A stretch of 64,000 nucleotides of DNA from positions 1 through 64,000 of the forward strand of contig NZ_LQBK01000023.1 of the NCBI RefSeq assembly GCF_001483755.1. The letters run 5' to 3'. This document shows positions 1 to 64,000 of the stretch, piece after piece; position 1 is the first letter of the stretch; every line of letters starts with the position of its first letter. A model generated the notes under the pieces. It searched no databases. It was not told where the DNA came from and worked only from the letters and a program-made list of their open reading frames with translations. Source of the stretch: Kocuria rosea subsp. polaris (lineage in GTDB: Bacteria; Actinomycetota; Actinomycetes; Actinomycetales; Micrococcaceae). Both the position numbers and the translations under genes were made by a program.

Positions 1-262
1 CGCCTACGACCACTGACCACCCCTTGGAATTACTCATCTAGCCGAGGGAACACGGGATGCGGTGGCCGCGAGGCACTGCGGGTCGGGATCGCCGTGGCGC
101 GGGATGCCCCGCCGTGGGTCCTGCGCGGGGATCCGGCGCTCAGCCTCCTGCGCTGGTTCGGCCACCCTGGTGGATGTCGGCGGGCGGGGTCTCAACACCG
201 TGCTGCGGCCGCCGCTGGAACCGTCCAGGACGATGAGCGCGGGCGACGGAGGAGGCGAGGGC

Positions 263-772
263 ATGGGTGGTGCATCCGGCGCCTCAGCACAGGCGGGAAC
301 GGGTCGAGTCCGGAGATGGGGAACGCGCGTCGTCGTGGCGCTGGCCGTCCTCGCCTCCCCGTTCATCGTCATGCAGGCGTCGTTCCTCATCGACACGGCA
401 CCCATGGTGGCGGTGGCCGACGGGGTGCGACCCGATCCGGGCTGGCGCGAGGAAGCACACAACATCTCAGGCGGACTGTTCTGCATCGACCTCGCCGTCC
501 CGTGCGACAGCATGTGGCGCGAGTACCGGACGGAGCAGCCGGTCACCGTGGCCGATGTCCAGCGCATCAGCGCGGAGGCCGGACTGGGGGTGCGGGTCGA
601 GGGCGACTGTGACACCTCGCCTCTGCGCCCCGGCAGCACCCGACTCCACACGGCGTGCTCGGCCGAGGGGGTCGTCGACGGCTACGACCTGCGGATCCGG
701 GTGCTCAAGTTCCGGGAGGGCGACACCCGGCGGATCATCCAGGTCGCGGTCAGCAGCATCGAGAATCGTTGA
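263..772 (+). CDS. predicted membrane-anchored secreted protein, unknown function
   Basis: I do not recognise this 169-residue protein. It has one hydrophobic segment near the N-terminus (VVVALAVLASPFIVMQASFL, about residues 22-41) and a C-terminal domain with four cysteines that could form disulfides outside the cell. The ATG at 263 is preferred over in-frame ATGs at 62 and 233 because GGAGG lies 7 nt upstream. The longer versions add arginine- and glycine-rich sequence typical of translated non-coding DNA. It stands alone, with no clear operon partner. Confidence 0.55.
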   Translation: MGGASGASAQAGTGRVRRWGTRVVVALAVLASPFIVMQASFLIDTAPMVAVADGVRPDPGWREEAHNISGGLFCIDLAVPCDSMWREYRTEQPVTVADVQRISAEAGLGVRVEGDCDTSPLRPGSTRLHTACSAEGVVDGYDLRIRVLKFREGDTRRIIQVAVSSIENR

Positions 773-902
773 CCCTTCCCGGTGTGATGAGCCCGGCCGG
801 AGGGGTGGGCTGCGGCGGTCACGGCCAAGGGACAGCTCGGTCGAGGGTCTGCAGAGATGCCATCGCCGGCCTGCGGCGTGGACAGCCGGTTGCCGCCGTC
901 TC

Positions 903-1322
903 TCAACTGTTGGTGGGGAACGGGGAGTGATGCTCGTGGGCGATCAACCACTGCCCGTGGCTGTCCACGAAGACCACGGTCGACCGGTTCCGGCCCGAGA
1001 CGACGTCCCCCTCGACCCGGCAGTCCCACACGAAGATCCCGGTGGCGATGGCCACGGGGCCGAACACGTCGATCTTCAGGTCGTCGAACCGTCCGTGGAA
1101 GTCCTCCATCCCGGTGAACTGCTCCGCCTCCAGCCGCATGCTGGTTTCGGCGTCCTGGCGGTCCAACGGCTCGACGTCGTCGAATTTCGAGAACTTCGGT
1201 CCCGCCAGGTGGTAGGCCGCCAGACGGTCGAAGTCCTTGGCCGTCGCAGCATCCAGGATCTGCTCGATCCGCGCCTGCACGGACGCCTGCGCGGATTCGA
1301 AGGGGTCAGCGATGATGTCCAT
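903..1322 (-). CDS. SnoaL-like / NTF2-fold protein
   Basis: A 139-residue protein resembling nuclear-transport-factor-2 / SnoaL-like (DUF4440-type) small domains: an N-terminal helix pair (IEQILDAATAKDFDRLAAYH) followed by strands ending in QWLIAHEHHSPF. Such proteins form cone-shaped alpha+beta dimers that bind or isomerise small ligands, and the substrate cannot be read from sequence. I chose the ATG at 1322 because AGGAGG sits 5 nt upstream; an in-frame start at 1382 would add 20 residues without such a site. No operon partner is seen. Confidence 0.7.
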   Translation of the reverse strand: MDIIADPFESAQASVQARIEQILDAATAKDFDRLAAYHLAGPKFSKFDDVEPLDRQDAETSMRLEAEQFTGMEDFHGRFDDLKIDVFGPVAIATGIFVWDCRVEGDVVSGRNRSTVVFVDSHGQWLIAHEHHSPFPTNS

Positions 1323-1725
1323 CAGTTCCTCCTGGAACGCCTTCCGCAGCACCTTGGCCCTGTCAGCCAATGGCAGAGCCAACCGACACCGCGGTCACGG
1401 CAATGGTTGCCGGGTGCCTCACTATCGTCCTCCGGACCTGCCACCCAGCACCACCCGGGTCGTATCACGACCTGGTTCCGCCCGAGTGCGGCGACCTCGG
1501 TGAGCGGGTTGGGTACGCCGTGGCGGATCGAGACGATGACCGTCCGGGTCGATGGGAGCTCTCCCCGCCGTCGGACCTCGGGGCGATACGAACTGCAGGC
1601 CAGGTCGTGGGTTCCCCTTGTATATTGAGACCGTGACCTTCTACCGCCACCTCCCAGAGCAACACCAACGCGTGCTGCTCGTTGAGCGGTGGCGCTAGCT
1701 GTTCGGCGTTCCCGCTCAACACCAT
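1323..1725. other. intergenic stretch before tRNA-Gln
   Basis: No convincing gene. A relatively AT-rich spot near 1618-1630 (TTGTATATTGAGA) could be a promoter for the tRNA or for a 21-residue GTG ORF at 1633..1698 (VTFYRHLPEQHQRVLLVERW...), which has no ribosome binding site and is probably chance. Confidence 0.3.
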
Positions 1726-1796
1726 TCCGGCGTGGTGTAGCGGCAACACGGCTGACTTTGGATCAGCAGTCCGAGGTTCGATCCCTCGCGCCGGAG
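1726..1796 (+). tRNA. tRNA-Gln (anticodon TTG)
   Basis: A full cloverleaf can be folded by eye. The acceptor stem is TCCGGCG (1726-1732) with CGCCGGA (1789-1795). The anticodon stem is GCTGA/TCAGC (1751-1755/1763-1767) around the loop CTTTGGA with anticodon TTG at 1758-1760. The T stem is CGAGG/CCTCG (1772-1776/1784-1788) around TTCGATC. The discriminator is G1796. The following bases are CA rather than CCA, so the 3' CCA is probably added after transcription. It decodes CAA glutamine codons. Confidence 0.95.
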
Positions 1797-1866
1797 CATT
1801 CGAAATCCCCAGGTCTAGCTCTACCCGTTGTGTTCCCCAGCGACTTTCTTCCCTGGCGCTCCACGA

Positions 1867-2292
1867 TCAGTTCTGGTTCGGAAGCTGTGGCGACGTTGAG
1901 CATAGGGTCGGAGGCGGTCCGCGAAGGCTGGCTGAACGCGTATGCCCACGAGGCCTCGATCGGGACTGCAGCACCGACAGGTGACGGGTGGAGTGTCGAG
2001 CCGTGAATGTCACAGCGGAAGGGACTGCCGCGCCATCACCGGCGAGGATCAGGGTTCGGTCGCCGCAGCTCAGCTTCAAGTTGTCGGGTGCTGTGGTGTG
2101 GTCCTCGGTCTGCCCTGGGTTCGTGCCGGCTTCTGAGATGGTGCACCCCGGGTCGAGGGTGACCGCGGTGGGCGTGACCTGGGAGGGGGTGGTCGGTCTG
2201 TCCTGGAGGAGCAGGTTGTCCTCGCACCCGGTGAGGCCCAGGGATGTGAGAGCGGCAACGGCGACGCTGAGGACACGGACTGATCGCTGCAC
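1867..2292 (-). CDS. small lipoprotein, possibly truncated
   Basis: GTG start at 2292 with AAGGAG 7 nt upstream. The N-terminus is a lipoprotein signal: charged start (MQRSVR), hydrophobic core, and lipobox LTGC with the lipidated Cys at residue 23. The mature part contains DNLKLSCGDRTLILAGDG, weakly like the CGDRTL..AGDGN repeats of DUF3060 proteins. After about residue 95 the sequence becomes arginine/serine-rich (SRSRPRGHTRSAS), as if the reading frame were lost, so this may be a truncated or frameshifted member. Function unknown. It is convergent with the tRNA-Gln. Confidence 0.5.
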   Translation of the reverse strand: MQRSVRVLSVAVAALTSLGLTGCEDNLLLQDRPTTPSQVTPTAVTLDPGCTISEAGTNPGQTEDHTTAPDNLKLSCGDRTLILAGDGAAVPSAVTFTARHSTRHLSVLQSRSRPRGHTRSASLRGPPPTLCSTSPQLPNQN

Positions 2293-2540
2293 AGCGGGGC
2301 TCCTTGGCGACTGGAGGATGCTCTCCCAGCGTCCGACCGGGGCGGTGCGGGGGGTCTATGGCCGCAAGCTGCCGGCGCTGGGCCGTCCGTGCGGACTGCG
2401 GTCATCGTGGTGGCGTCGGGCCGGGGTGGAGGGGGCAGGAACGCGGGCTCGACGGGTGTTCGTGCTTCTCACGCTGTCACCGACGGCCGAGGTGAGTGCT
2501 TCCGAAGGTACGGTGCCCGGACAGGGCGGACAGCCGGGGA

Positions 2541-2584
2541 AATTCCTGGTGAGGATGATGAGGTTCCTGTCTCCACCAGGAATT
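2541..2584. repeat. 11-bp perfect inverted repeat
   Basis: AATTCCTGGTG (2541-2551) is mirrored by CACCAGGAATT (2574-2584) across a 22-nt loop. It lies in a 368-bp gene-free stretch (2293-2660) that otherwise shows no coding signal. There is no T-run, so an intrinsic terminator is unlikely. It could be an operator or an element end for the gene at 2661. Confidence 0.5.
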
Positions 2585-2660
2585 CGCACGCTGAAGCAGA
2601 CGGCTCAGAGCCGCCCCGGAGGCCGATGCTAGTCTTCACGAACGCAACGGAAGTGATGTC

Positions 2661-2846
2661 ATGCACACCAAGGTTCGAGTCGCAGCGATCGTCGTTCTCC
2701 TCCTCGCGCTGGGCCTGTTCGCCGTGACTGAGTGGATGCCGGCCTTGCTGTTCCTGCCTGCGGCAGGAGGTGCGCTGCTGGTGAACGAGCTCGGAATGCT
2801 CACGCCCGGACGGTCCGGCAGCGACAGGAACCGTCCCCGCGGCTGA
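2661..2846 (+). CDS. small two-helix membrane protein
   Basis: A 61-residue ORF with hydrophobic stretches at about residues 6-24 (VRVAAIVVLLLALGLFAVT) and 26-45, followed by a short hydrophilic tail. GGAAG lies 8 nt before the ATG, and a TAGTCT hexamer at 2628-2633 may be its -10. No family recognised. The codon pattern and length fit a genuine small membrane protein, but the evidence is limited. Confidence 0.45.
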   Translation: MHTKVRVAAIVVLLLALGLFAVTEWMPALLFLPAAGGALLVNELGMLTPGRSGSDRNRPRG

Positions 2847-3003
2847 CGGCGCGATCGGCGTTCCACATCCGGGTGGTCATGCTGTTGTCAGCCCCGGTTG
2901 GTTCTCATTGCTTCGGAGATGGTGTGGGCTCGCCGGTCCAGGACTTGCCGCACGAGGGTCAGGGCGGGCGGTCGAGTCCAACGGGTCCTTCGTTCACGTG
3001 CGC

Positions 3004-4002
3004 TCAGACCGTGATGACCACCTTGCCCCGCACCTGACCCGACTCGAGTCGGGTGATCGCCTCGGCGGCGCGCTCGAGCGGGAACACCTTGTCGACGACG
3101 GGCACGACCTCGCCCGCATCGATGCGCCGCGTCAGCTCGGCGAGGTCGCCGCCGTTCCTCCTGGCAGCCAGCGGACGCAGCCGCTGCGACACGAACAACG
3201 ACATGGTCGATGCGCGGATGATGCGACCGACCGGGCCGAACACCTTCCCTCCCTTTCCGGCTGCGACCAAGAGCGTTCCGTGCCGGGTGAGTGAGCGACG
3301 CAACCGTCCGAGGGGGTGGTCGGCGACGAGGTCGAAGATCACGGCGTAGCGACCTCCGCCGGCGGTGAAGTCCTCGCTGGTGTGGTCGATGACGTGGTCG
3401 GCGCCGATCGCACGCACGTGGTCGGCCTTCGCGGCGCGACAGACACCCGTCACCTCGGCGCCCATCGCCTTCGCGAGCTGCACGGCGAATCCGCCGACGC
3501 CGCCGGAGGCGCCGTTCACGAGCACGTGCTGCCCGGGAGCAACGCCTGCCAGCCTGAGTCCTTGGAGCGCGGTGGTCCCCGAGACCGGCACGGCCGAGGC
3601 GTGAACGGCGTCCACGGTCGTCGGGCGCAGCGCGACGAACCGTTCCTGCACCGCGGCGAACTCCGCGTACCCGCCCTGGTTCGACTCCGCGTACACCGCG
3701 TCGCCGACGCGGAAGCGGGTCACCTGCGCACCGACCGCCGCGACTACGCCCGCGACGTCCCGGCCGATGGTCGGTTGCCTGGGCCGCCGGAGCCCGAATG
3801 CGAGGCGGACCATCCGTGGCTCGCCATGCATCAACAGGATGTCGCCGGCGTTGACCCCGACTGCGCCCAACCGGATGAGCACCTCGTCGTCGCCGGTCAC
3901 CGGCGTCTCGACCTCGGCGAGCGAGAGCACCTCGGTCCCGCCGTATCGCAGTTGGGTGATGGCCCTCATCGTTTTGCGCGGATGCTGAGTGCGTGTGTTC
4001 AT
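3004..4002 (-). CDS. NAD(P)-dependent alcohol dehydrogenase / quinone-oxidoreductase-like MDR protein
   Basis: A 332-residue medium-chain dehydrogenase/reductase. It has the N-terminal GroES-like fold (DDEVLIRLGAVGVNAGDI, about residues 38-55), the Rossmann motif NGASGGVGG at 163-171, and the closing motif of the quinone-oxidoreductase group (PLERAAEAITRLESGQVRGKVVITV-type end). No structural or catalytic zinc cysteines are present, so it is a zinc-independent NADPH:quinone or enone reductase type. Its substrate is unknown. The ATG at 4002 has GGAG 7 nt upstream. A paralogue with the same C-terminal signature lies at 22759..23793. Confidence 0.85.
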   Translation of the reverse strand: MNTRTQHPRKTMRAITQLRYGGTEVLSLAEVETPVTGDDEVLIRLGAVGVNAGDILLMHGEPRMVRLAFGLRRPRQPTIGRDVAGVVAAVGAQVTRFRVGDAVYAESNQGGYAEFAAVQERFVALRPTTVDAVHASAVPVSGTTALQGLRLAGVAPGQHVLVNGASGGVGGFAVQLAKAMGAEVTGVCRAAKADHVRAIGADHVIDHTSEDFTAGGGRYAVIFDLVADHPLGRLRRSLTRHGTLLVAAGKGGKVFGPVGRIIRASTMSLFVSQRLRPLAARRNGGDLAELTRRIDAGEVVPVVDKVFPLERAAEAITRLESGQVRGKVVITV

Positions 4003-4064
4003 GGCGTTCTCCAGTCTCGGTCGGTTCAGGGGCATCGCCGGAGGGTTCCAGGGTGCAGTCCCGG

Positions 4065-4300
4065 TCAAGAGCGAGCTGTGACCGACGCCCTCTGCCGCCG
4101 CATCGAGTGCACGATGACGACCGGGAGCGGCGCGACCAGGACGATCGCCTTGGCGCCGAGGACCGGGATCCGGGCCGGGACTGCCGCGAACGTGGAGCGG
4201 ATCATGGTGGCGTATTCGCCGGTGATGGACAGGCCGCCCAGGACGGCGATGGCCGGCGTGCCCGTCGTGGCGGGTCGGTGCGGCGGACGACGACGTTGCC
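4065..4300 (-). pseudogene. possible remnant of a membrane-protein gene
   Basis: One minus-strand frame ends in a protein-like stretch: TPAIAVLGGLSITGEYATMI, then IPVLGAKAIVLVAPLPVVIV, then a basic tail and a stop at 4065. Upstream the frame decays into arginine/proline-rich nonsense. The stretch looks like the last membrane helix of a lost gene. The rest of 4003-4485 shows no gene. I cannot assign a family. Confidence 0.25.
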
Positions 4301-4485
4301 GCGCTGGGGGCCGGTGTCGACGATGCGGGGGCTCTGCGTGCGCGTCCGATGACCTGACCTGCCGGTGGGGGCCTTGGAAGGCCCCCACGCGACGTCTCAG
4401 TGGTGGTTGGTGTCCCACTGCCAGGAGGCCCGCTCCGCGGCACCGAAGCAGATGGCTCCGAACAGGACGGGAACCGTTCTTGGGT

Positions 4486-4980
4486 TCACGCTTGCTGCTG
4501 GATGCGAGCGGCTTCACGGTCCGGGTTGGCCGGCATGGTCGCCGGCGACGCGGTGCGGGGCCAGGTCCAGGCGGAGCGCAGGATGAAGGCCAGGAGCAGC
4601 ACCTCGATGGTGATGTGGAAGCCGTAGTAGAAGGCCCAGTCCCAAGACGTCCCGACCGCGTTGAACACCGTGACGGGGATGTAGAGCGATGCCACGACGA
4701 GGTTCGTGGCGCGGTTCGCACGGGCGGGCAGCGTCATGGAGAGCATCACCATCAGGGCCGGGATCCCGATGACCACGACGAAGACGGTCATCAACGTCGG
4801 GGTGATGCCGAACTCGAAGATGCCGCCACCTCGGATCTGGTCGATGGCGCCGGGCTGGTAGAGGTGGAAGTAGTCGATGTAGATGTAGAAGAACATCAAG
4901 CTGGTCCATGCCGCCGCGAGCTTGGCCTGCACCGGGATCCGCAGGTTCTCCAGCGTGGTGGTGCGTTGACGTGTTCTCAT
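4486..4980 (-). CDS. DUF6326-type integral membrane protein
   Basis: A 164-residue protein with four predicted membrane helices (about residues 22-42, 55-80, 90-110 and 117-138). It carries family-like stretches IPVQAKLAAAWTSLMF, SMTLPARANRATNLVVASLY and AFILRSAWTWPRTAS, which I associate with DUF6326 family proteins; function unknown. It diverges from the TetR gene at 5105, and the shared intergenic region holds two mirror-image palindromes, so it is probably repressed by that TetR. Confidence 0.75.
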   Translation of the reverse strand: MRTRQRTTTLENLRIPVQAKLAAAWTSLMFFYIYIDYFHLYQPGAIDQIRGGGIFEFGITPTLMTVFVVVIGIPALMVMLSMTLPARANRATNLVVASLYIPVTVFNAVGTSWDWAFYYGFHITIEVLLLAFILRSAWTWPRTASPATMPANPDREAARIQQQA

Positions 4981-5038
4981 CGTGGGCTCCGTTGTGGTGG
5001 TGAGGATCGCCAGGTCCTCGGGTTTTGTCGAACATGCG

Positions 5039-5054
5039 ACTTACGCCTGTAAGG
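5039..5054. promoter_or_regulatory. TetR operator half-site O1 (palindrome)
   Basis: ACTTACGCCTGTAAGG: the arms CTTAC/GTAAG flank GCCT. It is the exact reverse complement, over 15 bases, of the second palindrome at 5073-5088. The two centres are about 34 bp apart, between the divergent DUF6326 and TetR genes. Confidence 0.75.
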
Positions 5055-5072
5055 GCGTAATCACGAGTTTAG

Positions 5073-5088
5073 ACTTACAGGCGTAAGT
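5073..5088. promoter_or_regulatory. TetR operator half-site O2 (palindrome)
   Basis: ACTTACAGGCGTAAGT: arms ACTTAC/GTAAGT around AGGC. It ends 16 nt before the preferred TetR start (5105) and overlaps an alternative GTG start at 5087. An operator there argues for the downstream start and for autoregulation. Confidence 0.75.
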
Positions 5089-5104
5089 GCGCAAGGATGG
5101 GAAA

Positions 5105-5773
5105 ATGACGCGACGCACACCATTGAGCAGGGAGAGGATCATCGACGCCGCCGCCGCGGTCGCCGACCGCGCGGGTGTCGCCGCCGTGAGCATGCGCAGT
5201 GTCGCGAAGGCGCTCGGCGTCGAGGCTATGTCGCTCTACCATCACGTCCCCAGCAAGGAGGCGCTGCTCGACGACCTCGCCGACTGGGTGTTCGAGAGGA
5301 TCGAACTGCCCCAGGTCGGCGCGACCTGGCGGGAGGCGCTGACCGGCCGGGCACGATCGGCACGGTCGGTGCTCACCGCTCATCCGTGGGCGCTCGGGAT
5401 GATGGAGTCGCGCCCCAACCCCGGCCCAGCGCTGCTGCAGCACCACGACCGTCTCCTCGGCGTGCTGATGGCCGAGGGCTTCAGCGCCGCGCTCGCAACA
5501 CACGCGTTCTCCGCGATCGACGCCTACGTGTACGGGTTCGCGCTGACCTGGACGAGCCTGCCGTTCGAACCGGGGGACGGCGCCGAGGAGGCGTTCGCCG
5601 TCAAGGTCGGGGCGTCGGCGGAGCTGTATCCGCACATTGCGCGCTCGCGTGCCGAGCTGCTGGGCGATGGCGTCTACGCGTTCGCGGACGAGTTCGACTA
5701 CGGGTTGGAGCTGCTGCTGGAGAGCCTGGAGCGTCGGGTCGCCGACGAGAGCCCCACGCTTCGCGGGCGTTAG
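5105..5773 (+). CDS. TetR-family transcriptional regulator (TetR_C type)
   Basis: A 222-residue repressor. The N-terminal helix-turn-helix (SRERIIDAAAAVADRAGVAA, then SMRSVAKALGVEAMSLYHHV, about residues 7-50) is typical of the TetR class whose C-terminal ligand domain is TetR_C (HPWALGMMESR, HAFSAIDAYVYGFAL). AAGGA lies 8 nt before the ATG at 5105. It is divergent from a DUF6326 gene across two perfect mirror palindromes, and 17 nt upstream of an MDR oxidoreductase gene on the same strand that it very likely co-controls. The inducer is unknown; the enzyme type suggests an electrophile or quinone. Confidence 0.9.
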   Translation: MTRRTPLSRERIIDAAAAVADRAGVAAVSMRSVAKALGVEAMSLYHHVPSKEALLDDLADWVFERIELPQVGATWREALTGRARSARSVLTAHPWALGMMESRPNPGPALLQHHDRLLGVLMAEGFSAALATHAFSAIDAYVYGFALTWTSLPFEPGDGAEEAFAVKVGASAELYPHIARSRAELLGDGVYAFADEFDYGLELLLESLERRVADESPTLRGR

Positions 5774-5790
5774 CGCATGGTCGTGCGGGC

Positions 5791-6756
5791 ATGAGAGCGA
5801 TCGTCCATGACCGCTACGGCTCGCCCGATGTTCTGCGGCTCGCCGACATCGCCACGCCGACGCCGGGAAGAGGCCAGGTGCTCGTGCGGGTGATCGCGAC
5901 CTCGGTCAATCTGAGCGATTGGGAGGGGCTGCACGGGGCGCCCGCCTATGCCCGACTCGGCGGCCTGTTCAGACCCGCCCGCCGCACGCTCGGTTCGGAC
6001 ATCGCGGGAGTGGTCCAGGCAGTGGGCGCAGGGGTCACGCTGTTCCGGCCCGGTGACAATGTCTACGGCGACAATCTCACGCTGAAAGGCGGCTTCGCGG
6101 AGTACGCCGTGGCGCCCGAGCACGCTCTCGCGCTCAAGCCGGCCGGACTGTCGTTCGCCGAGGCGTCGACACTGCCGCAGTCGGGGGCGATCGCGGTGCA
6201 AGCAGTTGCGCGCGCGAAGCCCGGTGAGCGGATGCTGATCAACGGCGCCGGCGGAGGAACGGGGGCGTTCGCGCTCCAGCTCGCCGCTGCTTCCGGCATC
6301 CATGTCACCGCCGTCGACAACGCCGGCAAGCTCGACTTCATGCGATCCCTGGGGGCCGCCGAGGTCATCGACTACCGCACCGACGACTTCACGCGCACCG
6401 GTCCGTACGACCTCATCATCGACCTCGCCGCCCGGCGGTCGGTGTTCGCGTATCGCCGTGCGCTCGCCCCCGGTGGCACCTGCCTGATCGTCGGCGGGAC
6501 GACGCGCGCCCTGCTGCGGGTGGTGACGGTAGGCACACTGATCGGCACGATGACGGGTCGGCGGCTGGGGGTTCTCGCCGTCAAGCCGGGTCCGGCGCAC
6601 TTCTCGCCTCTTGCCGACCGATGCATCGCGGGAGACGTCCGTATCCACATCGACCGCGTGTTCCCACTCGAGCAGGTGCCCGAAGCGCTCACCTACGTCG
6701 GTGACGGCCACGCGCTCGGCAAAGTGGTGGTCGAGGCGCGGGCAGGTGTCGACTGA
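5791..6756 (+). CDS. NAD(P)-dependent MDR oxidoreductase (zinc-less)
   Basis: A 321-residue medium-chain reductase. N-terminal GroES-like domain (GQVLVRVIATSVNLSDWEGL), cofactor loop NGAGGGTGAF at 151-160, and a C-terminal signature RVFPLEQVPEALTYVGDGHALGKVVV. There are no zinc-binding cysteine quartets. It starts 17 nt after the TetR gene stop, so the two form one operon; it probably reduces a quinone or alpha,beta-unsaturated carbonyl sensed by that TetR. It is more distant from the two other MDR proteins of this window than they are from each other, judged by the closing motif. Confidence 0.85.
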   Translation: MRAIVHDRYGSPDVLRLADIATPTPGRGQVLVRVIATSVNLSDWEGLHGAPAYARLGGLFRPARRTLGSDIAGVVQAVGAGVTLFRPGDNVYGDNLTLKGGFAEYAVAPEHALALKPAGLSFAEASTLPQSGAIAVQAVARAKPGERMLINGAGGGTGAFALQLAAASGIHVTAVDNAGKLDFMRSLGAAEVIDYRTDDFTRTGPYDLIIDLAARRSVFAYRRALAPGGTCLIVGGTTRALLRVVTVGTLIGTMTGRRLGVLAVKPGPAHFSPLADRCIAGDVRIHIDRVFPLEQVPEALTYVGDGHALGKVVVEARAGVD

Positions 6757-7026
6757 AGACCGCGCGAACCTATGAGCGGGTCGATCCCGACGCCTCGAGG
6801 AGCAGGACGGCCACGACCCTCGCGGCCACGTGAAGCCACACATGCTGGACACGAAATCTCGCCCCGACCCCGGCTGCCCTGTGGGCCAGGTCGGTCGAGT
6901 CCGGCCACATCCGGGGTGTCACCAGTTCGGCACGCGGCCAGCATCTTTTCCCGGACCGGTCGCTCTCGGTAGGGCCTTGGCATCTGGACGCTGGCAGAAC
7001 GCACTGTGGCGCTGGTAGAACGGAGC

Positions 7027-8505
7027 ATGGCCATCGACGCCTTCGAACCCCATCCGATCGTCCGCCTGCTCGGCAAGCCCTCCGCCGACTTCACCGGCGG
7101 GGACCTCGTGCGGGCGACCGAACAGCTGGGGCTGCACCAGGTGAACCTGCGCTACGTCGGCGGCGACGGGCGCCTGAAGACCCTGGCCTTCCCCATCAAT
7201 TCGCGCGAGCACCTCATCGAGGTGCTGACGCGGGGCGAGCGTGTGGACGGCTCGAGTGTCTTCACCGGCACCGATACCGACAACAGCGACGTCTACATCG
7301 TTCCGCGGCACCGCACCGCCTTCCTCAACCCCTTCGGGGCGCGGTGCTCGCTCGACGTGCTGTGCTCCTTCTACGACGAGCTCGGCAAGCCGCTGTCCTA
7401 CGCGCGCGAGCAGGTGGTGCGCCGCGCGGCCGAGGTGCTGACGCAGGAGAACGGCATGACGCTGGAAGCCTTCGGCGAGCTGGAGTACTACCTCGTCGGC
7501 GAGCCCGAGCGGATCTATCCCGTCGAGGAGGAGCGCGGCTATCAGGAGTCGGCGCCATTCTCGAAGGGCCAGCGGGTCCGGGAACAGGTGCTGGGGCACC
7601 TCTGCGCCATGGGGGTGCCGGTGAAGTACGCCCACGGCGAGGTCGGCAACATCCTCGAGGACGACCGGCAGCTGGTGCAGCACGAGATCGAGCTCCAACC
7701 CGTGCCCTTGGAGCAGGCAGCCGACAACCTCGTCCTGGCGAAGTGGGTGGTGCGCGAAGTCGCCCACGCCCACGGTCTCGAGGCGACCTTCGCTCCCTCG
7801 GTGAGCGGCAAGGGCGCAGGAAACGGCCTGCACATCCACAGCCTGCTGGTGCGCCACGGCGTCAGCACCATCGTCGGCAAGGAGGGGATCAACGACACCG
7901 GGCGTCGGCTGATCGCCGGCTATCTCTCGGCGGCCAGAGCGCTGACCGCGTTCGGCAACACGGTCCCCACGTCCTACCTGCGATTCACCGACGGTGCGGA
8001 GTCGCCCGAGAGCATCTGCTGGGGTGAGCAGAACCGCACCGGTCTCGTCCGGGTCCCCCTGGCGTGGGGTGGGGACGTGCTGGCCGGAATGGTCGCCCAC
8101 GCCAATCCCGGCAGCGCCGAGCCCGTCCCCGAACCCGCCACGCACCCGCAGACCGTCGAGTTCCGGCTCGCCGACGGCTCGGCCGACGTGCACCTGCTCC
8201 TGGCCGGCATGGCCGTCGCGGCGAAGCATGGGCTGAACGATCCCGGGAGTGTGGAGCTGGCCGAGCGGCTCAGCGCCGCCGACCACGACGACTTCGAGCA
8301 CCTGCCCAGCTCGTGCGCGGAGTCGGCCGACATGCTCGAGGCCGAGCGCGAGATCTTCGAGGCCGACGGCGTCTTCCCCGGTGCGCTCATCGACGCCGTG
8401 CTCGTGGGCTTGCGCGGCACCGACGACGCCACGCCGGTCGGGGAGCTCGCAGAAGACGAGGCTGCTCGGAAGGGGCTCATTCGCCGTCACTGGCACGTCG
8501 GCTGA
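7027..8505 (+). CDS. glutamine synthetase family protein
   Basis: A 492-residue homologue of the glutamine synthetase catalytic fold. Recognisable blocks are EAFGELEYYLVGE (metal and substrate glutamates), KYAHGEVGNILEDDRQLVQHEIE, GKGAGNGLHIHSLL (the GS NGxGxHxH ammonia/glutamate loop), TSYLRF and the C-terminal TVEFRLADGSADVHLLLAGM. It lacks a clear adenylylation-tyrosine block, so it belongs to the divergent GS-like / gamma-glutamyl ligase group acting on glutamate or on amines, not clearly housekeeping GlnA. The ATG at 7027 is preceded by TAGAAC-GGAGC; an in-frame GTG at 7006 is possible. It is convergent with cadI, and no nitrogen regulator is adjacent. Confidence 0.8.
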   Translation: MAIDAFEPHPIVRLLGKPSADFTGGDLVRATEQLGLHQVNLRYVGGDGRLKTLAFPINSREHLIEVLTRGERVDGSSVFTGTDTDNSDVYIVPRHRTAFLNPFGARCSLDVLCSFYDELGKPLSYAREQVVRRAAEVLTQENGMTLEAFGELEYYLVGEPERIYPVEEERGYQESAPFSKGQRVREQVLGHLCAMGVPVKYAHGEVGNILEDDRQLVQHEIELQPVPLEQAADNLVLAKWVVREVAHAHGLEATFAPSVSGKGAGNGLHIHSLLVRHGVSTIVGKEGINDTGRRLIAGYLSAARALTAFGNTVPTSYLRFTDGAESPESICWGEQNRTGLVRVPLAWGGDVLAGMVAHANPGSAEPVPEPATHPQTVEFRLADGSADVHLLLAGMAVAAKHGLNDPGSVELAERLSAADHDDFEHLPSSCAESADMLEAEREIFEADGVFPGALIDAVLVGLRGTDDATPVGELAEDEAARKGLIRRHWHVG

Positions 8506-8549
8506 ACTCGGCCGGCCTTCGGGTGAAGGCGGCTCGCCCCTGGGGCGCC

Positions 8550-9050
8550 TCAGCAGCAGCTGGGCTGCTCGGTGGTCTGCTCGCCGACGTCGGCCGGGGC
8601 GGACCGGTCGTCGGCGGTGCAGCAGGTGCCGTCGCCGGCCACGTCGGACTGCTCGGGATCGGTCTTGCCTTCCAGGTCGGGGCGGGCATCGGCTTTGACG
8701 GTGTAGACCTCCCAGGGTTCCTGGCCGGGGCCGGTGACCCAGACCTTGTCCTGGACGGCGTAGCAGCAGGTGGTCTGCTCTTCGGGGCGGGTGGCCAGCC
8801 CCGCGTCGGCCAGGCGGGCGGCGGCGGCGTTGACGATCTCGGTGGACTCGACCTCCACCCCGAGGTGGTCCATCCGGGTGTCCTCCCCGGGTTCGCCCTC
8901 GAGGAGGACGAGCTTGAGGGCGGGTTCGGTGATGGCGAAGTTGGCGTAGCCGGGCCGGCGCTTGGCCGGGGCTGTGTTGAACAGGGTCGAGTAGAACGCG
9001 ATGGAGGCCTCGAGGTCGGCGACGCGCAGGGCGAGCTGGACTCTGGACAT
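8550..9050 (-). CDS. cadI: ArsI/CadI family metalloenzyme with cysteine-rich tail
   Basis: A 166-residue vicinal-oxygen-chelate protein of the ArsI (C-As lyase)/CadI family. The start SRVQLALRVADLEASIAFYS and RPGYANFAI match the actinobacterial CadI branch. His62 (MDHLGVEV), Glu114 (PWEVYTV) and the vicinal pair Cys95-Cys96 (TTCCYA), which binds trivalent organoarsenical in ArsI, are present. The C-terminal extension adds CC at 143-144 and a terminal CC at 165-166. The ATG at 9050 has AAAGGA 9 nt upstream. It diverges from arsR1; the 16-bp element shared with the acr3/arsR2 promoter lies 40 nt upstream. Role inferred: organoarsenical breakdown or heavy-metal sequestration. Confidence 0.88.
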   Translation of the reverse strand: MSRVQLALRVADLEASIAFYSTLFNTAPAKRRPGYANFAITEPALKLVLLEGEPGEDTRMDHLGVEVESTEIVNAAAARLADAGLATRPEEQTTCCYAVQDKVWVTGPGQEPWEVYTVKADARPDLEGKTDPEQSDVAGDGTCCTADDRSAPADVGEQTTEQPSCC

Positions 9051-9089
9051 GACGGGTTCCTTTCCGGAAGAGACGACCCACCATCGGAT

Positions 9090-9105
9090 ATAGATCGTCG
9101 TCGAT
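9090..9105. promoter_or_regulatory. 16-bp element shared by both ars divergent promoters (copy 1)
   Basis: ATAGATCGTCGTCGAT. The exact reverse complement occurs at 13393-13408 between acr3 and arsR2. It lies between the divergent cadI and arsR1 genes. Its identity in two separate ArsR-controlled intergenic regions makes it a good ArsR operator candidate. Confidence 0.6.
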
Positions 9106-9141
9106 GTCTTGATGTTGCCACCGGCATCGAAGGAGGTCAAT

Positions 9142-9157
9142 ATAGATGTATGTCTAT
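9142..9157. promoter_or_regulatory. inverted repeat at the arsR1 start
   Basis: ATAGA-tgtatg-TCTAT overlaps the arsR1 start codon (9150). Just upstream, GGTCAATATAG (9135-9145) matches GGTCAATGTAG (13438-13448) in front of arsR2, a second element common to both arsR promoters. Confidence 0.5.
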
Positions 9158-9518
9158 TTCTGGTGACAATTCCTCGGTGGCACCGACCGCCCTGGCGTGC
9201 TGCGCCCCGTTGGCCCGGGAACCGCTGGGACGGGGGCAGGCGGAGGGAATCGCCGCGCTGTTGAAGGCTCTGGCGGATCCGGTGCGGCTGCAGCTGCTTT
9301 CGATGGTGCTGGCCCACCCCGGTGGGGAGGCGTGTGTGTGCGACCTGCTGCCGGGGTTCGAGCTGTCCCAGCCCACGATCAGCCACCACCTGAAGGTCCT
9401 GCACGAGGCGGGGGTGCTGGAGCGGGACAAGCGTGGGGTGTGGGTGTACTACCGCGCCCACCCGGCGGCGCTGGAGGCCCTGGGGACGTTGTTCGCCCCC
9501 GCGGCGGCCACCGCATGA
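9150..9518 (+). CDS. arsR: ArsR/SmtB-family repressor (arsR1)
   Basis: A 122-residue winged-helix repressor. DNA-reading helix SQPTISHHLKVLHEAGVL (73-90), beta-wing KRGVWVYYR, and a metalloid-sensing CVC pair (Cys62, Cys64 in EACVCDL) as in ArsR. It also has an N-terminal vicinal pair Cys17-Cys18 (LACCAP) that could supply further thiolates. AGGAGGT precedes the ATG with a longish 12-nt spacer. Divergent from cadI and 170 bp from the arsO stop, it is one of two ArsR genes bracketing the cassette. Expected action: repression of cadI and itself, relieved by As(III)/Sb(III). Confidence 0.92.
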   Translation: MSISGDNSSVAPTALACCAPLAREPLGRGQAEGIAALLKALADPVRLQLLSMVLAHPGGEACVCDLLPGFELSQPTISHHLKVLHEAGVLERDKRGVWVYYRAHPAALEALGTLFAPAAATA

Positions 9519-9688
9519 GCGGCACACCCCCACCCGCGGACCGTGCGGTGCGGCCGGCGGGTCGACGCCTGGGTCCGATGAGCCACGGGCCCCAGGCGGG
9601 ACGGTGGCGCGACGTGATCCTGCTCGAACGGCGCAGCGACACTGTCGGCACCTGAACCCGTTCCCGTCGCTCGACGGGCATGCCGGGG

Positions 9689-10768
9689 TCAGCGGGTCGG
9701 GATGGGCGCCGGGGTGGCCAGCTGGCGTTGGAGGGCGGCGGCGGTGGCCTTGGCGGTGGGGCCGACCCCGATGAGGGTGGCCGAGCCGGGCCCGGTCCAG
9801 TCCCCATAGCCCACCAGGTACAGCCCCGGAACCTGTACCGAGGCGGTCCCGTCGGTGCGGATCGTCCCGTCGGCCTCACGCACCTGCAGGGGCCGCAGAT
9901 GGCGCAGGACGGGGCGGAACCCGGTGCACCAGATCACCTCGTCCACGTCCTGTTCCCGTCCGTCGGCCCAGGCGATCCCGGTGGAGGTGAAGCGGTCGAA
10001 CATCGGTTCCGGGTGCAGCAGCCCGGCGTCCCGGGCGCGCTTGACCGGGGGCACCACGACGATGTTGCCCAGGGCCGCCACCCCGCCTGGGTCCGGGAGC
10101 CCGGCGGCCAGGGCTCGGGATCGTTCGGTGGCCACGCGGAAGAGCTCCCGGCCGTCGACCTCGTCTGGCAACCAGTGCGGCTCGCCCTTGAGGCACCAGG
10201 TCAGGTCCGCGACCTCGGCGATCTCGGCGGCGATCTGGGCCCCGGAATTCGCCCCGCCCACCACGACCACGCGCTTTCCCGCATACGCTGCCGGGCCACC
10301 GTAGTGGGCGCTGTGCACCTGGGTCCCGGTGAACGCTCGTTGGCCGGGGACGGTGGGCCAGAAGGGCTGGGACCAGGTGCCGGTGGCACTGACCACCGCC
10401 CGGGCGGACCAGGTGCCTTCGATGGTTCGCAGGCGGAAGCCGTCGTCGTCACGGTGCACAGCGCTCACGTGGACCGGCCGGCGGACCGGCAGGTCGTAGC
10501 GGTCCTCGTAGTCGGTGAGGTAGTCGATGACATGGGCCGCATCCGGGTTGTCCGCCCCGGTGGAAGGCATGAGCCGGCCGGGGAGGGAGGAGTAGGAGGC
10601 GGGGGAGAAAAGGCGCAGCGAGGGCCAGGTGTGCCGCCAGGCCCCGCCCGGGGTGTGCTGGTCGTCGAGGATCACGAAGGACAGGTCCGTGCGGCGGCGC
10701 AGGTACCAGCCCACCGCCAACCCGGCCTGACCGCCGCCGATGATCACGACGTCCAGCTGATGCTCCAT
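9689..10768 (-). CDS. arsO: flavin-dependent monooxygenase, ArsO-like
   Basis: A 359-residue FAD/NAD(P)H oxidoreductase. FAD Rossmann motif IIGGGQAGLAVG (9-20), a second dinucleotide motif VVVVGGANSGAQIAAEIAE (NADPH), and a C-terminal FAD motif GLYLVGYGDWTG. It matches the flavin-monooxygenase group found in actinobacterial ars operons and named ArsO. Its exact reaction is debated; oxidation of trivalent arsenicals has been proposed. It is the last gene of the minus-strand operon acr3-arsC2-arsC1-trxB'-arsO, starting 49 nt after the trxB' stop. The ATG at 10768 follows GGGAG with a 10-nt spacer. Confidence 0.85.
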   Translation of the reverse strand: MEHQLDVVIIGGGQAGLAVGWYLRRRTDLSFVILDDQHTPGGAWRHTWPSLRLFSPASYSSLPGRLMPSTGADNPDAAHVIDYLTDYEDRYDLPVRRPVHVSAVHRDDDGFRLRTIEGTWSARAVVSATGTWSQPFWPTVPGQRAFTGTQVHSAHYGGPAAYAGKRVVVVGGANSGAQIAAEIAEVADLTWCLKGEPHWLPDEVDGRELFRVATERSRALAAGLPDPGGVAALGNIVVVPPVKRARDAGLLHPEPMFDRFTSTGIAWADGREQDVDEVIWCTGFRPVLRHLRPLQVREADGTIRTDGTASVQVPGLYLVGYGDWTGPGSATLIGVGPTAKATAAALQRQLATPAPIPTR

Positions 10769-10817
10769 GATGCTCAGTCTCCCATTCCGTCGCTCTCCAT
10801 GCGGGTCTGGCCCCGCC

Positions 10818-11270
10818 TCAATGGACGGGGGCGGCCCCGATGGTGACGGGCTGGGGCCCGGAGCAGCAGGCATCGGCAGGCTCTTTCGTGGCATCCGGGG
10901 CGCAGCAGCCCTGCTCCGCGGCACCCGGGGCCGGGAGGTCGCAGGAGCCGCCCAGGTCGGTGGAGCACACCCCGGTCTCCGGCAGCACGAGCTGCACGTC
11001 GTCGGCCGCGGTGCGGTCCCCGGCCAGGGCGGCGGCGCATCCGGTGCCGGCGGCTGTGATGGCGTGGCGGTTGCGGTGGTCCACCGCGTCCCCGCAGGAG
11101 AAGACCCCGAGCAGGTTGGTGACGGTGGTGGGGGAGTCCACCGTGATGCAGCCCTCGCCGTCCAGCTTCAGCTGGTCCTTGACGAGTTCGGTGCGCGGGG
11201 TGTGGCCGATGACCACGAACACCCCGGCGGCCAGTTGGCGAGAGGCCCCGGTGGTGGTGTCCGTGGTCAT
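10818..11270 (-). CDS. truncated thioredoxin-reductase C-terminal domain with cysteine-rich tail
   Basis: A 150-residue protein whose first half matches only the last part of thioredoxin reductase (GVFVVIGHTPRTELVKDQL, VDSPTTVTNLLGVFSCGDAV, HAITAAGTGCAAAL). The N-terminal FAD motif and the CxxC redox centre are absent, so it cannot be a working TrxB. The tail carries seven cysteines including two vicinal pairs (CSTD..GSC..GCCAPD..ACCSG). It starts 14 nt after the arsC1 stop. Full-length trxB is known as an ars-operon partner, so this is either an internal deletion product or a repurposed thiol protein that binds As(III). The open frame is intact with its own start. Confidence 0.75.
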   Translation of the reverse strand: MTTDTTTGASRQLAAGVFVVIGHTPRTELVKDQLKLDGEGCITVDSPTTVTNLLGVFSCGDAVDHRNRHAITAAGTGCAAALAGDRTAADDVQLVLPETGVCSTDLGGSCDLPAPGAAEQGCCAPDATKEPADACCSGPQPVTIGAAPVH

Positions 11271-11284
11271 GACCGTTCCCGTCC

Positions 11285-11758
11285 TTACTGGGTGGCGGTG
11301 GTGTCGTCGGCGGGCAGCAGCTCGGAGATCAGCGCCTGGATGCGGGCCTTGATCTCGTCGCGGATGGGCCGCACGGACTCCACGCCCTTGCCGGCAGGGT
11401 CCTCCAGCTTCCAGTCCTCGTAGCGCTTGCCCGGGTAGAACGGGCAGGCGTCCCCGCAGCCCATGGTGATCACCACGTCGGAGTCCTGCACCGCCTCGTC
11501 GGTGAGGATCTTCGGGGTCTGGGCGCTCATGTCGATGCCCTCCTCGGCCATGGCCTCCACGGCGGCCGGGTTCACCGCGTCGGCCGGGGCGGAGCCGGCC
11601 GAGCGCACCTCGATGCGCCCGCCGGAGAGGTGGGTGAGGTAGGCGGCGGCCATCTGGGACCGGCCGGCGTTGTGCACGCACACGAACAGGACGGAGGGCT
11701 TGTCCGTGGTCTCGGCCGGGGTCGTGGAGGTGGTCTCGGGGGTGGTCTCAGCACTCAT
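11285..11758 (-). CDS. arsC: arsenate reductase ArsC (LMW-PTP fold)
   Basis: A 157-residue arsenate reductase of the low-molecular-weight phosphatase fold. P-loop CVHNAGRS with nucleophile Cys27 and Arg33 (C-x5-R), and two further cysteines, Cys101 and Cys105, in GCGDACPFYPGK for the disulfide cascade used by thioredoxin- or mycothiol-coupled ArsC. The N-terminus is a Thr/Pro/Glu-rich extension of about 20 residues. It reduces As(V) to As(III) for Acr3. It lies between the arsC-like gene and trxB' in the minus-strand operon. Confidence 0.93.
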   Translation of the reverse strand: MSAETTPETTSTTPAETTDKPSVLFVCVHNAGRSQMAAAYLTHLSGGRIEVRSAGSAPADAVNPAAVEAMAEEGIDMSAQTPKILTDEAVQDSDVVITMGCGDACPFYPGKRYEDWKLEDPAGKGVESVRPIRDEIKARIQALISELLPADDTTATQ

Positions 11759-11814
11759 CGGGATCGTCCGTTCTGTCGCAACGAAAAGAGGGGGGGGAGG
11801 GGGAGGGGCGGCGC

Positions 11815-12252
11815 TCAGGAGGGGCTGCCGTCGGTGAGCTCGGTGAGCAGTTGCTGCACCCGGGTGTCGATGTCGTCGCGGACCAGGCGCATCCGCTCCG
11901 CGCCCTCGATCCCGCGTTCCGACGGCTCGTCGGTGTGCCAGGTCTCGATGGTGCCGGTCATGCCTTCGACCGGCTCGACCTTCGCCTCGTCACCGAGCAC
12001 GACGACGCGGTCCACGGATCGCAGCAGCTCCGGGTCGATCGGCGTGGGGTGTCCTCGCGACATGTCGGCACCGAGCTCGGCGACGACCTCGGCGGACAGG
12101 GCGTTGATGTTGGTACCCGGTGTGGTGCCGGCGGAGTGGACCTCCACGGCACCTGCGGCGCGCTCGTCCATGAGGGCGGCGGCCATCTGGGACTTGCCGC
12201 CGTTCTTGGCGCAGACGAACAGAACGGAGGGCTTGGTGGTCTCGGTGCTCAA
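11815..12252 (-). CDS. second ArsC-like reductase with C-x5-K signature
   Basis: A 145-residue LMW-PTP-fold protein. The catalytic loop reads CAKNGGKS: nucleophile Cys14 and Lys20 where Arg is usual. Variants with NGGKSQMAA are found in mycothiol/mycoredoxin-dependent arsenate reductases of corynebacteria and relatives, so it is probably active. The GCGDAC disulfide loop of ArsC1 is missing, and GDEAKVEPV sits there instead. I prefer the TTG at 12252 because AGGAG lies 6 nt upstream; a GTG at 12303 would overlap the acr3 end. It follows acr3 by 25 nt. Confidence 0.82.
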
Positions 12253-12277
12253 CTGGTGCTCCTGGAAGGTCGCGGGG

Positions 12278-13372
12278 TCAGCGGGTGGGGACGGTGTGGT
12301 CACCGGGGAAGAGCTTCCGCCCGGCCCACAGGGACACGTAGACCAGCGCGACCAGGACGGGGACCTCGATGAGCGGGCCGACCACCCCGGCCAGGGCCTG
12401 GCCGGAAGTGACCCCGAAGGTGCCGATGGCCACGGCGATGGCGAGCTCGAAGTTGTTTCCGGCGGCGGTGAAGGCCACGGTCGTGGACCTCGCGTAGTTC
12501 AGGCCCAGGGCGCGGGAGGCGAGCAGGCCGATGCCGAACATGAGGAAGAAGTACACCAGCAGCGGCCAGGCGATGCGCACCACGTCCCAGGGGTTGGAGG
12601 TGATCGCGTCCCCCTGCAGGGCGAAGAGCAGCACGATGGTGAACAGCAGCCCGTACAGGGCCCAGGGGCCGAGCTTGGGCAGGAACGTGCCCTCGTACCA
12701 GTCGCGGCCCTTGGCCTTCTCGCCGAGGGTGCGGGTGAGGAACCCGGCGACCAGCGGGATCCCGAGGAACACGAGCACGGAGACGACGATGGACCACACG
12801 GAGAACTCCGCGGAGGTGGTGGGCAGGCCCAGCCAGGACGGGAGGACCTGGAGGTAGAACCAGCCCAGGGCGCCGAAGGCGATGACCTGGAACACCGAGT
12901 TGATCGCGACCAGCACGGCGGCCGCTTCCCGGTCGCCGCAGGCCAGATCATTCCAGATCAGGACCATGGCGATGCAGCGGGCGAGGCCCACGATGATCAG
13001 CCCGGTGCGGTACTCGGGCAGGTCGGGGAGGAAGATCCAGGCCAGGGCGAACATCAGCGCGGGCCCGACGATCCAGTTCAGCACCAGCGAGGCCCCCATG
13101 AGGCGGCGGTCGCCGGCCACGCGGTGGGTCTCGTCGTAGCGGACCTTGGCCAGGACGGGGTACATCATCACCAGCAGCCCGATCGCGATGGGCAGTGACA
13201 CCTCACCGATCTTCACGGCCTCCAGGGCGGTGTTCAGCCCTGGGACGAAGCGGCCCAGCAGCAGCCCGGCGACCATGGCGGCGATGATCCAGGCGGGCAG
13301 CCAGCGGTCGAGGAAGGACAGGTCCTTCATCACCCCCTGGTGGGCGGCGGGGGCGGTGGTGGTGGTGCTCAT
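12278..13372 (-). CDS. acr3: Acr3 arsenite efflux permease
   Basis: A 364-residue ten-helix arsenite/H+ antiporter. Signature [20 protein letters not shown] with the essential Cys133, and the discontinuous-helix motif [18 protein letters not shown] with Glu309. It exports As(OH)3 formed by the downstream ArsC proteins. It is the first gene of the minus-strand ars operon, divergent from arsR2 across 85 bp that carry the 16-bp shared element (13393-13408). The ATG at 13372 is chosen because the longer frame to 13417 runs through the operator. Confidence 0.95.
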
Positions 13373-13392
13373 GATCAGGGGCAGCCCTTCGT

Positions 13393-13408
13393 ATCGACGA
13401 CGATCTAT
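13393..13408. promoter_or_regulatory. 16-bp element shared by both ars divergent promoters (copy 2)
   Basis: ATCGACGACGATCTAT, the exact reverse complement of 9090-9105. It lies 21-36 nt upstream of acr3. Together with GGTCAATGTAG at 13438-13448 in front of arsR2, it repeats the arrangement seen at cadI/arsR1. Confidence 0.6.
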
Positions 13409-13457
13409 CGGAAACACTAGGGGGTCACATCGATATTGGTCAATGTAGGATGGGGTG

Positions 13458-13829
13458 ATGACTCTCGCACCGGACCTCCATGCCGCCGCCGATCAGTGCG
13501 CTCCCAGCACCACGGGCACGGAGTGCTGCTCGCTGTCGAGCGGGCCCATGGCCGCCGATGACGCCCAGCGGATCGCCGGCCGGCTCAAGGCCCTGTCCGA
13601 CCCGACCCGCCTGCGGCTGCTCTCGCACGTGGCGGCGCAGGGGTGCGGTGCGGTCTGCGTGTGCGACCTGACCGCGGTGGTGGACATCAGCCAGCCCACC
13701 GTGAGCCACCACATGAAGAAGCTCGTCGACGCCGGGCTGCTCACCCGGGAGCAGCGGGGCAAGTGGGCCCACTACTCCGTGGTGCCCGAAGCCTTCGCCG
13801 AGCTCCGCTCCTTCCTCGACCTGCGCTGA
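13458..13829 (+). CDS. arsR: ArsR/SmtB-family repressor (arsR2)
   Basis: A 123-residue winged-helix repressor. Recognition helix SQPTVSHHMKKLVDAGLL (78-95), wing RGKWAHYSV, and a sensor region with Cys63, Cys67 and Cys69 (GCGAVCVCDL). The N-terminus has three more cysteines (Cys14, Cys23, Cys24), as in the actinobacterial ArsR type that binds As(III) with N-terminal and helix cysteines. Divergent from acr3, it should repress the efflux operon. The ATG at 13458 follows AGGATGGGG. Confidence 0.92.
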   Translation: MTLAPDLHAAADQCAPSTTGTECCSLSSGPMAADDAQRIAGRLKALSDPTRLRLLSHVAAQGCGAVCVCDLTAVVDISQPTVSHHMKKLVDAGLLTREQRGKWAHYSVVPEAFAELRSFLDLR

Positions 13830-13899
13830 CGCGCCGGCGCCGGACTCCTCGAGCCCGGGCTCTGTCTCATCCAGCACACCGCACGAGGGGATGACCACC

Positions 13900-14439
13900 A
13901 TGAGCAGCGATACCTCGTCCACCCGTCAGGAGATCCACGACGAGCTCGAACAGGTTCGGGCGGACTTCCACGCCCTCGTGGCCGCGGCGACTCCGGTGGA
14001 GCTGTGCCGGCCCTCGTCCGGCACCCGGTGGACCAACGGGCAGTTGCTGTTCCACATGTTCTTCGGCTATCTGATCGTCCGGCGTCTGATCCCGCTGGTG
14101 CGCCTGATGGGTCGTCTCCCCGAGCCGGTCAGCCGTACCTTCGCCCGGGTGCTGGAGGCCGGCACCCGGCCCTTCCACCTCATCAACTACCAGAGTGACC
14201 GTGGGGCGGCCCGGGTGATCCACGGTCCGCGGATGCTCCGGTGGTTCGACCGGACCCTCGACGTCCTGCAGGCCCAGCTGGAGGCCGAGCCCGCGGCCGT
14301 CCTGGCCCGGGGGATGCACATGCCCGTGTCCTGGGACCCGTACTTCCGCGACTGGATGAGCCTGGCCGAGATCTACCACTACGGCACCGAGCACTACGAC
14401 CACCACCGACAGCAGCTGACCCTCGGCCGGCCATTGTGA
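13900..14439 (+). CDS. DinB/YfiT-like four-helix metalloprotein
   Basis: A 179-residue helical protein. Histidines in LLFHMFFG, MSLAEIYHYGTEHYDHHRQQL match the DinB/DUF664-type fold, where three His residues hold a metal and which includes mycothiol- or bacillithiol-dependent transferases. GAGGGG lies 9 nt before the ATG at 13900; an ATG at 13891 abuts the same site. It starts 70 nt after arsR2 on the same strand and could be cotranscribed, but no specific link to arsenic is shown. Confidence 0.65.
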   Translation: MSSDTSSTRQEIHDELEQVRADFHALVAAATPVELCRPSSGTRWTNGQLLFHMFFGYLIVRRLIPLVRLMGRLPEPVSRTFARVLEAGTRPFHLINYQSDRGAARVIHGPRMLRWFDRTLDVLQAQLEAEPAAVLARGMHMPVSWDPYFRDWMSLAEIYHYGTEHYDHHRQQLTLGRPL

Positions 14440-14720
14440 AGAGGTCTCCTCCCGAGCCCGGCACTACGGTGGAGACGGCCTCGCCGGCGTCCTGCGTTCT
14501 GGGCGGGATCGCCAGTTCAGGATCGACCACGCTGAAGTCGATGGGGTCATGAGCGAGGGGGGGAACGAGAAATCCATCCCCTTCGCTCTGCATACGCCCG
14601 GCTACCGGTCACGTCTCGTGAGGGCGACGGTTCAGCAGAAATCTCCTGTTCGCAACAAGTCGGCGTGGCGAGATAGGTTGCTGGTGCGCGGAGAGTCTCG
14701 AGCGCCTGCCACGCCAGGCG

Positions 14721-14726
14721 TACGCT
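14721..14726 (+). promoter_or_regulatory. -10 hexamer TACGCT (leaderless start)
   Basis: TACGCT lies exactly 6 nt before the GTG at 14733, so the transcript would begin at or next to the start codon. No ribosome binding site is seen. The 293 bp between 14440 and 14732 hold no other gene I can support. Confidence 0.45.
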
Positions 14727-14732
14727 GGCGGT

Positions 14733-15914
14733 GTGGGCAATCCTGAGCTCGTTGCTCTGCCGGTGGGATTCGAACGTTTTCACCGACGGGACTTCATCAA
14801 CTATCAATTGAACCGGGCCCATGCACTGGGCTTCGCCGACCGCCGGGAGCTGTTCGACGCCGCGGCGCGCCTGGGGTCGATGGACGACTGTGTTCCGGTG
14901 TTCGAGAGCCTGTCGAGCTGGGCCGCTGCCGAGGGTCGGTACCGGCATGCGACAGGTTATGCGCGGATCGCGGAGTTCTTCACGCCGCCGCGGACGGTGC
15001 AGAAGGCGGATCGCTACCGCCGGTACCTCGAGCTCTTCGGCACCGCGTTCGCTGATGCGGACATCTTCCGCCACGAGGTGCCCTATGCCGGAGCGGCGCT
15101 GCCGGTCTACGCGCTTCCGGCGGGCGGATCGGCGACGGGTGGCACCGTGCTGCTGCACGGTGGATTCGACTCCTTGATCGAGGAGTTCTTCCCCGTCTGG
15201 CAGCGGGTCGCCGCCGCCGGTTTCGACGTGATCGCCTTCGAGGGACCGGGCCAAGGCGGCGCGCGGACGCTGCACGGGCTCACCTTCGACCACGCTTGGG
15301 AAAAACCGGTCGCGGCGGTGCTGAACCACTTCCGGCTGGACCGGGCCGCTTTGGTCGGCATCTCGATGGGCGGGTACTGGGCGCTGCGTGCGGCCGGGCG
15401 CGAGTCCCGCATCCACGGTGTCGTGGCCTGGCCGCCGGTCTACGACTGGTTGCACAGGCTTCCGCCGGTGCTGCGGACCCCGGTCCGCACGATGGTGCGG
15501 CACCGGGAGTTCATGCGCTGGAGCGTGTGCACTCGTGCCCGGTTGTCGCCGACCCTGCGTGCCGTGGTCGACCAGGTGCTGTACATGCTCGACAGCGACG
15601 ACCCGGCCGATGTCGCCGAGTGGTTCCTGGGCATGAACGCCGGACACCTGGACAGCGGCCGGGTGCACCAGGACGTCCTGCTGATGTGCGGGGAGCACGA
15701 CGCCTTCCAGCCGCCGGCACTGGCACGTGCCCAGGCTCAGGCACTCACGGGCGCCCGCAGCCTCACGACGCGCATGTTCACCCGAGGAGAGCACGCCGAT
15801 CAGCACTGTCAGATGGGCAACCTCGAGCTCGCCTGCCAGGTGCTCACCGACTGGTTGCGCAAGGTTGAGACGAATGCGAACACATCCGAGCCGCGGCCCG
15901 ATCCGTCTGCATAG
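14733..15914 (+). CDS. alpha/beta hydrolase
   Basis: A 393-residue serine hydrolase. An all-helical N-terminal cap of about 120 residues (FERFHRRDFINYQLNRAHAL) is followed by the hydrolase core: HGGFDSLIEEFFPVW (oxyanion), DVIAFEGPGQGG, nucleophile elbow GISMGGYWA (Ser near residue 211) and a late acid/His (LMCGEHDAFQP, GEHADQHCQ). The layout resembles FrsA / 2,6-dihydropseudooxynicotine-hydrolase-type enzymes that cleave C-C or ester bonds; substrate unknown. Monocistronic, with a possible leaderless GTG start. The stretch 15915-16198 after it shows no gene. Confidence 0.8.
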   Translation: MGNPELVALPVGFERFHRRDFINYQLNRAHALGFADRRELFDAAARLGSMDDCVPVFESLSSWAAAEGRYRHATGYARIAEFFTPPRTVQKADRYRRYLELFGTAFADADIFRHEVPYAGAALPVYALPAGGSATGGTVLLHGGFDSLIEEFFPVWQRVAAAGFDVIAFEGPGQGGARTLHGLTFDHAWEKPVAAVLNHFRLDRAALVGISMGGYWALRAAGRESRIHGVVAWPPVYDWLHRLPPVLRTPVRTMVRHREFMRWSVCTRARLSPTLRAVVDQVLYMLDSDDPADVAEWFLGMNAGHLDSGRVHQDVLLMCGEHDAFQPPALARAQAQALTGARSLTTRMFTRGEHADQHCQMGNLELACQVLTDWLRKVETNANTSEPRPDPSA

Positions 15915-16198
15915 CGCATCGACACCACAGCGAGAACCCAGCCCTGGTCCGGGCCGCCTGCGAGCTCGCCACTCGCCTGGATCTGGTGCCATTTCCCTGC
16001 AGGGAGCAGCTGTGGGGCCGAATCCGGCTCTGCCCTGGATCCCACCTGCGGTGACCGACTGGGAGGGCAGGGCCGAAGAACCCGGCAGGACCGTCCCGTG
16101 GCGCAGTTCGTGTCATCGGGGCGCTACCGCCCCTCGGCCGTCGGAGAGCGCGTCGACCCGCGACCGAGTCTTGCGGGGGTCCGATCCTGCGTCAGGAC

Positions 16199-17185
16199 TC
16201 AGGGCTGGGAGGCGTGCCGCTCGAGGACGTCGGGCAGTTTCGGGACGGTGGCGATGACGGCGTCGCGGATCTTCCAGTCCAGGCCCAGCAGTCCGGTCCG
16301 GGCCGCGTCCAGCCGTTCGGGGGTCGCGGTCTCCAGGGGCTCGGGCACCACGAAGCCTTCGACGTGGAAGACCTGGCCCTCGTCCCGGACCCGGGCCCCG
16401 GCGGTGCGCACCCAGTCCAGCGACCGCAGGTACGCGTCGATCTCGCCCAGCAACGGGTGCGGGTCCTGGTTGTCGATGCTGGTGGGGCGGGCGTCGATCA
16501 GTCCGGCCACCGCGGCCTTCAGGTTGGTGATGCCGTCCTTGAGGATCGAGGTGGCGACCACGATCGCGGCCGCGGCGTCGGCCCACCACCACCCCAGGCC
16601 GATCCCGGCCACGCCCACCAGCACGGCCAGGGAGGTCATCCAGTCGGCCTTGTTCATGTCCGCGTCGGCGTAGAGGACCTTGTTGTGTAGCGGCGGGGCG
16701 AGCTTGAGCTTCATCCGCCCCAGGATCACCGGGGGGACCGCAGTGATCACCATCGCGGCCATCATCAGCCAGCCCAGCCAGATCGTGGTGCCGAAGAGCT
16801 GGATCCCGCCGATGGTGGGGTGCTCGGCGGTGATCAGCTTCAGGGCGGAGTCCACGATGAGGTACCCGCCCATCATGACCAGGGCGGTCGAGGCGACCAC
16901 GTGGGAGATGCCGATGGCCCGGTGGTAGCCGAAGGGGCGTTCGGCGGTGGCCGGCTTCCGGGTGACGTGCACCCCGATCAGGAAGGCGATCGGGGGGATG
17001 AAGGAGAGCATGTCCTCGATCCAGGCGGTCTTCATCGCCTGGGAGTTGCCCAGCACGAGGTAGACCAGTCCCACGATGACCACCAGGGCGGCGATGGTGA
17101 TCCACTCCAGCCGCACCGCCCTGCGCAGGTGCCCGGCGATCTCCTCGGGGAGGGGCTCGTCGTCGACATTGTGGCGGGCTGCCAT
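16199..17185 (-). CDS. cation diffusion facilitator (CDF) transporter
   Basis: A 328-residue protein with six predicted helices (about residues 27-47, 59-78, 97-119, 131-152, 185-203 and 208-225) and a cytosolic C-terminal domain (DPHPLLGEIDAYLRSLDWVRTAG). YADADMNKADWMTSLAV is the CDF second metal-site helix, and WIEDMLSFIPPIAFL is a degenerate first site. It would export Zn, Co, Fe or a similar divalent ion. Its start overlaps the stop of the upstream solute-binding lipoprotein by one base (TGATG), implying coupled translation. Confidence 0.8.
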   Translation of the reverse strand: MAARHNVDDEPLPEEIAGHLRRAVRLEWITIAALVVIVGLVYLVLGNSQAMKTAWIEDMLSFIPPIAFLIGVHVTRKPATAERPFGYHRAIGISHVVASTALVMMGGYLIVDSALKLITAEHPTIGGIQLFGTTIWLGWLMMAAMVITAVPPVILGRMKLKLAPPLHNKVLYADADMNKADWMTSLAVLVGVAGIGLGWWWADAAAAIVVATSILKDGITNLKAAVAGLIDARPTSIDNQDPHPLLGEIDAYLRSLDWVRTAGARVRDEGQVFHVEGFVVPEPLETATPERLDAARTGLLGLDWKIRDAVIATVPKLPDVLERHASQP

Positions 17186-17670
17186 CACGGCTGCCCTGCC
17201 TGATCGTGAAGGAACCGGTCGAGGTCCAGCAGGAACGCGTTCTCGCCCTTGCGCACGGCCATCACGTGCTTCTCCTTCTGCCCGAACTCGTCGGTGGTCT
17301 GCGTGTAGGGGCGGGTGAGCCCGACCTTCTTCTTCCACGGGGTCTTGTCGGTGAGCCCGCCGATCATCATGTCGAGCCGGCCGTGCTCGAGCTGGTCCAC
17401 CAGCTCCTCCTCCCCGTCGGCGGTCCATACCACCTCGGCGTCCAGGGTCCGCGCGTAGTCCTCCACCAGGGCCACCTCGCGCCCGGACGGGGATGGGCCC
17501 TCCACGGACACGAAGGGCTCGTTGTGCGAGATCCCGACCCGCAGCACGGTACCGCTGACCCGCTCCAGCGTCCGGTGCGGATCGGCCGGATAAGGGCCCG
17601 CGCACCCGGCGAGCAGAAGCCCCAGGATCGCACCGACCCCAACGATCAGTGACCTGATGATCGGACTCAT
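17185..17670 (-). CDS. solute-binding-protein-like lipoprotein (short)
   Basis: A 161-residue lipoprotein with signal IIRSLIVGVGAILGLLLAGC (lipobox LAGC). The mature part resembles one lobe of family-3 solute-binding proteins: LRVGISHNEPFVSVEG, LVEDYARTLDAEVVW, LEHGRLDMMIGGLTDKTPWKK, VGLTRPYTQT. At 161 residues it is shorter than the usual 230 or more, so lobe 2 is incomplete. No ABC permease is adjacent; the overlapping CDF gene suggests a surface sensor or metal handling. TACCGT lies 6 nt before the ATG (17677-17682), giving a leaderless promoter that could serve both genes. Confidence 0.7.
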   Translation of the reverse strand: MSPIIRSLIVGVGAILGLLLAGCAGPYPADPHRTLERVSGTVLRVGISHNEPFVSVEGPSPSGREVALVEDYARTLDAEVVWTADGEEELVDQLEHGRLDMMIGGLTDKTPWKKKVGLTRPYTQTTDEFGQKEKHVMAVRKGENAFLLDLDRFLHDQAGQP

Positions 17671-17676
17671 GGCACC

Positions 17677-17682
17677 ACGGTA
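17677..17682 (-). promoter_or_regulatory. -10 hexamer TACCGT (leaderless start)
   Basis: On the minus strand TACCGT is followed by GGTGCC and the ATG of the lipoprotein gene. It falls in the 96-bp gap after the helical protein gene, so the lipoprotein-CDF pair may be transcribed separately. Confidence 0.45.
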
Positions 17683-17766
17683 GACCTGTTCGAGGCGGAT
17701 TGTCCCGTCCGGAGGGACCGGCAGTCTTCGGACTCTCGCAGTGCCGCCGGTGGGTCCTGCCACCAG

Positions 17767-18249
17767 TCAGCTGACGAGGATCTGGGTGGAGTTGACCTTG
17801 AGCATGGCGTTGGCCCAGCGGACCTGGCGCAGGGTGTCGGGGTGGCAGCGCTGGGTGACGTCGAGCAGGTCGTGGTGCTTGATGCCCTGGGCGGCCTGCG
17901 CGAGCATCTCCCAGTCGGCCGAGACCCCGGAGGCCATGGTGTAGACCTCTCGCAGGTCGATGAGCATCAGCAGCGCGGCGTGACTGCGCCGGCCGATGAG
18001 CTCGCTGCTCTTCTCCCGCAGCTTCTCCGTGAGGCCGGGCTCGCCTTCGGGTTCCGGGTCGAGGTCCTGGCCGTAGTGCCGGCCGATCTCGGCAATCTCC
18101 CGAACGTGGTGCTGGGACCAGCGGGCGAGATCTCGGCCCAGGTGGTAGATCTCGTGGTCGACCTTGTGGCGTTCGGAGACGTGCAGCAGCTTCTGCGCCA
18201 GGTCGTTCTCGGAGCGGTGGAGTTCGTGCAGGACCAGGCCGATCTTCAT
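17767..18249 (-). CDS. predicted all-helical protein, partner of molybdopterin oxidoreductase
   Basis: Not a family I can name with confidence. The 160 residues are largely amphipathic helix with many His/Glu/Asp (ELHRSENDLAQKLLHVSERH, EIYHLGRDLARWSQHHVREI), reminiscent of ferritin-like four-helix bundles, and AMLKVNSTQILVS at the end. It overlaps the preceding molybdoenzyme gene by 4 nt (ATGA), so the two are translationally coupled and probably functionally linked, for example as chaperone, subunit or redox partner. Confidence 0.75.
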   Translation of the reverse strand: MKIGLVLHELHRSENDLAQKLLHVSERHKVDHEIYHLGRDLARWSQHHVREIAEIGRHYGQDLDPEPEGEPGLTEKLREKSSELIGRRSHAALLMLIDLREVYTMASGVSADWEMLAQAAQGIKHHDLLDVTQRCHPDTLRQVRWANAMLKVNSTQILVS

Positions 18250-20711
18250 CGCAGTGCCTCCGCGGTGGTGTCGTGGACATTCTCATCGGCTGCTGCCGAG
18301 GGGTTGCCGGCGGTGCGGTGACCCACGTCGGACACTGGGGCCGAGGCCGTGGTGGTCGGGGCCCGGGAGGGGCCCTCGGCCGCGGCGATCTTGGTGATCC
18401 TGGCGGCGGCGGTCTTGAAGATCGGCTGCTTGGAGGCCGCGTCCCAGTCGGTGATGGTCAGCTCGTTGGCCGCCCGCCCGGCCTTGCCGGGCTCGTGCCC
18501 CCTCTTGGTGTCCCAGTATCCGTAGTGGAAGGGCAGGAACAGCACCCCGGTGCGGATCTCGGTGATCCGCGCCGTGGCCTGCACCGATCCCCTCGGGGTG
18601 CTGATCTGGGTCAGGTCGCCCTCGCTGATGCCGGTGGCGGCGGCGTCACCGGCGGAGAGCTCCACCCACACTTCCGGGGCGGCGTCCTGCAGCTGCGGCG
18701 CGCGGGCGGTCTTGGTGCGGGTGTGGAAGTGGTAGAGGGTGCGCCCGGTGATCAGCTGCAACGGGAACTCCTGGCTGGGCATCTCGTGGGGCGGCAGGTA
18801 CTCGGCGGCCTTGAGCATCGCTTTGCCCGACGGGTTCAGTGCTTTGTACTCGGCCGGCTCCAGCGGTGCGCCGGTGACCAGGTCCCGGCCGTAGCTCTCG
18901 CAGTACTCCGGATCGGACCAGAACGCCCCGTCGACGTAGATGTGTTCAGAACCATCGGGGTGCTCGTCGTTGCAGGGCCACTGGATGCCGGAGCCGCCGC
19001 GCAGCTTGTCGTAGCTGAGACCGGTGTAGTCGCAGGGCCGTCCACGGGTGCACTCCTTCCAGGCCTCGAAGGCCGATTCGGGGTCGTGCCACTTGATCAG
19101 CGGCTCCCCGTCCTTGTCCTTCAGGCCGAGGCGGTGGGCGTAGTCGAGGAAGATGTCCAGGTCCGGTCTCGCCTCCCCGGGCGGGTCCACGGCTTTCTCC
19201 GACAGGTGCACGGTGCGGTCCACGTTGGTGAAGGTCCCGGTCTTCTCGCCCCAGGTCGCCGCCGGCAGCACCACGTCGGCCAGCTGGGCGGTCTCGGACA
19301 GGAAGATGTCCTGGACCACCAGGAACAACCGCTTCTGCTGCAGGATCGAACGGATCCGGGCCAGCTCCGGCAAGGACACGGCAGGGTTGGTGCCGCTGAC
19401 CCAGAGCATGCGGATGGAGCCGTCCTCGACGTAGCGCATCATCTGCATCACGTGGGTGGGCGGGGAGTAGTGCGGGATCTGGAACGGTTCGACGTTCCAC
19501 ACCTTGGCGAGATCTGCGACGTGGGCGTCGTTGGACCAGTTGCGGAATGCGGGGAGGTCGCCGTCGCCGCCGCATTCGCGAGTGTTCTGGGCGGTGGGCT
19601 GACCGTTCATCTGCAGGATCCCGCAACCAGGTCTGCCGAGCATGCCGCGGATGATGTTGACGTTGTTCACCTGCACCGCTGCGGCGGTGGCCTGGTGGGA
19701 CTGGTAGAAGCCCTGCAGCACGGTGGACAGCAACCGCTGGGCACCTCCGATGATGCGGGCGGCTTCCCTGATCTGCTCGGCAGGAACGTCGCAGATCGTG
19801 GCCACGGCCTCCGGGGTGTACTCCTGCACCCTCTTCTCGAGCTCGGCGTAGCCCACGGCGTGGGCGTCGATGTAGTCGTGGTCGACCCAGTCGTGGGTGA
19901 TGATCTCGTGCAGCAACCCGTTCATGAGGGCGACGTTGGTGCCCGGGCGCGGGGCCAGGTGCACGGTGGCGTGCCGGGCGACCGGGGTGGGCCGGGGGTC
20001 CACGCAGATGACCTGCGGTGGATTGGGCCCGGCCAGGCGGTCCAGCACGCGCATCCACAGCACGGACTGGGTCTCGGCCATGTTGTGCCCGTACAGGGCG
20101 ATGACGTCGGCGTGGTCGATGTCGGTGTAGGAACCGGGCTGGCCGTCGGAGGCGAAGGACTCCTTCAGCGCGGCGGCGGCGGTGGCAGTGCACAGCCGGG
20201 TGTTGCCGTCCACGTGGTTGGTGCCCAGTCCGCCGTGGGCGAGGACACCCAGGGTGTAGTACTCCTCGGCGAAGAGCTGGCCGGTGGTGTAGAAGCCGAT
20301 CGCGCTGGCACCCTGTTCCTCCAGCAGATCCTGGGTGCGTCCCACGATCCGGTCCATGGCGGTGTCCCAGTCGGTCTCCACGAGCTTGCCACCCTTGCGG
20401 ACCAGCGGCCTGGTCAACCGGTCGCCGGAGGCGTTGGCCTGCCACCCGTAGAGATCCTTCACGCCCAGGCGCCCGTGGTTGACCCGGTCCACGGCCCGGC
20501 CCCGGACCCCGGCGATCTTTCCGTCCTTGACCCCGATGTCGAGAGCATCACCGTTGGAGTGCAGGATCGAAGCGGTCTGCACCCATCGGTCCATGTCCTC
20601 GGGGCCCAGCCCCTCGGCCAGGTGCGTGTCGACCCGCACCGGCCAGTCCTCCCCGGCGGCGTAGGGGGTTCGGGCGCCCCACGGTTCAGCGATCCGGTCC
20701 TTGCTCGTCAT
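18246..20711 (-). CDS. molybdopterin oxidoreductase lacking N-terminal Fe-S cysteines
   Basis: An 821-residue protein of the Mo-bisMGD (DMSO reductase/Nas/Nap/Fdh) superfamily: FYTTGQLFAEEYYTLG, HVDGNTRLCTATAAAALKESF (Cys174 is the likely Mo ligand), DVIALYGHNMAETQ, MLWVSGTNPAVS, DVVLPAATWGEKTGTFTN, and a C-terminal MGD domain ITGRTLYHFHTRTKT. The usual N-terminal CxxCxxxC and GRLCVK cysteines of the [4Fe-4S] cluster are missing: the region reads RWVQTASILHSNGDAL and GRLGVKDLYGW, and Cys174 is the first cysteine. Electron transfer must therefore differ from Nas/Nap. GGAGGGG precedes the ATG at 20711. Followed by the helical protein gene. Confidence 0.85.
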   Translation of the reverse strand: MTSKDRIAEPWGARTPYAAGEDWPVRVDTHLAEGLGPEDMDRWVQTASILHSNGDALDIGVKDGKIAGVRGRAVDRVNHGRLGVKDLYGWQANASGDRLTRPLVRKGGKLVETDWDTAMDRIVGRTQDLLEEQGASAIGFYTTGQLFAEEYYTLGVLAHGGLGTNHVDGNTRLCTATAAAALKESFASDGQPGSYTDIDHADVIALYGHNMAETQSVLWMRVLDRLAGPNPPQVICVDPRPTPVARHATVHLAPRPGTNVALMNGLLHEIITHDWVDHDYIDAHAVGYAELEKRVQEYTPEAVATICDVPAEQIREAARIIGGAQRLLSTVLQGFYQSHQATAAAVQVNNVNIIRGMLGRPGCGILQMNGQPTAQNTRECGGDGDLPAFRNWSNDAHVADLAKVWNVEPFQIPHYSPPTHVMQMMRYVEDGSIRMLWVSGTNPAVSLPELARIRSILQQKRLFLVVQDIFLSETAQLADVVLPAATWGEKTGTFTNVDRTVHLSEKAVDPPGEARPDLDIFLDYAHRLGLKDKDGEPLIKWHDPESAFEAWKECTRGRPCDYTGLSYDKLRGGSGIQWPCNDEHPDGSEHIYVDGAFWSDPEYCESYGRDLVTGAPLEPAEYKALNPSGKAMLKAAEYLPPHEMPSQEFPLQLITGRTLYHFHTRTKTARAPQLQDAAPEVWVELSAGDAAATGISEGDLTQISTPRGSVQATARITEIRTGVLFLPFHYGYWDTKRGHEPGKAGRAANELTITDWDAASKQPIFKTAAARITKIAAAEGPSRAPTTTASAPVSDVGHRTAGNPSAAADENVHDTTAEALR

Positions 20712-21094
20712 CGAGACCCCTCCGGTCCTGCCTCGGCCTGCTCCGGCACGGTGTCCGCGTCCGGACTGCTCCGACTCTACGCACGGCCCACGAAGGCCAA
20801 CAAGGGTGCTGACAAGAAGGGCAGAACGGAGTGGCGGCATCGGCGATGGCCTCGTCCCCGGCTCCAGCGCGCAGAACGGCTCGGTCACCGAGGCGGTGAT
20901 CCCCACTGTCCCGGCCACTGTGATCCTGCGGGGGCACCGGTTCGGCCTTCTCGCGACCACCGTGCTGGTCGGCTGGGGCGTCTACCGTCTCGTCCTCGAG
21001 GAGGTCGACGACGGGGGAGCAGCCCCGTCGGGCAGAACCACCGGGTGACCCCACGCGCCGGGTCGGCGTTCGACCGATCCGGCGATGCGGACGG
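20712..21094. other. intergenic region, possible 50-residue membrane ORF
   Basis: Mostly non-coding. On the plus strand a GTG ORF at 20896..21048 would encode one membrane helix (FGLLATTVLVGWGVYRLVL) and an acidic tail, with GC-rich third positions and a weak GAGG near the start. It could be a small membrane protein or chance; it is convergent with the serine hydrolase gene. Confidence 0.25.
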
Positions 21095-22423
21095 TCAGCG
21101 TTCCGGGTTGGGGGTGAAGGTGTGGCCCAGGGCGGTGGAGAGCCCCGCGAAGATCCGTGTGGCCGGAGTGGCGCAGGACAGGGTCCTGGGGTCGTCGGCC
21201 AACACCGGGGACTCCGGGCAGTCCCCGGAGGCGATGTCACTGGTGGCCTGCACGACCACGGTGGTGTCGGTGGTGGTGTCGTAGTAGACGGTGGTGTTGT
21301 AGCCGGGTTGTGTCCCGGTGTGCCCCACCCAGCCGTCGATGCATCCGAACCCCAGTCCGTAGCCGGACTCGGGTGGTCGGAACGAGGTGAGGCGCTCCCG
21401 CTGGGCCTCCGGGTCCAGCAGCCCGTGCCCGGTGCCCATGGCCCGGCCGTAGACCAGCAGGTCGTCCATGTCCGAGATCAGGGCCCCGGCGGTGTCTCCC
21501 CACGAGGGATTCCAGTGGGTGGCATCGGCCGGTGCTTCCGGGGTCGCGGTGTCGCCCTGGAGCGTGAAGCCCCGCGCGGAGGGTTCCGGCATCTCGGTCG
21601 AGTCCCCGGGCCAGGTGGTCTCGTCGAGGTCCAGCGGCTCGAAGATCTGCTCCTCCAGGACCTCCCCGACCGGCTGGTCGGTGACCTGCTCGATGACCAG
21701 GCCCAGCAGGATGTAGTTGGTGTTGGAGTAGTCGAACTGCTCACCGGGGGCGAACAGGGGGGATTCGGAGACGCCGACGGCGACCAGTTCCTCCGGGGTG
21801 AAGACCTGCTGCGGATCCGCGAAGAAGCGGTCCGTGAACCGAGTGCTGCGGGTGTAGCTGGCCACACCGCTGGTCATGTTGGCGAGCTGCCGCAGGGTGA
21901 TCCGCTCCCCGTTGGGGATGCCTTCGATGTAGTCGGCGACGGGGTCCTCCAGGGCGAGCTGTCCCTCCTCGGCCAGCTGCAGGATCAAGGTGGCGGTGAA
22001 GGGCTTGGTGACCGACCCGATGCGGGTGTGCACGCCGACCTGCATGGACTCCCCGGTGGCGGGGTCGGCCACCCCGTAGGCGGCCGTCCAGGTGCCCTCG
22101 GGGGAGGAGACGCCCACCACCGCACCGGGCGCGGACGCCTGGCCGAACGAGGCACGGGCGGCGGCATCCAACGTCGTCGCCAGCTCCTCGGGCAGGGGCT
22201 CGGCCATCTGCGCCGAGGGTTCCCGGGTGACGACGTCGTCGACGTCGGTGACACAGGCGTCGGAGCCGGTGGCCGACGCCGACGGGGTCGCTGAAGCGGC
22301 CGGAGCGGCCGCCGGCCCGGCGGGGGAGGACGGGGCGGCCGTTGCCCCGCCGGTCCCGAGGAGGAGCACCGCCGCCGTGGCGGCGGCGAACGCGGAACGC
22401 GGGGATCGTGCCGATGATGACAT
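21095..22423 (-). CDS. secreted serine beta-lactamase/D,D-carboxypeptidase-like hydrolase
   Basis: A 442-residue exported protein. Signal peptide (about residues 1-30, ending ATAAP), Ala/Pro/Ser-rich linker, then a class-C-type penicillin-recognising fold: SxxK as SVTK (Ser137-Lys140), YSN (YSNTNY, 232-234), and a late HTG (VGHTGTQPG). Cysteines at 57 and in the C-terminal part may be bonded. Probably a D-alanyl-D-alanine carboxypeptidase or esterase acting at the cell wall; true beta-lactamase activity cannot be inferred. GAGAGGAAG precedes the ATG. The 335 bp upstream (22424-22758) show no gene. Confidence 0.85.
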   Translation of the reverse strand: MSSSARSPRSAFAAATAAVLLLGTGGATAAPSSPAGPAAAPAASATPSASATGSDACVTDVDDVVTREPSAQMAEPLPEELATTLDAAARASFGQASAPGAVVGVSSPEGTWTAAYGVADPATGESMQVGVHTRIGSVTKPFTATLILQLAEEGQLALEDPVADYIEGIPNGERITLRQLANMTSGVASYTRSTRFTDRFFADPQQVFTPEELVAVGVSESPLFAPGEQFDYSNTNYILLGLVIEQVTDQPVGEVLEEQIFEPLDLDETTWPGDSTEMPEPSARGFTLQGDTATPEAPADATHWNPSWGDTAGALISDMDDLLVYGRAMGTGHGLLDPEAQRERLTSFRPPESGYGLGFGCIDGWVGHTGTQPGYNTTVYYDTTTDTTVVVQATSDIASGDCPESPVLADDPRTLSCATPATRIFAGLSTALGHTFTPNPER

Positions 22424-22758
22424 TGTCGTCTTCCTCTCGACCGGCGCAGGTCACCTCCGGTGAGGCCCCTGCACCCGGAGAACAGCGCTTCGGGTCCAGT
22501 CGTCATGGACGACGATGTCGACCCCTGGGCCCCACGTCACCGCGACAGCACATCCCGGCAGTACGCACAGACCAAGGAATCGATGGGATGACGGGCCGGT
22601 CCACGGCCCCGGACCGCGGGCCGGACCCGAAGAACTCCTGGGCCGGGCGGTGTCCCCAGCGTAGAACGGCCTTCCGGACCGGCCCGCTGACCTGTCCCGG
22701 ATCGTTACCCGACCACCGAAGATGACACCGTCGCGCAGCGGGTTGGGCCCAGGTGTGC

Positions 22759-23793
22759 TCAGACGGTGATGGCGATCTTTCCTCGCACTTGACCGGCCTC
22801 GAGTCGTGCCATGGCCTCAGCAGCCTGTTCCAACGGGTAGGTGCCGTCGACGTGCGGAGTCACTCGACCGGCCTCGATGAGCTCGGTGAGCCGTTGGAGG
22901 CCTGCGGTGCGGGTGGTGGACACGACGTTGGTGAACCGCTGGCCCACGAACGGGGAGAGGGCTGCTGCGCGCAGGGTCCGTCCCATGCCACCGGTGAGGC
23001 GGTCGCCCTCCTCCCCGCCCACGAGCACGGCCGTTCCGGTCGGTGCCAGGGCCCGGCGCAGCCGGGACAGCGGTGGGTTGCCGGCCAGGTCCAGGACGAG
23101 GTCGTAGTGGTGGGTTCCGTCGGCGAAGTCCTCGCGGGTGCGGTCGATGACGTGGTCCGCGCCCAGGGAGCGGACGTGGTCGACCGTGGCGGTGCTGGTC
23201 ACGGCGGTGACGTCTGCCCCGAAGGCCTTGGCCAGTTGCACGGCGTAGGACCCGACTCCGCCGGAGGCCCCGGTGATCAGCACCGTCTGCCCTGCCCGCA
23301 GGCGTCCGGCCCGTCCCAGGGCCTGCAGGGCGGTGGCTGCGGAGACCGGCACCACCGCCGCCTGCTCGGCGGTCAGGCTCCCCGGTGCGGGGGCGAGCTG
23401 ATCGGCCCGGGCCACGGCGTACTCGGCGAAAGAGCCGCGGGCTGCCCCGTACACCTCCTGCCCGACGGAGAGGCCGGTGACGGCGGCGCCGAGGGCCACG
23501 ACCGTGCCAGCGACTTCCATCCCGGCCACCGGGTTCCTCGGTGCCCGCAGCCCGAAGCCCAGGCGCAACAGGTAGGGCCGGCCCGTCATCAGGTGCCAGG
23601 TGCCCCGGTCCAGACCGGCCGCGCGCACGCGCAGGAGCACCTCCTTCTTGCCGGGCTCGGGCACCGGTATCCGTGCCAGGTGCAGGACCTCGGCAGGGCC
23701 GTACCTGTCGCGCACCACCGCGCGCATCGTGCTGTCCGGGGTGGGACCGGTCGTGCCCTGGCCCTCCACGGTGTGGTGTTCCTCAGCGGCCAT
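22759..23793 (-). CDS. NAD(P)-dependent alcohol dehydrogenase / quinone-oxidoreductase-like MDR protein
   Basis: A 344-residue zinc-less medium-chain reductase. GroES-like domain (KEVLLRVRAAGLDRGTWHLM), GMEVAGTVVALG, cofactor loop TGASGGVGSYAVQLAKAFGA (174-193), and the closing motif YPLEQAAEAMARLEAGQVRG. It is a paralogue of 3004..4002 with the same arrangement of blocks and an almost identical C-terminal ending. GAGGAG lies upstream of the ATG at 23793. The N-terminus carries about 20 extra residues relative to the paralogue's core. Confidence 0.85.
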   Translation of the reverse strand: MAAEEHHTVEGQGTTGPTPDSTMRAVVRDRYGPAEVLHLARIPVPEPGKKEVLLRVRAAGLDRGTWHLMTGRPYLLRLGFGLRAPRNPVAGMEVAGTVVALGAAVTGLSVGQEVYGAARGSFAEYAVARADQLAPAPGSLTAEQAAVVPVSAATALQALGRAGRLRAGQTVLITGASGGVGSYAVQLAKAFGADVTAVTSTATVDHVRSLGADHVIDRTREDFADGTHHYDLVLDLAGNPPLSRLRRALAPTGTAVLVGGEEGDRLTGGMGRTLRAAALSPFVGQRFTNVVSTTRTAGLQRLTELIEAGRVTPHVDGTYPLEQAAEAMARLEAGQVRGKIAITV

Positions 23794-23869
23794 GATGGTG
23801 CTCCTCTCCGGACCGGGTCCGGTCGGTGCCCGGGAGGGAACCCGGGGGCGAATCTGTGGACAGGTCTCC

Positions 23870-24176
23870 CCGCCGAGCCCAGGACGAGGATCTGGCCCAG
23901 GTGCTCGCCCAGCAGGGCCCCGTCGACCTGGTGCTGGGCAGTCCGGGCGGCCTCCACCGCGGTGCCGGTGGCGGAATCCCCCGGAGCGCAGATGGTGGCC
24001 AGGGGGACCACGAACACCCAGCGCAGGAACCCGATCACCGACGGCGCCGTGGCCGCGACGGCGAAGGCCAGGGCGCCGGGGACGGTTCCGGCTCTGCCGG
24101 TGCCCTTTCCTCCACGTTGCCGGGGAAACCACCCGATGCCGACGGTCGGAGCGGTCGGCTCGATCTGAGTTCCCAT
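23870..24176 (-). pseudogene. possible truncated DUF4386-like membrane protein
   Basis: A minus-strand frame from the ATG at 24176 reads as protein for about 100 codons: FAVAATAPSVIGFLRWVFVV, then EAARTAQHQVDGALLGEHLG. The LLGEHLGQIL block after a helix is reminiscent of DUF4386-like membrane proteins. It then degrades into Arg/Pro-rich sequence before the MDR gene. Probably a decayed or truncated neighbour of that MDR gene. The remainder of 23794-24547 holds an AT-rich spot (CTTTTATTAAGTG near 24211-24223) that may be a promoter. Confidence 0.3.
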
Positions 24177-24547
24177 GATCCGCCTGATGGCCGGCTCCGC
24201 ACCGGGACGGACCTTTTATTAAGTGTGCCGCCCGGTCGAGGCGGGTATCACCAGCTGGGTGCTCCTGCCGACACGAAGAAACCGAACGACCCATGCACCG
24301 GACAGTGGCCTCGCACTGCGTGCAACCTGCTCCGGCTCAGCAGGACTGCCATGCGACCCCCCTGTGATGCAACAGGGGGGGGTGGACCGTCCACTCGCCG
24401 GCCGGCGCGTGGGTCGCCGCGTCGGGGCACCGGACCCGGGGCCGGGTGCGGCGCCGTCGTCGGGCACTGTCCCGGGGCTTGGCATCCACGAGCCCGTGGG
24501 CGCATCCTGAAGCCAGGTCGACGGCGGGACTGGGGAGGCGGATTCCG

Positions 24548-25702
24548 ATGACGCGCCCACGGCATCGCAGCGCCTCGCACCCTCGTGACCTGTGGGCGGA
24601 TCCGCTGGGGCGGGCGACCACCCGAGCCTTGCAGGGGCTGGTGCTGCTGAGCGCGGGAGCGGTGGTGGTCTACGGGTTGATCCAGCTCAAACTGGTCGTG
24701 ATCCCGTTGCTGATCGCCCTGATCCTGGCCGCGGCCCTGAACCCGCTGGTCGCGTTCCTGCGCCGGCGGGGCGTGCCGGGGGCGCTGGCGACCTGGATCG
24801 TGTTCCTGGCCGCGATCGTGGTCCTGGGCGGGGTGGTCACCGGCATGGTGTTCGCGGTGCGCAGCGAGTGGGCGGAGCTGGTGGCCTCCGCAGTGGGCGG
24901 GCTGGAACGGCTGCGGGAGTTCATCGTGGCCGGTCCGGTTCCGGTCGGTCAGCAGGGCCTGGACGAGGCCATCACGGCCGTCGTGGATTTCACGGCCGGC
25001 CCCCGGTTCGGCGCCGGGGCACTCCTGGGGATCTCCGCGGCCACTCAGGTGATCACCGGTGCGGTGCTGGTGGCCGTGATCCTCTACTTCTTCCTCCAGG
25101 ACGCGGCCAGGATCTGGGCGTTCTTCCTGCGCCGTTTCCACGGTGAGACCTTGGCGAAGCTGCTCGTGTCGGGCATCACGGCCCTGCACGTGCTGGGAGG
25201 CTACGTGCGCGGCACCGCCGTGGTGGCGCTGCTGGAGGCGGTGGTCATCGGACTCACCCTGCTGGTGCTGCGGGTGCCTCTGGCCCTGCCCCTGTCCGTG
25301 CTGATCTTTCTGGGCGGATTCATCCCCATCGTGGGAGCCGCTCTGATCGGGGGTGTCGCGGCCCTGGTGGCCCTGGTGGCCAACGGTCCCGTGGTGGCGC
25401 TGGTGGTGGTGGCGGTGGTGGTGGCCATCAACCAGCTCGACGGCCGGGTGCTCCAGCCGATGGTGCTGGGCCGGGCCCTGAGTCTGCACCCGCTGGTGGT
25501 GCTGCTCGCCCTGGCTGCCGGAGGGATCCTCTCCGGTGTCGTCGGGGCCGTGCTGGCCGTGCCGCTGACCGCGGTGGGGTGGGCCCTGGTCCAGATCTGG
25601 TTCCCGGATCCCGGGAACCCGGAGGCACTCCCTCCAAGAGCGGTGCGCCCCCGCGCCGGGCCGCCGGACCCATCCGATCCGGCTGCACCCACCGGTGCTT
25701 GA
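24548..25702 (+). CDS. AI-2E family transporter (PerM/TqsA-like permease)
   Basis: A 384-residue membrane protein with seven to eight hydrophobic segments. Characteristic blocks: LKLVVIPLLIALILAAALNPLVAFLRRRG near the N-terminus, LYFFLQDAARIWAFFLR, the re-entrant ALPLSVLIFLGGFIPIVGA region, AINQLDGRVLQPMVLGRALSLHPLVVL, and LSGVVGAVLAVPLTAVGWAL. This family exports small molecules or ions. The C-terminus is a Pro-rich cytosolic tail. The ATG at 24548 has GGGGAGG about 9 nt upstream. Monocistronic. Confidence 0.88.
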   Translation: MTRPRHRSASHPRDLWADPLGRATTRALQGLVLLSAGAVVVYGLIQLKLVVIPLLIALILAAALNPLVAFLRRRGVPGALATWIVFLAAIVVLGGVVTGMVFAVRSEWAELVASAVGGLERLREFIVAGPVPVGQQGLDEAITAVVDFTAGPRFGAGALLGISAATQVITGAVLVAVILYFFLQDAARIWAFFLRRFHGETLAKLLVSGITALHVLGGYVRGTAVVALLEAVVIGLTLLVLRVPLALPLSVLIFLGGFIPIVGAALIGGVAALVALVANGPVVALVVVAVVVAINQLDGRVLQPMVLGRALSLHPLVVLLALAAGGILSGVVGAVLAVPLTAVGWALVQIWFPDPGNPEALPPRAVRPRAGPPDPSDPAAPTGA

Positions 25703-26001
25703 GGGCGTCGCCACGCCGCAGGGCCGGCGCCGAGCGCTCGGCGAAGAAGGGCTCGGCGTCCTCCGTGGCCTGCCGGACGTCGAGGCCGTGCACGCCCCGC
25801 TCGCTCGGACCTCCCGTGTGCAGGATCAGCCCCCCGGACGGGCGCGTTCCGGGCGGCCTCGCCCGTCCTGATGCGGGTGTGGATCGACGTCATACGCGGT
25901 GTTCGGCACCGAGCGTGAACTGTTGCGGCAGCTGCTCGAGAGCACGCTCACGGACGGCGCCGAACCCGTGCCGATGGCCGAGCGGCTCGCGTCCCGGGCG
26001 C
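25703..26001. other. intergenic region with possible gene remnant
   Basis: No full gene. A GTG ORF at 25899..26033 on the plus strand (VFGTERELLRQLLESTLTDG, then AEPVPMAERLASRALS) has coding-like composition but runs into the antisense of the VOC gene and lacks a ribosome binding site. It may be the tail of a lost gene. Confidence 0.25.
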
Positions 26002-26442
26002 TCAGCCGAGCTGCTCGGCCAGCGCGACGATGATCCCCTCGGGGCCGCGGACGTAGCAGAGCCGGTAGCTGTCCTGGTACTGCACCACGTCACCGACGAG
26101 TTCCGCGCCGCGGGACTGCAGCGCCGCGATGGTGGCGTCGATGTTGTCGACGGCGAACATGATGCTGCGCAGCCCCAGGGTGTTCCCCGGGGCGTTCTGC
26201 GGCGCAGCGCTGACCGCTTCGGGGCTGTGGAACGTCGTCAGTTCGAGCCGGCCGTGGCCGTCGGGGGTCCGCAGCATGGCGACGTCGACCCGCACGCCCT
26301 CGAGCCCCGAGACACGGTCCACCCACTGTCCCTCGATCGGCGCCCGGCCCTCCAGCTCCATGCCGAGGTCGAGGAAGAACGCCACGGCGGCTTCGAGATC
26401 GCCGACGACGACGCCCACGTGGTCCATCCGCTGGATCGACAT
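26002..26442 (-). CDS. VOC (glyoxalase/bleomycin-resistance) family protein
   Basis: A 146-residue protein with two betaalphabetabetabeta modules. Start SIQRMDHVGVVVGDLEAAVAFF, metal-ligand candidates His8, Glu in RLELTTF, and PEGIIVALAEQLG at the end (GxxxELxQ-like). Probably a metal-dependent lyase, dioxygenase or binding protein for a small toxic compound. AAGGAG lies 7 nt before the ATG. It is followed downstream on the opposite strand by remnants only. Confidence 0.88.
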   Translation of the reverse strand: MSIQRMDHVGVVVGDLEAAVAFFLDLGMELEGRAPIEGQWVDRVSGLEGVRVDVAMLRTPDGHGRLELTTFHSPEAVSAAPQNAPGNTLGLRSIMFAVDNIDATIAALQSRGAELVGDVVQYQDSYRLCYVRGPEGIIVALAEQLG

Positions 26443-26664
26443 GATCTTCTCCTTGCGTCGTGAGGTCCTGGTGCGGCCGGTCGTGGCCACCCGTGCCTTC
26501 GGGACGGAGCCGGCGCCTCGATCTCGACACCCGGGAACGGGCTGCGTGCTGCGGGCCCGCCTCGGGCGGTCACCGCCCGGGGGCATCCCCACCGCTGCAC
26601 GCCGTCTGCCCGCACGCTCGCCGTTCCACCGCGGTGGCCGCCACGAGCTCGGAAGATGACCCCG

Positions 26665-27312
26665 TCACGCGGTCCTGCGGTCGAAGGTCAGGTGGGTGAC
26701 GCCGCTGGGCGCCGAGACGACCTCGACGTCGTAGTCCTGCTCGAGCGCCTCCAGCCCGTCCCACACCCGGACGCCGCGGCCGAGCACGATCGGCACCTGG
26801 ACCAGGTGCATGTGGTCGACCAGGCCCGCGGCGAGGAAGTCCCGCACGACGGTCGGGCCACCGCCGATGCGCACGTCCTGTCCGCCGGCGGCCGCGCGGG
26901 CGGCGTGGAGCGCCTCGGCCGGTGCGGCGTCGAGGAAGTGGAAGGTGGTCCCGCCCTCCATCTCGATCGAGGGTCGCGGGCGGTGGGTGAGCACGAAGGC
27001 CGGCGTGCGGAACGGGGGGTTGGGGCCCCACCACCCGGTCCAGTCGGCGTCGTCCTGCCAGCCCGGTGGGCCGAACTTGCCGGCGCCCATGATCTCGGCG
27101 CCGATGTCCGGCTCGTGCTGCTGGGCGAACGCGTCGTCCACCCCGGCCGTGCCGCCCCGGCGCCCCATGATCGGTGCGCCGAAGCGGGTGGCGATCATCC
27201 ACTCGTGCAGCCGTTGGCCGGCGTGTCCCATGGGCGCCTCGGACGACTGGCCGTCGCCGGTCGCGAAGCCGTCCAGCGAGACGGAGAAGTTGTGGATGCG
27301 GGTCCGTGCCAT
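26665..27312 (-). CDS. RibD/dihydrofolate-reductase-like protein
   Basis: A 215-residue protein of the RibD C-terminal/DHFR-like superfamily: HNFSVSLDGFATG (N-terminal strand), APIMGRRGGTAG, PAFVLTHRPRPSIEMEGGTTFHFLD, VRIGGGPTVVRDFLAAGLVDH (nucleotide-binding GGG) and LVQVPIVLGRGVRVWDG. Members reduce pteridine- or lumazine-like compounds or remain uncharacterised. GGAG lies 7 nt before the ATG. It diverges from the YCII-ECF42 pair. Confidence 0.85.
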   Translation of the reverse strand: MARTRIHNFSVSLDGFATGDGQSSEAPMGHAGQRLHEWMIATRFGAPIMGRRGGTAGVDDAFAQQHEPDIGAEIMGAGKFGPPGWQDDADWTGWWGPNPPFRTPAFVLTHRPRPSIEMEGGTTFHFLDAAPAEALHAARAAAGGQDVRIGGGPTVVRDFLAAGLVDHMHLVQVPIVLGRGVRVWDGLEALEQDYDVEVVSAPSGVTHLTFDRRTA

Positions 27313-27560
27313 CTGGTCGCTCCGTTCGCTCGGCTGCGAGTGCGCAGGGAACTGCTGACACTCCGGACGACTGCCGGATCCATGAGTCGCACCGGCGCGC
27401 ACGTCCTCTGCGGCCTCCGTCGAGACCGAGCGTAGTCCTGCCCCGGCCGTGGAGGGAGGGCGCCGGACATCGTCCCGGTGGGATGTCGAAATCCTGTCCG
27501 CGGCTCCGTCCCCGGGGTGCATGCGGCCACAATGGGCCGTATCCCAGCGAGGAGGACATC

Positions 27561-27968
27561 ATGGCCAAGTACCTGTTGCTCAAGCACTACCGAGGCGCAC
27601 CGGCAGCGATCAACGACGTGCCGATGGACCGGTGGACGCCGGAGGAGGTCTCGGCGCACGTGCGCTACATGGAGGACTTCGCCGACCGGCTCAAGGGCAC
27701 CGGGGAGTTCGTCGACGCGCAGGCGCTGTCCCCGGAGGGCACGTTCGTCCGCCACGACGGCGAGGGGCGCCCGCCGGTCACCGACGGCCCGTTCGCGGAG
27801 ACCAAGGACCTGATCGCCGGCTGGATGGTGATCGACGTCGACTCCTGGGAGCGGGCGCTCGAACTGGCCGGGGAGCTGTCCGCGGCGCCCGGCGCGGGCG
27901 GCAGGCCCATCCACGAGTGGCTCGAGGTGCGTCCGTTCCTGGGCGCGCCGCCGACCGTCACGGAGTGA
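27561..27968 (+). CDS. YCII-related DGPF-domain protein
   Basis: A 135-residue YCII-like protein with the hallmark TDGPFAETKDLIAGWMVIDV block (DGPF motif). GAGGAGG precedes the ATG at 27561, and CACAAT at 27526-27531 may be the -10. DGPF proteins are known partners of ECF42 sigma factors; the sigma gene follows 6 nt downstream. Its molecular role is unsettled: it may be an enzyme-like target of the regulon. Confidence 0.9.
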   Translation: MAKYLLLKHYRGAPAAINDVPMDRWTPEEVSAHVRYMEDFADRLKGTGEFVDAQALSPEGTFVRHDGEGRPPVTDGPFAETKDLIAGWMVIDVDSWERALELAGELSAAPGAGGRPIHEWLEVRPFLGAPPTVTE

Positions 27969-27974
27969 TCCACG

Positions 27975-29120
27975 GTGGACGAGGCCCTGCTGCGGACCCT
28001 CATCCCCACCGTGATCGGGGTCCTCGTCCGCCGCGGAGCCGGCTTCGCGGCGGCCGAGGACGCCGTGCAGGACGCCCTGGTCGAGGCGGTGCGCGTGTGG
28101 CCGGGGAACCCGCCCCGGAACCCGAGGGCGTGGCTGGTCGCCGTGGCCTGGCGCCGGTTCCTCGACTCCTCGCGCGCCGACACCTCCCGGCGCCGGCGCG
28201 AGCTCCGGGCGGAGGACGAGCCCGTGCCCGGACCGGGGACGACGGCCGACGACACGCTGCAGCTGTACTTCCTGTGCGCGCACCCGTCCCTGACACCGGC
28301 CTCGGCGGTCGCGCTCACCCTGCGCGCGGTCGGCGGGCTGACCACGCGCCAGATCGCCCGGGCCTATCTCGTTCCCGAGCCCACCATGGCGCAGCGGATC
28401 AGCCGGGCCAAGCGGACCGTCGCGGGCGTCCGGCTCGACCGGCCCGGGGACCCGGCCACGGTGCTGCGCGTGCTCTACCTGGTCTTCAACGAGGGCTACT
28501 CCGGGGACGTGGACCTCGCCGCCGAGGCGATCCGGCTCACCCGTCAGCTGGCGGCCGGGATCGAGCACGAGGAGGTGGCGGGACTGCTGGCGCTCATGCT
28601 GCTCCACCACGCCCGGCGACCCGCCCGGACCCGCGCCGACGGCAGCCTCGTGCCCCTCGCGGAGCAGGACCGCGGCCTGTGGGACACCCGCCTGATCGCC
28701 GAGGGCGTCGACGTGCTCCAGAGGGCCCTGCGCCGGGACCGCCTGGGCGAGTACCAGGCCCAGGCGGCCGTCGCCGCGCTCCACGCCGACGCCCGCACCG
28801 CCGGGGAGACCGACTGGCCGCAGATCGTCGAGTGGTACGACGAGCTCGTGCGGCTCACCGGCAGCCCCGTTGCCCGCCTCAACCGCGCCGTCGCCCTCGG
28901 GGAGGCCGAGGGCGCCCGGGCCGGTCTCGCCGCCCTCGCCGACCTCGACCCCGCCCTGCCCCGGTACACCGCCGCCGCGGCGTACCTCCACGAGCGCGAC
29001 GGCGACCCCGTGACCGCGGCGCGGCTCTACGCCGAAGCCGCCCGGTCGGCGCTCAGCGCCCCCGAACGCGACCACCTCGTGCGACAGGCCGCGCGGCTCA
29101 ACGCAGGGCTCGGCGGCTGA
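27975..29120 (+). CDS. ECF42-type RNA polymerase sigma factor with C-terminal helical extension
   Basis: A 381-residue sigma factor. Sigma-2 region (EDAVQDALVEAVRVWPG, near residues 28-45), sigma-4 region (GLTTRQIARAYLVPEPTMAQRISRAKRTVAG, about 116-147), then a 200-residue TPR-like extension (VLYLVFNEGYSGDVDL, AYLHERDGDPVTAARLYAEAARSA). This is the ECF42 layout, which lacks an anti-sigma factor and is controlled through its C-terminus. GTG start with GGAG 9 nt upstream, 6 nt after the DGPF gene stop, so one operon. Confidence 0.9.
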   Translation: MDEALLRTLIPTVIGVLVRRGAGFAAAEDAVQDALVEAVRVWPGNPPRNPRAWLVAVAWRRFLDSSRADTSRRRRELRAEDEPVPGPGTTADDTLQLYFLCAHPSLTPASAVALTLRAVGGLTTRQIARAYLVPEPTMAQRISRAKRTVAGVRLDRPGDPATVLRVLYLVFNEGYSGDVDLAAEAIRLTRQLAAGIEHEEVAGLLALMLLHHARRPARTRADGSLVPLAEQDRGLWDTRLIAEGVDVLQRALRRDRLGEYQAQAAVAALHADARTAGETDWPQIVEWYDELVRLTGSPVARLNRAVALGEAEGARAGLAALADLDPALPRYTAAAAYLHERDGDPVTAARLYAEAARSALSAPERDHLVRQAARLNAGLGG

Positions 29121-29141
29121 GCGACCGGGGTCCGAGCACGA

Positions 29142-29918
29142 TCAGAAGTCCTGCGGGCCGGCCGCTTCCGCGGGCGGTTCGCCGGTGAGGACACCGGTGG
29201 TGGCCAGCTGCTCGGCCACGTCCCGCAGCTTGGTGTTCGTCTGGGAGCTGGCGGTGGTCAGGAGGACGAACGCCTCGTGGGGCGTGATCCTGAACCGTTC
29301 CATGAGCACGCCCTTCGCCTGCCCGATGAGGTCCCGGGTGGCCAGGGCCTCGTGCAGGTGGCTCACCTGCTGGGCGGCGGCCAGGGCCACCGCGGCGTGG
29401 GCCGCCACCAGCAGGCCGATCTCCTCGGACTCCTCGGTGAAGGCGCCGAAGCCGGCTCCGTAGACGTTGAGCGCCCCGAGGACGTCGCCGTCGGTGTAGA
29501 GCTGGAAGGCGAGCATGGACGTGGCCCCGGCTTCCAGGGCGGCCGGGGCGAACCGCGGCCACCGGTCCTCGTGGCGGAAGTCGGGCACGCGCACGATCCG
29601 CTGCTCGAAGGCCGCGTCCATGCACGGTCCCTCGCCGGTGTCCGCCTGCAGCTGGTCCATCCTGCGGGGCAGCTCCCCGGACGCGGCCCGGGACTCGATC
29701 CCGTGCCGGCGTCGGGCCACCGAGATCGAGGCGGCCACCACCCCGGGGACGAGCTCCAGCGCGGCGTGCACCATGGCCTCGAGCGTGCCCTGGACGTCCT
29801 GCTCCACCTGCAGGGCGCGGGCCAGGTCGCTCAGCCGCCGGGCCAGGTCCCCGTCCACGGCTCCCGCCCTGGTGCCGCCGGAGGCCGTCGTGGCCGTTCG
29901 TCCGAAATCTGTGCTCAT
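29142..29918 (-). CDS. GAF-ANTAR RNA-binding antiterminator
   Basis: A 258-residue regulator. The GAF sensor domain (about residues 30-180: GTLEAMVHAALELVPGVVAA, DTGEGPCMDAAF, MLAFQLYTDGDVLGALNVYG) is followed by an ANTAR domain (about 190-245: RDLIGQAKGVLMERFRITPH, EAFVLLTTASSQTNTKLRDV). ANTAR proteins bind paired RNA hexaloops and prevent transcription termination; the GAF domain senses an unknown ligand. GGGAGC and GGAGGAG lie upstream of the ATG. It is convergent with the ECF42 gene and has no linked histidine kinase. Confidence 0.9.
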   Translation of the reverse strand: MSTDFGRTATTASGGTRAGAVDGDLARRLSDLARALQVEQDVQGTLEAMVHAALELVPGVVAASISVARRRHGIESRAASGELPRRMDQLQADTGEGPCMDAAFEQRIVRVPDFRHEDRWPRFAPAALEAGATSMLAFQLYTDGDVLGALNVYGAGFGAFTEESEEIGLLVAAHAAVALAAAQQVSHLHEALATRDLIGQAKGVLMERFRITPHEAFVLLTTASSQTNTKLRDVAEQLATTGVLTGEPPAEAAGPQDF

Positions 29919-30090
29919 GCTCCCAGTCTCCTCCCCGCACCGGCGGGGAGGACCCGCCCGGGACAACTCGTTGCTGCCGGGAACCCCTGCGCCGGGCGGA
30001 ACGCGGCTGCCGCACGGTGTCAGCCGAACGGCGTCGTGGACACCGGCGGTCCGCAGGCGCACGATGGAGTCCCACACCGCAGGAGGAGCC

Positions 30091-30918
30091 ATGGGCGAGG
30101 TCGGCCGGCAGGCCACGAGGGCGGCCGACGCCGCGGACGACGCGACGGACTCCCGGGGGTTCCGCCTCGCCGCGCGCGCCGGATACGTGGCCGCGGGACT
30201 GCTGCACGTCATGATCGGCGTCATCGCGCTGCGCGTCGCCACCGGCGGCTCAGGCTCCGCCGACCAGTCCGGCGCCGTCGCCGCGCTCGCCGGCAGCCCC
30301 GGCGGCACGGTCCTGCTGTGGGCGTGCTTCCTGGGCTGCGCGGCGCTCGCCGTGTTCCTGTTCAGCGAGGTGTTCTTCGGCGCGACCCAGCGCTCGGACC
30401 GGGAACGGCTCAAGCACCGGGCCAAGATGGGCGGCCAAGCAGTCGTCTACGGCGCGATCGGCGCGGTGTTCGGGGTCTACGCCCTCGGGGGCTCGAGCGA
30501 CAGCAGTCGGTCGACGCAGTCGCTGAGCGCCCGGCTGATGGCGCATCCGGCCGGCACGGTGCTGCTGATCGCCGTGGGCCTGGGTCTCGTCGTCGCCGGT
30601 GCCTTCTTCGTCCACCGCGGTGTGACGCGGTCCTTCCGGGAGAACCTGAAGAGCCTGCCGCCCGGCCGGGCCGGATCGGCCGTGGTGGGACTGGGCGCGG
30701 CCGGCTACGTCGCGAAGGGCGTGGCCCTGGGCGTGCTCGGCGTGCTCTTCGTCGTGGCCACGGTGCAGCACGACCCGGAGCAGTCGACCGGTCTGGACGG
30801 GGCCCTCAAGTCCCTCCAGGAGCAGCCCTTCGGGGCGTGGATCCTCGGGGCCGTCGCCCTGGGGCTCATCTGCTACGGAGCGTTCATGGTGGTCCGGGCC
30901 AAGTACCAGCGGATGTGA
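30091..30918 (+). CDS. DUF1206 membrane protein
   Basis: A 275-residue protein with six membrane helices arranged as three repeats of the DUF1206 module: ARAGYVAAGLLHVMIGVIAL (about 28-47), KMGGQAVVYGAIGAVFGVYAL, and GLGAAGYVAKGVALGVLGVLF, each with a following helix pair. Function unknown. AGGAGGAGCC precedes the ATG at 30091. Divergent from the GAF-ANTAR gene. Confidence 0.9.
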   Translation: MGEVGRQATRAADAADDATDSRGFRLAARAGYVAAGLLHVMIGVIALRVATGGSGSADQSGAVAALAGSPGGTVLLWACFLGCAALAVFLFSEVFFGATQRSDRERLKHRAKMGGQAVVYGAIGAVFGVYALGGSSDSSRSTQSLSARLMAHPAGTVLLIAVGLGLVVAGAFFVHRGVTRSFRENLKSLPPGRAGSAVVGLGAAGYVAKGVALGVLGVLFVVATVQHDPEQSTGLDGALKSLQEQPFGAWILGAVALGLICYGAFMVVRAKYQRM

Positions 30919-30990
30919 CGGGGCGCCCGGGAGACGTCACGGGAGTCTCCGGAGTTCCTGCTCGGCCTTCGCCCGGCGCGGCAGGAGGCT

Positions 30991-30996
30991 TAGAAT
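30991..30996 (+). promoter_or_regulatory. -10 hexamer TAGAAT
   Basis: TAGAAT with TTCGCC (30968-30973) 17 bp upstream, about 35 nt before the ATG at 31032. Confidence 0.4.
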
Positions 30997-31031
30997 GGTC
31001 CCATCCGCATCGCGGTCACCGGGGGGACGCC

Positions 31032-31304
31032 ATGACCGAAGACCAGCACACCGTCAACGAGGACTCACCGTCGTCGGGCTACTGCCTGCTGGACCGGCTG
31101 AACCAGATCGCCCTCAAGGTCTACGGGGCCGCCGATCGCGTGCCGCCGGAGACCCACGGTGCCGAGGAGAGCGAACGGGCCCACGCCTGGTACGAGGAGT
31201 GCCAGAAGCACTTCGTGATCGAGCGGGACGAGCACGGCAACGAGTACCTGTACCACCGTGACGACTCCCGCGGCGGCCCGCGGGCCGGGACCTCCCGCAA
31301 CTGA
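31032..31304 (+). CDS. small acidic hypothetical protein
   Basis: A 90-residue hydrophilic protein without membrane segments. Central block DRLNQIALKVYGAADRVP and SERAHAWYEECQKHFVIERD, ending in a Tyr/His-rich YLYHRDD. No family recognised. GGGGGGAC precedes the ATG, and a TAGAAT -10 lies upstream. Codon use matches the neighbours. Confidence 0.6.
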   Translation: MTEDQHTVNEDSPSSGYCLLDRLNQIALKVYGAADRVPPETHGAEESERAHAWYEECQKHFVIERDEHGNEYLYHRDDSRGGPRAGTSRN

Positions 31305-31337
31305 CGAACCGGCCCTCGGGCGCCGGGGGAGCGGGGA

Positions 31338-32192
31338 TCAGCGCATCTCGTGCAGCGCGTCGACCAGTGGGGTGGTGTCCCGGCCGAGCAGCCGGGACAG
31401 GTCCCCGGTGACGAGGTCCAGGGCGCCGTCCTCGATGTTGGCGTCCAGGGCCACCAGGAAGCGCGCGGTGCTCTCGTCCACCCCGGTCCGCTCCAGCTCG
31501 GCCAGGTGCTGCTCGGGGGTCAGGCGCCGGTAGGTCACCTCCCGGTCCAGGACCTCGGTGAGCGCCGCGGCGAGCTCGTCGAAGCTCCACGCCACGTCCC
31601 CGGAGAGCTCGTAGGTCTGCCCGGAGTGGCCGTCCTGGGCGAGGACCGCGGCGATCGCCTCCGCGTAGTCCTCGCGCGTGGCGCTGGCCACCCGGCCGTC
31701 CCCGGCGCTGGCCAGGACCACGCCGGTGCGCTCTGCGTGCCGCAGGGCCGGCTCGAAGTTCTCGGTGTACCAGCCGTTGCGCAGGATCGTGTACGGGAGC
31801 CCGGACTCGGCGATGGCCTGCTCCGTGGCCAGGTGCTCGTCCGCGAGCAGCAGCTTCCCGCGGTCGGCGCCGAGGGCGCTGGTGTAGACGACCCGGGACA
31901 CCCCGGCCCGGACGGCGGCGTCGACCGCGTTCCGGTGCTGGGGCACCCGCCGGCCCACCTCGCTGCTCGAGATCAGCAGCACGGTGCCGGCCCCGGCGAA
32001 GGCCTCGTCCAGGGTCGCGGGATCGGTGTAGTCGACCCGGACCGTGGCCAGGCCCAGCTCACGGAGGGCCCCGAGCTTGTCCTCGTTGCGGCCGGCGGCC
32101 ACGAGGTCCGGCAGCTGCACGTCCAGGCGCAGGAGCGAGCTGATGACGTGGCGGCCCAGCTGGCCGGTGGCTCCGGTGATGACGATGGACAC
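31338..32192 (-). CDS. NmrA-like/atypical SDR NAD(P)-dependent oxidoreductase
   Basis: A 284-residue Rossmann protein with the atypical-SDR glycine motif TGATGQLGRHV (7-17), VLLISSSEVG, VVYTSALGAD (SDR-like active strand) and LPYTILRNGWYTEN. Closest in layout to quinone reductase 2 (QorB)/NmrA-like NAD(P)H-sensing or reducing proteins. The GTG at 32192 is preceded by AGAGGA. Divergent regulator not present; monocistronic. Confidence 0.88.
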   Translation of the reverse strand: MSIVITGATGQLGRHVISSLLRLDVQLPDLVAAGRNEDKLGALRELGLATVRVDYTDPATLDEAFAGAGTVLLISSSEVGRRVPQHRNAVDAAVRAGVSRVVYTSALGADRGKLLLADEHLATEQAIAESGLPYTILRNGWYTENFEPALRHAERTGVVLASAGDGRVASATREDYAEAIAAVLAQDGHSGQTYELSGDVAWSFDELAAALTEVLDREVTYRRLTPEQHLAELERTGVDESTARFLVALDANIEDGALDLVTGDLSRLLGRDTTPLVDALHEMR

Positions 32193-32383
32193 GGTGTTCC
32201 TCTCGACGGTGGCCCGCAGGCTCCGGTGGCGGTCCGCCGGGCGGCGGCGGTGTGCCCTGTGCAACCGACGACGCCCGCGGCGTATTTCCCGTCCGCCCCG
32301 GGTCCGCGTCCCCGGCGGTCGCCGTCCGCCGGGGGCCGGCGGCCTCCGGCGGGATCCCGGTGCGGTGGGCGGGAGCCGGCCGG

Positions 32384-33193
32384 TCAGGGGCGGGCGCCGC
32401 CGGCACCCCGGTGCCGGACGGTGAGGTGCAGCCGGTGCGTCGTGATGACCACCGCCAGCCACGCCGCCCCGAGGGTCTGCGCGACCAGCACGTCGGTGAA
32501 CCAGTGGTGGCCCAGGTACACCCGGCTCAGCGCCATGGTGAGCGCGAAGGCCGCCGCGGCGGCGATCGTCAGGACCCGGGCCGGACGGGCGCGCTGCCGC
32601 AGGACCAGCAGATAGGCCACGATCCCCGCGATGACGAAGGCGTTCAGGGAGTGGCCGCTGGGGAAGGACGCCGAGTACTCGTAGGGCGGGACGGCGTCCT
32701 CGAGGTCCGGCCGGGACCGGCCGATCAGCGGCTTCCCGGCGACGGTCATGAGCAGGGAGCCCGCAGCGGCCGCCGTGACCAGCACGACCGGGGTCCAGGA
32801 CCGCCGGGCCAGGGCCAGCGCCGCCATGACGGCCACCGTCAGGACCGTCATGCCGACCGGCCCGCCCACGTGCGTGTAGGCCGTCACGAGAGCGTCCAGG
32901 GCCGGCGAACGCACCGCCATCGCCGCCTCCAGCAGCGGCTCGTCCAGCGCCGCGGCGTCGTCCTGGTCCATGACGGACTCGTAGACCTCCGCCGTGGCGA
33001 CCGTCATGGTCACCGCGACGCCCAGGCCGAGCCCGAGCGGGACGAGGACCGCCGCGTAGGGCCCGAGCCGCCGGGCCAGCCACCGGACGCACCGGACCAG
33101 GAGCTGCCCGAGGCGGGTGGGCCAGGCCGTGAGGTCCTGCCCGCCCACGAAGCGGTCCTCGTGGCCGCCGCTCCGCCGTCGTTCCTCGGCCAC
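32384..33193 (-). CDS. PAP2-family membrane phosphatase
   Basis: A 269-residue membrane protein with the three PAP2 motifs: KPLIGRSRP (KxxxxxxRP), FPSGHSLNAF (PSGH), and SRVYLGHHWFTDVL (SRxxxxxHxxxD). Five to six helices. It hydrolyses lipid phosphates such as phosphatidate or undecaprenyl pyrophosphate, outside the membrane. I chose the GTG at 33193 because AGGAGG lies 5-6 nt upstream; a frame open to 33241 lacks this. Confidence 0.88.
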   Translation of the reverse strand: MAEERRRSGGHEDRFVGGQDLTAWPTRLGQLLVRCVRWLARRLGPYAAVLVPLGLGLGVAVTMTVATAEVYESVMDQDDAAALDEPLLEAAMAVRSPALDALVTAYTHVGGPVGMTVLTVAVMAALALARRSWTPVVLVTAAAAGSLLMTVAGKPLIGRSRPDLEDAVPPYEYSASFPSGHSLNAFVIAGIVAYLLVLRQRARPARVLTIAAAAAFALTMALSRVYLGHHWFTDVLVAQTLGAAWLAVVITTHRLHLTVRHRGAGGARP

Positions 33194-33339
33194 GCCGTCC
33201 TCCTGTCGTCCTGCCACCGGGCCCGGCGCCGGCGGCGGCACGGAGCCTCCCGGAGCGCCTCGTGGGACGAGCCTACGGCGTCCCGCGCACCGGCCGATCG
33301 CCTCCGGAGGAACCCGGGTCCCGTGTCCGGGGCGGCGCG

Positions 33340-33345
33340 TAGCCT
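33340..33345 (+). promoter_or_regulatory. -10 hexamer TAGCCT of uvrB (leaderless start)
   Basis: TAGCCT then GGTGCC then ATG: 6-nt spacing puts the transcription start at the start codon. No ribosome binding site is present. Confidence 0.5.
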
Positions 33346-33351
33346 GGTGCC

Positions 33352-35472
33352 ATGAGCCTCGCCCAGAAGATCAACCGTGTCGTCGCCCCCTTCGAGGTCA
33401 TCTCCGACTACGTGCCCGCGGGCGACCAGCCCCGGGCCATCGAGGAGCTCGCCACGAGGATCGAGGCGGGGGAGAAGGACGTCGTGCTGCTCGGCGCCAC
33501 CGGCACCGGCAAGTCCGCGACCGCCGCGTGGCTCATCGAGCGCGTCCAGCGGCCGACCCTCGTCATGGTGCAGAACAAGACGCTCGCCGCGCAGCTCGCG
33601 AACGAGCTGCGCGAGCTGCTGCCGAACAACGCCGTCGAGTACTTCGTGTCCTACTACGACTACTACCAGCCCGAGGCCTACGTCCCGCAGACGGACACCT
33701 TCATCGAGAAGGACTCCTCGATCAACGAGGAGGTCGAGCGGCTGCGGCACTCGGCGACCAACGCGCTGCTGACCCGGCGCGACGTCGTCGTCGTCGCCAC
33801 CGTCTCCTGCATCTACGGCCTGGGCACCCCCGAGGAGTACGTGGCGCAGATGGTCACCCTGCGCCGGGGCCAGGAGATGGACCGCGACGAGCTGCTGCGC
33901 CGGTTCGTGAACATGCAGTACGCCCGCAACGACGTCGACTTCCACCGAGGCACGTTCCGCGTGCGCGGGGACACCGTGGAGATCATCCCGATGTACGAGG
34001 AGCACGCGATCCGCGTGGAGTTCTTCGGCGACGAGATCGAGTCCATCTACACCCTCCACCCGCTCACGGGGGAAATCATCCGGGAGGAGACCGAGATGTA
34101 CGTCTTCCCCGCCTCCCACTACGTGGCGGGCGCGGACCGGATGGCCACGGCCGTGAAGTCCATCGAGGACGAGCTCGCCGCGCGGCTCAAGGAGCTGGAG
34201 GCGCAGAACAAGCTCGTCGAGGCCCAGCGGCTGCGGATGCGCACCACGTACGACCTCGAGATGATGGAGCAGATGGGCTACTGCAACGGCATCGAGAACT
34301 ACTCGCTGCACATCGACGGCCGCCCCCGCGGCTCCGCACCGCACTGCCTCATCGACTACTTCCCCGACGACTTCCTGCTGGTGGTCGACGAGTCCCACGT
34401 GACCATCCCGCAGATCGGCGGCATGTACGAGGGCGACATGTCCCGCAAGCGCACCCTGGTGGAGCACGGCTTCCGGCTGCCCTCCGCGATGGACAACCGC
34501 CCGCTGAAGTGGGACGAGTTCCTGGAGCGGATCGGCCAGACCGTCTACCTCTCCGCGACCCCGGGCAAGTACGAGCTGTCCCAGGCGGACGGCTACGTGG
34601 AGCAGATCATCCGGCCCACGGGCCTGGTGGACCCCGAGGTGATCGTCAAGCCCACCAAGGGGCAGATCGACGACCTCCTCGACGAGATCAACCTGCGGGT
34701 CGAGCGGGACGAGCGCGTGCTCGTCACCACCCTCACCAAGCGGATGGCCGAGGACCTCACCGAGTACCTCATGGAGCACGGGGTCCGGGTCCAGTACCTG
34801 CACTCCGACGTCGACACGCTGCGCCGCGTGGAGCTGCTGCGCGAGCTGCGGATGGGCTCGTTCGACGTCCTGGTCGGCATCAACCTGCTCCGGGAGGGCC
34901 TGGACCTGCCCGAGGTGTCCCTCGTGGCGATCCTCGACGCCGACAAGGAGGGCTTCCTGCGCTCGACGACGTCCCTGATCCAGACGATCGGCCGCGCCGC
35001 CCGCAACGTCTCCGGGCAGGTGCACATGTACGCCGACCGGATCACCGACTCGATGGCCACGGCGATCGAGGAGACGAACCGGCGCCGGGAGATCCAGGTC
35101 GCCTACAACACGGAGCACGGGATCGACCCGCAGCCGCTGCGGAAGAAGATCGCCGACATCACGGACCAGCTCCAGCGCGAGGAGGAGGACACCCGGGAGC
35201 TGCTCGCCCGGCGGGCCGCCGCCGGCAAGAAGACCGCCCCGACCGGGGGGAAGGGCGGACGGGACGCCGCCGCGGCCGCGGAGGACAAGCTGCGCCAGGA
35301 CGGGTTCACGGCCGCCCCAGCGGAGGACCTCGTGGACCTCATCGCGCAGATGACCGAGCAGATGCAGGCCGCGGCCCAGGAGCTGCAGTTCGAGCTCGCC
35401 GCGCGGATCCGGGACGAGCTCTCGGACCTGAAGAAGGAGCTGCGGCAGATGCAGCAGGCCGGGCACGCCTGA
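33352..35472 (+). CDS. uvrB: UvrABC excinuclease subunit B
   Basis: A 706-residue UvrB, the DNA-damage verification helicase of nucleotide excision repair. Walker [10 protein letters not shown] (48-56), the beta-hairpin region [30 protein letters not shown] (motif II region), [28 protein letters not shown] (motif VI), and a C-terminal UVR domain ([20 protein letters not shown], about 660-700) for UvrC binding. Full length compared with the usual 670-720. It stands alone here; uvrA and uvrC lie 18-21 kb downstream. Confidence 0.98.
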
Positions 35473-35523
35473 GCCCGCCGGGGCGGCCCGCCCCGGGCCT
35501 GCGCGGAAGGCGCGCGGGGCCCG

Positions 35524-35529
35524 TATAGA
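35524..35529 (+). promoter_or_regulatory. -10 of the terC leader
   Basis: TATAGA (35524-35529) in GTATAGACTGT, a few bases before the riboswitch-like leader. No clear -35. Confidence 0.45.
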
Positions 35530-35540
35530 CTGTCCCCAGC

Positions 35541-35690
35541 CTAGGGGAGTATCCCTCAGCGCTGTGGACGTCAGCACGTCGGGTGACTCAGCCCGGCCGG
35601 ACGCAGCGGCCGAGCCCAGCACGACGGACCGGAACGGTCCCGCGCGGCCGGCGGAGAGACTTACGGCTGTCCCGTACTCGACCCCGAAAG
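35541..35690 (+). ncRNA. yybP-ykoY (manganese) riboswitch candidate upstream of terC
   Basis: The 150-nt structured leader opens with AGGGGAGTATCCCTC, resembling the GGGGAGUA core of the yybP-ykoY class. It contains a GC-rich multi-hairpin centre (GACGTCAGCACGTC, GGCCGG..CCGGC, GACCGGAACGGTC) and a purine-rich GGAGAGACTTACGG near its 3' end, comparable with the conserved downstream loop. yybP-ykoY RNAs sense Mn2+ and very often precede terC-type genes, exactly as here. The 3' boundary is estimated. A covariance-model search would settle it. Confidence 0.6.
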
Positions 35691-35697
35691 CAGAACC

Positions 35698-37026
35698 ATG
35701 GAAGTCTCACTCACCGTCTGGATCGTCACGGTCGCGGCCATCATCGGCCTGCTCCTGTTCGACTACGTGTTCCACGTGCGCAAGGCGCACGAGCCCCAGC
35801 TGAAGGAAGCCGCGATCTGGTCGGCGATCTACGTGGGCATCGCCCTAGTCTTCGGCCTGTACGTGCTCCTCCAGTGGGGAGGCCGGTACGCCGGGGAGTA
35901 CTACGCCGGGTACATCACGGAGAAGGCCCTGTCGGTGGACAACCTCTTCGTGTTCCTCATCATCATGGCGTCCTTCAAGGTCCCGCGCGCGGACCAGCAG
36001 AAGGTCCTGCTGTTCGGCATCACCTTCGCCCTGATCGCCCGGACCGCCCTGATCTTCGTGGGCGCGGGGCTGATCAACCAGTTCGCGTGGGTCTTCTACC
36101 TGTTCGGTCTCATCCTGCTGCTGACGGCCGGCTCCCTGATCAAGGGCGAGCTCTCGGACTCCGCGCACGACGAGGCCGACAACTTCATCATCCGCACCGC
36201 CAAGCGCTTCATGCACACCTCGGACGAGTACGACGGCGACAAGCTGTTCACGATGGAGAACGGCAAGAAGGTCATGACGCCGATGCTCCTCGTCATGGTG
36301 GCCATCGGCGGCACGGACGTCCTCTTCGCCCTGGACTCGATCCCCGCGATCTTCGGCCTGACCCAGCAGACCTACCTGGTGTTCACCGCCGTGGCGTTCT
36401 CGCTGATGGGCCTGCGCCAGCTGTACTTCCTCATCGACGGGCTGCTGGACCGGCTCATCTACCTCTCCTGGGGCCTGGCCATCATCCTCGGCTTCATCGG
36501 GATCAAGCTGATCCTGCACGCGCTGCACGAGAACAACCTGGGCTTCATCAACAACGGCGAGCACGTGGAGGTCGTCGAGGTCGGCATCGGCCTGTCGCTG
36601 ACCGTCATCGTGGGCGTCCTGGCCGTCACCGTCCTGGCCTCCCTCTACAGCCCCAAGGGCCGGGCCCTGCGGGTGCTCAACGGCCTGCAGACCGTCGCCG
36701 AGAAGTACGTGACCCTGCCGCAGGACGCCCCGGCCGAGGAGCGCCGGAAGCTGGCCGACAAGGCCGCCAGGTACCAGCAGCAGATGCCGAAGATCTCCGA
36801 CAAGCACCGCCAGGAGCTGCTCGAGTCCGAGAAGCACTTCCACGAGCTGCTGGACCGCGCCCGCGGCAAGCACGACGAGTTCGAGACCACCGGCGTGGGC
36901 CCCGAGCCGGACGCCGTGCCGGACCCGGAGGCCGAGGCGCTCTCCGGCGCCCGGTCCGAGACGCAGGACGCGACCGGGACCACGACCCCGGACGATCCCC
37001 GCGGCGGCGGCAGCTCCGCCGTCTGA
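35698..37026 (+). CDS. terC: TerC-family integral membrane protein (Mn export)
   Basis: A 442-residue TerC/Alx protein with nine hydrophobic segments. Conserved acidic sites lie inside membranes: YITEKALSVDNLFVFLIIM (about 80-98) and GGTDVLFALDSIPAIFG (about 202-218). TerC/Alx members export Mn2+ in the exoenzyme route. The C-terminal 100 residues (after SLYSPKGRAL) are a charged cytosolic extension beyond the usual 320-340 residues, with coiled-coil-like stretches. It is preceded by the manganese-riboswitch-like leader. Start at 35698. Confidence 0.93.
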   Translation: MEVSLTVWIVTVAAIIGLLLFDYVFHVRKAHEPQLKEAAIWSAIYVGIALVFGLYVLLQWGGRYAGEYYAGYITEKALSVDNLFVFLIIMASFKVPRADQQKVLLFGITFALIARTALIFVGAGLINQFAWVFYLFGLILLLTAGSLIKGELSDSAHDEADNFIIRTAKRFMHTSDEYDGDKLFTMENGKKVMTPMLLVMVAIGGTDVLFALDSIPAIFGLTQQTYLVFTAVAFSLMGLRQLYFLIDGLLDRLIYLSWGLAIILGFIGIKLILHALHENNLGFINNGEHVEVVEVGIGLSLTVIVGVLAVTVLASLYSPKGRALRVLNGLQTVAEKYVTLPQDAPAEERRKLADKAARYQQQMPKISDKHRQELLESEKHFHELLDRARGKHDEFETTGVGPEPDAVPDPEAEALSGARSETQDATGTTTPDDPRGGGSSAV

Positions 37027-37062
37027 GCACCACAGGCCTCGGCGCCCCGCGCACCGGGACCA

Positions 37063-37105
37063 GGAGCCCCCGGCGCGCACCGAGCAGGTGCGCACCGGGG
37101 GCTCC
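37063..37105. terminator. bidirectional hairpin between terC and the helicase gene
   Basis: 19-bp stem (37063-37081 with 37087-37105, one mismatch) and loop GAGCA. It lies between two convergent genes (stops at 37026 and 37159) and can serve both strands. No T-run, as is common in GC-rich actinobacteria. Confidence 0.8.
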
Positions 37106-37158
37106 GTCGTCGTCCCGGGGTGGGGCGGGGAGATGCGGCGGCGCGGAGGGAGTCCGGC

Positions 37159-39771
37159 TCAGCGCCCCGTCTCGGTGATGGGACCCACGTTGTCCACGAC
37201 CACGGCCGGGAAGCCGTCCTCGTCCGAGACCCGCAGGTCGATGCGGGCGTTGATGCCCCAGTCGTGGTGGCCGTCCGGGTCGTCGAAGACCTGGACCACG
37301 GTCCAGTACCCGGGCAGGCCCTCGGGCTGCTCGTCGATCCGGATCAGTCCCGGACCCCGCGACTGGGGATCCGTGTAGATGTCCTCGTGCTCGGCGAAGT
37401 ACGCGTCCATGGCGTCCGCCCACCGGTCCCGGTCCCAGCCGTGCTCCCCGTCGAGGGCGCCCAGGACCTTGTCCTTCTCGTCCGCGAACAGCTCCACGCG
37501 CTGGAACAGGGCGTTGCGGACCATCACCCGGAACGCCCGGAGGTTGGACGTGATCGCGGGCGGCTGCTCGTCGATGAGCTCCTCGAGGGAGTCCGCGGAC
37601 GTGCCCATGGGGGACTCCTCGCCGGCGGCCAGCTTCTCCCACTCGTCGAGCAGCGAGTTGTCGGTCTGCCGGATGAGCTCGCCCAGCCACTCGACGAGGT
37701 CCTCGAGGTCCTCCCGCAGCAGGTCCAGCGGCACGGTCTGGCGCAGCGCCTTGTAGGCGTCGGAGAGGTAGCGCAGCAGGATGCCCTCGGAGCGGGCCAG
37801 CCCGTAGAACTGCACGTAGTCACCGAACGTCATGGCGCGCTCGTACATGTCCCGCACCACGGACTTCGGCGTCAGCTCGAACTGCGCCACCCAGGGGGCA
37901 CCGGTGCGGTAGGTCTCGAACGCCTGGGTCAGCAGCTCCTCGAGCGGCTTGGCGTAGCTGACGTCCTCGAGCTCCTTCATCCGCTCGTCGTAGTCGAGGC
38001 CCTCCGCCTTCATCGACGCCACGGCCTCCCCGCGGGCCTTCTTCTCCTGCATGTTGAGCACCTGGCGGGGCCTCTCCAGGGTGGCCTCGATGACGGAGAC
38101 GACGTCCAGGGCGTAGCCCGGGTCCTCGCGGTCCAGCAGGGTGAGGGCGGCGAGGGCGAACGGGGACAGCGGCTGGTTGAGGGCGAAGTTCTCCTGCAGC
38201 TCCACGGTGAGCCGCCAGGTGCGGCCCTCCTCGTCCGGGGTGTCGAGCTTCTCCACCACACCGGCGGCGCGCAGCTCCTTGAGGATGCCGATGGCCTGCC
38301 GGAGCAGGACGCGCTGGCGCTGCCGCGTCTCGTGGTTGTGGGTCAGCAGGTGCCACGCCGCCAGCACCGGGTCCCCTGGGCGCTGCAGCAGATTGAGCAG
38401 CATCGAGTGGGTCACCGTGAAGGAGGAGGTCAGCGGCTCCGGCTCGGAGGCCACCAGGGTCTCGAAGGTGGGCTTGCCCCAGGACACGAAGCCCTGCGGC
38501 GGCTTCTTCCGCACCACCTGCCGCAGCTTCTTCTGATCGTCGCCGAACTTGGCGTGGGCCTTCTTCATGGCCTTGTTGTTCTCGATGACGTGCTCGGGGG
38601 CCTGGACCACCACGGTGCCCGCGGTGTCGTAGCCGGCCCGTCCCGCCCGGCCGGCGATCTGGTGGAACTCGCGGGCGTTGAGCCGGCGGGTGCGCTCGCC
38701 GTCGAACTTGGACAGCGCCGTGATCACCACGGTGCGGATGGGCACGTTGATGCCCACCCCCAGGGTGTCGGTGCCGCAGATGACCTTGAGCAGCCCGGTC
38801 TGGGCGAGCTGCTCCACGAGCCGGCGGTACTTGGGCAGCATCCCGGCGTGGTGGACGCCGATGCCGTGGCGGACCAGGCGGTTGAGGGTCTTGCCGAAGC
38901 CGGCGGAGAAGCGGAACCCGGCGATCAGCTCGCCGATGCGCTCCTTCTCCTCCTTGGTCAGCACGTTCACGGACATCAGGTTCTGCGCCTGGTCCATGGC
39001 CTGCAGCTGGGAGAAGTGCACCACGTAGACCGGGGCCTGGTTGGTGCTCAGCAGCTCCTCGAGGGCCTCGTGGATGGGGTCCTCGGACCAGTAGTGGTGC
39101 AGCGGGATGGGCCGCTCCGCGGAGGAGACCGTGGTGGTCGGGCGCCCGGTGAGCTCCGTGATCCCCTCCTCGAAGCGGGAGACGTCCCCGAGCGTGGCGC
39201 TCATGAGCAGGAACTGCGCCTGGGGCAGCTCCAGCAGCGGCACCTGCCAGGCCCAGCCGCGCTGGGGGTCGGAGTAGAAGTGGAACTCGTCCATGACCAC
39301 GGGCCCCACGTCCGCGTCCCGGCCCTCGCGCAGGGCGACGTTGGCGAGGATCTCGGCGGTGCAGCAGATGATCGGGGCGGCGGCGTTGACCGCGGAGTCA
39401 CCGGTGACCATGCCGACGTTCTCCGCGCCGAAGATCTCCACGAGGGAGAAGAACTTCTCGGACACGAGCGCCTTGATCGGGGCGGTGTAGTAGGAGCGCT
39501 GCCCGGCGGCGAGGCCCGCGAAGTGCGCCGCGACCGCCACGGTGGACTTCCCGGACCCGGTCGGGGTCGCGAGGATCACGTTCGACCCGCTCGCGAACTC
39601 GAGCACGGCCTCGTCCTGCGCGGGGTAGAGCTCCATGTCCCGGGAGGCGATCCAGCCGAGGAACCCCTCGTAGACCTCGTCCCCGGACAGGGCGTTGGTG
39701 GCGAAGTCGCCGCGGTAGTACGGATGGCCCGGGGCGCCGAGCTCGGGGGAGAGGGCTTCGAGGAGTTTCAT
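37159..39771 (-). CDS. DExH-box RNA helicase (Ski2/HelY-like)
   Basis: An 870-residue superfamily II helicase. ATPTGSGKS (Walker A, 68-76), MDEFHFYSD (motif II, DExH), MSATLGD (III), VHHAGMLPKYRR (IV), KVICGTDTLGVGINVPIRTVV (V), QIAGRAGRAGYD (VI), then a Ski2-like ratchet/winged-helix C-terminal half including the domain KKLRQVVRKKPPQGFVSWGK. Related actinobacterial proteins are called HelY and are inferred to act in RNA decay. GGAGG and the TACAGT hexamer precede the ATG at 39771. Divergent from fhs. Confidence 0.93.
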   Translation of the reverse strand: MKLLEALSPELGAPGHPYYRGDFATNALSGDEVYEGFLGWIASRDMELYPAQDEAVLEFASGSNVILATPTGSGKSTVAVAAHFAGLAAGQRSYYTAPIKALVSEKFFSLVEIFGAENVGMVTGDSAVNAAAPIICCTAEILANVALREGRDADVGPVVMDEFHFYSDPQRGWAWQVPLLELPQAQFLLMSATLGDVSRFEEGITELTGRPTTTVSSAERPIPLHHYWSEDPIHEALEELLSTNQAPVYVVHFSQLQAMDQAQNLMSVNVLTKEEKERIGELIAGFRFSAGFGKTLNRLVRHGIGVHHAGMLPKYRRLVEQLAQTGLLKVICGTDTLGVGINVPIRTVVITALSKFDGERTRRLNAREFHQIAGRAGRAGYDTAGTVVVQAPEHVIENNKAMKKAHAKFGDDQKKLRQVVRKKPPQGFVSWGKPTFETLVASEPEPLTSSFTVTHSMLLNLLQRPGDPVLAAWHLLTHNHETRQRQRVLLRQAIGILKELRAAGVVEKLDTPDEEGRTWRLTVELQENFALNQPLSPFALAALTLLDREDPGYALDVVSVIEATLERPRQVLNMQEKKARGEAVASMKAEGLDYDERMKELEDVSYAKPLEELLTQAFETYRTGAPWVAQFELTPKSVVRDMYERAMTFGDYVQFYGLARSEGILLRYLSDAYKALRQTVPLDLLREDLEDLVEWLGELIRQTDNSLLDEWEKLAAGEESPMGTSADSLEELIDEQPPAITSNLRAFRVMVRNALFQRVELFADEKDKVLGALDGEHGWDRDRWADAMDAYFAEHEDIYTDPQSRGPGLIRIDEQPEGLPGYWTVVQVFDDPDGHHDWGINARIDLRVSDEDGFPAVVVDNVGPITETGR

Positions 39772-39779
39772 CGTCCTCC

Positions 39780-39785
39780 ACTGTA
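39780..39785 (-). promoter_or_regulatory. -10 hexamer TACAGT of the helicase gene
   Basis: TACAGT lies 8 nt before the ATG at 39771, giving a leader of about 1-2 nt. Confidence 0.4.
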
Positions 39786-39933
39786 TCGGGCACGGTATTC
39801 GGGACGGCGCCGCGGGGCCCGTGCCGGTTCCGGGACCGCGGGCCCGTGCGCGTTCCGCACCGCCGGGAGCCGGAACCGGCACGAGGACGGCAGGACGACG
39901 GCGGGGCGCTCGCCGGAGCGGGCCCGGATCCAG

Positions 39934-39939
39934 CAGACT
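39934..39939 (+). promoter_or_regulatory. -10 hexamer CAGACT of fhs (leaderless start)
   Basis: CAGACT then GGGCCC then ATG (39946); 6-nt spacing, no ribosome binding site. Confidence 0.4.
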
Positions 39940-39945
39940 GGGCCC

Positions 39946-41682
39946 ATGACGCACGGCACCGCCCCGCTGCCCTCGGACCTGGAGATCGCCCAGGCCGCCC
40001 GGCCCCGCCCCGTGACCGAGATCGCGGCCGCGGCCGGCATCGCCCCCGACCGCCTGGAGCCCTACGGGCGGTTCGTCGCGAAGGTCGACCCGCGACCGGA
40101 CGAGGTGACCACCCCCGAGGAGGCCACCGGCCGCAAGCACGCCCGCGGCGTGCGCTACGTGGTGGTCACGGCGCTGACGCCCACGCCGCTGGGCGAGGGG
40201 AAGACGGCCACGGCGGTGGGCCTGGCCCAGGGGATGGCCGCCACCGGGCGCTCCGCCGCCCTGACCCTGCGCCAGCCCTCCATGGGCCCCACGTTCGGCA
40301 TCAAGGGCGGCGCCGCGGGGGCGGGCTACGCCCAGCTGCTGCCGATGGACAAGCTCAACCTGCACCTGACCGGGGACTTCCACGCCGTGACCGCCGCGCA
40401 CAACCTGCTGGCGGCGATGATCGACAACCACCTGCACCACGGCAACGCACTGGGCCTGGACGTCCGCTCGATCACGTGGCGGCGGGTCCTCGACGTCAAC
40501 GACCGGGCCCTGCGCACCGTGGTGGTGGGCCTCGGCGACCACCAGGACGGCGTGCCCCGGCAGACGGGCTTCGACATCACGGCCGCGTCCGAGGTGATGG
40601 TGATCCTCTCGCTCGCCACGTCCTTCGCCGACCTCCGCCGCCGCCTGGGCCGGATCGTGGTGGGCTACACGCACGACGGCGAGCCCGTCTCCGCGGAGGA
40701 CCTCAGGGCCGCCGGCTCCATGGCGGTGATGCTGCAGGACGCCTTCCAGCCGAACCTGCTGCAGACCCTCGAGGCGACCCCGGCCCTGGTCCACGCCGGG
40801 CCGTTCGGCAACATCGCGACCGGCAACTCCTCCGTGGTCGCCGACTACGTGGCCATGGCGCACGCCGACTACGTCATCACCGAGGCCGGGTTCGGCGCGG
40901 ACATGGGCCTGGAGCGCCTGGTCAACGTCAAGGCCCGGGTCTCCGGCCTGACCCCGGACGCGGCCGTGCTCGTCACCACGGTGCGGGCGCTGAAGGCCCA
41001 CTCGGGCCGCTACTCCGTGCGGCCGGGCCGGGCGCTGCCCGCCGAGATGCTCCAGGAGAACCCCGGGGACGTCGAGGCCGGGGCCGTCAACCTGCTCCAC
41101 CACCTGGCCATCGCCCGGTCCTTCGGGGTCTCCCCGGTGGTGGCGATCAACGCGTTCCCCGGGGACCACCCCTCGGAGCACGAGGCGATCCGCCGGATCG
41201 CCCGGGCGGCCGGGGCCGAGGTGGCCGTGTGCACGTCGGTCGCCGACGGCGGGGCGGGGGCTGCCGAGCTCGCCGACGCCGTGGCCGCCGCGTGCGAGCA
41301 CCCGGCCGGCTACACCCCGACCTACGGGCTCACCGAGTCGCTCGAGGACAAGCTCACCGCGGTCGCCACCCGCGTCTACGGCGCCGACGGCCTCGAGATC
41401 TCCCCGGCCGCGGAGCGCCAGCTGGAGCGCTACGAGGAGCTGGGCTTCGGCGGGCTGCCGGTCGTCGTGGCCAAGACCCACCTGTCGACCACCGCCGACC
41501 CGTCCCTCAAGGGCGCCCCCAGCGGGTGGTCCCTGCCGGTCCGGGAGCTGCGTGCCGCCGTGGGCGCCGGGTACCTCTACGCGATCTGCGGGACGATGCG
41601 CACCATGCCCGGCCTGGGCACCTCCCCGGCCGCCGAACGGATCGGGATCGACGACGACGGGCGCGTCACCGGCCTCTTCTGA
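39946..41682 (+). CDS. fhs: formate--tetrahydrofolate ligase
   Basis: A 578-residue enzyme making 10-formyl-THF from formate, ATP and THF (one-carbon metabolism). Signature blocks: TALTPTPLGEGKTATAVG (P-loop, about 75-92), QPSMGPTFGIKGGAAG, HLTGDFHAVTAAHNLLAAMIDNH, GFGADMGLE, AINAFPGDHPSEHE and a C-terminal GTMRTMPGLGTSPAAE. Length is close to the usual 555-560 plus a short N-terminal extension. Single gene, divergent from the helicase gene. Confidence 0.97.
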   Translation: MTHGTAPLPSDLEIAQAARPRPVTEIAAAAGIAPDRLEPYGRFVAKVDPRPDEVTTPEEATGRKHARGVRYVVVTALTPTPLGEGKTATAVGLAQGMAATGRSAALTLRQPSMGPTFGIKGGAAGAGYAQLLPMDKLNLHLTGDFHAVTAAHNLLAAMIDNHLHHGNALGLDVRSITWRRVLDVNDRALRTVVVGLGDHQDGVPRQTGFDITAASEVMVILSLATSFADLRRRLGRIVVGYTHDGEPVSAEDLRAAGSMAVMLQDAFQPNLLQTLEATPALVHAGPFGNIATGNSSVVADYVAMAHADYVITEAGFGADMGLERLVNVKARVSGLTPDAAVLVTTVRALKAHSGRYSVRPGRALPAEMLQENPGDVEAGAVNLLHHLAIARSFGVSPVVAINAFPGDHPSEHEAIRRIARAAGAEVAVCTSVADGGAGAAELADAVAAACEHPAGYTPTYGLTESLEDKLTAVATRVYGADGLEISPAAERQLERYEELGFGGLPVVVAKTHLSTTADPSLKGAPSGWSLPVRELRAAVGAGYLYAICGTMRTMPGLGTSPAAERIGIDDDGRVTGLF

Positions 41683-41696
41683 CGCCCTCGACCGCC

Positions 41697-41820
41697 GGCG
41701 CACCCCGTTCCGAAGGCACGTCTGTCCTGGCGCACCCCTGTTCCGGCGCACCCCTGTTCCGGCGCACGCCGGTCCTGGCGTACCCCTGTTCCGGCGCACG
41801 CCGGTTCCGGCGAGCGTCTC
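41697..41820. repeat. tandem repeat, 16-bp period, about seven units
   Basis: Unit consensus GGCGCACCCCTGTTCC. Units 3 and 4 are identical, while others vary (GGCGCACGCCGGTCCT, GGCGTACCCCTGTTCC, GGCGCACGCCGGTTCC), and the array ends at GGCGAGCGTCTCC. It fills the gap between the convergent fhs (stop 41682) and patatin gene (stop 41844). No ORF uses it in a supported frame. Copy number is likely to vary between strains. Confidence 0.85.
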
Positions 41821-41843
41821 CCCGGCCCGCACCTCATGTCGGC

Positions 41844-44800
41844 TCACCGGCGGGGCAGCAGCTCCTCACCGGGCCCGAACCGCCGCAGCACGGCCTCACC
41901 GGGCGCCCACCACAGCACGGCCGCCCAGCCGAGCACCGCTCCCGCCACGGCCGGCAGATCGGCCCGGAGCGCGCCGGGCCCGCCCGCCCAGGTCCACAGC
42001 AGCCAGGCCGCGGCGCCCCCGAGGGCCGCGGCGGCCGCCGCGACGGCCAGGGCCGGAACGGGCCGCACCCATCCCGCCAGCAGCAGCGCGCCCGCCACGA
42101 ACAGGGCCAGGGCGAGCACGGCGGCCCGCGGTCCGGCGCCGGCTGGCACCCCGTCCAGGAGCCCCGTCAGGGCGGCCCCGGCCCACACGGCCACCGCCGA
42201 GAGCACCACGAGGGCTGCGCGCCCGACCTCGTCCACGCCCGCGCGGCCCGGCACCCGCACCGCCACGACCGCGGCGAGGCGCTCCAGGCCGAGCGCGGCG
42301 AGCACCAGGAGCAGGGCCGCGGCGGCGCGCCGGGACGGCACGGCCGCCCAGAGGGGGAGCAGCAGGGACAGCGCGGCCGCCCCCAGCAGGGCGGCCCGCC
42401 GCAGCGCCCGGCGGCGGGCGGCGGCCACGTCGTCCGCCGTGACGGCCGGGACCGCAGCCCCCGCGGGCCCGGTGCGCGGGGGCGGCCGGACCCCGGTGGC
42501 GTCCCGGACGGCCGCCCACCGCCGCAGCGCGCGCCGGCCCGTGCGCAGGAGGGACAGCACCAGCGCGGCGGACGCTGCCGCGAGCAGCACGGTCCCCGGC
42601 CAGGACCAGGCCGGACCGGCGCCGGCGGCCGGGCCCGTGGCCGGCCACAGCCCGGCCGCCAGCACCACGGCGACCAGGGCGGCGCGCACCGGGACGACCA
42701 CGGTGGGCAGGAGCACCAGCACGGGCTGCAGCACCAGCAGCACCGCCTCCCAGGCGGGCCGGGGCAGGTCCGGGGTGCCGGCCAGGGCGCGGCCGAGCAC
42801 GCGCACCCCGCGCGAGGCCAGCGAGAGACGGTGGCCCGGGGCCAGCCGGTCCAGCCCGTCGGCGCCCGCGCCGACCGCCGCCCGGCCCCGTGCGGCGGAG
42901 CCGTCGCCGAGGTCCCGCAGCAGGCTGGTCTGCAGGCGGGCGACGGCGGGGTCGTCCGTCGCCGAGTCCGTGCCGCGAGGTCCGCCGGCCGCGCCGGACG
43001 CCGCACTGGACGGCGCGCCGGACGCCGGGGCGGCGCCGGGCGCCGGCAGGCCGCGCAGGAACCCGGCGACGCCGGCCGCCGCGTCGAGGCGGCCCCACCA
43101 CCAGTCGTTGGCCCGCCAGTCCCCGGCCAGGAACCCCCGGAAGTTCAGCAGCCCGGCACCGGCCAGCTTGGCGCCGGCCGGCATCCGGCCGTCGTCGGCC
43201 GTGAGCAGCCGCGCGAGCTCCCGCGGCCCCGCGCCCCGCGCGTCGAGGGCCTGCTGAAGGCGGTCGAGCACGAGCGAGTCCCGGAGGGCGGCGTGCGCGG
43301 CGGGCTCCGCGGGGGCCTGGTCCCCGCGGATCTCGCCGTAGGCCACGGGGGACACCGCGGCGGGGATCCCGGCCGCGGCCAGGAGCGGGGGCAGGTCCAC
43401 GGCGCCCAGCGCCGCGTCCCCGGCGGGGATCCTCGACCAGGGGGACGCTTCCCACACCGCCCGCCGACCCGCCCGCGCCGGGCCGTCGGCGTCCAGCTGC
43501 TGCGCCACCGCGGAGTGCAGACGCCGCAGCCCGTCCACGACCGCGTCGAGCTCCGCCCAGGAGCCCGCCGTCGGCTCGGCGCCGGCCGTGCCCAGCCAGG
43601 GGCCGACGGCCGCCGCCGGCTCGGCGGCGGGGTCCGCGAGGGCGGCGAGCACGGCGTGGAACCGCCGGTCGCGCTGGTGGCGAGCGACCGTCAGCACCCG
43701 GTAGGCGCGCTGCCGGGCGCCGGCCGCGTCGAAGCCCCCGGCCGGGCCCGGCAGGCCGGCGAGGCCCAGCTCCTCCAGGACGCGCACCCAGGACAGCACG
43801 CAGGAGGCGGCGTCGAACAGCGCCTGCGCTCCCCGCAGCACCGCCGCGGCGGAGGGCTCCTCGAGCGGGCCCCGGGAGAGCGCGTCGTAGCGCCGGAGCA
43901 GCTCCGCCCGCAAGGGCTCGAGCGCACGGGGCGGCCGGGCCCGCAGGGCGTCGCGCCGGGCCGTGGTCGAGGTGAGCTGCCACTCCGCGGGCCGGGTCAG
44001 GAGCCGGGACAGCAGGTCGGCGTCGGCCCGGGCCCGGTAGCGGAGATAGCCCCGGCGGCGCTCCTCGAGCGCGGCCCCGTCCCAGGAGTCGATCAGGGCC
44101 GCGAGCGGGTGCAGGCGGCCCCGGGCCACGAGCTGGGCGTCCAGGTAGTCGGACAGGGCCAGCACCTCGTCGTCGTCCGACTCCCGCCGGGGCAGCCGGG
44201 CGACCGTGGCGGCGAGCGTGCCCACCAGACGCGGGAGATCGCGCTCGAAGGGCACGCGGGGCTCGCGGTGGGGCGGGTCCGGGTCGAGGTACAGCAGGCC
44301 CCGGTCGGCGTGCCGCAGGGACGTCCTGGTGCGAGCGGCCTCCAGCGCCCGGTCGATGGGGATGTTGTCGAACACGCCGCCGTCCACCACGTGGTAGGGA
44401 AGCTCCGCGGGCTCACAGTGCGCGCCGAAGGCGTGGCTCAGGTCGGGGCGCCCGGCGGCCGGGCCCGGTGCCCCCCGGGGGCCCGGGGTGGGGGCGGACC
44501 ACACCGAGGCCGGCTCGAAGGCGCCGGGGAAGGAGGCCGTCGCCCGGGCCGCGTAGGCCAGCCGGGAGAGCGCCGCGGCGGCCTCCCCGGGCGCGGTGTC
44601 CCGCGCCGGGATGTCGTTGCCCAGGGGCGGGGCGGGGGCGCCGGGCTCCCGCGACGCGAAGTGGAAGTCGCCGCGCCCCTCCGCCGTCGCACTGTAGAGG
44701 GAGGGGTCGCTGTCCAGGACCGTGGCGGAGAGCTCCACCGTGACGTGCTCCGCGACCAGGTCCGGGTGGTGCTCCGCGCTGCCGTGGAGGGACCGGAGCG

Positions 44801-45350
44801 CCTCGAGCAGCCGCGGCCACAGGTAGTCGTCCCCGCGCAGCATCGAGTCCACGGGGCGCCGGCCGAGCGGGCGCAGCAGGCGGTCCAGGGCGCCGTGCTC
44901 CGCCCAGATCCGGCCGAGGGCGTCCAGGTCGGTGCCGGCGCGCTGGGCCACCGCGTGCACCACGCCGTTGAGGCCGCCGGCGCTGGCCCCGGCGAGGAGG
45001 TCGAGCTCCACCCGGTCGTAGCCGGCGTCCGCGAGCAGCCGGGCGTACACCGCCGCGCGCTCGGCCAGCCGGGGATCGGCCTCCTCCGCTGGGTGCAGGA
45101 GCACCGCGTGCAGCCGGCCCGCGCCGTCCCGGTGGAGGCGGATCCGGCGCAGCACGTCGAGCTCGGCCACCGCGCCGCCGATCCACACGGCGAGGCTCAC
45201 GCCGCCGCGCATCGCGAGGGCGAGCCGGAGGGTCCGGCCGAAGGCCGGTGCCTGCCCCGCCGTCGCGTCGGCGAGCCGCCGGGACGGCGGGAGGACCGTC
45301 AGCCGCAGGTCGCCGGGCGGGACGGCGCCGGCCGGCCGCTCAGCCGGCAA
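41844..45350 (-). CDS. patatin-like phospholipase with DUF3376 and C-terminal membrane domain
   Basis: A very long (1168-residue) patatin-like protein. Oxyanion box MRGGVSLAVWIGG (47-59), nucleophile elbow GASAGG (121-126, Ser123), and catalytic DGG (323-325, VVDGGVFDNIP). A DUF3376-like helical middle follows, then at least eight C-terminal hydrophobic segments (about 865-1150). Such proteins are presumed membrane-bound lipid acyl hydrolases. TTG start at 45350, overlapping the upstream glycosyltransferase stop by 11 nt, so it is the third gene of a coupled operon. Substrate unknown; the glycosyltransferase neighbours suggest a glycolipid. Confidence 0.88.
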   Translation of the reverse strand: MPAERPAGAVPPGDLRLTVLPPSRRLADATAGQAPAFGRTLRLALAMRGGVSLAVWIGGAVAELDVLRRIRLHRDGAGRLHAVLLHPAEEADPRLAERAAVYARLLADAGYDRVELDLLAGASAGGLNGVVHAVAQRAGTDLDALGRIWAEHGALDRLLRPLGRRPVDSMLRGDDYLWPRLLEALRSLHGSAEHHPDLVAEHVTVELSATVLDSDPSLYSATAEGRGDFHFASREPGAPAPPLGNDIPARDTAPGEAAAALSRLAYAARATASFPGAFEPASVWSAPTPGPRGAPGPAAGRPDLSHAFGAHCEPAELPYHVVDGGVFDNIPIDRALEAARTRTSLRHADRGLLYLDPDPPHREPRVPFERDLPRLVGTLAATVARLPRRESDDDEVLALSDYLDAQLVARGRLHPLAALIDSWDGAALEERRRGYLRYRARADADLLSRLLTRPAEWQLTSTTARRDALRARPPRALEPLRAELLRRYDALSRGPLEEPSAAAVLRGAQALFDAASCVLSWVRVLEELGLAGLPGPAGGFDAAGARQRAYRVLTVARHQRDRRFHAVLAALADPAAEPAAAVGPWLGTAGAEPTAGSWAELDAVVDGLRRLHSAVAQQLDADGPARAGRRAVWEASPWSRIPAGDAALGAVDLPPLLAAAGIPAAVSPVAYGEIRGDQAPAEPAAHAALRDSLVLDRLQQALDARGAGPRELARLLTADDGRMPAGAKLAGAGLLNFRGFLAGDWRANDWWWGRLDAAAGVAGFLRGLPAPGAAPASGAPSSAASGAAGGPRGTDSATDDPAVARLQTSLLRDLGDGSAARGRAAVGAGADGLDRLAPGHRLSLASRGVRVLGRALAGTPDLPRPAWEAVLLVLQPVLVLLPTVVVPVRAALVAVVLAAGLWPATGPAAGAGPAWSWPGTVLLAAASAALVLSLLRTGRRALRRWAAVRDATGVRPPPRTGPAGAAVPAVTADDVAAARRRALRRAALLGAAALSLLLPLWAAVPSRRAAAALLLVLAALGLERLAAVVAVRVPGRAGVDEVGRAALVVLSAVAVWAGAALTGLLDGVPAGAGPRAAVLALALFVAGALLLAGWVRPVPALAVAAAAAALGGAAAWLLWTWAGGPGALRADLPAVAGAVLGWAAVLWWAPGEAVLRRFGPGEELLPRR

Positions 45351-46638
45351 GGGCCGCGAACGCCCGCCCCGGCCCGGGCCGGCGGGTCAGGTCGTGCCGG
45401 AGGTCCTCGAGCGTCCCCCGCCGCTCGTGGCCCTCGTCGAGCAGCTCGGCCACGGCGTCCCGCACCTCGGCCGCGGTCAGGGCGTTGGGATCGAGCACCG
45501 TGCCCAGCCCCGCCGCCTCGAGCGCGGCGGCCCCGGCGAACTGGTCCGTGGACATCGGGAGCAGGAGCAGGGGCACCCCGGCGGTGAGGGCCTCGGTCAC
45601 GCTGTTGTTGCCCCCGTGGGAGACCGCGACGGCCGCCCGGTGCAGCAGAGTGACCTGCGGGAGCGTCGCCCGGACCAGCCAGGAGTCCGGGACGGGGCCC
45701 AGATCGGCCGGCCGGGTGGAGCCGGACGCGAGGGCGACCCGCACGTCCAGGCCGCGGAGGGCCTCGGCCACCTGGGCCAGGACGTCCCCGCGCACGGACA
45801 GGAAGCTGCCCAGGCTGAGGTAGACGACCGGGCGGTCCGAGCCGGCCAGCCACGCGGCGACCTCCGGGTCCTCCGCCTCCTCCCGGACGGCGGAGCCGAG
45901 GAACGTGTGCTCGGGCAGCGCCCTGGTGCGGTGCTCGTCGTGGAGCTCGCCCGGATAGTTGAGCAGGAGGTCGTCGCCGGTCTCCGCGAAGGCGTCGGCG
46001 CTCGCCGCGGACCCGGGGGCGATCTGCTGCAGGGCCTCGTTCCACTGCTCGGTGAACCCGTCCCGCACGGCGGAGCACAGCCGGTGCAGCGCCTCGAGCT
46101 CGGCCGGGGACGGGCGCAGCCGGCCCGGCCACGCGGGCGGGTGCCCGTAGACCTCGTCCGCCACCGTCAGGGCCGAGGGGTGGCCGAGCACCACGTCGGC
46201 GTGCCGGATCCCGGCGCCGGTCAGGGCCAGGCGCGCCGCGAAGGCCAGGTGGTCCACGACCACCTGGTCCGGCCGGACGCGGTCCACCACGCCCTGGACC
46301 CGCCGGGCCGTGCCCAGGGGGTCCCAGAGCAGGTCGTCCCGCCGTGCCCGCGCCTGGAAGGACAGGGTCTCCGCGGGGCCGCGGCGGGTGGCGGCGAAGA
46401 AGCCGCGCAGGGCCTCGTCCTCCCCGGGCGGCTGCTCCTCCGCGCGGATGACCCCGGGGTTGGAGCCGCGGCCCAGCGGCAGGAGCTCGACGTCGAAGCC
46501 GAAGCCCCGGGCGATGGAAGCTGTCGCGGGACCGGTGGCCACGACCACGCGCTCCCCGGCGTCCCGCCATGCGGTGGCCAGGGTCGCGAGGGGGTACAGG
46601 TGGGACGCGTAGTCCGGGCTGATGACGAGCAGGGTCAC
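45340..46638 (-). CDS. GT1/MGT-family glycosyltransferase
   Basis: A 432-residue UGT-type GT-B enzyme. N-terminal LLVISPDYASHLYPLATLATAW (acceptor domain), VVYLSLGSFLSVRGDVL, and the donor-binding C-terminal signature SHGGNNSVTEALTAGVPLLL (His-Gly-Gly) with MSTDQFAGAAALEAAGLG. It would move a sugar from an NDP-sugar to a small hydrophobic acceptor such as a carotenoid, lipid or macrolide. GTG start at 46638 has AGGAG upstream and overlaps the HEAT-GT4 stop by 4 nt (GTGA). Confidence 0.92.
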   Translation of the reverse strand: MTLLVISPDYASHLYPLATLATAWRDAGERVVVATGPATASIARGFGFDVELLPLGRGSNPGVIRAEEQPPGEDEALRGFFAATRRGPAETLSFQARARRDDLLWDPLGTARRVQGVVDRVRPDQVVVDHLAFAARLALTGAGIRHADVVLGHPSALTVADEVYGHPPAWPGRLRPSPAELEALHRLCSAVRDGFTEQWNEALQQIAPGSAASADAFAETGDDLLLNYPGELHDEHRTRALPEHTFLGSAVREEAEDPEVAAWLAGSDRPVVYLSLGSFLSVRGDVLAQVAEALRGLDVRVALASGSTRPADLGPVPDSWLVRATLPQVTLLHRAAVAVSHGGNNSVTEALTAGVPLLLLPMSTDQFAGAAALEAAGLGTVLDPNALTAAEVRDAVAELLDEGHERRGTLEDLRHDLTRRPGPGRAFAALAG

Positions 46639-48824
46639 GGGGTGGGGCTCCTGTCGGCCGCGCGCGCCGCCGCGTGGTCGTAGACGGAGGTGAGGGCGGC
46701 GGCCATCACCTCGATGCTGAAGCGTTCGCGGACCATGGCGCGGGCCGAGTCGGCGGTGCGCTCCGCGTCGGGGTGGGCTGCCAGGTCGAGGGCCCGGCCC
46801 ACGGCCCGGGCCAGCGCGGCAGGCTCCCGGGTGTCGACGAGCACGCCGGTGACGCCGTCCTCCACGAAGGTCGCCGGCCCGCCGGAGTCGGGCGCCACGA
46901 CCGGCAGACCGCTCGCCAGGGCCTCGACGAGCGCGACCCCGAACTCCTCCTTGAGGCTCGCACAGACGTAGGCGCCGGCGCGGGAGGACAGGCCCGGACG
47001 GCCCCGGCGCACCGCGGCGAGCCAGGCGGTCACCGTGCCGTGGGGCCGGTGCCCGGCCAGGAGCAGGCCGGCGGCGGCGGCCTCGTCCCGGGGGAGGACG
47101 GCGTCGATGCGGGCGAGCTGCTCGCGCTCGTCGAGGGAGGGGGACACCAGGTCCCCGCCCACCAGGAGCAGGTTGCACCGGGCGCGCAGTTCGGCGTCCC
47201 GGGCCCAGGCCTCGACGAGGGTGGCGGTGCCCTTGACCCGGTGCAGGCGGCCCACCGTGATGACGAGCGGCAGCCCGCGCCGCTCGGCGGGCAGGTCGGC
47301 CAGGACGGCGTCGAGCTCCGCCGGCTGGGAGCCGGTGCCGTCCCGCACCTGCTCGGCGGCGCGGTCCACGGCGCCGAGGTCGATGCCCTCGGGCACGACC
47401 GTGCACCGGGCGGCGTCCCCCGGGTCCACGGCGAGGAGCTCGCGCGCGTCCCGCGCCAGGTCCGGCCGGGGGAAGAGCACCATGTGCTCCGCCCGGGCGG
47501 CGAGGTCGGCGAGCAGGCGCACGCGGAACCACAGGTGCTCCACGTGGTCGGCGGCGCCGAACCCGGCGCGGGTCAGGGTGCCGGCTCGCTCCCGCGCGGC
47601 GACGAGCGCGTGCGGATCGGGGGCCATGGTGAGCACCCAGGGGACGCCGAGCTCCGCGGCGACGGCGGCGGCGGCCATCGAGCCGACGTCGGCCATGCGC
47701 AGGTGCAGGACGTCGACGGGTCCGGCCCGCCGGAGCACGCGCCGCAGCCCGCGCTCCGCGGCCACGCGCCGCGGCCAGGCGTCCGCCATGTGCACCGGGG
47801 GTCCGGTGAAGGGGACGACGGCGAAGACGTGTCCCGGCCCCGTGACGCGCGGCAGCGCCTCCCGGGCCTCGTCGTGGGTGCCCCGGGACGCCGTCACCAC
47901 GCGGGTGACGCCGGCGGGCGCTGAGCGGGCGCTGAGGGCGTCGCCCAGCTGGGCGAGGAGCGTGGCGATCCCGCCGTTGTCCCCCCGCCCGGAGAAGGTG
48001 AGGTCCCGGTCGATCTCCGCGTGCAGGAACGACTGCAGGACGGTCAGCCCGCCGCCGGCCGGGGCGGGGTCTCCCGCGTCGTCGATCTCCGCGAGGGCGA
48101 GCCGGGCCGTCGCGGCCAGGGGGCCGGCCGCCCGCGCGCAGGCCCGGGCGAGCTCCGCCAGGCCGGCCACGTCGCCGGAGTCTGCGTGCCACCGGTCCAC
48201 CAGGGCCTCGAGGGCGGCGCCGCGCACGTCCTCGTGCTCCGCGGGGTCGGCGGCCAGGCCCCGGAGGAGTCCGGCGGGACCCGTGCCGGGCACGAGCCCG
48301 AGGGTCTCGGTGAGCCGGGCCCGTGCCGCGGGGGCGAGAGCCCCCGCGAGGGCGTGCTCGAGGGCCGGGCCCACGGTTCCCGCGGCCGCCGGCGCCCACG
48401 CCTGCAGGGTGCGCTGGGCGAGCATGCCGGGGAAGCCGCCGCCGGCGACGAGCCCGGCCAGGGAGGCCTCCGCCCCGGACAGGGGAGCGCGGTCCGCGAG
48501 CGCCCAGGCGGTGTGCTCGCGCAGCCACGGCTCGTCGTGGCCGAGGAGCCCGGTGAGGAGGACGTCCGCCCGCGGCCCGGGCACCGCCGCCAGGGCGTGG
48601 ACCGCGGCGATGGCGGCGACCTGGTCGTCGCGCCGGTGGATCTCCGCCGCGAGCACGGGCAGGGCCTCGTCCGGGTGCTGCCGGGCGGCCGCCGGCAGGT
48701 CGTCCGCACGGCGGATGGCGTCGAGGAGGGAAGGGGCGCACCGGACGGCCTCGAGGGCCTCGCGTACCGCCGTGCCGGCGGGCTCCGCGCTGGTTCGCGG
48801 GGCGCGGGGCGCGGCGAAGGTCAT
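46635..48824 (-). CDS. HEAT-repeat / GT4 fusion glycosyltransferase
   Basis: A 729-residue two-part protein. Residues 1-240 are alternating helices of HEAT/armadillo type (AAIAAVHALAAVPGPRADVL, EPWLREHTAWALADRAPL). Residues 255-720 form a GT-B glycosyltransferase of family 4: SGRGDNGGIATLLAQLGDAL, VTRVVTASRGTH, VPEGIDLGAV, LVITVGRLHRVKGTATLVEAW, and the donor glutamates in CASLKEEFGVALVEALASGLPVVAP. The fusion is unusual. First gene of the operon with GT1 and patatin. TACCGT lies 6 nt before the ATG at 48824 (leaderless). Sugar and acceptor unknown. Confidence 0.9.
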   Translation of the reverse strand: MTFAAPRAPRTSAEPAGTAVREALEAVRCAPSLLDAIRRADDLPAAARQHPDEALPVLAAEIHRRDDQVAAIAAVHALAAVPGPRADVLLTGLLGHDEPWLREHTAWALADRAPLSGAEASLAGLVAGGGFPGMLAQRTLQAWAPAAAGTVGPALEHALAGALAPAARARLTETLGLVPGTGPAGLLRGLAADPAEHEDVRGAALEALVDRWHADSGDVAGLAELARACARAAGPLAATARLALAEIDDAGDPAPAGGGLTVLQSFLHAEIDRDLTFSGRGDNGGIATLLAQLGDALSARSAPAGVTRVVTASRGTHDEAREALPRVTGPGHVFAVVPFTGPPVHMADAWPRRVAAERGLRRVLRRAGPVDVLHLRMADVGSMAAAAVAAELGVPWVLTMAPDPHALVAARERAGTLTRAGFGAADHVEHLWFRVRLLADLAARAEHMVLFPRPDLARDARELLAVDPGDAARCTVVPEGIDLGAVDRAAEQVRDGTGSQPAELDAVLADLPAERRGLPLVITVGRLHRVKGTATLVEAWARDAELRARCNLLLVGGDLVSPSLDEREQLARIDAVLPRDEAAAAGLLLAGHRPHGTVTAWLAAVRRGRPGLSSRAGAYVCASLKEEFGVALVEALASGLPVVAPDSGGPATFVEDGVTGVLVDTREPAALARAVGRALDLAAHPDAERTADSARAMVRERFSIEVMAAALTSVYDHAAARAADRSPTP

Positions 48825-48830
48825 GGGCTC

Positions 48831-48836
48831 ACGGTA
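48831..48836 (-). promoter_or_regulatory. -10 hexamer TACCGT of the HEAT-GT4 operon (leaderless start)
   Basis: On the minus strand TACCGT, then GAGCCC, then ATG (48824). No ribosome binding site. Confidence 0.45.
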
Positions 48837-48875
48837 GCCGAGGCCCGGGTCCGCGGACAGCGGCACCGGGGATTC

Positions 48876-49856
48876 TCAGGATGCTGGGAGGCGCGGCGCG
48901 GTCCGGGCGTCGGCACGGCGGCAGAGCACGGCGAACAGCGCGCCGGAGAGGTTGTGCCAGACCGAGAACACCGCCGCGGGCAGGGCCGCGAGCGGGTTCA
49001 TGTACTGGGCGGCGAGCGCGGCGGCCAGGCCGGAGTTCTGCATGCCCACCTCCACCGCGGTGGTGCGGCGCACGGCGATCGGCTGCCGCGTCACCGCGCC
49101 CACGAGGTGGCCCAGGGCCAGGCCCAGGACGTTGTGCAGGACCACGGCCGCGAGCACGAGCAGGCCGGCCTCCACGATCCGGTCGGCGCTGCCCGAGACC
49201 ACGATCGCCACGATCAGGGCGATGGCCGCGACCGACACCCACGGCAGGACGGGCAGGGCGCGCTCGACCAGGCGCGGCGCGAGCAGGCGCACGGCCAGGC
49301 CCGCGACGACGGGCAGGAGCACGATCTTGGTGATCGACCAGGCCATGGCCCCGCCGTCCACCGGCAGGTACTGCCCGGCCAGCCAGAGCGTGAGCAGGGG
49401 AGTGAGCAGCGGGGCGAGCAGCGTGGAGAGCGAGGTCATGGCGACCGACAGCGCCACGTCGCCGCGGGCGAGGTAGGCGACGACGTTGGAGGCCGTGCCG
49501 CCGGGCGCGCAGCCCACCAGGATCACGCCCGCGGCGAGCTCCGGCGGCAGCCGCAGCAGGAACACCACCAGCAGCGCCACGAGGGGCATCACCACGTACT
49601 GCGCCGCGACGCCGAGCAGCACCGGCAGCGGCCGCCTGGCCACGAGCGCGAAGTCCACGGGCCGCAGGGTCAGGCCCATGCCGAACATGACCACCCCGAG
49701 CAGGGGGTTGATCCACCCGGTCAGTCCGCCCACGGCGCCGGGGGCCAGGAACCCCACGAGCCCGCCCACGATCACGAGGACGGGGAAGACCAGGACGGCG
49801 GTGTAGGCGCTCCGGTCGGGGGCCGTGGTCCCGGTCGCGGGACCGCCGTTCACCAT
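48876..49856 (-). CDS. bile acid:sodium symporter family (ACR3/BASS-like) membrane protein
   Basis: A 326-residue protein with nine to ten helices. Conserved elements: NPLLGVVMFGMGLTLRPVDF, GCAPGGTASNVVAYLARGDV (Na-binding crossover), and TRQPIAVRRTTAVEVGMQNSGLAAALA. BASS-family members transport organic acids such as pantoate, bile acids or sulfate-linked compounds; the substrate here is unknown. It lacks the Acr3 ARCxAMV block. The start ATG at 49856 overlaps the MBL gene's stop (ATGGTGA), so the two genes are coupled. Confidence 0.88.
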   Translation of the reverse strand: MVNGGPATGTTAPDRSAYTAVLVFPVLVIVGGLVGFLAPGAVGGLTGWINPLLGVVMFGMGLTLRPVDFALVARRPLPVLLGVAAQYVVMPLVALLVVFLLRLPPELAAGVILVGCAPGGTASNVVAYLARGDVALSVAMTSLSTLLAPLLTPLLTLWLAGQYLPVDGGAMAWSITKIVLLPVVAGLAVRLLAPRLVERALPVLPWVSVAAIALIVAIVVSGSADRIVEAGLLVLAAVVLHNVLGLALGHLVGAVTRQPIAVRRTTAVEVGMQNSGLAAALAAQYMNPLAALPAAVFSVWHNLSGALFAVLCRRADARTAPRLPAS

Positions 49857-50509
49857 CCGCGGGCCCGCCACTCGTCGAGGTGCGGTCGCTCCGCCCCCAG
49901 CGTGGTCGGCTTGCCGTGGCCGGGGTGGACCACGGTGTCGTCGTCGAAGCGCTCGAAGACGCGCTCGGTGACGTCGTCGATCAGCTGCCGGAAGTCCTCG
50001 GGGCTGTTGGTCTTGCCCACGCCGCCGGGGAAGAGGGAGTCGCCGGAGAAGATGTGCGCCGGGCCCTCGGGGTCGCGGTAGACCAGGGCGATCGATCCCG
50101 GGGTGTGCCCGCGCAGGCCGATGATCTCGAGGTCGAAGCCGTCGAACTCGGCGGTGTCGCCGTCCTCGAAGGTCAGGTCCATGGGCACCGCGATGTCGGA
50201 CTCGTCGTCGGCGCCGCACGCCGTCATGGCCTCGGAGCGGGAGCGGACCTCCTCGAGGGCGCGGACGTGGTCCCAGTGCGAGTGGGTGGTGATGATGAGC
50301 TGCAGGTTGCCGTAGGCGTTCGAGCAGTCGCCGTTGCCGGCGCCCACGAGACCGGCGATCGCGCGGGCGTCGTCGGCCGCGTCGATGAGGACCTGCGTGC
50401 CCTCGTCCTTGGACGTGAGGAGATAGACGTTGTTGTCCATCTCGCTCACGGAGATCCGGCGAATCGTGACCTCGGCGAGGTCGGTGACCTCCGTCTTCGT
50501 TGCGATCAT
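49850..50509 (-). CDS. metallo-beta-lactamase-fold hydrolase
   Basis: A 219-residue MBL protein. Metal motif THSHWDHV (His76, His78, Asp80, His81), RGHTPGSIALVYRD (third His), IFSGDSLFPGGVGKTN (bridging Asp) and VVHPGHGKPTT (last His): a glyoxalase II-like layout suggesting a thioester or hydroxyacyl hydrolase. It shares an overlapping junction with the BASS transporter, so its product may be that transporter's substrate (inference). ATG at 50509; no strong ribosome binding site. Confidence 0.9.
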   Translation of the reverse strand: MIATKTEVTDLAEVTIRRISVSEMDNNVYLLTSKDEGTQVLIDAADDARAIAGLVGAGNGDCSNAYGNLQLIITTHSHWDHVRALEEVRSRSEAMTACGADDESDIAVPMDLTFEDGDTAEFDGFDLEIIGLRGHTPGSIALVYRDPEGPAHIFSGDSLFPGGVGKTNSPEDFRQLIDDVTERVFERFDDDTVVHPGHGKPTTLGAERPHLDEWRARGW

Positions 50510-50690
50510 GAGCACGAAGGTACTCCCGCGCCCCGGTGCTGGCCAATTGCGGGGCCCGGATCGGTCCGGCCGGTGGGCACGATCGGCTCCGCGGATTGCC
50601 CCGGAGGGGTTCCGGCCGCCCGGGGACGGGCCGCCCGCTGTGTCCGACGGCACGGGGTCTGCGGTTGTCCCCGGCGCCGCACCCGGATAC

Positions 50691-50707
50691 AGTTGCGTGC
50701 GGCAACT
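50691..50707. promoter_or_regulatory. MarR operator: AGTTGC-N5-GCAACT
   Basis: Perfect 6-bp inverted repeat around GTGCG. It sits in the promoter of the MarR-MFS operon, with TTGTCC (50665-50670) as a possible -35 and GGATAC next to the left arm as a possible -10, so binding would block transcription. Confidence 0.65.
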
Positions 50708-50838
50708 AATTATCAGGGCATCCGGTGGCACCACGCCTGCGTCGTCGTCGACGCGGCTCCCGCGACGTGCGGGGGAGTGCGGACCGGGTGCCCCGTCGTC
50801 GTTGTCGCCGCGAAACGTCCCGATCCCGGAGGAGTCCC

Positions 50839-51390
50839 TTGCCCGTCTCCCACGACACCGCCGTGGAGCTGGTGCGCGACCTGCTCGAGCTGCAGCGCGT
50901 CATGAAGCGCGTGACCAAGACGGACGCCGGGGGGCGCCGGCTCAACCCCACGGCCATCGCCCTGCTCTACTACCTCGACAGCAACGGGCCGCGCCGGGCC
51001 ACGGTCATGGCCTCCGAGACCGGGCTGGGCCCCTCGGGGCTGAGCCGCCAGCTGGCCGTCCTCGAGGACGAGGGCCACGTGGAGCGCACCCCCGACCCCG
51101 ACGACGGGCGCGCCGCACTGGTGGCCATCACGGAGCGGGGCCGGGACCAGGTCCGTGCCGTGCTGGAGGAGGACGCCCAGCGTCTCGCCGCGCGGCTCGA
51201 GGGCTGGGACGAGGAGCAGGCCCGCACCAGCCGGGGCGCCATCAACGAGATCACCACCGTCTTCCTGGCCTCCCTCGGCGTGGAGCGCACCACGTCCTGC
51301 CGGGGCCCGCAGAAGCAGGACCGACCCGGCGCGGACGACGCCGACCAGGAGCACGCAGACCGAGAGCACGAGGAGCCGACCGCACGATGA
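50839..51390 (+). CDS. MarR-family transcriptional regulator
   Basis: A 183-residue winged-helix regulator: [44 protein letters not shown] (helix-turn-helix and beta-wing, about 53-96), with flanking dimerisation helices. The TTG at 50839 is selected because GGAGGAG lies 4-5 nt upstream; an in-frame start at 50725 would read through the promoter region. It overlaps the MFS gene by 4 nt (ATGA), and the AGTTGC-N5-GCAACT palindrome upstream is the likely operator. Confidence 0.9.
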
Positions 51391-53147
51391 CGTCACAGCA
51401 GCCGACCGCCGCACCGGGCGGGGGGACCGGCGCCTCCCACCAGGACGTGCTGCGGGCGCTCACCGGGATCCTCTCCGTGTTCTTCATGGCGATGGTCACC
51501 CTCACCATCATCGGCACGGCCCTGCCGGTGATCATGGCCGACCTCGGCGGGGACCAGACCTCGCTGTCCTGGACGGTCACCGGCACCCTGCTCGCCAACG
51601 CCGCGACCACCCCCGTGTGGGGCAAGCTCGCCGACCTCTTCGACAAGAAGAAGCTGCTGCAGCTGTCCATCGTGATCTTCGTGCTCGGCTCCGGCATGGC
51701 CGGACTGGCGCCGACCGTGGAATTCCTCGTGCTGGCCCGCGTGGTCCAGGGCGTGGCCATGGGCGGGATCATGGCCCTGGCCATGACGATCATGGGCACG
51801 ATCATCCCGCCCCGGGAGCGGGGCCGCTACGCCGGGTACATGGGCGCCGTGATGGCCGTGGCCACGTCCGCCGGCCCGCTGCTCGGCGGGCTCATCGTGG
51901 ACCTCTTCGGCTGGCGCTGGGTGTTCCTCATCCCTGCCCCGCTGGCCGTCCTGGCGGCGGTGCTCGTCCACCGCACCCTGCACATCCCGCCGCAGGCGCC
52001 CCGGAAGGTGAGCATCGACTGGCTCGGCATCGCCCTGCTGATCGTCTCCGCCTCCGCGCTGCTGCTGTGGGTCTCCCTGGCCGGGCAGCCGGGCATGTTC
52101 GAGTGGGTCTCGCCGACCTCGGCGGCCCTCGTGGCCACCGCGCTCGTGGGCACCGTGCTGTTCGTGCTCGTGGAGCAGCGCGCCGCCGAGCCCGTGCTGC
52201 CCATCCGGGTGGTCACCGAGCGCACCACCGCTCTGGCCATCCTGGCGGCCATCGCCACCGGCGGAGCCATGTTCGCCTCCACCACCTACCTGGGCCAGTA
52301 CTTCCAGCTCGGCCAGGGCTTCAGCCCGACCATGGCCGGGATGCTGATGCTCCCACAGGTGTTCGGCTCCCTCGTGGGCGCCACGGTCGCCGGGCAGCTG
52401 ATCACCCGCTACGGGCGGTGGAAGATCATCCTGGTGGTCGCCGCGGTGCTCATGTCCACGGGCCTGTTCCTCGCCGCGACGCTCACGCACGACACCGCGC
52501 TGTGGGCCGTGAGCGTGTTCATCTTCCTCGTGGGCCTGGGCATCGGCGCGCTGAACCAGAACCTGGTCCTGGCCGTGCAGAACACCGTGGGGCTCAAGGA
52601 CATGGGCGCGGCGTCCTCCTCGGTCGCCTTCTTCCGCACCATGGGCGGCGCCGTGGCGGTCGCCGTGTTCGGCGCCCTCATGAGCTCCCACCTCGCCGGG
52701 CAGCTGGCCGAGAGCACCCGGGCCCGCGGCGGGGACCCCGCCGCCGTGGACAGCCCCACCATGGACCTGGAGTCGCTGCCCGCCTCCGTCGAGGGCGTGG
52801 TGCGCGAGGCCTACGGCACGGGCACCGGCCTCGTCTTCCTGGTCGCCGCCGTCGCGTCCCTGGTGACCCTGCTCGCGGTGCTCCTCATCAAGGAGGTCCC
52901 GCTGCGCCGCACCGTGGACATCGTCGAGGTGGACCCCGCCACGGGCCGGCTCAAGGTCGTCACCCGCACCCTCGACGCCCGCGAGATCCGGCGCCGGCAG
53001 CAGGAAGAGGCGGCCGGCCGGGAGCCCGGGACGGCCGGCACCCCCGGGAACGACGGCACCGGCTCGCCGGGCGGCTCCTCCGCCGGGGGCGCGGCGGGGG
53101 AGCGGGTCCGCGAGGACACCTCCACCGGCCCCGTGGACCGGGTGTGA
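51387..53147 (+). CDS. DHA2-type MFS multidrug efflux transporter
   Basis: A 586-residue major facilitator with 14 helices: [31 protein letters not shown] (helix 1 and motif D1), [18 protein letters not shown] (motif A), [36 protein letters not shown] (motif B and loop), [19 protein letters not shown] (motif C of drug antiporters). A charged 90-residue C-terminal tail follows. Start ATGA overlaps the MarR gene; efflux of an unknown toxic compound. Confidence 0.93.
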
Positions 53148-53187
53148 ACCCGCCCACGGACCCGGTCCCGATGTCCGGGCCCGGTAC

Positions 53188-53193
53188 TAGAGT
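53188..53193 (+). promoter_or_regulatory. -10 hexamer TAGAGT of uvrA
   Basis: TAGAGT lies 7 nt before the GTG at 53201; GGAGGG occupies the gap, so both leaderless and ribosome-binding-site initiation are possible. Confidence 0.45.
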
Positions 53194-53200
53194 GGAGGGC

Positions 53201-56197
53201 GTGTCTGAGCCGATCCCCACGTCCACCCTGGTCATGAGCCCGTCGACCGAGCCCTCCGAAGCCCTCGACGGTCCCGTGACCACCGCCGCCGCCCGGACCG
53301 CCCGCCGGTCCGACCTCACCGAGATCGTGGTGCAGGGCGCGCGCGAGCACAACCTCGACAACGTCTCGCTGACCGTGCCCCGGGACGCCATGGTCGTGTT
53401 CACGGGGCTGTCCGGCTCCGGGAAGTCGTCGCTGGCGTTCGACACGATCTTCGCCGAGGGCCAGCGCCGCTACGTCGAGTCCCTGTCCTCCTACGCCCGG
53501 ATGTTCCTGGGCCGGGTGGACAAGCCGGACGTCGACTTCATCGAGGGCCTGTCCCCGGCGGTGTCGATCGACCAGAAGTCCACCTCCCGCAACCCGCGCT
53601 CCACCGTGGGCACCATCACCGAGATCTACGACTACATGCGCCTGCTGTGGGCGCGCGTCGGCCACCCGCACTGCCCCGAGTGCGGCGAGGCGATCGAGAA
53701 GCAGACCCCCCAGCAGATCGTGGACCAGCTCCTCGAGATGCCGGAGAAGACCCGCTTCCAGGTGCTCGCGCCCGTGGTGCGCGAGCGCAAGGGCGAGTTC
53801 GTGGACCTCTTCCAGGAGCTCACCGCGAAGGGCTTCTCCCGCGCCACCGTGGACGGCGAGACGGTCCAGCTCTCGGATCCGCCCAAGCTCAAGAAGCAGT
53901 ACAAGCACACCATCGAGGTGGTCGTGGACCGGCTCGTGGTCAAGGAGGGCATCCGCCAGCGCCTGACCGACTCCGTGGAGACGGCGCTGGGCCTCGCCGA
54001 GGGCCGCGTCGTCGTCGAACTGGTGCCCCGCACGGACGAGGAGATCGCCCACCCGCTGGAGCTGCGCCGACCCTTCTCCGAGAACCTCGCGTGCCCCAAC
54101 GAGCACCCCCTCCAGGCCGACGAGATCGAGCCCCGGTCCTTCTCCTTCAACGCTCCGTTCGGCGCGTGCCCGGAGTGCGACGGCATCGGTTCCCGGCTCG
54201 AGGTCGACGAGGAGCTCGTGGTCCCCAACCCGGACCTCTCCCTCGTGGAGGGCGCGATCGCCCCGTGGTCGCTCGGCAAGGCCACCAGCGAGTACTGGAA
54301 CCGTCTGCTCGCCGGGCTGGGCCAGGAGCTCGGCTTCGACCTCGTCACCCCGTGGGGCAAGCTGCCCGCCAAGGCGCGCAAGGCGATCCTCGAGGGCAAG
54401 GACTACCAGGTCACCGTGGCCTACCGGAACCGGTTCGGCCGGGAGCGCCGCTACACCCAGGGCTTCGAGGGCGTCATCGGCTACATCAAGCGCAAGCACG
54501 CCGAGACGGAGTCGGACAACGCCAAGGACCGCTACGAGCAGTACATGCGCCAGGTGGCCTGCCCGGCCTGCGACGGCGCGCGGCTGAACCCCACCATGCT
54601 CGCCGTGACCGTGGGCGGGAAGAACATCGCCGAGACCACCCGCATGCCCATGCGCGAGGCGCACGCCTTCTTCCGGGACCTCGAGCTCAGCACCCGTGAG
54701 GCGAAGATCGGCGAGCAGGTGCTCAAGGAGATCCAGTCCCGGCTGACGTTCCTCGTGGACGTGGGCCTGGACTACCTCAACCTCGAGCGCGCCGCCGCGA
54801 CGCTGTCCGGCGGCGAGGCCCAGCGCATCCGCCTGGCCACCCAGATCGGGGCCGGGCTCGTGGGGGTGCTCTACGTCCTGGACGAGCCGTCCATCGGCCT
54901 GCACCAGCGGGACAACCGCCGGCTCATCGAGACCCTCACCAAGCTGCGGGACATGGGCAACACCCTGATCGTGGTCGAGCACGACGAGGACACCATCCGC
55001 GAGGCCGACTGGATCGTGGACGTCGGCCCCGGCGCCGGCGAGCGCGGCGGGCGCGTGGTGCACTCCGGGACCTACGAGGAGCTGCTCGCCAACGAGGGGT
55101 CCATCACCGCGGACTACCTCTCCGGCCGCCGGGCCATCCGGGTGCCCGCGCAGCGGCGCGCGATCGACCGCAAGCGGATGCTCAAGGTCGTGGGCGCCCG
55201 GGAGAACAACCTGCGCGGCATCGACGTCTCCTTCCCGCTGGGGGTGCTGACCGCCGTGACCGGGGTCTCCGGATCCGGGAAGTCCACGCTGGTCAACGAC
55301 ATCCTCTACACCTCGCTGGCCAACACGCTCAACGGGGCCAAGCAGGTCCCCGGCCGGCACAAGCGGATCGACGGCGTGGACCAGCTGGACAAGGTGGTGC
55401 ACGTGGACCAGAGTCCGATCGGCCGGACCCCGCGCTCCAATCCCGCCACGTACACGGGCGTGTTCGACCACATCCGCAAGCTCTTCGCCGAGACCCCGGA
55501 GGCGAAGGTGCGCGGCTACCAGGCCGGCCGGTTCTCCTTCAACGTCAAGGGCGGGCGCTGCGAGGCGTGCTCGGGCGACGGCACGATCAAGATCGAGATG
55601 AACTTCCTGCCGGACGTCTACGTCCCGTGCGAGGTGTGCAAGGGGGCCCGGTACAACCGGGAGACCCTCGAGGTGCACTACAAGGGGAAGACCATCGCCG
55701 AGGTGCTGGCGATGCCCATCGAGGAGGCCGCCGAGTTCTTCAAGGCGTTCGGCCCGATCGCCCGGCACCTGAACACCCTCGTGGACGTCGGTCTGGGCTA
55801 CGTGCGGCTCGGCCAGCCGGCCACGACCCTGTCCGGCGGCGAGGCCCAGCGCGTGAAGCTCGGCGCCGAGCTGCAGAAGCGCTCCAACGGCCGCTCCATC
55901 TACGTGCTGGACGAGCCCACCACCGGGCTGCACTTCGAGGACATCCGCAAGCTGCTGCTCGTGCTGCAGGGGCTCGTGGACAAGGGCAACACCGTGATGA
56001 CCATCGAGCACAACCTGGACGTCATCAAGTCCGCCGACTGGATCGTGGACCTCGGCCCTGACGGCGGCTCGGGCGGCGGCCAGGTCGTGGCCGAGGGCAC
56101 CCCGGAGCAGGTCGCCCGGAACACGGACAGCCACACCGGCCGGTTCCTCGCCGAGGTGCTCGCCGAGCGCCCCGCCCCCGCGGGGGCCGGCCGATGA
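53201..56197 (+). CDS. uvrA: UvrABC excinuclease subunit A
   Basis: A 998-residue UvrA. Two ATPase sites: Walker [10 protein letters not shown] (69-77) and GVSGSGKST (about 688); two ABC signatures LSGGEAQR; and zinc-finger cysteines [16 protein letters not shown] and [21 protein letters not shown]. Full length compared with the usual 940-1000, plus about 35 extra residues at the N-terminus. Its stop overlaps the next gene start by 4 nt (ATGA), so it is coupled to the HAD gene and uvrC. Confidence 0.98.
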
Positions 56198-56889
56198 GCG
56201 CCCCCGTGGTGCTCTGGGACCTGGACGGCACCCTCCTCGACCCGGCCGGGGCCATCACCGGGGGCATCGCCCGGGCCCTGGCCGAGCACGGCCACGCCGT
56301 GCCCGAGGACCTGCGCCGGTTCGTGGGGCCGCCCGTGGGCTTCTCCCTGCGGACCTTCACCGACGTCCCGGAGGACGAGATCCCCGCGGTGGTCGCCTCC
56401 TACCGGGCCCGCTACCGCACCGAGGGACTGGCGCAGACCCGGATCTACCCGGGGGTGGAGGAGCTCCTGGAGCGCCTGCACGGCGCCGGGGTGCGGATGG
56501 CCGTGGCCACGCAGAAGCCGGAGCCCACGGCCGAGCTCGCCGTGGCGCGGTTCGGGCTGAGCCGCTGGTTCGAGACCGTCTCGGGGGCCGCCGACGACGC
56601 CGCGGCCGCCCCGCGCGACGGACAGGCCCACGACAAGCCCGCGATCATCGGCGAGGCGCTGCGCCGGCTCGGCGTGCACGCCCCGGACCCCGCGCGCACG
56701 GTGATGATCGGGGACCGCCGCTACGACGCCGAGGGCGCGCTCGCCCACGGCATCGACTGCCTCGGCGTCGCGTGGGGCTTCGCCGACGAGGACGAGCTGG
56801 GCACCGGCTTCGCCGCCGTGGCCCAGGACGCCGCCGAGCTCGGGGAGCTGCTGGCCCGGTACACCTCCCCGGCCCCGACCGGCCGCTGA
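56194..56889 (+). CDS. HAD-superfamily phosphatase
   Basis: A 231-residue haloacid-dehalogenase-type hydrolase. Motif [12 protein letters not shown] (Asp9, Asp11), motif [10 protein letters not shown], and motif [19 protein letters not shown]. Cap domain of subfamily I. Resembles phosphoglycolate-phosphatase-like proteins; it lies between uvrA and uvrC, 8 nt before uvrC and overlapping uvrA, so it is in the excision-repair operon. Phosphoglycolate arising from DNA damage is a plausible substrate (inference). Confidence 0.9.
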
Positions 56890-56897
56890 GGAGGACC

Positions 56898-58946
56898 GTG
56901 GCCGACCCCGAGAGCTACCGCCCCGCCCGCCAGGACATCCCGACCGCCCCCGGGGTCTACCGCTTCCGCGACGAGTACGGGCGCGTGGTCTACGTGGGCA
57001 AGGCCAAGAACCTGCGCAACCGGCTGAGCTCCTACTTCGCGCCCCCGCACGCCCTGAGCCCCAAGACCCGCGCCATGGTCACCACCGCGGCCGGCGTCGA
57101 GTGGACGGTGGTGGGCAGCGAGCTGGAGTCCCTGCAGCTCGAGTACACGTGGATCAAGGAGTTCAAGCCCCGGTTCAACATCGCCTACCGGGACGACAAG
57201 TCCTATCCCTACCTCGCGGTGACCATGGCCGAGTCCGTGCCCCGGGCCCAGGTGGTGCGCGGGGAGAAGAAGAAGGGCAACCGGTACTTCGGCCCCTACT
57301 CCCAGGCCTGGGCGATCCGCGAGACCCTCGACGCGCTGCTGCGCGTCTTCCCCGTCCGCACGTGCTCCAAGGGCGTCTACCGGCGCGCCGAGCAGTCCGG
57401 GCGCCCGTGCCTGCTCGGCTACATCGACAAGTGCTCCGCCCCCTGCGTCGGGCGGATCTCCGCGGAGGACCACTACGCGCTCGCGGAGGACCTGTGCCGG
57501 TTCATGGCCGGGCACGCGACGCCGTTCATCAAGGAGCTGCAGCGGCAGATGCAGGAGGCCGCCGCGGCCATGGACTTCGAGACCGCCGCCGCGCGCCGGG
57601 ACGACATCGCCGCCCTGGAGAAGGCCTTCGAGCGCAACGCCGTGGTGCTCTCCGACAGCACCGACGCCGACTTCTTCGCCCTCGCCGAGGACGAGCTGGA
57701 GGCCGCGGTCCAGGTCTTCCACGTCCGGGGCGGCCGGATCCGCGGCCAGCGCGGCTGGGTCACCGAGAAGGTCGAGGAGGCCGACGGCGGACGGCTGCTC
57801 GAGCAGCTGCTCGAGCAGGTCTACGGCGAGACCGCCGCGGACGCCGCCGAGAGCGCCCAGGCCGCCGCGCCCCCGTCCCCGGGCGGGTCCAAGCACCGGC
57901 CCGCCGCGGAGGCCGCCTACCGCGAGGACGCCATCCCGCGCACCGTGCTGCTCTCCGAGCCCGCCGACAGCGCCGACCGGCTCGAGGAGTGGCTCTCGGG
58001 CCTGCGCGGGTCCCGCGTGTCGATCGCCGTCCCGCAGCGCGGGGAGAAGGCGCACCTGATGGAGACGGTCCAGGAGAACGCCCGGCAGGCGCTCAAGCTG
58101 CACAAGTCCCGGCGGGCCGGCGACATCACCACCCGTTCGGCGTCCCTGCAGGAGCTGCAGGAGGCCCTGGACATCCCCGTGCCGCTGATGCGCATCGAGT
58201 GCTACGACATCTCCCACGTGCAGGGCACCAACGTCGTCGCCTCCATGGTGGTCTTCGAGGACGGGCTGCCCAAGAAGTCGGACTACCGGAAGTTCTCGGT
58301 CACGGGCGAGGCCGCGCGGGACGACACCGCGTCCATGTACGACGTCATCTCGCGGCGCTTCCGCCGCCACCTCGAGGAGCAGGCCGAGCGGGAGGCCGCC
58401 GGGCCGCGCACCGGCGAGGTGGACGCGGGGGTCGAGGCCCCCGAGCGGGCCCGCTTCGCCTATCCGCCCAGCCTCGTGGTGGTCGACGGCGGGCCCCCGC
58501 AGGTCGCCGCGGCCGCCCGGGCGCTGCAGGACCTCGGGATCGAGGACGTGCACGTGGTCGGCCTGGCCAAGCGGCTCGAGGAGGTCTGGGTGCCGGACGA
58601 CGAGTTCCCCGTGATCCTGCCGCGCGCCAGCCAGGGGCTGTACCTGCTCCAGCGGATCCGCGACGAGGCCCACCGCTTCGCCATCACCTTCCACCGCAAG
58701 AAGCGCTCCTCCGCCATGACGGTCTCCGTGCTCGACGAGCTGCCCGGGGTGGGCCCCGCCAAGCAGAAGGCGCTGCTCAAGCACTTCGGCTCCGTCAAGA
58801 AGCTCCGGGCCGCCCGGGTGGAGGAGATCGAGCAGGTCCCCGGTTTCGGGCGCACCCTGGCCGAGAAGGTGGCCGCCGCGCTGCAGTCCGCCGACGACAC
58901 CGCCGCCCCGGCCGTGAACATGACCACCGGCGAGGTGCTCTCCTGA
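56898..58946 (+). CDS. uvrC: UvrABC excinuclease subunit C
   Basis: A 682-residue UvrC. N-terminal GIY-YIG nuclease ([29 protein letters not shown]), [10 protein letters not shown] cysteine block, UVR domain ([23 protein letters not shown]), C-terminal RNase H-like nuclease ([44 protein letters not shown]), and helix-hairpin-helix repeats ([19 protein letters not shown]). Makes both incisions in nucleotide excision repair. GTG start after GAGGAGG. Confidence 0.98.
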
Positions 58947-58948
58947 GC

Positions 58949-58965
58949 GCGGGGCCGCGCCCCGC
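58949..58965 (+). terminator. GC-rich hairpin after uvrC
   Basis: GCGGGGC-cgc-GCCCCGC directly after the uvrC stop. No T-run. The following gap contains TTAGGCT (near 58989-58995), a possible -10 for rapZ. Confidence 0.4.
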
Positions 58966-59112
58966 CGCGCGGCGGCACCCCGCGGACTTCGTTAGGCTGG
59001 GGCGGGACCGCCGCGCGGGCCCCGCCGCGACCGGTGCACCGGCCGGCGCGGAGCCGCCGCAGCGGGCACGGCACGCCAGGCGCAGGGCAGGACGACGGGA
59101 GACGGAGCGGAC

Positions 59113-60039
59113 ATGAGCGAGCACACCGCCGGAGCGGACGTCGGGACGGCCGCCGGGACGGACCACGCGAAGCCGACGAGCTCGGAGCTGCTCGTCGTCA
59201 CGGGCATGTCCGGGGCCGGGCGCAGCACGGCCGCGAACGCCCTCGAGGACCTCGGCTGGTACGTGGTCGACAACCTGCCCCCGCAGATGCTGCACACCCT
59301 CGCGGACCTCGTCTCCCGCACCCCGCAGGCCCTGCCCAAGCTGGCGGTCGTCATCGACGTGCGCGGCAAGGCCCTGTTCAACGACATGAAGGAGACCCTG
59401 GCCGCCCTCGAGGCGTCCGACGTCGACTTCTCGGTGCTCTTCCTGGACGCCGCCGACGAGGTCCTGGTCTCCCGCTACGAGCACCAGCGCCGGCCCCACC
59501 CGCTGCAGGCCGGCGGACGGATCCTCGACGGCATCCGCGCCGAGCGCGCCCTGCTGACCGACCTGCGGGAGTCCGCCGACGTGGTCCTGGACACCTCCGG
59601 GTTCAACGTGCACGCGCTCTCCCGCGCCGTGGCCGACCTGTTCTCCACGAACGGGCCCGTGGTCCTGCGCCTGACCGTGCTCAGCTTCGGCTTCAAGTAC
59701 GGCGTCCCCGCGGACGCGAACTACGTGGCCGACGTACGGTTCATCCCCAACCCGCACTGGGTGCCGTCGCTGCGCCCCCGCACCGGCAAGGACGACGAGG
59801 TCCGGGACTACGTCTTCCAGGACGAGGGCCCCCGGCAGTTCGTGGACCGGTTCGTCGCCATGCTCGAACCCGTCTTCGCGGGATACCGTACGGAGAACAA
59901 GCACTACGCCACCATCGCGATCGGCTGCACGGGCGGGAAGCACCGCTCCGTGGCCATGAGCGAGGAGGTGGCCCGCAGGCTCGCCAAGCTGCCGCTCGTG
60001 ACCGTCAGCATCCAGCACCGGGACATGGGCCGGGAGTGA
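59113..60039 (+). CDS. rapZ: RapZ/YvcJ-family nucleotide-binding protein
   Basis: A 308-residue ATPase-like protein. Walker [10 protein letters not shown] (31-39; Arg replaces the usual Lys, as is common in actinobacteria), the VDNLPP block, [18 protein letters not shown], and the C-terminal [13 protein letters not shown] domain. In E. coli RapZ binds small RNAs and glucosamine-6-phosphate signals; its actinobacterial role is less clear. Stop 31 nt before yvcK. Confidence 0.95.
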
Positions 60040-60070
60040 CCGGCTCGCCCTCATCCGCATTGGACCCCCG

Positions 60071-61138
60071 ATGACCCTTCCTCCCACCGGCGCCTTCCCC
60101 CGGCTGCCCCTCAGCAGCGGCGCCGACGTCGACCCCCACCACTCCCCGGACCCCTCCCACCGGCGGCCCGGCGGGGACAGCCCGTCCGTGGCCGCCCTCG
60201 GCGGCGGGCACGGGCTCGCGGCGAACCTCGCCGCCCTGCGCCGGATCACCCCGCTGCTCACGGCGGTCGTGACGGTGGCCGACGACGGCGGCTCCTCCGG
60301 CCGGCTGCGCGACGAGCTCGGCGTCCTGCCCCCGGGGGACCTGCGGATGGCGCTGGCCGCGCTGTGCGACGACTCCGAGTGGGGCCGGACGTGGCGGGAC
60401 GTCATGCAGCACCGCTTCAGCGCCTCGGACGGCCGCTCCACGACCCTCGACAACCACGCGCTGGGCAACCTGCTGATCGTCACGCTGTGGGAGCTGCTCG
60501 GGGACCCCGTGGCGGGCCTGGAGTGGGCGGGCGCACTGCTGGGCGCCCGCGGCCGGGTGCTGCCGATGTCCACGGAGCCGCTGGTCATCGCCGGTGACGT
60601 CCCCCCGTCCGGCGGCGACTGCGCCCCGGGCACGCCCGGCGCGGGGCGCACCATCACCGGCCAGGCGCTCCTGGCCAAGCAGGCCGACGTGTGCAACGTC
60701 CGGCTCGTGCCCCCCGACGCCCCGGCGTGCCCGCAGGCGGTCGAGGCGGTCGGGCTCGCCGACTGGGTGATCATGGGACCGGGCTCCTGGCACACCTCCG
60801 TGCTGCCGCACCTGCTGCTGCCCGAGCTGCGGGAGGCGATCTGCGGGTCCCGGGCACGGCGCTGCGTCACCCTGAACCTCTCGCCGGACACCGAGACCCG
60901 CGGCAAGACGGCCGCCGACCACCTGCGGGTCCTGCACGCCTACTGCCCCGAGCTCACCCTGGACGTCGTCCTCGCCGACCCCACGGCCACCGAGGACGGC
61001 GCAGACCTCGAGGAGGTGGCCCGCGGCCTGGGCGCCGAGGTCTTCTACGCCGACGTCCGGGCCCACCCCGGCACCGCCGTGCACAACACGCTCCGGCTCG
61101 CGGCCGCCTACCAGGAGATCTTCGAGCGCCACCGCTGA
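60071..61138 (+). CDS. yvcK: YvcK/CofD-like gluconeogenesis factor
   Basis: A 355-residue YvcK. Conserved blocks: [39 protein letters not shown] (UDP-sugar-binding glycine and DDGGSSG), [37 protein letters not shown]. YvcK binds UDP-GlcNAc and supports cell-wall synthesis on gluconeogenic carbon sources. An N-terminal extension of about 35 residues (Pro/His-rich) precedes the core. Cotranscribed with rapZ and whiA (47-nt gap). Confidence 0.95.
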
Positions 61139-61185
61139 GCTCCGCACCCACATCGACCCCCCGACATCCCCAGGAAAGGAACCGC

Positions 61186-62166
61186 GTGGCCCTGACGTCA
61201 TCGGTCAAGGAAGAACTGTCCCGTCTCGAGATCAAGAGGTCCTCGGAACGGCGCGCGGAGCTCTCCGCCCTGCTGCGCTTCGCGGGCGGGCTCCACATCG
61301 TCTCGGGACGCATCGTCGTCGAGGCGGAGGTGGACCTCGGCGCCACGGCGCACCGGGTGCGCCGCGCCGTGCACGAGGTCTTCGGCCACGAGAGCGAGAT
61401 CGTGGTGGTCTCCGGCGGGGGACTGCGCCGCGGAAGCTCCTACGTGGTGCGCGTCGTCGAGGACGGCGAGGCCCTCGCCCGCCGCACGGGCCTGCTCGAC
61501 TCGCGCGGGCGCCCCGTGCGCGGGCTCCCGCCCGCCGTGGTCAACGGGGCTGTGGCCGACGCCGAGGCCGTGCTGCGCGGGGCCTTCCTCGCCCACGGCT
61601 CCCTCACCGAGCCCGGCCGCTCCGCCGCGATGGAGTTCACCTGCCCCGGCCCCGAGGCCGCGCTCGCGCTCGTGGGCGCGGCCCGCCGGCTCGGCGTGCT
61701 CGCGAAGGCCCGCGAGGTGCGCGGCGTGGACCGCGTGGTGGTGCGGGACGGGGACGCGATCGCCGCGCTGCTCACCCGGATGGGCGCCCACCGCACGCTC
61801 CTGCAGTGGGAGGACCGGCGGATGCGCAAGGAGGTGCGCGCCACCGCCAACCGCCTCGCCAACTTCGACGACGCCAATCTCCGCCGCTCCGCGCAGGCCG
61901 CGGTGGCCGCCGGCGCCCGGGTCGAGCGCGCCCTGGAGATCCTCGGCGACGACGTCCCGGAGCACCTGCGGCAGGCGGGGGAGTTGCGCCTGGCCAACAA
62001 GCAGGCCAGCCTCGACGAGCTCGGCCGGCTCGCGGACCCCCCGCTCACCAAGGACGCCGTGGCCGGCCGGATCCGCCGGCTGCTGGCCATGGCGGACCGC
62101 CGGGCGGAGGAGCTGGACCTCCCCGGCACCGACGCCGGGGTCGCCGCGGAGACCCTGCCCTCCTGA
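61186..62166 (+). CDS. whiA: sporulation/cell-division regulator WhiA
   Basis: A 326-residue WhiA. N-terminal [11 protein letters not shown] and the degenerate LAGLIDADG-homing-endonuclease core ([31 protein letters not shown]), followed by a C-terminal helix-turn-helix ([32 protein letters not shown]). WhiA binds GACAC-type promoters and supports cell division in most Gram-positive bacteria. GTG start with AGGAAAGGA. Third gene of the rapZ-yvcK-whiA operon. Confidence 0.97.
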
Positions 62167-62169
62167 GCC

Positions 62170-62205
62170 GGGCCCGGAGGCACCCGCCGCGGCGCCTCCG
62201 GGCCC
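62170..62205 (+). terminator. whiA terminator hairpin
   Basis: 12-bp perfect stem GGGCCCGGAGGC (62170-62181) with GCCTCCGGGCCC (62194-62205), 12-nt loop, immediately after the whiA stop and followed by CCCGAAAAG rather than T's. Confidence 0.75.
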
Positions 62206-62284
62206 CCCGAAAAGCCACGACCCGGTCCGTGGGTTTCCGGGGTTCCGTGTCCACCGATGTTGGTTTGTGTGGGTTTGGCGATGA

Positions 62285-63391
<1,107 letters not shown>

Positions 63392-63418
63392 GGCTCCGGC
63401 CCCGCACCGCCGCCGGGG

Positions 63419-63424
63419 TAGGGT
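63419..63424 (+). promoter_or_regulatory. -10 hexamer TAGGGT of pgk (leaderless start)
   Basis: TAGGGT then GAGTGAC then ATG (63432): 7-nt spacing. It may add a second, pgk-specific start to read-through from gap. Confidence 0.4.
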
Positions 63425-63431
63425 GAGTGAC

Positions 63432-64000
63432 ATGGCTCATGCACTTGACGAACTGATCGCCGACGGCGTCGCCGGGCGCCGCGTCCTGGTCCGCTCCGAC
63501 CTGAACGTCCCCCTGGACGGCTCCACCGTGACCGACGACGGACGCGTCCGCGCGTCCCTGCCGGTCCTGGGGAAGCTGGCCGAGGCCGGGGCCCGCGTCA
63601 TCGTGATGGCGCACCTCGGCCGGCCCAAGGGGCAGGTCGACCCGAAGTACTCGATCGCCCCCGCCGCGCGGAGACTGGCCGAGCTGGCCGACTTCCCCGT
63701 GGTGGTCGCCACCGACGTCGTCGGGGAGGACGCGCAGGCCAAGGCCGAGGCCCTCTCCGACGGCGAGGTGCTCGTGCTCGAGAACGTGCGCTTCGACCCC
63801 CGCGAGACCGCGAAGGACGACGCCGAGCGCGGCGCCTTCGCGGACGAGCTCGCCGCCCTGACGGGCGAGAACGGGGCCTACGTCGACGACGCCTTCGGGG
63901 CGGTGCACCGGAAGCACGCCTCCGTGTTCGACATCGCGCACCGGCTCCCGGCCTACCTGGGCGACCTGGTCAAGCGGGAGCTGGACGTTCTCACGAAGGT
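63432..64000 (+). CDS. pgk: phosphoglycerate kinase (cut by window edge)
   Basis: The first 189 residues of a protein normally about 400 long. RVLVRSDLNVPLDGSTVTDDGRVRASLPVL and VIVMAHLGRPKG are the substrate-binding region, followed by VLVLENVRFDPRETAKDD and YVDDAFGAVHRKHAS. Transfers phosphate from 1,3-bisphosphoglycerate to ADP. It continues beyond the window. Confidence 0.97.
   Translation, partial: MAHALDELIADGVAGRRVLVRSDLNVPLDGSTVTDDGRVRASLPVLGKLAEAGARVIVMAHLGRPKGQVDPKYSIAPAARRLAELADFPVVVATDVVGEDAQAKAEALSDGEVLVLENVRFDPRETAKDDAERGAFADELAALTGENGAYVDDAFGAVHRKHASVFDIAHRLPAYLGDLVKRELDVLTK

Follow-up and report, generated by a model that had tools for sequence, protein, structure and literature searches.

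In molybdenum enzymes of the NapA/NasC/FdhF clade, electrons usually travel through an Fe-S cluster beside the pterin. The locus described here encodes a predicted molybdenum enzyme without this usual iron-sulfur wiring, together with a small helical protein, and raises the testable question of how electrons would move in such a system. It lies in a 64,000-nucleotide stretch of Kocuria rosea subsp. polaris DNA (the window), in which the four open reading frames of the initial annotation were confirmed, all on the minus strand. The relevant features are the following.

18246..20711, minus strand: catalytic subunit, Mo-bisPGD-type oxidoreductase, 821 aa (ORF call; Pfam, NCBIfam and PDB matches)
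20547..20570, minus strand: former cluster loop, residues 48–55 (SILHSNGD), with Ser48, His51 and Asp55 where relatives have CX2CX3C (76-row alignment)
20454..20465, minus strand: residues 83–86 (GVKD), with Gly83 at the fourth cysteine position, the invariant Lys85, and Asp86 replacing Gly86 (76-row alignment)
20190..20192, minus strand: codon of Cys174, which is predicted to bind Mo and precedes Thr175 (all 64 classified family rows have Cys-Thr here)
17767..18249, minus strand: helical partner, 160 aa, possibly ferritin-like (ORF call, family alignment, profile searches)
17185..17670, minus strand: lipoprotein with one solute-binding lobe (SBP_bac_3), 161 aa (ORF call, Pfam)
16199..17185, minus strand: CDF cation-efflux transporter, 328 aa (ORF call, Pfam Cation_efflux)

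The enzyme and helical genes overlap by 4 nt (ATGA) and the lipoprotein and CDF genes by 1 nt, as initially described. A 96-nt gap lies between the helical and lipoprotein genes, so that the locus consists of two tight pairs and not of a single tight string of four. Promoter and terminator scans returned 0 and 1 candidates respectively, compared with 0.2 and 1.4 by chance.

The 821-aa enzyme matched PF00384 (Molybdopterin, 205.6 bits) and PF01568 (Molydop_binding, 95.1 bits) above cut-off, and its best PDB matches were 7qv7 FdhF (374.6 bits) and D. desulfuricans Nap (364.6 bits). Its cofactor domains are common to NapA/NasC/NarB and FdhF over almost the whole length, and Cys174 aligns with the Mo cysteine of Nap/Fdh. 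On the basis of these domains and of the residue at the Mo-ligand place, the enzyme is assigned by sequence to the DMSO reductase (Mo-bisPGD) family. Cys174 is indeed its first cysteine, since none precedes that column of the alignment in the window protein. No export signal was seen by eye, and MoaA and FdhD homologues are present in the window's genome.

All NCBIfam scores shown for this enzyme fall under the curated cut-offs, the best being Fdh-alpha (456.5 bits, cut-off 666.25) and NasC (415.1 bits, cut-off 1100). The residue that follows the Mo cysteine is Met in the Nap alignment and in 4/4 outgroup rows, and His in three FDH-type alignments. This Met has a functional role in NapA/NasC nitrate reductases, as has His after the Cys or Sec at Mo in FdhF formate dehydrogenases. 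The Cys-Thr motif found here differs from those of both nitrate (Cys-Met) and formate (Cys/Sec-His) enzymes, and the helical partner is a further difference from NapA/NasC/NarB and FdhF. A NapA/NasC identity was rejected because of Thr175 in place of Met, the absence of cysteines at the four-cysteine [4Fe-4S] site and the NasC and NAPA scores (the latter 301.8 bits, cut-off 930.55), and an FdhF identity because of Thr175 in place of His and the Fdh-alpha score. AioA was rejected on its score (155.2 bits, cut-off 359.05) and on the lack of cysteines at the cluster site. Given the Cys-Thr motif, the annotation as simply nitrate reductase, which the gene carries in 15 of the 20 plasmid records of the family, is not supported. 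TorA/DorA/BisC also belong to the DMSO reductase family and have no Fe-S cluster, but their Mo ligand is Ser instead of Cys, and the bisC_fam score was only 132 bits (cut-off 1017.55). DorA and TorA are monomeric Moco-only enzymes according to PMC10609526. M. smegmatis MSMEG_2237 (760 aa) and MSMEG_6816 (720 aa; PMC7816997) were considered as relatives and compared by length, in which both differ from the 821-aa enzyme.

The claim that the N-terminal cluster cysteines are missing was borne out: Ser, His, Asp and Gly occupy the four cysteine positions of the window protein, and the Fe4S4 domain scored 12.1 bits, below the cut-off of 22.7. In the 76-row alignment the site exists in three states, with four cysteines (4 outgroup rows), three (9 rows from five phyla) or none (55 actinobacterial rows); the 8 other rows, truncated or with a broken frame, were left unclassed (L009, L035, L036, L037, L103, L110, L111 and L118). 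All 55 cysteine-free rows have His51, Asp55 and Asp86, together with Ser, Thr or Ala at position 48. A screen for columns separating these rows from the three-cysteine rows (thresholds of at least 93% in the former and at least 75% in the latter) returned P10, H51, D55 and D86 only, position 48 (Ser in 50/55) having just missed the threshold. Cys174, Lys85 and Arg378 are invariant in the 64 rows of both classes. From the alignment, the cluster site looks rebuilt rather than merely lost.

On the full-length tree (63 rows), the cysteine-free state forms one clade (SH-aLRT 96), with long outgroup branches flagged. With the first 99 residues removed, the best trees (63 rows, or 62 with L040 also omitted) did not unite the cysteine-free rows, which grouped together in 0% of 200 bootstrap trees (63 rows). 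The AU test (62 rows) did not reject a single cysteine-free clade (p 0.517). The cysteine-free state may thus have had a single origin.

The three-cysteine rows have the cysteine spacing of arsenite oxidase (CX2CX3C and a non-Cys), which is the pattern of the AioA [3Fe-4S] site in PMC3758308 (2013). These members, which like AioA belong to the DMSO reductase family, would represent an additional [3Fe-4S] lineage. In contrast to the 821-aa enzyme with its predicted ligand Cys174, AioA binds Mo without a protein ligand, and it possesses a Rieske subunit (PMC3758308). The window protein has no cysteine at the AioA-type site. Such a widespread lineage with three living states of the cluster site allows the purpose of the cluster to be tested.

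The enzyme and the helical protein occur together in all 32 related loci and in 20/20 of the family's plasmid records. Of 28 sampled genomes with the enzyme, 25 have both proteins, and in Halomonas the two are naturally fused. The helical gene starts with [AG]TGA in 31/32 loci and the enzyme frame ends inside this overlap in 28/32 (counted by hand), indicating that the overlap is not due to chance. Judged by gene arrangement, the two proteins are a dedicated pair. No helical protein was read in the 1.4 kb downstream of the enzyme of the G197 member, and none is annotated beside the enzyme of a Staphylococcus relative. The same helical partner also accompanies the enzyme in three-cysteine members, so its origin is not simply that of a substitute for the cluster. 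As the initial annotation stated, no known electron-transfer subunit was recognised beside the pair; its view of an undescribed Fe-S-less molybdoenzyme with a helical partner also stands, no published description having been found in the literature searched.

The helical protein is rich in His and Glu (14 Glu and 13 His among 160 residues), as had been noted, and that of the window has no significant Pfam match. In the family alignment of 69 sequences (partial ones and L070/L153 omitted, L068 with an internal stop included), Glu14, His28, Asp31, His48 and Asp98 are candidate metal ligands. In place of Glu14, the Halomonas fusion has Ser and L119 has Val; 3/69 sequences have a residue other than His at position 28, and L070/L153 carry Asn instead of His48. 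Pfam scans of 16 members gave weak matches to DUF2383 (5/16, best E 0.0023) and DUF892 (1/16, E 0.007) as well as to scattered other families, and the PDB search gave weak matches to 3q4n, 3q4o and 2oh3 (whole-sequence E 0.0044, best single stretch E 0.2). With hhalign, the family reached 22–67% for DUF892, 0.7–6.3% for DUF2383 and 0.3% or less for 16 TorD-family sequences. Membership of the TorD/NarJ family was rejected on these hhalign values and on the absence of a PF02613 match in the Pfam scans of the 16 members, where HMMER filters drop most weak matches. Judged from these profiles, the helical protein looks weakly ferritin-like, and not TorD-like. It shares a weak, sub-threshold profile similarity with DUF892/YciF and DUF2383 proteins, which we take to be ferritin-like, but lacks their canonical ExxH motifs and, unlike them, is the partner of a molybdoenzyme.

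Our preferred reading, to which we give slightly less than an even chance, is a Mo-bisPGD enzyme of the NapA/NasC/FdhF clade that has two subunits, is probably cytoplasmic and passes electrons via the helical subunit; its substrate and electron route are what we infer from sequence. Mo bound by Cys174 would catalyse a two-electron conversion whose substrate is probably a small oxyanion of nitrogen, e.g. nitrate or nitrite. Electrons would bypass the N-terminal cluster route and pass through the docked helical subunit, a putative ferritin-like bundle whose conserved Glu, His and Asp would hold iron. Lys85, which would lie next to the pterin, and the rebuilt His51/Asp55/Asp86 site would perhaps aid electron transfer. 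In other lineages, HPP genes (in several of them) or formate/nitrite-transporter genes lie near the pair; HPP is linked to nitrite transport in PMC7438415, and these HPP neighbours hint at nitrite/nitrate chemistry. An HPP gene was found neither in the window nor in any of the 32 loci. The sub-threshold ferritin-like matches, the absence of the canonical ligand set and the Thr after the Mo cysteine, a difference from known nitrate enzymes, speak against the preferred reading.

Cluster-free TorA/DorA-type enzymes are thought to take electrons directly at the pterin edge. The enzyme could likewise accept electrons there from a small donor, the helical protein being a dedicated maturation chaperone, analogous to TorD/NarJ but of another fold, that aids Mo-cofactor insertion. 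We consider this rather unlikely. The conserved Glu/His/Asp pattern argues against it, as do the TorD comparisons above and the Halomonas fusion, although fused chaperone domains exist. Consistent with a chaperone, the helical protein is all-helical by sequence, the window's genome has no PF02613 match, and the helical gene adjoins the enzyme gene, as chaperone genes often do (PMC10609526). According to the same source, the NarG cluster ligands are required even for cofactor insertion, which cysteine changes block; a cluster-free enzyme may need help at this step.

It is also conceivable, but distinctly improbable, that a NapA/Fdh-type enzyme swapped its cluster for a non-sulfur metal at His51/Asp55/Asp86/Ser48. 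From there, electrons would run to a ferritin-like subunit carrying iron and might end on O2 or peroxide, resulting in an oxygen-proof Mo enzyme.

Acetylene hydratase and pyrogallol transhydroxylase perform Mo chemistry without net electron exchange. That the present enzyme does the same, with a rebuilt site that is structural, would agree with the missing cluster, the lack of a recognised donor subunit and a Cys-Thr motif unlike that of nitrate and formate enzymes. The metal-ligand-type residues of the partner and the HPP or formate/nitrite-transporter neighbours in other lineages argue against this reading, which is improbable.

The initial annotation had put all four genes forward as a candidate for an undescribed redox/metal system. 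Conserved neighbourhood in relatives, which it had named as a check, holds for the Fe-S-less enzyme with its helical partner, but not for the set of four. The lipoprotein (with a lipobox-like LLAGC seen by eye) and the CDF gene are adjacent in 13 of the 14 other genomes bearing the lipoprotein, 13 of which have no helical protein, G409 being the exception. Conversely, the 32 loci (10 of them less than 14 kb long) revealed no homologue of the lipoprotein close to the enzyme/helical pair, and their only match resembling the CDF gene, in L036, is a remote one at 29% identity. By gene content, lipoprotein and CDF are a separate neighbour module. A single four-gene system is very improbable, the common strand and short gaps in the window and the neighbouring modules in G409, about 390 bp apart but divergent, notwithstanding. 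Between the window and the 19.9-kb stretch of G409, alignment is restricted to the two modules and a region near 55.2–56.1 kb. Ars-like genes were read by eye among the ORFs at about 10.8–13.9 kb of the window, and an arsenic link was considered; the G409 stretch does not align with this region.

Finally, it is hardly credible that the enzyme is, like QrcB, a molybdopterin-fold protein that is in decay or has lost its catalytic activity: cluster ligands are lost and some relatives have broken frames (e.g. L011, L019, L036 and L037), but frames are mostly long and intact across many lineages, Cys174, Lys85 and Arg378 do not vary, an alignment of 19 relatives has hundreds of further invariant columns, and the residues substituting for the cluster ligands are themselves invariant.

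Four minus-strand genes were found in the window, as the initial annotation had claimed:
18246..20711, minus strand: P0001, 821-residue molybdopterin oxidoreductase
17767..18249, minus strand: P0002, 160-residue helical partner
17185..17670, minus strand: P0003, lipoprotein
16199..17185, minus strand: P0004, CDF transporter
The sequence also bore out its reading of Cys174 as the first cysteine of P0001. In Pfam, P0001 matched molybdopterin domains, the Fe4S4 domain falling below the cut-off, while P0003 matched SBP_bac_3 and P0004 Cation_efflux. Searched alone, P0002 matched nothing significantly in Pfam, NCBIfam or PDB.

Genome contigs were scanned with P0002, which yielded 32 loci, all actinobacterial by title (one, L009, is cut at a contig end, another, L037, is disrupted, and some frames are broken). 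A P0001 homologue adjoined P0002 in all 32; the P0002-type gene started with [AG]TGA in 31 and the end of the enzyme frame fell in that start overlap in 28. Since this set started from P0002, a reciprocal search from P0001 was added (E up to 1e-100). Homologues of at least 57% identity were present in 28 of 396 genomes of the phylum and, by coordinates, a P0002 match adjoined them in 25 of the 28. The exceptions were G141, whose match sits at the edge of a contig, G336, with a fragment that by the lengths seems to lie where a contig ends, and G197, where no P0002-like protein was read in the 1.4 kb downstream of the homologue. Four of the 29 genomes with a P0002 match had no P0001 row at this identity, namely G038 (a fragment interrupted by stops), G270 and G311 (where the match is short) and G363 (near a contig end).

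Twenty plasmid records, including Deinococcus, Hymenobacter, Halomonas, Vreelandella and Gloeothece, carried relatives at 52-78% identity to P0001. P0002 lay beside them by tblastn in 17; for L107, L111 and L118, the remaining records, its homologue was read directly downstream. Frames were broken in L110 and L111. In Halomonas sp. KO116 (L109:5989-8817) both proteins are annotated as a single 942-aa protein, adjoined by fdhD, fdhF and HPP, a neighbour gene in some lineages. A wide gap separates the family from other enzymes: the next plasmid protein, from Staphylococcus, stands at 42% identity, followed by others at ~34% or less, and the next genome proteins at 40% or less. This Staphylococcus saprophyticus relative (L112:5953-8379), possibly an early branch, has three cluster cysteines and no annotated P0002-like gene beside it. 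Judged by sequence, P0001 and P0002 form a two-protein variant of the NapA/Fdh clade that is conserved and almost never lacks its unfamiliar helical partner.

In relatives, the neighbourhood of the four genes held for P0001 and P0002 but not for P0003, which had a homologue in none of the 32 loci; a distant CDF-like match occurred in one. P0003 was searched in 59 genomes, the window's own among them (E below 1e-30), and was found in 14 others. A CDF gene adjoined it in 13 of the 14, the two lying on different contigs by coordinates in G425. With P0002 as query, only one of these 14 genomes, G409, gave a match; there the two modules are divergent and ~390 bp apart, and the DNA of a 19.9-kb G409 stretch resembles the window's over both modules and around 55.2-56.1 kb. 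Lipoprotein and CDF transporter make up a second, separate module. The one-lobe SBP_bac_3 lipoprotein and CDF transporter at 16199-17670 are themselves a conserved pair in relatives.

The residue following Cys174 is Thr in all 64 classified family rows and Met in the four outgroup rows; in PDB alignments, Nap has Met there and the formate-dehydrogenase type has His. Neither Arg378 nor Lys85 varies within the family, and both also occur in outgroup rows; MoaA and FdhD homologues were found in the window's genome. On these data, P0001 is likely a live Mo enzyme, but its active-site signature fits no known nitrate reductase and no formate dehydrogenase.

At the cluster site, the place of the N-terminal Fe-S cysteines in NapA/Fdh relatives, 76 rows were aligned, eight of which could not be classed. 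Four cysteines were found in 4 outgroup rows, CX2CX3C with Gly at the fourth place in 9 rows, and no cysteine in 55. In these 55, His51, Asp55 and Asp86 are invariant, position 48 is Ser (50), Ala (3) or Thr (2), and position 83 is Gly (38) or Asp (17). When columns were screened for different fixed residues in the 55 and the 9 rows, only P10, H51, D55 and D86 came out, position 48 falling short of the screen's 93% threshold. The site therefore seems to have been rebuilt under constraint instead of drifting freely. Sources of the rows with three cysteines are Staphylococcus, Deinococcus (2), Hymenobacter, Halomonas, Streptomyces, Curtobacterium and two genomes of the window's phylum. Their pattern resembles the [3Fe-4S] motif of AioA, Cys21-X2-Cys24-X3-Cys28-X70-Ser99 in PMC3758308, and these members would carry [3Fe-4S]. 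On the full-length tree, in which long outgroup branches were flagged, two changes suffice (four to three, then three to none); four are needed on trees that leave out the first 99 residues. In the latter, the cysteine-free rows formed one clade in 0 of 200 bootstrap trees, and the AU test did not reject such a clade (p 0.517), so that a single origin of the cysteine-free state is only possible. We infer that change ran from four cysteines to none.

Across 69 P0002 sequences, His48, Asp98, Gln118 and Asp or Glu31 occur in all 69, Glu14 in 67 (Ser in the Halomonas fusion, Val in L119) and His28 in 66 (deviating in L114, L119 and L068). Position 48 is Asn in L153, which is not among the 69. When 16 diverse members were scanned against Pfam, five matched DUF2383 (best E 0.0023), one matched DUF892 (E 0.007), and 13 other families each matched one member. 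Both DUF families are ferritin-like. A PDB profile search with the P0002 family returned three chains, two of MJ0754 (E 0.0044 and 0.0091 over the whole sequence, 0.2 for the best single stretch) and 2oh3 (0.41). In one-to-one profile comparisons, hhalign gave 22-67% for 15 DUF892 sequences (one run aligning only the second half of P0002 to the first half of DUF892), 0.7-6.3% for three DUF2383 sequences and 0.0-0.3% for 16 TorD sequences. A ferritin-like fold is the leading but unproven candidate. The reading that we favour, with slightly less than even confidence in the statement as a whole, is a NapA/Fdh-clade pair with a rebuilt site whose electron route would pass through the helical partner. 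Its main rival, in which the partner is a new type of maturation factor, is less likely.

Of 13 plasmid loci, 6 have an HPP gene close to the pair (L108, where it is apparently broken, L109, L110, L111, L115 and L117). So do 6 of 17 genome regions, with the gene five times directly beside P0002 and once ~3.4 kb off. It is directly downstream of the pair in L151, L158, L159, L162 and L163, regions of one actinobacterial family (f18) of the cysteine-free class; the 32 loci and the window yielded no HPP gene. One Deinococcus locus also holds a formate/nitrite transporter. PMC7438415, citing Maeda 2014, links HPP proteins of cyanobacteria and chloroplasts with the transport of nitrite. Nitrogen oxyanions are weakly favoured as substrate because of these neighbours.

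Genes or homologues of four-helix copper-binding proteins occur, in no fixed place, in five pair-holding loci:
L113:13883-14290
L114:3913-4314
L008:3898-4242
L024:426-752
L032:3630-3971

Elsewhere in the window, ORF reading gave an arsenic cluster at 10818-13829 (flavoprotein, arsenate-reductase-like proteins, ACR3-like transporter, ArsR-like regulator). Three ORFs spanning ~21 kb (3004-4443, 5386-6756 and 22759-24294) were read as related paralogues of alcohol dehydrogenase/quinone reductase type.
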